A stretch of 21,390 nucleotides of DNA, taken from the IMG/VR virus record IMGVR_UViG_3300020182_000208, positions 1 through 21,390 of that record; one strand, 5' to 3'. The translations under genes were made by a program, and so were the position numbers. Positions 1-21,390 of the stretch are shown here, one piece after another. Below the pieces are notes generated by a model. It searched no databases. It saw only the letters and a program-made list of their open reading frames with translations, and was not told the origin of the DNA. Position 1 is the first letter of the stretch. Each line of letters begins with the position of its first letter. The DNA is from a virus.

Positions 1-421
1 GCACTACTACGACCGCACCATCCAGACCTTCGATGGTCCACGGGTAGAGCGTGTAGAAGACTATGGTGTCCGTGAGTTTGGCGTCAAAGGTATGACAGCA
101 GATGCGCTATCGGTGTTTGACCATGTGCGTGTGCTCAACCTTGCCTCTAAGTATGTCGATAGTGCTTGCAGTAAGACCTGTAATGTCGGGGATGATGTCA
201 CTTGGGAACAGTTCAAGGATGTCTACATGCAAGCCTATGACGGGGGCTCCTCTGGATGCACCACGTTTAGGGCCAGCGGTAAGCGCTTTGGTATTCTTAA
301 TGCCTCTACCAGCGAAGATGCAGCTATTGAGACTGTGGTAGAACCAGACGCCTTTGTGGATGAGAAAGAGGGTGGCGCTTGCTACTTCGATCCAGCCACA
401 GGCCTTCGTACCTGCGAGTAA
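1..421 (+). CDS. nrdJ: Class II (B12-dependent) ribonucleotide reductase, C-terminal end (partial)
   Basis: The reading frame is open from position 2, so the gene begins left of the window; 139 residues are visible. The enzyme reduces ribonucleotides to deoxyribonucleotides and supplies DNA precursors for phage replication. Seen: a GVKGMTADAL stretch, then ASKYVDSACSKTCNVGDD, which matches the SKTxN region of the NrdJ-type catalytic barrel, then a FKDVYMQAYDGGSSGCTTF segment and a SGKRFGIL stretch near the end. The last residues carry two cysteines (CYF...RTCE, ten residues between them), the position where class II enzymes keep the thiol pair that re-reduces the active site. The assignment rests on recognising these C-terminal motifs; the catalytic centre lies outside the window. 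The gene is on the rightward arm and ends at a UUCG-loop hairpin. Confidence 0.88.
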   Translation, partial: HYYDRTIQTFDGPRVERVEDYGVREFGVKGMTADALSVFDHVRVLNLASKYVDSACSKTCNVGDDVTWEQFKDVYMQAYDGGSSGCTTFRASGKRFGILNASTSEDAAIETVVEPDAFVDEKEGGACYFDPATGLRTCE

Positions 422-424
422 ACC

Positions 425-448
425 AGAGAGGCCCTTCGGGGCCTCTTT
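425..448 (+). terminator. UUCG-capped hairpin after the ribonucleotide reductase gene
   Basis: A ten-pair stem (425-434 with 439-448, including one G-U pair) is closed by C-G around a TTCG tetraloop, starting three bases after the stop codon. Only three T residues sit at its 3' end, so it may end transcription only partly, or protect the 3' end of the reductase mRNA, letting the small genes downstream be co-transcribed at a lower level. Confidence 0.75.
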
Positions 449-473
449 GACCAAATAATAACAGGAGAACAGA

Positions 474-710
474 ATGTTCACTGTAGAGTTCGAGCAAGAT
501 CACACCAAGATAGTAACAGTTGACCAGAGCGGTGCCCACGAGGACGTAGAGATGTTCTTAGAGGAAGACGGGACTGTGTATATACGCCAGTTCGCTGAAG
601 AGTTTAATGAGTACCAGTTGCTCATCATCTCCCACTATCAACTGGTAGACCTAATAGCTTCCATAGATGCGCCAGAAGGCGCTCATTCAGTAACCATAGG
701 TACAGAGTAA
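474..710 (+). CDS. Small acidic phage protein, 78 aa, unknown function
   Basis: I do not recognise a family. The start is well set by an AGGAG box seven bases upstream of the ATG. The product is acidic (many Glu and Asp, few Lys), without signal peptide, membrane segment or cysteine, and has alternating hydrophobic and charged residues compatible with a small alpha/beta fold, for example EEDGTVYIRQFAEEFNEYQL. It lies between the ribonucleotide reductase and two further small genes on the rightward arm, and its stop codon overlaps the start of the next gene by one base (TAATG), so the two are probably translationally coupled. Position among replication or nucleotide-metabolism genes suggests an early or middle accessory protein. 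That is inference only. Confidence 0.7.
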   Translation: MFTVEFEQDHTKIVTVDQSGAHEDVEMFLEEDGTVYIRQFAEEFNEYQLLIISHYQLVDLIASIDAPEGAHSVTIGTE

Positions 711-913
711 TGATATTCCCACGCATAAAAGTAGACAAGAACAGATGGCACACTTGGTTCGCTTGGTATCCCATCAAGTACGGCATTCACTGGGTGTGGT
801 TGCAGAGGGTACAAAGGCGCTGGTGTGACCACCCAGTCATTAAGTCTTGGGACTACAGTGTGCCAACCATTGATGACATGGATAACCACATCGACTGGGA
901 TAAACTGCTGTGA
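710..913 (+). CDS. Small Trp-rich basic phage protein, 67 aa, unknown function
   Basis: The ATG overlaps the stop of the preceding gene by one base and has no strong ribosome-binding site of its own, fitting re-initiation. The protein is very rich in tryptophan (nine Trp in 67 residues), starts with a basic stretch (MIFPRIKVDKNRW) and has the aromatic run WHTWFAWYPIKYGIHWVWL. It ends in the acidic tail HIDWDKLL. No known domain is recognised, and the aromatic segment contains charged residues, so a membrane helix is doubtful. The last 18 bases of the gene are repeated almost exactly at 1162-1179 after the next gene, where they again encode WDKLL and a stop. Confidence 0.65.
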   Translation: MIFPRIKVDKNRWHTWFAWYPIKYGIHWVWLQRVQRRWCDHPVIKSWDYSVPTIDDMDNHIDWDKLL

Positions 914-947
914 GTGAGCCAATTTTGAGCACAAGGATAGATAAACA

Positions 948-1160
948 ATGACTAAACTATCTGACTTAGAGCCAATTATAATGGACTGTTGGCACGTCTG
1001 TGATGACCTACAGGTTGTGTTCAAACAGATCGGTGACGGTGAACGTGACCCTACACAGGATGAACTGATGAACGCACTGATGGGTATGCAACAGCTATAC
1101 CAATGGAAGTTTGAACAGTTGTTCTTTAAGTATGAGGAGGTACTCCGTGATAAACAGTGA
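948..1160 (+). CDS. Small conserved-type marine phage protein, 70 aa
   Basis: A 70-residue, mostly helical protein with an AAGGA box upstream of the ATG. The core, with [20 protein letters not shown] in the first half and a [20 protein letters not shown] segment in the second, resembles from memory a short protein found widely in marine cyanophages and podoviruses (pattern MDCW..-DD...-G...LY..KFE.LF). Its function is not known to me. There is no signal peptide or membrane segment. It is the last clear gene of the rightward arm. A perfect AGGAGG inside its 3' end precedes a ten-codon GTG mini-ORF that overlaps its last codons. Confidence 0.75.
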
Positions 1161-1179
1161 GTGGGATAAACTATTGTGA
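1147..1179 (+). other. Ten-codon mini-ORF ending in a copy of the WDKLL tail
   Basis: GTG at 1147 lies six bases after a perfect AGGAGG (1135-1140) and opens ten codons reading [10 protein letters not shown] before TGA. The last 18 bases match the end of the 710-913 gene at 16 of 18 positions. It may be a translated micropeptide, a coupling device, or the remnant of a duplicated and deleted copy of that gene. Confidence 0.35.
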
Positions 1180-1186
1180 TAGGGGT

Positions 1187-1230
1187 GACACGGGGGCGGC
1201 TCCGTCTAGCAGACCCTGCTCCACCGTGTC
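1187..1230. other. Long stable hairpin at the end of the rightward arm
   Basis: GACACG (1187-1192) pairs with CGTGTC (1225-1230). Inside it GGGGC (1193-1197) pairs with GCTCC (1218-1222), and GTCT (1204-1207) pairs with AGAC (1211-1214) around an AGC loop. There is no T tract on either strand, so this is not a classical intrinsic terminator. It could be a stem that halts polymerase or stabilises the 3' end of the rightward mRNA, or part of a structured RNA. It is too short for a tRNA. Confidence 0.5.
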
Positions 1231-1233
1231 GTT

Positions 1234-1247
1234 GTTACCGGAGTAAC
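1234..1247. other. Short hairpin in the convergent intergenic region
   Basis: GTTAC (1234-1238) and GTAAC (1243-1247) form a five-pair stem around CGGA, four bases after the long hairpin. On its own it is weak; it matters as part of a cluster of consecutive stems between the two converging gene blocks. Confidence 0.35.
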
Positions 1248-1294
1248 ATTTGCCAGATGGAGTCGATGCGACATAATGTCAATAGTCTACAGCC

Positions 1295-1335
1295 AAAAAA
1301 CACTGATCGGGACTAAAGTGTGGTCCTGACCAGTG
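1295..1335 (-). terminator. Strong intrinsic terminator closing the leftward late operon
   Basis: A 13-position stem (1301-1313 with 1323-1335, one mismatch and one G-U pair) has a nine-base loop. Read leftward it is followed at once by six U (A tract at 1295-1300). This is the textbook form of a rho-independent terminator for the long structural and lysis transcript. In the rightward direction the same stem has no U tract after it. Confidence 0.85.
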
Positions 1336-1343
1336 CTAAGTTA

Positions 1344-1379
1344 GTTCGCCGTTACTTCATACGGAGCATTATGGCGAAC
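1344..1379. repeat. Seven-base inverted repeat GTTCGCC/GGCGAAC
   Basis: GTTCGCC (1344-1350) pairs perfectly with GGCGAAC (1373-1379) over a 22-base loop. It overlaps the 3' end of the 26-codon leftward ORF and lies eight bases from the main terminator stem. It may be a second stem of the terminator or an RNA-stability element. Confidence 0.4.
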
Positions 1380-1432
1380 AACAATCCAACTATTATTAGA
1401 TCGCTTAGTGGGAGTGCTATTCCATTCACCAT
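1352..1432 (-). CDS. Candidate 26-aa single-pass membrane microprotein at the end of the lysis operon
   Basis: A short leftward frame sits between the muramidase stop (1504) and the operon terminator (1335). Its ATG at 1432 is preceded, with seven bases spacing, by GGAAGG (1445-1440 on the minus strand), as good a ribosome-binding site as those of the accepted genes nearby. The peptide begins MVNGIALPLSD, continues with the hydrophobic run LIIVGLLFAIML and ends in basic RMK, the shape of a tiny inner-membrane protein with a cytoplasmic C-terminus. Its place after holin and muramidase suggests a role in lysis or its timing, but that is inference. The small size means a chance ORF cannot be excluded; the binding site, hydrophobic pattern and location together favour a real gene. 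Confidence 0.55.
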   Translation of the reverse strand: MVNGIALPLSDLIIVGLLFAIMLRMK

Positions 1433-1503
1433 GGGATCACCTTCCTTTCTTCAACCTGACAGGAGTTGGCCTGCCAGTATTCTGTCGATCTGTGTTTTTT
1501 GCT

Positions 1504-2019
1504 TTAGGTCTCTGCCATCTTGATAGCTGCCATGCGTGTCTCTTCGTTACGCCGCAGCCACCCCCGACCAAAGGTATCGAAGGTCTTGAGGCGTCTGTAG
1601 AAGGCCTCTCGCTCTGCTGCGTACTGTTCGATGATGTCGATGGGGTTCATACGTCCTACAGCGCCTAGTGTCTGAGGACCAATGCCGCCATCTTGTGTGA
1701 CACCCACAACCTTCTGGAGCATCTTAGCTCCCCGTCCTGTACCACCGTTCACTGCTAGATCGAAGACAGCGAAGTCTACACCAGAGGGCAGTGCGTCTCC
1801 CTTGACCCTATCCCAGTAGTTACGCTTGTAGATGGGAGTTACATCATCCACCGTCAACGACCGCATCTCATCCTCAGTAACTGGACGATCTACCCAGCTC
1901 TCATAGACAGCTTGGGTGACACCAAGGTTCGTGCGTCCACCGGGGTCACTGGGGTGGTTCACATATCCACCTTCGTGGTGCAGGATCATCTTTAGGGATT
2001 GCTCGAAGTTGTCTTTCAC
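1504..2019 (-). CDS. Endolysin: GH108 muramidase with peptidoglycan-binding domain
   Basis: This 171-aa enzyme would cleave the glycan strands of peptidoglycan at the end of infection. The N-terminal half carries the glycoside hydrolase 108 signature HHEGGYVNHPSDPGGRTNLG; Glu16 in HEGGY is the expected catalytic acid. The C-terminal half (about residues 80-171, with FAVFDLAVNGGTGRGAKMLQ and DGGIGPQTLGAV) matches the predicted peptidoglycan-binding domain usually paired with it. Length is typical. No signal peptide or SAR helix is visible, so release should depend on a holin, and the holin gene overlaps immediately upstream. The start is GTG, four-base GTGA overlap with the holin stop, and a GGAG box seven bases upstream, so the two proteins are probably made in coupled amounts. 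Confidence 0.93.
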   Translation of the reverse strand: MKDNFEQSLKMILHHEGGYVNHPSDPGGRTNLGVTQAVYESWVDRPVTEDEMRSLTVDDVTPIYKRNYWDRVKGDALPSGVDFAVFDLAVNGGTGRGAKMLQKVVGVTQDGGIGPQTLGAVGRMNPIDIIEQYAAEREAFYRRLKTFDTFGRGWLRRNEETRMAAIKMAET

Positions 2020-2387
2020 TTGCTTACTCCTTTAGTGCGCTCAAATGTGCGCAGTGTGCCTAAGCCAAGGAGGCCCATGAGCACGGGCATCATGGTTGCT
2101 GTGTCCACCTGTGGCACGTTAATTTGCCATGGTGCCAGCAGCGGTGAGATCATAAAGTTGATGGCCATGCCCATGACACAGACCCAAGCCGTGGCGGGGC
2201 GCCAAGAGGACTGGAACCAGTTGCCCTTGGCTTCCTCTTTGTTGACTGCCAGCTGTGCGAGTGCCAGCTCCTGACCATGGCGTTCTGCCATCGTGCTTAT
2301 CTCATGAGCTAGAGCTGCCTTCTGGTCTTTGTCTTCTACGAACTTGTCGAGGAGGCCTGTGACTGGGCCAATTAGTTGTGCTATCAT
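2016..2387 (-). CDS. Holin of the 3-TM gene-transfer-agent type
   Basis: A 123-aa membrane protein resembling the GTA_holin_3TM family (PF11351), common in alphaproteobacterial phages and gene-transfer agents. It would form inner-membrane lesions that let the muramidase reach the wall. The family's hallmark is visible: an N-terminal hydrophobic segment (MIAQLIGPVTGLL), a charged helix (about residues 15-55), then SWRPATAWVCVMGMAINFM (membrane segment near 63-86) and a last hydrophobic segment, MMPVLMGLLGLGTLRTF. I chose the ATG at 2387 because it overlaps the upstream stop as ATGA; a longer frame starting at 2417 would overlap the previous gene and lacks family similarity at its start. The muramidase follows with a GTGA overlap. 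Confidence 0.87.
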   Translation of the reverse strand: MIAQLIGPVTGLLDKFVEDKDQKAALAHEISTMAERHGQELALAQLAVNKEEAKGNWFQSSWRPATAWVCVMGMAINFMISPLLAPWQINVPQVDTATMMPVLMGLLGLGTLRTFERTKGVSK

Positions 2388-2581
2388 TTCTCCATCCCAT
2401 CGTCTTGAAGCATCCACTGTAGCCGACTAACAGTTAGCTTTAGGTCGTTAAGCTCCTCAGTGGTTCCGTGTGTGTACATCATTGCCTCAACGTCCAGTTG
2501 GAGCCTGTTCAACGTGTTAAAGTTCCACGCCATGAGGCCCATAAGAACTGCTAGAGCTGCCTGTATTATCTTATCGCTCAT
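2384..2581 (-). CDS. Small membrane-anchored coiled-coil-like protein, 65 aa
   Basis: ATG at 2581 overlaps the stop of the preceding gene (ATGA), and its own stop overlaps the holin start in the same way, so three consecutive lysis-region genes are chained by four-base overlaps. The peptide starts MSDKIIQAALAVLMGLMAWN, a single N-terminal membrane helix (about residues 5-19), followed by a hydrophilic helix with heptad-like leucines (LNRLQLDVEAMM... ELNDLKLTVSRLQWML). This shape fits an inner-membrane spanin subunit or a holin accessory, but no lipoprotein partner with a lipobox is visible, and no family is recognised with confidence. A longer frame from 2755 would run across the neighbouring gene and gives Cys/Trp-rich nonsense, so it was rejected. 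Confidence 0.72.
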   Translation of the reverse strand: MSDKIIQAALAVLMGLMAWNFNTLNRLQLDVEAMMYTHGTTEELNDLKLTVSRLQWMLQDDGMEK

Positions 2582-2784
2582 TTCTCGTGTCCTAGCCAAA
2601 CAGCAAAGGCACCAGTCATGGCACCAGTTACTGTGGCCGTAAGTGCTGTTGCTTGGGATGTCATTTCGTCTGGAGATAGACCCATAAACCAGTACAAAAC
2701 CTGCACATACATTAGGGTCATCACGAGCATCATTAGACGGGGCATTAGCTTCCAAGCCAACACCCGCTCCATTGCGATTGTCAT
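2578..2784 (-). CDS. Two-helix small membrane protein, holin-like, 68 aa
   Basis: The start at 2784 is supported by an AAGGA box seven to eight bases upstream; a longer in-frame version from 2853 would overlap the previous gene by 55 bases and adds no good binding site. Two hydrophobic segments are clear: residues about 17-36 (LMMLVMTLMYVQVLYWFMGL) and 45-65 (ATALTATVTGAMTGAFAVWLG), separated by the acidic turn SPDE and ending in HEK. This is the topology of class II holins, so the phage may carry a second holin or an antiholin beside the 3-TM protein. The alternative is an unrelated virion or superinfection-exclusion membrane protein. It is linked by an ATGA overlap to the next gene. Confidence 0.75.
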   Translation of the reverse strand: MTIAMERVLAWKLMPRLMMLVMTLMYVQVLYWFMGLSPDEMTSQATALTATVTGAMTGAFAVWLGHEK

Positions 2785-2798
2785 TATGTTATTCCTTG

Positions 2799-3242
2799 TC
2801 AGAACTTGATGAAGCCTAGGTGCCACAAGTAGCCACCACCAGAGGCCAGACACAGCAGAAGAAAGCCAATGATCAGGAGAGCACTCAGTACATTCTCCCT
2901 CATCTCCTCTGCTTTAATCAAAGCCAGACGCTGGTCTTCTTTGCGCTCCATGCGTATCTCACGCCTAATAGACTGGAGCTGTTTATATGCACTGAGGCCT
3001 CTGGTGTTGGTGATCAGTTCACGCAATTGCTCTTCGGCATCAGCAGCTTTTTGCTTGTCGAGGAAGGTGTTGAGGGCTTCTTCGTTGGCACTAGCAAAGA
3101 TAGAGGACTTCTTCTTCTGGTGCTTTTGGTTTGCACCATCGACTGCATCAAAGAACGCAGTGATCTCTTTGGTCATGCTGTAGAGCTGTTTGCCAGCAGA
3201 AATCCCACCCTTGACTGCTGCGAAGGCGGTAAGAGGGTCCAT
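2799..3242 (-). CDS. Conserved-type marine phage protein with C-terminal membrane helix, 147 aa
   Basis: The protein begins MDPLTAFAAVKGGISAGKQL, followed by FFDAVDGANQKHQKKKSSIF and a long charged helix, EEQLRELITNTRG... SIRREIRMERKEDQR. From memory this N-terminal pattern, with MDP-TAFAAVK-G-SAGK and KKKSS-FASANEEAL, recurs in proteins of marine T4-like and T7-like phages, usually unnamed. Residues 117-142 (NVLSALLIIGFLLLCLASGG...) form one C-terminal membrane helix, which would place the charged domain in the cytoplasm. An AAAGGGG box precedes the ATG. Its position between tail-fibre and lysis genes suggests a membrane role in lysis or entry, but it could be a minor virion protein. Function unknown. 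Confidence 0.8.
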   Translation of the reverse strand: MDPLTAFAAVKGGISAGKQLYSMTKEITAFFDAVDGANQKHQKKKSSIFASANEEALNTFLDKQKAADAEEQLRELITNTRGLSAYKQLQSIRREIRMERKEDQRLALIKAEEMRENVLSALLIIGFLLLCLASGGGYLWHLGFIKF

Positions 3243-3259
3243 AGCCGCCCCTTTCTTTA

Positions 3260-3523
3260 TTAGTCAGCAGCCATCTTCTCGACTGCGCCTCTGATATGTT
3301 CGATGTTAGTGTCTATACGAGCCATGGAGACAGCTTGGGACTGCACCATGCTCTCTACTTTACCAACACGCTCACTGAAGTTCATCAGTTTCTCAGTGTT
3401 GCTTTGGATGTCTGCCATCATCATAGACACTGTCCAGACAATGGCGGCTGCTTGAGTTATGAGGCCAAGAAGAAGAGTTGCGGGGACACTTTTGGAGATG
3501 TGCCAACCGTCTTCTTCTGCCAT
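3260..3523 (-). CDS. Single-TM coiled-coil protein, possible spanin-like lysis accessory, 87 aa
   Basis: I start at the ATG at 3523, whose first base is the last base of the stop of the preceding gene (TGATG). No ribosome-binding site is seen, fitting re-initiation; a start at 3541 would add six residues inside the upstream gene. A short charged N-terminus (MAEEDGWHISKS) leads into a membrane helix at about residues 13-36 (VPATLLLGLITQAAAIVWTV). The rest (NTEKLMNFSERVGKVESMVQ and on) is a hydrophilic coiled-coil-like helix that would lie in the periplasm if the N-terminus is inside. Such proteins are common in phage lysis cassettes; an inner-membrane spanin is possible, but the partner lipoprotein is not visible. 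Confidence 0.75.
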   Translation of the reverse strand: MAEEDGWHISKSVPATLLLGLITQAAAIVWTVSMMMADIQSNTEKLMNFSERVGKVESMVQSQAVSMARIDTNIEHIRGAVEKMAAD

Positions 3524-3993
3524 CAGGGAGCAACAGGCCAATCGTCTTCAGCCAAGTTGGGCCATGCGTCTGCATCAGTCAAACCACGAAGCTCTTGGCG
3601 GTAGGTGGCCCATGCTGTCTTGAGTTCATTGGTCAGTGGACTGTCGTTTATCTGTGTCCAGTCTGAGTAAGCCAGCAATTCATTACGTCTACCACGATTA
3701 AGCGAAGCTACATCAGCGTCATACTTTGCTATCTCCTCAGCAGTCTTACTTGACGTAGTCCAGCCAACAGTCCAAGCACCAGAGACTAAGGATGGTGTAG
3801 CTTCTTGCTCGACTGTCTGAGTGCGATTATCAATGCTAGGCATATCCGCATAAGTAACTGAAAGTATCCCATAGCTCTCTAGCATTTCATCAGGGATTTC
3901 CTTGGGGAAGCTGGTGTTAGGGTTGTCACGGCGTAGTTGCCCTACGTTGTAGGGGTATGTGTCTACGTTTCCGCTTGTGATTTTAACGTACAT
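3523..3993 (-). CDS. Tail (fibre) assembly chaperone-like protein, 156 aa
   Basis: The C-terminal third (about residues 100-156) has RRNELLAYSDWTQINDSPLT followed by KTAWATYRQELRGL and a final WP-AP, the recognisable pattern of the phage tail assembly chaperone family (Phage_tail_APC, PF16778). The N-terminal part (MYVKITSGNVDTYPYNVGQL RRDNPNTSFP split here) is typical of proteins that follow fibre genes in phages of marine and soil proteobacteria. It lies directly after the predicted adhesin gene, where a folding or attachment helper for the fibre tip is expected. The start has an AAGGAT box nine bases upstream. The actual client protein is inferred from gene order, not shown by the sequence. 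Confidence 0.82.
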   Translation of the reverse strand: MYVKITSGNVDTYPYNVGQLRRDNPNTSFPKEIPDEMLESYGILSVTYADMPSIDNRTQTVEQEATPSLVSGAWTVGWTTSSKTAEEIAKYDADVASLNRGRRNELLAYSDWTQINDSPLTNELKTAWATYRQELRGLTDADAWPNLAEDDWPVAP

Positions 3994-4040
3994 TTAAGTT
4001 ATCCTTATAGATCAGACACGCTTTTATTTTTATGATTGTT

Positions 4041-4694
4041 TTAGGACTCATTTATGACACAACTCATCATAATGTTGTAACTGCCATAGTCCCCACCAGC
4101 CTGAACATAGCCCGCATTACTACTGTCGCTGAAAATTCTGTAGTACATTTTGATGTAATTGTTGTTTTCACCTTGGTTTAAATAATTTCCATCCCAAAAT
4201 GACCCGGTTATATACGGCTCTGTTTGATATGATGAGTATGTTCCAATCAAAATACTTGGGCCATTACCCTGTGAAGTGCTAAAATATTGTGAATATGGTG
4301 TGAGACTTGTTTGAACTATGTAGCTAGGGTTCGCCGACGTAACAGTTAAACTCGTCACTGGGTTCGCTGGTCTGAATGTCATCATAATCGCAGAGTCATA
4401 GTTATCTGCCTGTCTGGTAAAAGTTGTTGTTAAATCTTGAGACGTTAATATTTTGTACTGAAACATATCCTCAAATGTGTTATCAACGGAGGCTATTTGA
4501 GTAAATCCAGAATATACAGTTGGTGCTGGGCCAGTAGCAGTTGAAGAGTATGCTATTGCAATATCTCCAGCTTGAGACCCAGATGGAACTTGTATGTCCA
4601 TGTTTGATGATGGGAAACTTACGCCCACGAATGTGAAATCTTGAGGTGTACTTGCACCACTTGCAGAACAAATTTTTCGCGCCAACATACTCAT
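4041..4694 (-). CDS. Predicted fibre-tip adhesin / receptor-binding protein, AT-rich, 217 aa
   Basis: A beta-rich protein of Ser, Thr, Tyr, Asn and Gly with almost no charge, as in phage tips that bind surface polysaccharide or protein. The segment DIQVPSGSQAGDIAIAYSS followed by a PTVYSGFTQIAS stretch resembles a recurring tail-protein module (P-G-xxGD-x-xx...P-GWT). The last third has YITGSFWDGNYLNQGENNNY and ends MMSCVINES. The start at 4694 is chosen because it overlaps the stop of the upstream fibre gene (ATGA); an earlier in-frame ATG at 4727 lies inside that gene. The gene is visibly more AT-rich than its neighbours, with many TAT, AAT, ATA and TTT codons, suggesting recent exchange of the host-range module. 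Binding target unknown. Confidence 0.7.
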   Translation of the reverse strand: MSMLARKICSASGASTPQDFTFVGVSFPSSNMDIQVPSGSQAGDIAIAYSSTATGPAPTVYSGFTQIASVDNTFEDMFQYKILTSQDLTTTFTRQADNYDSAIMMTFRPANPVTSLTVTSANPSYIVQTSLTPYSQYFSTSQGNGPSILIGTYSSYQTEPYITGSFWDGNYLNQGENNNYIKMYYRIFSDSSNAGYVQAGGDYGSYNIMMSCVINES

Positions 4695-5278
4695 GCCATT
4701 GCCGCCCCAGCTTGGAAGCCGTACCACGTTACGCCGCCATCATAAGTGATGAAAGCAAGCATATCAGTCTCTCCATTAGCGGGTGCATCAGGCGCACTAC
4801 CGCCAGCCCAATCAACAGATGTGGGCCAAGTGATTGTGCCACTTATACCAGAAGTTAGCTTGAGTGTGAATCCATAAGCAGTGCCAGATGCAGGGGGATT
4901 GTTAAATGCGAATGTCATGGACTGATTTGTCGTAAGAGCAAAGACGTTGCCTGTTTCACAGTCCACAGTTACAACACCACCGGCAGTCAGGGTTGCATAT
5001 GTCTCGTTGTAGCTGTCGGCTATAAGTTCGCCTGTGAAGGACACATCGCCAGTGAATGTACCGCCTGTCTGAGCAACAAAGTCAGCGCCAGCAACAGGGA
5101 TAGTTGGTGTACCTGTGACATCACTGTAGGCACCAGAGGTTGCTACAGTAGAAAGACCAGCGATCTTGGTGGCAGCAATAGCTGCATCAGTTGCTATGTC
5201 TACGTTGACGATTGTGCCATCTGCTATCTCAGAGGATGTTATGTGCTGTGGTGCTGGTGGATTACCAATATAAGCCAT
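4691..5278 (-). CDS. Tail fibre protein with C-terminal beta domain, 195 aa
   Basis: The N-terminus MAYIGNPPAPQHITSSEIAD and the following DIATDAAIAATKIAGL segment form the repeat-like start common in marine phage fibres (I-DGTI-N-DI-x-A-IA-x-KI-GL). The middle contains the collar-like TGGTFTGDVSFTGEL, and residues about 100-195 (TVDCETGNVFAL..., TFAFNNPPASGTAYGFTLKL, DGGVTWYGFQAG) match a widespread C-terminal beta domain of phage fibres. It is probably a trimeric fibre shaft or short tip. A GGGGGACA box precedes the ATG. Its stop overlaps the adhesin start by four bases, so the two are likely produced together and may assemble into one appendage. Confidence 0.82.
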   Translation of the reverse strand: MAYIGNPPAPQHITSSEIADGTIVNVDIATDAAIAATKIAGLSTVATSGAYSDVTGTPTIPVAGADFVAQTGGTFTGDVSFTGELIADSYNETYATLTAGGVVTVDCETGNVFALTTNQSMTFAFNNPPASGTAYGFTLKLTSGISGTITWPTSVDWAGGSAPDAPANGETDMLAFITYDGGVTWYGFQAGAAMA

Positions 5279-5290
5279 TCTTGTGTCCCC

Positions 5291-5623
5291 CTACGACTGT
5301 TCTAAAACGGACACAATTACGTCTGCCGATGAGGCTGCGCTGCTTGTGACTTTGATGATGTCTGTAGTCTCTAGGACTACCTTCTGGTCTCCACCGATAG
5401 GGACCAGTGCCCCACCAGCAGGTACAGCAGCACCCTTCACTAGGAACACAGTAGTAGAGGCTGAGGTGTCTGTGACTTCTACATCGACTGTGATGCTAGA
5501 TGCGGTGCGGTTCGCAACGGTTAATCCGATGCAGGTTGTGGTTGTGGCGCTGGGAACTGTGTACACACTAGCTTGTGATGTACCTACCGCTGCGCTGATA
5601 GCATTCTTAAAAGTATTAGCCAT
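5291..5623 (-). CDS. Small virion structural protein with beta-sandwich fold, 110 aa
   Basis: A nearly all-beta, Thr/Ser/Val-rich protein. The features VGTSQASVYTVPSATTTT, IGLTVANRTASSITVDVEVT, PAGGALVPIGGDQKVVLETT and SAASSADVIVSVLEQS follow the pattern of a small structural protein I recall as common in marine cyanophages and podoviruses, located near neck or fibre genes. It could decorate the head, or be a fibre or neck component; the sequence does not decide. A GAGGGA box seven bases upstream fixes the ATG. It sits between two fibre genes, which favours a tail role. Confidence 0.78.
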   Translation of the reverse strand: MANTFKNAISAAVGTSQASVYTVPSATTTTCIGLTVANRTASSITVDVEVTDTSASTTVFLVKGAAVPAGGALVPIGGDQKVVLETTDIIKVTSSAASSADVIVSVLEQS

Positions 5624-5637
5624 TGGTTATCCCTCAA

Positions 5638-6261
5638 TCAGCCTAGAGCAATCGCAAGAGCAAGCGCGTCATCTGCGCCTGCAAAACGTGCGTCACTCTG
5701 TGTTTTACTATAGAAATTGGTGTCGATGCCTAAGTTGGCTCGTGCTGTCGCTGCATCTGCAAGGTCGCTTAGGTTGTTTGTTGCAATAAGAGCACCCGAA
5801 AGTGAGACATAAGCGGATAACCAAGATGAACCTGAGTACACCTTCATGGCAGTGTCTGTTGTTGAGAAATAGAGTGCGCCAGCTAGTAGGGCATCCCCGT
5901 CATTATCTACAGTTGGGTCAGATGACTTGTGCCCAAGGTATATGTCTTCAAAGGCGTCCAATACGGCAGCAGCAGCAACATTAGATGCCTGTGATGCTGT
6001 GGCACTAGCTGCGCTCTCAGAAGCCTTTGTGGTGGCTGTGGTTGCAGAGGCTGATGCTGATGATGCGGAGGATGAAGCGGTAGCAGCAGAGGCAGCAGCA
6101 GCAGCTTCAGAGAGGGCCGCTGCGTTCTTGCTGTCTTCGATTGCAGTTATGTTGTCGGGCACCACAGGGTTAAGAAGTGGAGCGTTTTCTGGGTCAACTG
6201 GGTCAACATCAGGATTGTCAGCTGTGACACCAGTATTGCTGTAAAAGGACGATTTAGCCAT
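5638..6261 (-). CDS. Ala/Ser-rich tail fibre protein, 207 aa
   Basis: After a Pro/Asp-rich N-terminus (about residues 12-36) comes a long helical Ala-Ser-Thr region (about 45-100: SKNAAALSEAAAAASAATAS and on), typical of the triple coiled coil in phage fibres. Then comes a conserved fibre segment, with YLGHKSSDPTVDNDGDALLA followed by ALYFSTTDTAMKVYSGSSW. The C-terminal quarter contains ATNNLSDLADAATARANLGI and FYSKTQSDARF, two further standard fibre motifs. The order suggests N-terminal attachment to the tail, a rod, then a repeat-bearing end to which other fibre parts may join. A GAGGTAA box sets the start. The gene lies eight bases after the adaptor gene, consistent with adaptor and fibre being made together. 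Confidence 0.85.
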   Translation of the reverse strand: MAKSSFYSNTGVTADNPDVDPVDPENAPLLNPVVPDNITAIEDSKNAAALSEAAAAASAATASSSASSASASATTATTKASESAASATASQASNVAAAAVLDAFEDIYLGHKSSDPTVDNDGDALLAGALYFSTTDTAMKVYSGSSWLSAYVSLSGALIATNNLSDLADAATARANLGIDTNFYSKTQSDARFAGADDALALAIALG

Positions 6262-6269
6262 TAGTTACC

Positions 6270-6884
6270 TCAGTCTGTGTAAGTAGAAGTAGGACGCATA
6301 ACTTGGGCCATACCAGAGGTCTCAGCGGAGTTTGCTTGGTCTTGTAGCTCAAGGAGAAACTGGCCTGACTTGGTGTCAAACAGTGGGCCACGCTCATCAA
6401 GGAAGTAGTCAGAGGCATAGCTAAGAGCCGTGTAAGTCAGTAGGTCTGAGGCAATGTTAGTAATAGTGTTGGTGGATGTGTCATCAGTCAGCTCATCGAA
6501 CTCGCCATAGTAGTTAAGGTAGATGATGCCAGACGTTGGATTAGGGGAGACCTTGATGACCTCCCGCTCACGACTGAAGTATTCGGGACTGCCAGAAGCA
6601 CCAGTCTTTTGCGCTGCGGCCATCTCATGCAAAGGCAGACGCAAAAGGGAAACACCATCATACTGTAGATCAATGATCTCTAGAAGATTGGAGGGCATGA
6701 CAACCTGTGTCAAAGGTGTTCCAGAGGTGACTGAGTAAGCCTGCTGCTTCTCCATGGATGGAATACGCAGTACACGCTGGATGCGAGTGAGGGCCTGATC
6801 GATGAAGGTATCGGCCAAAGCATCACTACAGTCGCTGCGGTTTAGTAGAGCCTTAAAGTGGCTCCTGATTTGACCTTTGTTCAT
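6270..6884 (-). CDS. Head-tail adaptor (SU10-adaptor-like), 204 aa
   Basis: A protein of the size and pattern of podoviral adaptor/connector proteins that sit below the portal ring. Seen: FKALLNRSDCSDALADTFID and QALTRIQRVLRIPSMEKQQA at the N-terminus, then VVMPSNLLEIIDLQYDG, a short beta region with SGSPEYFSRER, and the helical C-terminus TYTALSYASDYFLDER... ELQDQANSAE. This matches my memory of the SU10 adaptor family (ID-AI-RI-R-LR-P-ME...DLL-Y-AL-YA). It agrees with the SU10-like capsid protein nearby. The start follows an AAGGGGAC box, and that box lies within the last codons of the 31-aa microprotein gene. No cleavage site or membrane segment. Confidence 0.8.
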   Translation of the reverse strand: MNKGQIRSHFKALLNRSDCSDALADTFIDQALTRIQRVLRIPSMEKQQAYSVTSGTPLTQVVMPSNLLEIIDLQYDGVSLLRLPLHEMAAAQKTGASGSPEYFSREREVIKVSPNPTSGIIYLNYYGEFDELTDDTSTNTITNIASDLLTYTALSYASDYFLDERGPLFDTKSGQFLLELQDQANSAETSGMAQVMRPTSTYTD

Positions 6885-6885
6885 T

Positions 6886-6981
6886 CTAGTCCCCTTGCTT
6901 CTGACAGCCGAATTTACTGCATGTCATTGGTGTCGTGCAGCCCTTGCAGGGCTTGAACTTGCCTGTAGTTTTATAAGCCAT
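6886..6981 (-). CDS. 31-aa Cys-rich microprotein in the head-tail gene cluster
   Basis: A complete frame of 31 codons between the 98-aa gene and the adaptor gene. It starts four bases beyond the preceding stop, with an AAGGG box inside the end of that gene, and ends one base before the adaptor ATG, so it fills the gap exactly. The peptide begins MAYKTTGKFKPCKGCTTPM and carries four cysteines (12, 15, 21, 26): a CxxC knuckle and a CxxxxC pair, with lysines. This could bind one zinc ion. Short proteins of the PCxGC type occur in other phages from memory, without known function. The tight fit and ribosome-binding site argue strongly that it is translated. Confidence 0.75.
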   Translation of the reverse strand: MAYKTTGKFKPCKGCTTPMTCSKFGCQKQGD

Positions 6982-6984
6982 TTG

Positions 6985-7281
6985 TTAGACCCTTTTCTCG
7001 GTTGCCATGAACATGCCTAAGTCCTCAGACTGAAGGCGTTTGATAATCTCTTGTCCTGTGGCTTCCCACATATTGAACCCCTCACGCAGCCACTTCTCAG
7101 CGACTACTGTTGGGATAGATGCAACCTTGTGAAACTCTCCCATAGGCTTCGATGTACTTTCGTTACGAGCGTCTTTGAGATCGTCTAGGAATGCTTGTGT
7201 GATATTCTGTGTATGCTTCCTGACTAAGGCATCACTTTCGTGGATGAAGTCAGTATTCGATTGGATTAACTTTGTGGTCAC
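6985..7281 (-). CDS. Small helical protein of the head-tail region, 98 aa
   Basis: A GTG-start gene with an AAGGGG box six bases upstream. The product is mostly helical: DFIHESDALVRKHTQNITQA, then FLDDLKDARNE and a central FHKVASIPTVVAEKWLREGF, ending in MFMATEKRV. The central F-VASIP--V-EKWLREGF pattern resembles, from memory, an unnamed small protein found beside the capsid or adaptor gene in several marine and soil podoviruses. It lies just after the capsid terminator and before the 31-aa microprotein and the adaptor, so a role in head completion or head-tail joining is likely. No enzyme motif or membrane segment. Some transcripts must read through the capsid terminator, or start nearby, to express it. 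Confidence 0.75.
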   Translation of the reverse strand: MTTKLIQSNTDFIHESDALVRKHTQNITQAFLDDLKDARNESTSKPMGEFHKVASIPTVVAEKWLREGFNMWEATGQEIIKRLQSEDLGMFMATEKRV

Positions 7282-7315
7282 TGGGAGCCCCTTTGGTCTC
7301 CTTCACGTCCACAAA

Positions 7316-7382
7316 TGTAAAAAGGCCCACCCAAAGACACACAGTAAGGAGAGCAAAACCTATGTGTCTAAGAGTGGGCCTT
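7316..7382 (-). terminator. Two-tier hairpin terminator after the major capsid gene
   Basis: In the leftward direction AAGGCCCAC (7382-7374) pairs perfectly with GTGGGCCTT (7330-7322), and an inner stem, AGACACA with TGTGTCT (7369-7363 with 7341-7335), lies within its loop. The outer stem ends in a run of U (T5 on the minus strand). It lies 27 bases after the capsid stop codon. Terminators after the capsid gene are common in phages and lower expression of the genes that follow. Confidence 0.85.
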
Positions 7383-7409
7383 AACTAAAGACCGAAGTCT
7401 AAAGTGTGC

Positions 7410-8294
7410 TTATGACAAGCCTGTGATCTTCACAGAGTCGCCAAAGTTCATGTGCTTGACGGACATCTCGCCGACGATGTGGTGGCGATCTGAGTCGCCA
7501 TTTTTGGCAAGGAGTGTGCGTGTGAATGGACGCAATGTGCATGTCTTGAACATGGATGGGTCAATCAGCAGCGCTGTGTCTGTCTTGAGGTGACGGTTGA
7601 GAACAACACGGTATTCGCCATATGGAGACACATACAGGTCGATAGCATTGACCAATGTCTTACCTTGAGCGATCTCACGGTTACGACCAGCAGATGCTGA
7701 GAAGCCAGCAACAATCTGTGCGTCACCCGGTTTGATCATCAGAGTGTCAACGTCTGAGCCATTGTTGTATGCTGTTTCACCAGCTTCAAGCAGCTTTGCT
7801 TCAGTCAAAGCATCAGTAGCATTTGCACCAGCGTCAATGCCTGTGGTGATCTGGTTGATCACAGAAGCCATTTGACGTGCAACACCACCAGAACCAGCAA
7901 CAGCAGCTTGGTCTACACCAACCATGGCGTATTCTGTATCACGCTTGATTTCCTTGAGTGCTTTGGCCAGCTGGTGAGCTGTTTCCTTGGCACGGCCATA
8001 GGTGCCGATAGCGTCTGCTGTTGCAGATACTTGGAAGCCTTTGGTCAAGATTTGGGTGTTGTTAGTGCGCTCTACGGCATCAATCAGAGTTGCCATAGTT
8101 GCGTCTGCGCCCTCTACCGCAGCGTTTGAACCCGCTGAGGCAAGACTGTCTTCGAGCCATGAGAATGTACGAGCTGTAACTTTCTCGTTCTTGAACATGG
8201 TGAACGCAGGCGTATCGAAAGGTGTAATGTCAGAGATGATGTCTGCAACAGACTCTTTCTTCCCGACCTGATCGTATGTGGTATAAGTAGCCAT
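7410..8294 (-). CDS. Major capsid protein, SU10/DUF5309-like, 294 aa
   Basis: The protein that forms the icosahedral shell (HK97 fold expected). The N-terminus MATYTTYDQVGKKESVADII and following TPFDTPAFTMFKNEKVTART and FSWLEDSLASAGSNA match the start of the SU10-type major head protein family (pattern Y-TYD--G-KE-V-DII--I-P-DTP). The C-terminus carries IDPSMFKTCTLRPFTRTLLA and GEMSVKHMNFGDSVKITGL, as in that family. Length is normal. There is no N-terminal delta domain of the classical HK97 kind; a separate scaffold gene lies just upstream. A strong AAGGA box precedes the ATG, and a two-tier terminator follows the stop, fitting very high expression of this one gene. Confidence 0.9.
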   Translation of the reverse strand: MATYTTYDQVGKKESVADIISDITPFDTPAFTMFKNEKVTARTFSWLEDSLASAGSNAAVEGADATMATLIDAVERTNNTQILTKGFQVSATADAIGTYGRAKETAHQLAKALKEIKRDTEYAMVGVDQAAVAGSGGVARQMASVINQITTGIDAGANATDALTEAKLLEAGETAYNNGSDVDTLMIKPGDAQIVAGFSASAGRNREIAQGKTLVNAIDLYVSPYGEYRVVLNRHLKTDTALLIDPSMFKTCTLRPFTRTLLAKNGDSDRHHIVGEMSVKHMNFGDSVKITGLS

Positions 8295-8330
8295 TTTTGT
8301 ATCCTTACAATTTGTTAGGCAAGATTGTGG

Positions 8331-9383
8331 TTAGTCTTCCCAACGGGCCATTAAGGCTTCGGCAATGTCATCTATGTCGCCACCGTAACGTGGGTTTGAA
8401 CGCAGCTTTTGTTGCGCAGCTTGGCGCTTTTGTGTTCTCACATCAGTTTTGGTTGGTGGGGACTTCTTAGAACTCAAGACCTTTGTCTTGCTGCCTTTTG
8501 ATTTAGTCACTTTAGCTGCTGCTTTCTTGGTTTTAGCAGCCTGCTTCGACTGATCATAAAGACGTGCTTTGTTGATCAACATGATGACACTAGGGTCGGT
8601 GTATTGATCCACCTGTTCTTGAGGCAAGCCCGATTGCACAGCATACTGACGGATGTCACTATAAAGCTCATCACCCCAGTCAGGCAGGTTCTCTTCGAGT
8701 ACCTTTATGCACTCTTGAGCTGCTGCTTGTACTGCGACTTGGTTCTGCTGCTGCATTCCGGACATAAGACTACCGCTTTCCTCTTTGAGGAACTTGAGGT
8801 CATCTTCTGCTTGACGTGCATCTTGTCGAAACTGGGCGAAGGTCTCTGGGTCCATTTGCCTAGAGGCCACCAGCATGTCGATGTCGCTGTACGGTTTGTA
8901 CCGTTCTTCTGCACGTTCTAAGAGTTTTTGGTATGACAACTGCGCTTGAGCAAACTGTTGTTCTGCTGCTTTCCGCTGAGTTGCTAAATCTTGAGACTTT
9001 TTGGTTAAAGATGCCTCTTGTCCGAATAGACGCTTGAGTTCTTTTACAGATACCTGCTGCTGCTCACCGTTGACGGAGATTTCCACAAGGCTTTCGTCAG
9101 ACACGAGCTGTGGCTCATTGTCTTCCTCTTCCTCATCGTCTTCCTCATCTTCAGCCTCATCAGCGTCAGGGTCTTCTAGTTCCTCATCGTCTTCATCTTC
9201 GACTTCGGTTTCTTCAGTATCATCCTCGTCAACATCTGTCTCATCGATGTCTTCGGATGTCGCATCTTCGTCTTCGGGTTCTGATAGGTCTTCACCGTCA
9301 TCCCACCGTCCTAAGATTGCATCAGCCGCGTCATCTAGATCGAATACGCGGGGCTCAGAGTTAGTATCTTGCACGTTATTCAT
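8331..9383 (-). CDS. Capsid scaffolding protein, 350 aa
   Basis: The gene lies between portal and capsid genes, the classical scaffold position. The product has an acidic N-terminal third (about residues 30-95, runs of Glu and Asp), a central coiled coil (about 125-245, KKSQDLATQRKAAEQQFAQA and on) and a basic Lys-rich C-terminal part (about 285-330), the charge layout usual for podoviral scaffolds. I chose the ATG at 9383, just after the stop of the 90-aa gene; an earlier ATG at 9416 lies inside that gene. Residues 15-29 (DLDDAADAILGRWDD) and 336-350 (DIDDIAEALMARWED) are copies of one motif at the two ends. The protein should be absent from mature virions. Confidence 0.88.
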   Translation of the reverse strand: MNNVQDTNSEPRVFDLDDAADAILGRWDDGEDLSEPEDEDATSEDIDETDVDEDDTEETEVEDEDDEELEDPDADEAEDEEDDEEEEDNEPQLVSDESLVEISVNGEQQQVSVKELKRLFGQEASLTKKSQDLATQRKAAEQQFAQAQLSYQKLLERAEERYKPYSDIDMLVASRQMDPETFAQFRQDARQAEDDLKFLKEESGSLMSGMQQQNQVAVQAAAQECIKVLEENLPDWGDELYSDIRQYAVQSGLPQEQVDQYTDPSVIMLINKARLYDQSKQAAKTKKAAAKVTKSKGSKTKVLSSKKSPPTKTDVRTQKRQAAQQKLRSNPRYGGDIDDIAEALMARWED

Positions 9384-9387
9384 GGTG

Positions 9388-9660
9388 CTACTGGTCCTCT
9401 TGGCTGTTGTCGCCATTTGCTGCTTCGTGGATGCTGTTACGCACTTCCACTCGCTGTTTAAGTGTGTTCACCACGTCGACTAATGCGCGATAGTGGCTGT
9501 AGGTTTGCTCACGTTTCTCCCGGTCCTCTGGCGATGTGTTGACAAAGGTTTGGAAGGTCTGTTCGACAAGTTCGTTGATGACAGAAGTGAATGCAGAGGC
9601 ACCAAGTAGCGCCTCCGCTTCATCTCCAGCCACCACAAGTTGCTCTTCTTGTGTAGGCAT
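9388..9660 (-). CDS. Small helical protein between portal and scaffold, 90 aa
   Basis: An AGGA box seven bases upstream fixes the ATG at 9660. The product is helical and acidic at both ends: MPTQEEQLVVAGDEAEALLG, then FTSVINELVEQTFQTFVNTS, and a C-terminal helix LVDVVNTLKQRVEV. The pattern AF---I--L-EQ-F----NT-PEDRE--E--Y--YRAL-D-V--L recalls an unnamed small protein found next to portal genes in marine podoviruses. Its place suggests a head-assembly helper or a minor head protein. No known catalytic motif. It overlaps nothing and is separated from the portal stop by 16 bases and from the scaffold start by four. Confidence 0.75.
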   Translation of the reverse strand: MPTQEEQLVVAGDEAEALLGASAFTSVINELVEQTFQTFVNTSPEDREKREQTYSHYRALVDVVNTLKQRVEVRNSIHEAANGDNSQEDQ

Positions 9661-9676
9661 ATGCTATCCTGTTGAA

Positions 9677-11710
9677 TTACCCGTTAGGGCTTGCGATTGC
9701 TCGGACATCTTCAGCACTACGCGCAATCTCAAGTTCTTGGAGGTTGACGTATTCTTTGTGCTCTTGCTGGCTCTCTTGGAGGTCCATCTTGTCCGATTTG
9801 AGTGCGAAGTCTGCTTGCGCCTGCATCTGCTGCATTTGGAGCTTCATCTTCGCAATTTCAGCGTCAAACTGTGCCTTCATCTCTGCCACGGCTGTCTGAC
9901 GTTCCTGAATTTCTAGCTGCTTCTGAGCCATCTGCATTTGCATCTGCTGTGCTGGATCAGGCTGCGGTGGAGGTATCTGTGCTGGGTCTGTAAGGAAGTC
10001 AGCAACATTCTTGATACCAGACTTCTCAAGTACAGCAGCCAACATCTTGAACTTCTTGTCGGGGCCATACATCTGACCCAGTGTTGGGTCTTGTGAGAAG
10101 AGGGTGTGAAAGGCCAGGTACTTCTGCACCATGGTCTCTTGGTCGCCATAGCCAAGGTGGAACTCGACTTGCACATCACGCTTGTCAGTCCACTGCGCTG
10201 GGTTGATCTGCACATAGCGACCTGCCAACTCAACGATCTTCTCTTCGCTCTCGTTCTCTACGACTAGCTGGTAGACTAGAGTAAACAGGGGCTTCAGGAA
10301 GTTGTTGGCAAAGTTACGAGCGATGATCTTCTGGCGCTGCTGGCTCATAGTTGCCAACTGCTCAACCATAGCAGCAGAGTTCTGCTTGCTTATGGCATCC
10401 TTGTTGAGGCCCTGCGATAGGCGTGAGACACCAGAAGTATCCTCTTTGTCTTCGTCCAGCATCTGAATAGTCTGGAAGACAAACGGGTTCAGAGAGGCCT
10501 GCTGCATTGGAGAGATAGCATCAGGGCGTGTGACGTTGACGATACCACCAACACGGTTGTCGATAAGCTCACGAGGGTTCGTAAGGCCACCTTTGACTAC
10601 AGTGTAGCGTGGGTTGTTTGTGACCATTGCGTGGTCGAGGATGGAGCGTGTCAGAACTGTACGAGCGTTCTGGATACCCACGAGCTTGTCAGCAAAGTTG
10701 TTACCATGGAAAGCATGTGGGATCGGCAGCGGTACAAAGGCCACGAATGGGCGGCGAGGTACCATCTCTTTCTCTAGGAGTACGTTTGATGCTTTGACTA
10801 CACGGTACAGATCGGCTGTGCCTGTGCCTTCAACATCAAGCTCAATGTAAGCCTCAACTACAGTTACCTGACGTGTCTGGCGCTGGTAGCCTTTGGCGTT
10901 AAAGCCACGGTCAGCACCAATGTCATCAAAGCGCGATAGTATCTCTGGATCGTTGTCGAAGTCAGTGTCTTCATTGTCAGCAATGTCTGCCACCAAGTCT
11001 TCATCGTAGCCCATCTCAATGAGGTCAGAGATAGACTTCTTGGTGCGGTGAGCACAGAAACTGACAGTATCGAGAGACTTTGCTTGGGGTTCAATGAGGA
11101 ACTCTTCGGGAGCAATAGCCTCTACTTTGACTTGGGATGTATCACGGTAAACACGCAGCTCACCGCTGGAGATACCATACTCATCCTCAACGATCTCTTC
11201 GATCTCTACGTTGTCTTGGGACAGAATAGCATCAAGCTCATCTTCAGTCAGGTCTTCAACGGCCTCGATGTGGCTCTCAGACTGCTTGGCCCAGTAGACC
11301 TTACAGATGCCTGCACGGGCAATGAGGCCATCATGTATGACTGTCTGCATTACCTCAAAGAGGTTGTTCTGGCGGTGAAGCACATAGTCTGTGTACTCAG
11401 TGCATACTTCAGCCATTGGTACATCTTCAGCACCCTGAGGGGTAAAGCGTAGGGTCTTGTTGCCTGTGCTAAAGGTCTCCAAAAGTGCAGCCTTCATGCT
11501 CTCTACGGCATCATACACATCTTGGCTTACATACTTGCTGTTACCATCGTGCGCTGGGCGTGGGAGTGCTGCGCTGTAGTAATCCATTACCTTGCGGCGC
11601 TCTTTTGATAGCTCACTGTCATAGTAGCCAATGGAGCGGCGAAGGTTAGTGTCTACGATTGAGACGATCTTTTCGTCATCAAGGGCTTTGTATTCTTCTT
11701 GTGATTTCAT
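9677..11710 (-). CDS. Portal protein, P22/SU10-like, 677 aa
   Basis: This dodecameric ring protein occupies one capsid vertex, nucleates head assembly and is the channel for DNA packaging and ejection. Size (677 aa), position between terminase and scaffold, and the segments RRSIGYYDSELSKERRKVMD, YVSQDVYDAVESMKAALLET, FEVMQTVIHDGLIARAGICK and RRPFVAFVPLPIPHAFHGNN match podoviral portals of this type. From about residue 580 the protein turns into a Gln/Met-rich helix (PPQPDPAQQMQMQMAQKQLE and on), the barrel helix that projects into the capsid in P22-like portals. The ATG lies two bases after the large terminase stop, with only a weak GAG-like binding site, so translation may be coupled to terminase. 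Confidence 0.93.
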   Translation of the reverse strand: MKSQEEYKALDDEKIVSIVDTNLRRSIGYYDSELSKERRKVMDYYSAALPRPAHDGNSKYVSQDVYDAVESMKAALLETFSTGNKTLRFTPQGAEDVPMAEVCTEYTDYVLHRQNNLFEVMQTVIHDGLIARAGICKVYWAKQSESHIEAVEDLTEDELDAILSQDNVEIEEIVEDEYGISSGELRVYRDTSQVKVEAIAPEEFLIEPQAKSLDTVSFCAHRTKKSISDLIEMGYDEDLVADIADNEDTDFDNDPEILSRFDDIGADRGFNAKGYQRQTRQVTVVEAYIELDVEGTGTADLYRVVKASNVLLEKEMVPRRPFVAFVPLPIPHAFHGNNFADKLVGIQNARTVLTRSILDHAMVTNNPRYTVVKGGLTNPRELIDNRVGGIVNVTRPDAISPMQQASLNPFVFQTIQMLDEDKEDTSGVSRLSQGLNKDAISKQNSAAMVEQLATMSQQRQKIIARNFANNFLKPLFTLVYQLVVENESEEKIVELAGRYVQINPAQWTDKRDVQVEFHLGYGDQETMVQKYLAFHTLFSQDPTLGQMYGPDKKFKMLAAVLEKSGIKNVADFLTDPAQIPPPQPDPAQQMQMQMAQKQLEIQERQTAVAEMKAQFDAEIAKMKLQMQQMQAQADFALKSDKMDLQESQQEHKEYVNLQELEIARSAEDVRAIASPNG

Positions 11711-11712
11711 GT

Positions 11713-13299
11713 CTAAACCATCTCAATGTAATAATCATCGACTGCCTCTATTGGCTCCCAAGCACCCTCATGTATGTGGTTTGCTAGGGCCAAAGACATT
11801 ACGCAGTCATCGAAACACCCGGCTTCAGCTTCCATGCCACCGCTTTGGGTGACGATGTAAGTAAGCATCTCTCGGATAGTGACCTTATCGTTTAGTTCGA
11901 TCTTACCCTCACGAACTGAGGCCCTGAGTTCATCGATAATCAGGGGTTTTGTCTTGGCAGTGGTAGTGAAGCCCAACTTAATGGTCTCTTTGTCTGTCAA
12001 CTTGTCTACCTGCACCTCTGTGTAGAAGTGGGGGTAGGCCATGTCTTTCCCAAGACGGGTACACGTTAAGATACCGTGGCTGTTGTTCTCTACGATGATG
12101 TAGGCAAAGTTAAAGAACTCACCTAGCTTGTAGAGCACCTCAGCGAAGTAATCTGGATGAACTTGGGCACGATAGGTCGCAACCTGTCGTTTCTTACTGT
12201 CTAATACTTGAGCGACTGAGAAGTCACCGCCTCTGACACCCATGGCGACATCAGCACCGATTGTGTACTGTTCACCGGGGTCAAGCGTACGGTATAACGT
12301 CAGTTCTCCTCTGACATTCTCCAGCCAATCGTCACCTTCCAGCGCAAGCCTTTGCTTAGGCTCTGCGGCTTCTGCTAGACTTTCCTGTAGACCCTCTGGG
12401 TTAAACACAGGACGACCAGTTGTTAGGAAGGCTTCTTCTGGCTCTGCGGGGTACTCTTGTCGAAAGAGGTCAATGCCGTTCTGTGCAACCTTGCGGCGTC
12501 TGAACATGAGTTGCTCATCGTCAAGTCCATACTTCTCACACAGCTCTTCTTCCTCTGGAGTTCTCTCGAAGTTCTCCGGCACTGGCTCACGATACTCAGG
12601 ATCAATGTACCAAGGGATAAACACTGGCACATAGCCATTGGTTCCCTCGACTGCACCTTTCCAGAGGTCATAGAAGATACCACTGACACCATTAGCGGTG
12701 CTTTCGACAAAGATGGCAGTGCCCTTCTTGTTGGGTACAGCCTGTGTCATACCGTTCCAGTTCTCCAGAGCGGTAGACTTCTGCCAGAAGGCAAGCTCAG
12801 AGGCGTGGACATGGGTCAGGGTCTCACCGCGACCAATGCTTTCACCACCAGCTGTCGCAACAACAAACGAGCTGTCTAGGACATCAAACGTAAGTTCCCG
12901 GCGAGAGCTATACTTGGTGTGAGGCTTGAGTAACTCAGGGCAGTTCTCGTGGTATCTCTTGGTCATGTCGAAGAGGGCACGGGTACTGTCGGAGTGGTGT
13001 GTGACAACCATAGCCTTGCAGGCTTTGCGCTGAGACACGTTAAAGTAAAGATAGCCACCAACGTAGGTCGATAGACCCTGCTGTCGGGCCTTCAAGATGA
13101 TGATGCGTACCTTGCCTTCAGTCTCCATCTGGTCCTCTACGGCCTTCTGGAGAATGCGCTGGGCTGGCTTCAAGTTGAGTGACTTGATGTCACCGTCCTT
13201 GGTTCTGATCTTGAGGGCTGACTTACTGTAAAAGTCAAAGTCATCGTATAGTTTGCGGCGTACTACTTTAAGTCTCTTGTCCATCTTCGGCTTGCTCAT
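11713..13299 (-). CDS. terL: Terminase large subunit, 528 aa
   Basis: The motor and nuclease that drives DNA into the head. Seen: an ATPase domain with an adapted Walker A (KARQQGLST, residues 70-78), Walker B with the catalytic Glu168 (LTHVHASELAFW), and the coupling motif VESTANG (198-204). The RNase-H-like nuclease domain follows, with likely metal-binding residues Asp350 (YTIGADVAMG), Glu404 (IIVENNSHG) and Asp497/498 (CFDDCVMSLALA). Length is typical. The frame overlaps the small terminase gene by 32 bases; the first ATG (13299) is used, but the ATG at 13284 is an alternative, as neither has a well-spaced ribosome-binding site and coupling to the small subunit is likely. Confidence 0.95.
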   Translation of the reverse strand: MSKPKMDKRLKVVRRKLYDDFDFYSKSALKIRTKDGDIKSLNLKPAQRILQKAVEDQMETEGKVRIIILKARQQGLSTYVGGYLYFNVSQRKACKAMVVTHHSDSTRALFDMTKRYHENCPELLKPHTKYSSRRELTFDVLDSSFVVATAGGESIGRGETLTHVHASELAFWQKSTALENWNGMTQAVPNKKGTAIFVESTANGVSGIFYDLWKGAVEGTNGYVPVFIPWYIDPEYREPVPENFERTPEEEELCEKYGLDDEQLMFRRRKVAQNGIDLFRQEYPAEPEEAFLTTGRPVFNPEGLQESLAEAAEPKQRLALEGDDWLENVRGELTLYRTLDPGEQYTIGADVAMGVRGGDFSVAQVLDSKKRQVATYRAQVHPDYFAEVLYKLGEFFNFAYIIVENNSHGILTCTRLGKDMAYPHFYTEVQVDKLTDKETIKLGFTTTAKTKPLIIDELRASVREGKIELNDKVTIREMLTYIVTQSGGMEAEAGCFDDCVMSLALANHIHEGAWEPIEAVDDYYIEMV

Positions 13300-13771
13300 C
13301 CTCTGGAGTGACGACTAAGAGCGACTCCAAGAATGCTTCGGCTTTACCGATAGTGACTTCGCTCTTTGCGGCAGGCTTAGTCTTGGTGAAGTCCAAGACC
13401 ATTCGTGCTGCTGTTAGGCGGTCCCGGTTTTGCCCCGGTTCACGCATGATTTCTACTGCTGCCTTGAGTGCCTCAATGGCATACACGTCATCAATGTCAT
13501 TCTCTTTGGCCATGATTGCTACGATCCTTTCAGCATCTGCTTTTGCCTGTTTCCTGATCGGCGTGATCATTTCGAGGGTATAGCCATCAGGTGTTCCCTG
13601 TGGCCTGCCTCCGTTCTTACGCTTTTTTGTTGACCACTGCTTTCTTAGAGCCCTTCCCTCTTCGGTTTTCATTAGGTTTGTGAAGTAGTTGTTTTCTTTT
13701 GGAGTCGCCCTGTTCGGGTGGGTCAACTCTTTCTTCGGTGCCTTTTTTCTTGGTACTTTGGGCACTGGCAT
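13268..13771 (-). CDS. terS: Terminase small subunit, 167 aa
   Basis: It should recognise phage DNA and regulate the large subunit. The region GRPQGTPDGYTLEMITPIRK, then IEALKAAVEIM, NRDRLTAARMVLDFTKTKPA and VTIGKAEAFLESLL follows the pattern of podoviral small terminases (GRP-G--DG...EAL--AVEI-R..RL-AA--VLDFTK-KPA-KS). The N-terminal 50 residues are highly basic (KVPRKKAPKKE...) and may contact DNA. The start at 13771 is favoured by a strong AGGAG box six to seven bases upstream. The gene then overlaps the preceding gene, in another frame, by 155 bases, far more than elsewhere in this genome. A later Met (13672) has no binding site. Confidence 0.85.
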   Translation of the reverse strand: MPVPKVPRKKAPKKELTHPNRATPKENNYFTNLMKTEEGRALRKQWSTKKRKNGGRPQGTPDGYTLEMITPIRKQAKADAERIVAIMAKENDIDDVYAIEALKAAVEIMREPGQNRDRLTAARMVLDFTKTKPAAKSEVTIGKAEAFLESLLVVTPEDEQAEDGQET

Positions 13772-13958
13772 CTTCTACTCCTACTAATGTTCCAATGATC
13801 TTGAGGGTCGTTGGGCATGACTTGCAGAACACAGGGGCTGGGAGTGCCGCTGCCATCTCTGCGAGTACCTTGTCTTTGTCAGAACTGCTGAGGCTAGACG
13901 CCTTTATAGCTTCGATGCCCTGTAAGAAGGGCACCAAGTCAAATGCTGTCTTGTTCAC
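13617..13958 (-). CDS. Small protein of unknown function overlapping the terminase small-subunit gene, 113 aa
   Basis: A GTG start with an AAGGA box eight bases upstream opens a frame whose first 60 residues look like a folded helical protein (FDLVPFLQGIEAIKASSLSS, DKVLAEMAAALPAPVFCKSC). The last 50 residues are Lys-rich and probably disordered, and are encoded entirely in the stretch that also encodes the small terminase N-terminus in another frame. A CxxC pair is at about residues 45-48. I know no family. The N-terminal part lies outside the overlap and has its own binding site, so the gene seems real. It may act with terminase, or serve to couple its translation. Confidence 0.65.
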   Translation of the reverse strand: MNKTAFDLVPFLQGIEAIKASSLSSSDKDKVLAEMAAALPAPVFCKSCPTTLKIIGTLVGVEDASAQSTKKKGTEERVDPPEQGDSKRKQLLHKPNENRRGKGSKKAVVNKKA

Positions 13959-13981
13959 GATTTGCTTCCTTGAGTGACAGA

Positions 13982-13997
13982 TGCCCCCGAAGGGGCA
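13982..13997 (-). terminator. UUCG-capped hairpin between ejection and packaging genes
   Basis: On the minus strand TGCCCC-TTCG-GGGGCA forms a six-pair stem with a UUCG tetraloop, seven bases after the stop of the 1148-aa gene. No U tract follows (ATCTGTC), so it is probably a weak or partial terminator, or an mRNA 3'-end stabiliser or processing site. It resembles the hairpin after the ribonucleotide reductase gene. Confidence 0.55.
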
Positions 13998-14003
13998 CCT
14001 TAG

Positions 14004-17000
14004 TTATGCGGAAAGAATACCGGGAGCCATCATGGGCTCCTCCTCTTCCTCTGATCCAGCGGCAAGCAGTCCCATAGCGGATACCACAGCAAGTATGGTT
14101 GCGAATGGGTGGCCATAGAACTGGATTTGCTTATTGCCAGCTTTGGCAAACTCCTTTCGGATGAGTGCTGTTGTCTCTGGCATCACCTGTTTGGCTAAAG
14201 CTGGGTCAAACATATAGACCCACACGGGGTCTACTGCGAACTCAGCGAAGTTAAGTGTGTACTTTTGGTGAGCTTCAATATGTTCATTACCAGAATCTCT
14301 TACTACTTTTAATTGCGTAGGAGATGCTCCCATAGATTTCCACTCTGCAATATTTTGTTCAATTTCCTTAGTCATCCTCGCAAAGTCTCTAACCGCTCTG
14401 GTTTCTGAAGGTCTATCTTTTAAATATACCTCTATGTTCCACTGTAGGTTATTAACTTCGGCCACAATAGGGTGCGATCCATCAATACCCTTTTCACTAA
14501 GTATTGGAACTATGGCACTACCTACAAACGAACCTGTTGGATAACTCGCCCTATACTGCTTGGTTAAATTGTTTGTTGTAGACCCGTCACGGCCAGTTTG
14601 GGTTGACTCGCCGTCTAGAGGGCCTAGCGTCACGCCATGTGCAATTTCATGCAGCAGTGTTGTTAAGGCACCTATAGTTGTACGCTTTTTACCTTTAAAG
14701 CTACCCCCCGGTTTTATCGCAAAAATCATACCAGCAGCTCCCTTACCAAAGCCGGGTTGCTGACTAAAAGAGCCCCTCGTATTAGGGCCAAGTCTAGCAC
14801 CTCTTTCTTTAGCCAGCTTACGCATGGCGGTGCCGCTACTTGCTATATGGACGGTTTGTCCTAACAGCTTTGCAGCCTCAAGAGCCCCATCCCAATCTTT
14901 GATACCGTTTTCGTACTTTGAGCCCTTTTTACCAATCTCAATTATGTCATTGGCTTTAGGTTGGGCCTTCTTTACTTGCTTTGGAGTTGGGGGCTTGGGG
15001 GTTGGCTTAGGTTTTGCTGGAGTTGGTTCTGCGGGAGTTGGCTGAAGTACAGGCCCTGCGGGTGGGGCTGGTACTGGGTCCACTGGAGACGGTCCAGATG
15101 GCTCTGGATTTCCTGTTGGGTCACTGGGTTCTGGCTGACTAGGAGCATCTTTAGCTTTCTGCTGCTGCTTTACCCTCTCCATGTAGGGAGTAAGGTAGGT
15201 TTCTGCAAGTTTAGGCTTCATTAGATTGCTTGTGGCTCGACTAACGATAGCTTCCAGAGAAGCAACGGGGTCTTTGCCTAAGTTCAGCGCCATACTGTCG
15301 AAAGCATCACCTAAAGTGGTACGATCTTCAGCTAGAATGGACGTATCGTTGTCCATCTTGTCCCGAAGAGTTGCCAGATAGGCTTGGTTGCTGTTTTTAC
15401 CAAGCTGCCGTTCTATTGGGAGCTGTGGTTCAATAGGCTTTTGGCCCTTCTTTGGCTTCTTAGACTCAAAGTTGAGGTTCTTAGAGCGAATGAGAGAGGT
15501 CACATCGTTCAGAGGACTACCGTCCATGATGCTTTTGCCTGTAGCCAGTGATTGCTTGTAAGCACGGATTGCACGTTTACGTTCCGCAGTAGTGTTTGGG
15601 TTTGCCAACACATCATCAAGTGCCTTCATAATGTCAGCATCAAGTTCAGCTACTGTACGTCCCTGTGGTCCATAAGTCTCAATGATGGCAGAATGAACTG
15701 TACCGCGAGGTGAGTTGGGAAGTGGAGGTTCGCCATTAGCATACTGCTGTGCATTCCGCTTTGCCTCTTCCTCATCAAAAAACTGCTTCTTCTGGCCCTC
15801 TTCAAACTTACGGCGTTCACCATCAGCTCTCTGCTGTGCCTCCTCAGCCTTCCGTCTTTCGACTTCTGGGTCTGGTTGATTGCGAAGTGCAGCTTCCGCA
15901 GCTCTACGATCTTTAGCCTCTTGGACTAAATCACGAGCTGCTGGGGCTGTGGGATCAGCAAGACCATCGCCTTTGCGGTTCTTCTTGACGAAACGGTTGA
16001 CCTTGGACCTGCGTCCAGTGACTGCATCTATGGCACGACCACCAACCACGAGGGGTATCTGTGCGGCTAATGACTGGCCACCAGTTGCTAAGGCTGCACC
16101 AGTGTTGATGTTACCTGCTACCATACCAGCTGGGTTGTAAGCTCTACCAATAGAGGGCAGTGGGTTAAACATATCGGTGAACTTAGACACACCGCCTTTG
16201 AGGCCACCCGCATATACCTCGGTGAGGACGTTGGAGCGGCGGAAGGTGTTAAGGAGTGCCTGACCTTCTCTCGTGTTACCAAAGCGATCTTGCATGAAGT
16301 CGAAGTTTTCTTTGGTTACTGTAGTGCCAACTTTGCCTTTGGATTGACGTATTGCCTGCTTAAAGAAAGCCTTGTCCTCTGGACTTAGCGCCTTGATCTG
16401 GCCCTTCTCTGTCAAAGAGATTACCTGAGCTTCTAAGTCTTTCAGCAAGACATCACGGGCACCTTCAAGAGTTTGGTTGGCACCTTTCTTGGAGCTGGAG
16501 TCAATGTCCTTGAGGTTGTAGCCGTTCTCATCAGCAACACGCTGCAACAATGCAGACACATCAGATGCAGCTTGGGTTGTCTCAGGGTCTAGGTCTTCTT
16601 TTGGCTTAAATACTTTGTCACCAGCGCTGTTCACTGTAGTCAGTGCAACATTAACACCACCAGCAGCTGTACCACCTAAGATGGCTTCACCAGCTACTTG
16701 TCGTGGGTCAATCTGTAGACCTACATCAGTGCCTGCTGTTGAACCTGTCTGTTCTACGGCACTCTGTGCGCCCTCTGTAGCAGTCTCAGCGGCAGTTCTC
16801 TTGACGATGCCGCCCCTGCCGGGGATCAGTGCGTTTAAGGCACCAGATGCCGCTGCCGTTTGTGCAGCAGCTATGAAGTCATCTTTGTTTGGCTTGTCGC
16901 GTCCGTTGTTCCGTGCGCGTTCATTGGCAATAGGGCCAAGGAGCTGCACTGCCTCGAAGGCAAAGGGACCAGCGAATGCACCAACAACACCACCAGCAGG

Positions 17001-17450
17001 GCCAGCAACAGCTGTACCAGCAGCAGCACCGCCTGCCCGTGTAATCAAAGAGCCAGCATACTGACCAATCTGCTCTACAGCAGCCTTCGGGAGGTATCTG
17101 TAGGCAAAAGAGCCATCTTCATCGCCTTCGATAAACTTAGCGGAAGCTGACTCATAGTTCTCAGGTGCAGCCGTGAGGTTGCTGAGAGTTTCTGCTGTGC
17201 CATCTGCACCAACAGCTCTTGCTGTCTCTGCCATGTTCTCCAGTGGCTGATCGATGCCAGAGCGGAAGGCAGCACCAAAGCCCTGCATGGGGCCGTTGGT
17301 ATCTGGTGCAGCTTCTTGTGGTGTAGGTTCTGTCTGTTGCTGAGAGCCTTGTAGCTTTCGGATTTCGTTAGCCAACAACTGAGCTGATTGTGTGTCACCA
17401 GCCTTATCTGCGGCCAGTAGCGCACGGCTTAACTGTTCGATGTCAGCCAT
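14004..17450 (-). CDS. Large internal virion/ejection protein with C-terminal HEXXH metalloprotease domain, 1148 aa
   Basis: By size, place and composition this is a podoviral internal protein ejected with the DNA. Its start, LSRALLAADKAGDTQSAQLL, is a motif I recall from other phage internal proteins. Two Gly/Ala-rich hydrophobic stretches (about residues 137-170 and 430-475) could insert into the host membrane, and a charged coiled coil spans about 507-574. A Pro-rich linker (about 767-835) precedes a separate C-terminal domain with HEIAH (934-938) in the context LLHEIAHGVTLGPL: the zinc site of a metallopeptidase, with His934, Glu935 and His938; a downstream Glu may be the third ligand. 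A hydrophobic then acidic tail (ATILAVVSAMGLLAAGSEEE) ends the protein. The start has a GAGAGG box. The target could be peptidoglycan peptides or proteins. Confidence 0.83.
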   Translation of the reverse strand: MADIEQLSRALLAADKAGDTQSAQLLANEIRKLQGSQQQTEPTPQEAAPDTNGPMQGFGAAFRSGIDQPLENMAETARAVGADGTAETLSNLTAAPENYESASAKFIEGDEDGSFAYRYLPKAAVEQIGQYAGSLITRAGGAAAGTAVAGPAGGVVGAFAGPFAFEAVQLLGPIANERARNNGRDKPNKDDFIAAAQTAAASGALNALIPGRGGIVKRTAAETATEGAQSAVEQTGSTAGTDVGLQIDPRQVAGEAILGGTAAGGVNVALTTVNSAGDKVFKPKEDLDPETTQAASDVSALLQRVADENGYNLKDIDSSSKKGANQTLEGARDVLLKDLEAQVISLTEKGQIKALSPEDKAFFKQAIRQSKGKVGTTVTKENFDFMQDRFGNTREGQALLNTFRRSNVLTEVYAGGLKGGVSKFTDMFNPLPSIGRAYNPAGMVAGNINTGAALATGGQSLAAQIPLVVGGRAIDAVTGRRSKVNRFVKKNRKGDGLADPTAPAARDLVQEAKDRRAAEAALRNQPDPEVERRKAEEAQQRADGERRKFEEGQKKQFFDEEEAKRNAQQYANGEPPLPNSPRGTVHSAIIETYGPQGRTVAELDADIMKALDDVLANPNTTAERKRAIRAYKQSLATGKSIMDGSPLNDVTSLIRSKNLNFESKKPKKGQKPIEPQLPIERQLGKNSNQAYLATLRDKMDNDTSILAEDRTTLGDAFDSMALNLGKDPVASLEAIVSRATSNLMKPKLAETYLTPYMERVKQQQKAKDAPSQPEPSDPTGNPEPSGPSPVDPVPAPPAGPVLQPTPAEPTPAKPKPTPKPPTPKQVKKAQPKANDIIEIGKKGSKYENGIKDWDGALEAAKLLGQTVHIASSGTAMRKLAKERGARLGPNTRGSFSQQPGFGKGAAGMIFAIKPGGSFKGKKRTTIGALTTLLHEIAHGVTLGPLDGESTQTGRDGSTTNNLTKQYRASYPTGSFVGSAIVPILSEKGIDGSHPIVAEVNNLQWNIEVYLKDRPSETRAVRDFARMTKEIEQNIAEWKSMGASPTQLKVVRDSGNEHIEAHQKYTLNFAEFAVDPVWVYMFDPALAKQVMPETTALIRKEFAKAGNKQIQFYGHPFATILAVVSAMGLLAAGSEEEEEPMMAPGILSA

Positions 17451-17468
17451 GGCTAACTACCTCTCTTA

Positions 17469-19454
17469 CTAATTGTACTTGTCTAAAACTGCTTGGACAT
17501 CAGCACTTGGTGTGTAGGTTCCAGAAGATGTGTTGAACTCATTGGACCTTTGTCCAGCTGGCAACTCTTCGCCACCGCTTAGGCGGTTCTGAACTCTTTG
17601 TAGTGCAGCCATCCGCTCATTGATCCAGTCTTCCCATACTTGCTCATCTTGTAAGTTGGTTGGGGCTGGTGACAGAAACAACTTCATCTCCGCGTTTGAG
17701 ATTGCACCTTTGGTTTCGGCAACACGAAGTAGAGCATCATCAACACGCAACCTACTTAGGATCATTCTGCGGTTAGCATCGGGATCACCAGTAAAGTTGT
17801 CGAAGATGCCTTTGAATATACCACCGATGCCAGTCAGGTTGCCACCAGACGCACGGCTTTCAGCAATGGCATCAAGGCCACGTTGCATACCATACATAGC
17901 GTCATTTACAGCCTGAAGTGATGCTGCATTCTTAGCTGCGGCTTTGCTATCGGCTTTGCTGCCAGTACCTCTAGCCCTAAGCTCTGCAAGGCGTGTTGCC
18001 TCTGCTTGTTTAGCGGCTGCAACTTCCGCAGCTCGGTTGGCATCCTGTATGGAACCATACTCACGGCCAGCTGCACCCAGACCATCGCCTTGGAGAGCGC
18101 CAGAGTACCCAGCGGCACCAATTCGTATCAAGGCCTCACCGCGTGGTATCATGCCTAGAGCGGAACCACGGGCATTGGCTGTCATGTTACCTGCGCCTCT
18201 TGAGAGGGCGGGTGCACGAGTGGCAGTTGTACTTGATGTTGTACTTAATGCTGGTGTCTGCGCTGCTGTATTTGCGGTGGTAGTGGTAGGGGCTGGAGTG
18301 GTTGTGTTGATGAGCACTGGGTTACTGTAGTCACTCGCACCATTCATACCGGGCTCATTCCCAGCTAGTATGGGTGTAGGAGGAGTTGGTGCTGTGTAAG
18401 GTCCAAGGCCACTTGGCATTCCTGAGTTGTCTACTGGTACGGGGGGTGGGCGAGTGTAGTCGCTTGCACCGTTCATACCGGGCTCTTGGCCGGGAAGCTG
18501 TACACCAAGACTTTGGGCAGTCACGCCATTAACTGGGTTTTCTACCGAAAGTGTGCGGCCATTAACATCAGCAACACGAGCATCACGAGCTGCATTACCA
18601 GAGGCAAGTGCGGCCTCTGCCGCTGCTTGACGAGCCTGAATACTAGCCATCATCTCAGGTGGCAATGTACCAGAAGATAGTAGTCCTGTCGTGCTTGCAA
18701 GCTCCGCTTCTGCCGCTCTTACATCTGGAGCAACTGCTGCTGCCTGTGCTTGCTGGCCACGCAGTTGCTCTAAGTATGCATTAGCTGCTGCATCATACTG
18801 TGGTGTGCTTGGGTTACTTTCGACACTGCCGCCTAGCTCAACCAGTTGCTGCTGCATTTGCTTGAGAATCTCAAGATCCTCGGGAGTGTCAATAGAGGCT
18901 GCATGACGAGCAATGCGCTTCTCTAGTAACTGGCGCTCACCAATGTTCTCTTTGGCAAGGTTTTGCTCACTGCGCGTGAGTACACCGGGCTCTTCGCCTG
19001 CACGAGATGCTGGGTCTACGGCTGTCTGAAGGACTGGTGCCTGTGCGGCTGGCTGTGGCTGTAGCTCAGGTTCAACACCCAGAAGTATCTTTCTGGAGTT
19101 CTCCAGCATTATAGGACTTAGGCTATCTAAATATTCTTGCGGAGTTTTGTTTTGGCTCTGCGAAATACTAACGAAAGTAGGATGTGTGAGTAGAGGGTCT
19201 TGTGAAGGCTCTACAGCAGCTCCAGTGGAGAGGACAGGCATAGCTACCTCTGGGAGAGGGCCAGCGAGAGTTCTGTCGATAAAATTGTTCCTGTTCTGCC
19301 TTGCAATTTGCTCAGGACGAAGTTTGCTATACACACGAATTTGGTCTTCAACGTCTGCTCTATCTGCGGCACTTAATGTTTTTAGATACTCATTCAGAGT
19401 TAAACCAGAGGCGTCTACTGAATTTTGAATGCTATTAGGGATTAAAAGGTCCAT
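17469..19454 (-). CDS. Internal virion/ejection protein, 661 aa, low-complexity centre
   Basis: A second large structural protein of the ejection set. The N-terminal 60 residues (SVDASGLTLNEYLKTLSAAD) form a small helical domain; a related LSPIMLENSRKILLG segment follows near residue 115. The centre (about 130-480) is Ala/Gln/Thr/Pro-rich and poorly ordered, with the exact ten-residue repeat EPGMNGASDY at 324-333 and 367-376. The C-terminus (about 530-630: GIGGIFKGIFDNFTGD, LRVDDALLRVAETKGAISNA, WEDWINERMAALQRVQNRL) is folded and helical, and resembles from memory the C-terminal part of internal proteins of marine podoviruses. A GGAGGAGG box precedes the ATG. No lysozyme or transglycosylase motif is seen. 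Exact role unknown. Confidence 0.78.
   Translation of the reverse strand: MDLLIPNSIQNSVDASGLTLNEYLKTLSAADRADVEDQIRVYSKLRPEQIARQNRNNFIDRTLAGPLPEVAMPVLSTGAAVEPSQDPLLTHPTFVSISQSQNKTPQEYLDSLSPIMLENSRKILLGVEPELQPQPAAQAPVLQTAVDPASRAGEEPGVLTRSEQNLAKENIGERQLLEKRIARHAASIDTPEDLEILKQMQQQLVELGGSVESNPSTPQYDAAANAYLEQLRGQQAQAAAVAPDVRAAEAELASTTGLLSSGTLPPEMMASIQARQAAAEAALASGNAARDARVADVNGRTLSVENPVNGVTAQSLGVQLPGQEPGMNGASDYTRPPPVPVDNSGMPSGLGPYTAPTPPTPILAGNEPGMNGASDYSNPVLINTTTPAPTTTTANTAAQTPALSTTSSTTATRAPALSRGAGNMTANARGSALGMIPRGEALIRIGAAGYSGALQGDGLGAAGREYGSIQDANRAAEVAAAKQAEATRLAELRARGTGSKADSKAAAKNAASLQAVNDAMYGMQRGLDAIAESRASGGNLTGIGGIFKGIFDNFTGDPDANRRMILSRLRVDDALLRVAETKGAISNAEMKLFLSPAPTNLQDEQVWEDWINERMAALQRVQNRLSGGEELPAGQRSNEFNTSSGTYTPSADVQAVLDKYN
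18327..18356 (-). repeat. EPGMNGASDY peptide repeat, copy 2
   Basis: Thirty bases coding for residues 367-376 of the 661-aa protein. They match copy 1 at 27 of 30 positions, and all three differences are synonymous, so the peptide and not merely the DNA appears to be kept. Confidence 0.85.
18456..18485 (-). repeat. EPGMNGASDY peptide repeat, copy 1
   Basis: Thirty bases coding for residues 324-333 of the 661-aa protein. Both copies are preceded by Gly-x-x and followed by a Pro-rich spacer. Confidence 0.85.
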
Positions 19455-19469
19455 ATTATCTACCTCCTC

Positions 19470-20495
19470 CTAAAATGGGCGCATCTGTGGGCGCAGACTA
19501 GATGTAGGAGCCGCTGATGGCTGCTGCGGGAAGTATTGCTGCTGGAACCCAAAGCCACTCATGGCTCCCATCGCGGCAGCTTGGAATGGGTCAACCTTGT
19601 TTGCAGTAATGTTACCCACGCTGACTGGAGCCTGACCTAGAATACCAGACTGGTAGCCTTGGCGCTGCTGCATCTCAAAGTCACGCTGACGCTCAAAAGC
19701 AGCCTGTGCATCATTGAGTGCCGCTTGGTCATACCCTTGCAGGGAGTTGCCTGCGTTCATACCGAAGTTAGCACCCTGCCCCAATGTATTGAGACCCTGA
19801 GTGTAAGCGTTCTGTATGCCTTCGTTGGCCATGCCTGCACCTTGCAACGCAGAGCCTTGGTCAGAGAACTGTTGTGACTGTTGGGCAAGGCTGCGGTCAA
19901 TGAGCCTGTCTTGTACGTCTAAGGCGACATCAGCGCGGCGGTCATCAAAGGCGCGGTTGGCTACTGCTTCGGCTACACCAGCACGGCTGGAGTTCATGTT
20001 GCCTGAGTTACTTGCTGCTAGGTCGATGCCTGTCAGGGTGTTCTCTTGGAGGTTGCGGCGGTCATCACGCATCGCAGCGTCAACCAACGGGTTTGCGTTG
20101 GCACTGGCGTAGTCCATAGCAGTGTTTAAGCGGTCAGCCTGTGCGGCCTGCGCCATGTCTTGGTACTGGTTGAACAGAGAGTTGGCATTGGAACCAAAGC
20201 CAGACGTGTTGTTCATCATGTCATAGCCAGAGTTCTGGAGGTTTCCGCCTATGTTGCCCATGTTGGTGGCAGTGCCAGTCTGGAAGTCGTTAGGTCCAGC
20301 TAGGGTTTGACCAGTGTATGCACCAGTTGCAAGTACACCATCTAAAGCGGCAGAACTGCCAGATAGGTTAGCGTCCACATAAGGTTTGTATTGGTTAAAG
20401 CCAGCCATCTGGGCTGCTGTTGCTGCGTCTTGTGCTTTGGCTTGCTTGTTTGCGCCCATATAGCCCAAGGCACCGCCGATTATTGCGCCCCACAT
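19470..20495 (-). CDS. Internal virion/DNA ejection protein, 341 aa
   Basis: The N-terminus MWGAIIGGALGYMGANKQAK is a Gly-rich hydrophobic segment followed by a charged helix, the usual start of podoviral ejection proteins that form the conduit through the cell envelope. The rest is Ala/Gln/Asn-rich and helical, with the recognisable section RDDRRNLQENTLTGIDLAAS followed by GNMNSSRAGVAEAVANRAFD, a pattern I recall from many phage ejection or 'DNA injection' proteins. The C-terminus (about residues 300-341) is rich in Gln, Pro, Phe and Met and may be disordered. An AAGGA box precedes the ATG. It is the first of three consecutive ejection genes in order of leftward transcription. Confidence 0.85.
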   Translation of the reverse strand: MWGAIIGGALGYMGANKQAKAQDAATAAQMAGFNQYKPYVDANLSGSSAALDGVLATGAYTGQTLAGPNDFQTGTATNMGNIGGNLQNSGYDMMNNTSGFGSNANSLFNQYQDMAQAAQADRLNTAMDYASANANPLVDAAMRDDRRNLQENTLTGIDLAASNSGNMNSSRAGVAEAVANRAFDDRRADVALDVQDRLIDRSLAQQSQQFSDQGSALQGAGMANEGIQNAYTQGLNTLGQGANFGMNAGNSLQGYDQAALNDAQAAFERQRDFEMQQRQGYQSGILGQAPVSVGNITANKVDPFQAAAMGAMSGFGFQQQYFPQQPSAAPTSSLRPQMRPF

Positions 20496-20525
20496 ATTAT
20501 ATTCCTTTTGTTCTTTATAGAAGTG

Positions 20526-20807
20526 TTAGACTGCAACCCAAGCTGTACCATTGTAGACAACTAGCCCCTGTGTCCCATTGTTTAGTGGGTTCCAAGGAGA
20601 CACTGCATAGCGAACCATGCCCTTACGGGGGCTATCTGGTGCTCTGTCTGCCACTTGAACACTTGCGTCACTCAGAGACCTCACAGAGGCCTCTAGTTCT
20701 CGTAGTTCTTCTTGTAAGTAGTTTGGTAAGAAGTCGGGGTTGAGGTTTGGTGCTTGGCGTCTCGTGTAAGGGGACACCAGTATGTTGATCTTGTCAGATA
20801 GTGACAT
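20526..20807 (-). CDS. Small fibre-tip-like structural protein, 93 aa
   Basis: Start fixed by a perfect GGAGG box six bases upstream. The N-terminal half (NILVSPYTRRQAPNLNPDFL, NYLQEELRELEASV) contains a short coiled coil, and the C-terminal half (PDSPRKGMVRYAVSPWNPLN, TQGLVVYNGTAWVAV) is the beta motif P--P--G--RYA--PWNPL--G--GLVVYNGT-W common at the ends of phage fibre and structural proteins. The same GT-W idea occurs in the 207-aa fibre protein (YSGSSW). It sits between the nozzle gene and the ejection genes, far from the other fibre genes, so it may plug or cap the tail tip. That role is inference. Confidence 0.75.
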   Translation of the reverse strand: MSLSDKINILVSPYTRRQAPNLNPDFLPNYLQEELRELEASVRSLSDASVQVADRAPDSPRKGMVRYAVSPWNPLNNGTQGLVVYNGTAWVAV

Positions 20808-20810
20808 GAG

Positions 20811-21390
20811 TTACCTCCGACCTGTGACTACAACTTCAAAGTCCATACCACTCAACGCAAAGTCCTTCAGAGTTGCTGTAGTCAACTTGTAGGACAGGTA
20901 TCTACCAGCAATCCGTGTATCCACCTTGTAGTCATCAGAGGAGTCAAAGGTGACTTCAGTCTGGTAGTTGGGAGTGGCATTGGGAGTGTCAGCAGCACCA
21001 AAGGTAAAACCAAAGGTGGCATCTGCATTGACTGTAGACATCTGTGGGTAAACCTTGGAGATTACCTTGTAGCCGCTGAGGGGGATACCCGCGTCATCTA
21101 GGTCTATGCCTACACGCTCAAGTAGAAAAGGAGAGGAGACTGTGGTGTCCACTGATTGAGCTAAGTTGCCTTGGTCCACTAGGTCGATACCGTAGAGCTT
21201 ACTGTCTGCAACGCCGCCACCAGTGGAGGACACAAGCAGAGACCTACGAGTATTCTGGCTTTCCTGATCGTGGTAGGAGCCACCAATGTCATCATAGGTC
21301 TGGGTTGCATCAGCGTAGGAGAACACACTGTCTACTGAGGCCTCTGAGCCACTTACGGCATTGGGGAGGTCTTGGAAGGACCATACGTCC
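20811..21390 (-). CDS. C-terminal part of a tail nozzle / tubular structural protein (partial)
   Basis: The frame is open through the right edge, so only the last 193 or so residues are seen. The segment DVWSFQDLPNAVSGSEASVD at the edge is a signature I recall from large podoviral tail proteins (DVWSFRDLPN), followed by YDDIGGSYHDQESQNTRRSL and a beta-rich C-terminus (YLSYKLTTATLKDFALSGMD, VVVTGRR). A GTG at 21326 is not the true start, because similarity continues upstream of it. The protein probably forms the distal tube (nozzle) below the adaptor. It ends four bases before the start of the 93-aa protein, whose GGAGG box lies right at its stop codon. Confidence 0.75.
   Translation of the reverse strand, partial: DVWSFQDLPNAVSGSEASVDSVFSYADATQTYDDIGGSYHDQESQNTRRSLLVSSTGGGVADSKLYGIDLVDQGNLAQSVDTTVSSPFLLERVGIDLDDAGIPLSGYKVISKVYPQMSTVNADATFGFTFGAADTPNATPNYQTEVTFDSSDDYKVDTRIAGRYLSYKLTTATLKDFALSGMDFEVVVTGRR

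Follow-up and report, generated by a model that had tools for sequence, protein, structure and literature searches.

In the 21.4-kb IMG/VR virus fragment analyzed here (the window, 21,390 nucleotides in length), the largest predicted ejection protein, which is the third of its group, very probably carries a zinc metalloprotease domain, as indicated by residue conservation and a confident structural model. Comparison of related sequences suggests that the site past the ejection backbone is a cargo slot, in which related phages swap the protease domain for other versions, add further enzyme-like modules to it or have no such domain.

The predicted ejection protein and its genomic neighborhood

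The minus strand of the window carries the late region of a podovirus, an uncultured, short-tailed and apparently marine phage. Distant relatives of its terminase and portal belong to phages of Roseobacter, Sulfitobacter and Methylophilales, which suggests hosts of this kind. The late region encodes tail or virion proteins, proteins of 341, 661 and 1148 aa, a small protein and a probable small terminase; it also encodes the large terminase, an SU10-type portal, a scaffold, an SU10-type capsid protein, an adaptor-like protein, tail-fibre-like proteins and a GH108 endolysin. The 1148-aa protein is the product of ORF 14004-17450 (minus strand), read as in the preliminary description of this DNA, and its gene is located between the ejection-type genes and those for the small terminase, terminase and portal. 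The features discussed below are as follows.

19470..20495, minus strand: first predicted ejection protein, 341 aa (phrog_4287, 'DNA ejection protein', E 5.1e-7)
17469..19454, minus strand: second predicted ejection protein, 661 aa (position; counterparts in relatives G006 and G001)
15144..17450, minus strand: backbone of the predicted third ejection protein, residues 1-769
14955..15143, minus strand: proline-rich linker, residues 770-832, with 24 Pro among 63 residues (composition)
14121..14954, minus strand: zincin-like metalloprotease domain, residues 833-1110 (conservation, AlphaFold model, fold matches)
14637..14651, minus strand: HEIAH, residues 934-938; two predicted zinc-ligand His and the predicted catalytic-base Glu on one helix
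14259..14261, minus strand: invariant Tyr1064, 6 residues ahead of Glu1070; may stabilize the transition state, like the corresponding Tyr of the PPEPs
14241..14243, minus strand: invariant Glu1070 in FAEFAVDP; predicted third zinc ligand, on a second helix
14007..14120, minus strand: C-terminal tail, with a hydrophobic helix (residues ~1111-1134), an acidic stretch and the end GILSA

The 1148-aa protein can be considered the third predicted ejection protein because its gene adjoins the 341-aa and 661-aa genes with their matches to ejection-type PHROGs families. For the 661-aa gene, the matches come from the counterparts in G006 and G001, both of which hit phrog_24864, with the G006 protein additionally matching phrog_2534 ('released from the phage upon host infection', E 4.6e-9); profile scans of the window's own 661-aa protein against Pfam and PHROGs gave no match. 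The backbone includes a hydrophobic, Gly/Ala-rich stretch (residues ~130-190) and ends with the conserved motif YLxPYxxRVxxQQ. Like the T7 gp16 and SU10 gp20-type proteins, the 1148-aa protein is the largest product of a podovirus ejection-gene group, is modular and has hydrophobic segments; however, those proteins carry a transglycosylase or no enzyme, whereas the predicted enzyme here is a protease, and there is no sequence match between them. Of the earlier proposal of a modular zinc protease on an ejection protein, the linker and the modularity are borne out and the protease domain is very probable given its conservation, model and fold, with ejection itself suggested by gene position and neighbors.

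At the 3' end of the 1148-aa gene, two terminator-like hairpins, one per strand, were found at 13982-14040 of the window (0.2 in shuffles). Several protease-bearing relatives retain the inverted repeat that follows the stop codon; it has disappeared from the protease-less relatives shown.

Conservation and predicted fold of the protease domain

To collect homologs, the whole protein, its domain and its backbone were each used as queries against 2.9 million viral contigs, and more than 200 loci were fetched. Among the 97 unique copies of the domain, the automatic pattern failed in three, one of which (L228) has HExxH, Tyr and Glu when inspected by eye, whereas the other two run off contig ends. 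In all 95 complete domains, very divergent members included, the HExxH motif, with both His and the Glu, the Tyr and the distal Glu are invariant, and this triplet persists even in members with family-profile scores of only ~40-50 bits. The Glu follows HExxH at a distance of 101 to 142 residues, and the Tyr is always at Glu-6. The chance expectation of an HExxH motif in a protein of such composition is ~0.004. The C-terminal tail is conserved together with the protease and is missing in the protease-less homologs. In one contig (3300046167_000184; L037 and L093), the gene copy is split over several frames, due to either a sequencing error or gene decay, and its protease part is intact.

An AlphaFold2 model of residues 833-1116, built from a 47-sequence alignment, was obtained with high confidence (pLDDT 95.8, pTM 0.93) and replaced a first model from 14 sequences (pLDDT 61) that had yielded meaningless fold matches. 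In the model, the HExxH motif lies on a helix (model residues 93-110), and the invariant Glu1070 (E238 of the model) lies on a second helix (236-249) C-terminal to it. The best whole-domain neighbors in the PDB are zinc proteases of the Pro-Pro endopeptidase (PPEP) and lethal-factor types. Upon realignment of the PDB chains by VIA, PPEP-1, PPEP-2 and PPEP-3 gave Z of 6.3-7.1 and rmsd of 3.3-3.9 over 135-143 residues, and lethal-factor-fold domains gave Z of 6.4-6.9 across 145-154 residues; Z values of ~7 are middling and, being below 8, not decisive alone. The top VIA entries, 5uh5 and 5uh7 (an RNA polymerase insert), cover a single helical stretch of ~67 residues at rmsd ~6 and were set aside. 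A Foldseek search with the model produced no PDB match with E < 0.5. The sole strong match in the viral structure library BFVD is A0A516M1K3_2 (E 8.3e-10, TM 0.61, 22% identity), a segment of a large viral protein that has no name.

The whole-domain fold match gains weight because PPEP-3 shares the order of the key residues, with HExxH followed by the catalytic Tyr190 and then by the ligand Glu197 (PMC12828418). The PPEPs are secreted bacterial enzymes of ~200 residues without sequence match to the phage domain, and differ from it in the distance between HExxH and the Glu (~39 residues, compared to ~100-140 in the phage domain) and in the position of the Tyr (Glu-7 rather than Glu-6). Among the relatives of anthrax lethal factor (M34, ATLF), the PDB neighbors include Certhrax and lethal- and edema-factor domains, with mainly the binding domains of these toxins matched rather than the lethal-factor catalytic domain; there is no sequence-model match to this type, and the carrier, host and insert differ.

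At the sequence level, for the full 1148-aa protein, Pfam yielded no match at E up to 1, NCBIfam yielded no protease match above cut-off, and the PHROGs and PADLOC scans returned nothing useful; pdsO, daptide_HExxH and Reprolysin_5 matched weakly, each under its own cut-off. In tblastn searches of 50,697 cultured phage records, the whole protein had no match, and of two domain alleles, one had chance matches only (E ~6-9) and the other none. When the alignment of the domain was run against 84,980 bacterial and archaeal genomes, no relative was detected, and PDB sequence searches with domain profiles found none.

The preliminary description regarded a proteolytic domain as less familiar on an ejected protein, a view that needs some correction: zincin-like metallopeptidases are the commonest domain of the polyvalent proteins of phages and plasmids, and the RNA polymerase that phage N4 ejects (vRNAP) bears one (Iyer et al. 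2017, PMC5512222), with an HExxH motif in its C-terminal domain according to a structural preprint (PMC12633501). The polyvalent-protein zincins, for which 12 MPTase clades have been defined, show a profile relation to the lethal-factor endopeptidase, and their carriers also contain ADP-ribosyltransferases (ARTs) and FtsK-type winged helix-turn-helix (wHTH) domains (PMC5512222). Like the MPTases of N4 vRNAP and P1 DdrB, the domain described here has HExxH and a Glu on a second helix separated by a variable insert, and is carried by a large predicted virion protein, in some members beside ART, FtsK-type wHTH and other modules; unlike them, it is attached to a different ejection backbone, it is always the last module, relatives with an empty slot exist, and the window protein matches no Pfam, NCBIfam or PHROGs model above cut-off. 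Because its members carry FtsK-gamma and ART-PolyVal modules, the family appears to belong to the polyvalent proteins, which phages presumably inject along with their DNA, and would be a new family within this already described kind, carried by a different ejection backbone.

Loss, exchange and replacement of the cargo

Among 113 distinct C-termini, a sample that is not neutral inasmuch as part of it was recovered with the protease as the query, 22 are empty, 51 consist of the linker and the protease, 37 combine further modules with the protease and 3 hold other cargo only. The 22 empty homologs, the domain-less members that the preliminary description proposed to look for, end 1-17 residues past the backbone motif; in L008, L018, L024 and L028, the protein end continues into the beginning of the following gene, where the sequence is nearly that of the window. 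Two near-complete contigs with an 84-85% identical portal contain no copy anywhere. On the backbone tree, protease-bearing members occur throughout and protease-less ones are scattered among them, which requires at least 10 state changes.

A comparison with L003 illustrates the exchange of alleles. The two genes are 95-100% identical from ~16420 to 15220, 32-66% identical from 14980 to 14140 and 86-97% identical thereafter, which means that the linker's 3' half was swapped, along with the protease core, between conserved flanks. The N-terminal part of the protein has been exchanged as well: at 16540-17260 of the window, identity to L003 is 36-68%, with flanks at 98-100%.

The AT-rich stretch at 14250-14560 that was originally noted is real, with a GC content of 0.395 compared to 0.444 for the domain core and 0.513 for the backbone. 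It is no sign of recent gain, however, because the domain has the same GC dip relative to what lies upstream in 11 of the 12 relatives checked, the sole exception (L027) being a fragment with little upstream sequence. AT-richness is therefore a property of the domain and no mark of recent arrival. The family-wide occurrence of the domain, its great divergence, the repeated losses and the exchange of alleles likewise speak against recent gain; they fit an old module that has been repeatedly lost or exchanged, in line with its presence in the most divergent lineages, although the direction of the changes is not proven.

In all 37 multi-module forms, the protease is the last module. The modules between backbone and protease include FtsK_gamma in L094 (PF09397, E 5.4e-14) and ART-PolyVal in L228 (PF18760, E 9.5e-10, with a score of 39.8 bits where the cut-off is 31.2); most are nameless, and the window member holds the protease alone. 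The 1700-2000-aa relatives L094 (1264-6951), L103 (1597-6975), L080 (385-5592), L195 and L191 have two large unnamed modules in this position, one with 'GTNNKNASRQIDGIDEVL' and the other with 'NAIGWYDR...GPKIGxGFYxN', and neither has a match in Pfam. An early generalization, that the protease accompanies extra modules in every case, was ruled out by L241 (7390-7926), L242 (2429-2992) and L237 (1638-2579), where the slot holds other cargo and no protease. We take this cargo, on inspection by eye, to represent two kinds of ADP-ribosyltransferase-like domain; the cargo in L195 and L126 is presumably also of ART character, judging from the sequence pattern. Pfam did not confirm an ART in any of these five.

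Possible roles of the protease

The explanation we favor, to which we would assign about an even chance, is that the domain is an optional injected protease that cuts host proteins; processing of its own polypeptide is the main rival, and both could be true. We infer from synteny and from T7, N4 and SU10 that the backbone, packaged in the head with its two neighbors, would be ejected with the DNA and cross the envelope, so that the C-terminal domain could get to the host interior or the inner membrane, either tethered or held in the membrane by its tail. There, zinc would be bound by H934, H938 and E1070, with E935 acting as the base and Y1064 stabilizing the transition state for the cleavage of peptide bonds, as predicted from the invariant residues and the fold. 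The main target would most likely be a host protein, for example one involved in defense, the envelope or takeover of the cell. A host target is favored because the module is dispensable, its alleles are swapped as whole units and other cargo uses the same slot. Against this explanation count the middling fold matches and the lack of a match between the window protein and any protease sequence-family model. More tentatively, and with a probability well short of even, the slot could resemble the tips of polymorphic toxins in its logic, with the backbone delivering nothing, an allelic protease, or ART-type or other cargo at the start of infection, and with protease alleles tracking different host targets or defenses.

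The 51 of 113 homologs with only linker and protease and the invariable last position of the protease in the multi-module forms also fit processing, and the exchange of the linker along with the protease is what would be expected of a self-cleavage site. The domain could cut its own polypeptide, probably in the proline-rich linker or linkers, and so free the backbone and modules in the head or after injection; we consider this possible but rather less probable. All homologs with extra modules and a long tail have the protease, and the PPEPs cleave Pro-Pro bonds, two of which are present in the window linker. For the polyvalent zincins, Iyer et al. put forward both self-processing and an action on host proteins without deciding between them; P1 DdrB is processed ahead of packaging, whereas the vRNAP of N4 enters the virion uncleaved despite having such a domain (PMC5512222). 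However, the 51 linker-protease forms have little else to release, several lineages lack the module with nothing else changed, and three homologs have other cargo without the protease.

It is unlikely that the domain is an inactive or non-proteolytic zincin-like fold, such as a metal-stabilized anchor, a domain that binds DNA or membranes, or a different HExxH enzyme of the oxygenase kind. The HExxH motif does occur in non-proteases, an HExxH oxygenase (8s5f) is a weak entry among the fold matches, and in N4 vRNAP the C-terminal domain with the HExxH motif reportedly inhibits the polymerase (PMC12633501), but the predicted catalytic residues are all strictly conserved amid otherwise great divergence, and the best whole-domain neighbors are of the protease type. 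Least probable of all, and hardly to be expected, is an assembly protease that matures the capsid or other head proteins in place of a prohead protease: a scaffolding protein is encoded and no other protease was recognized among the window proteins scanned or ten proteins from a 42-kb relative, but capsid assembly does not need the protease, because relatives with nearly the same portal lack any copy, and an assembly enzyme would not be expected to have its alleles swapped or its cargo exchanged.

If the protease is injected, the protease-less sister phages with near-identical virion genes would be natural controls for asking what a proteolytic cargo does in the first minutes of infection, a question that also applies to the zincins of other polyvalent proteins, N4 vRNAP included. 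The family offers several alleles and a compact model (~280 residues) for activity and substrate screens.

Finally, a 42-kb relative (L204, G006:C1:1-20000) encodes an integrase, T7-type RNA polymerase, SSB and primase-helicase, a family A DNA polymerase, a 5'-3' exonuclease and a class II ribonucleotide reductase, so that it appears to combine an SU10-like head with T7-like replication.
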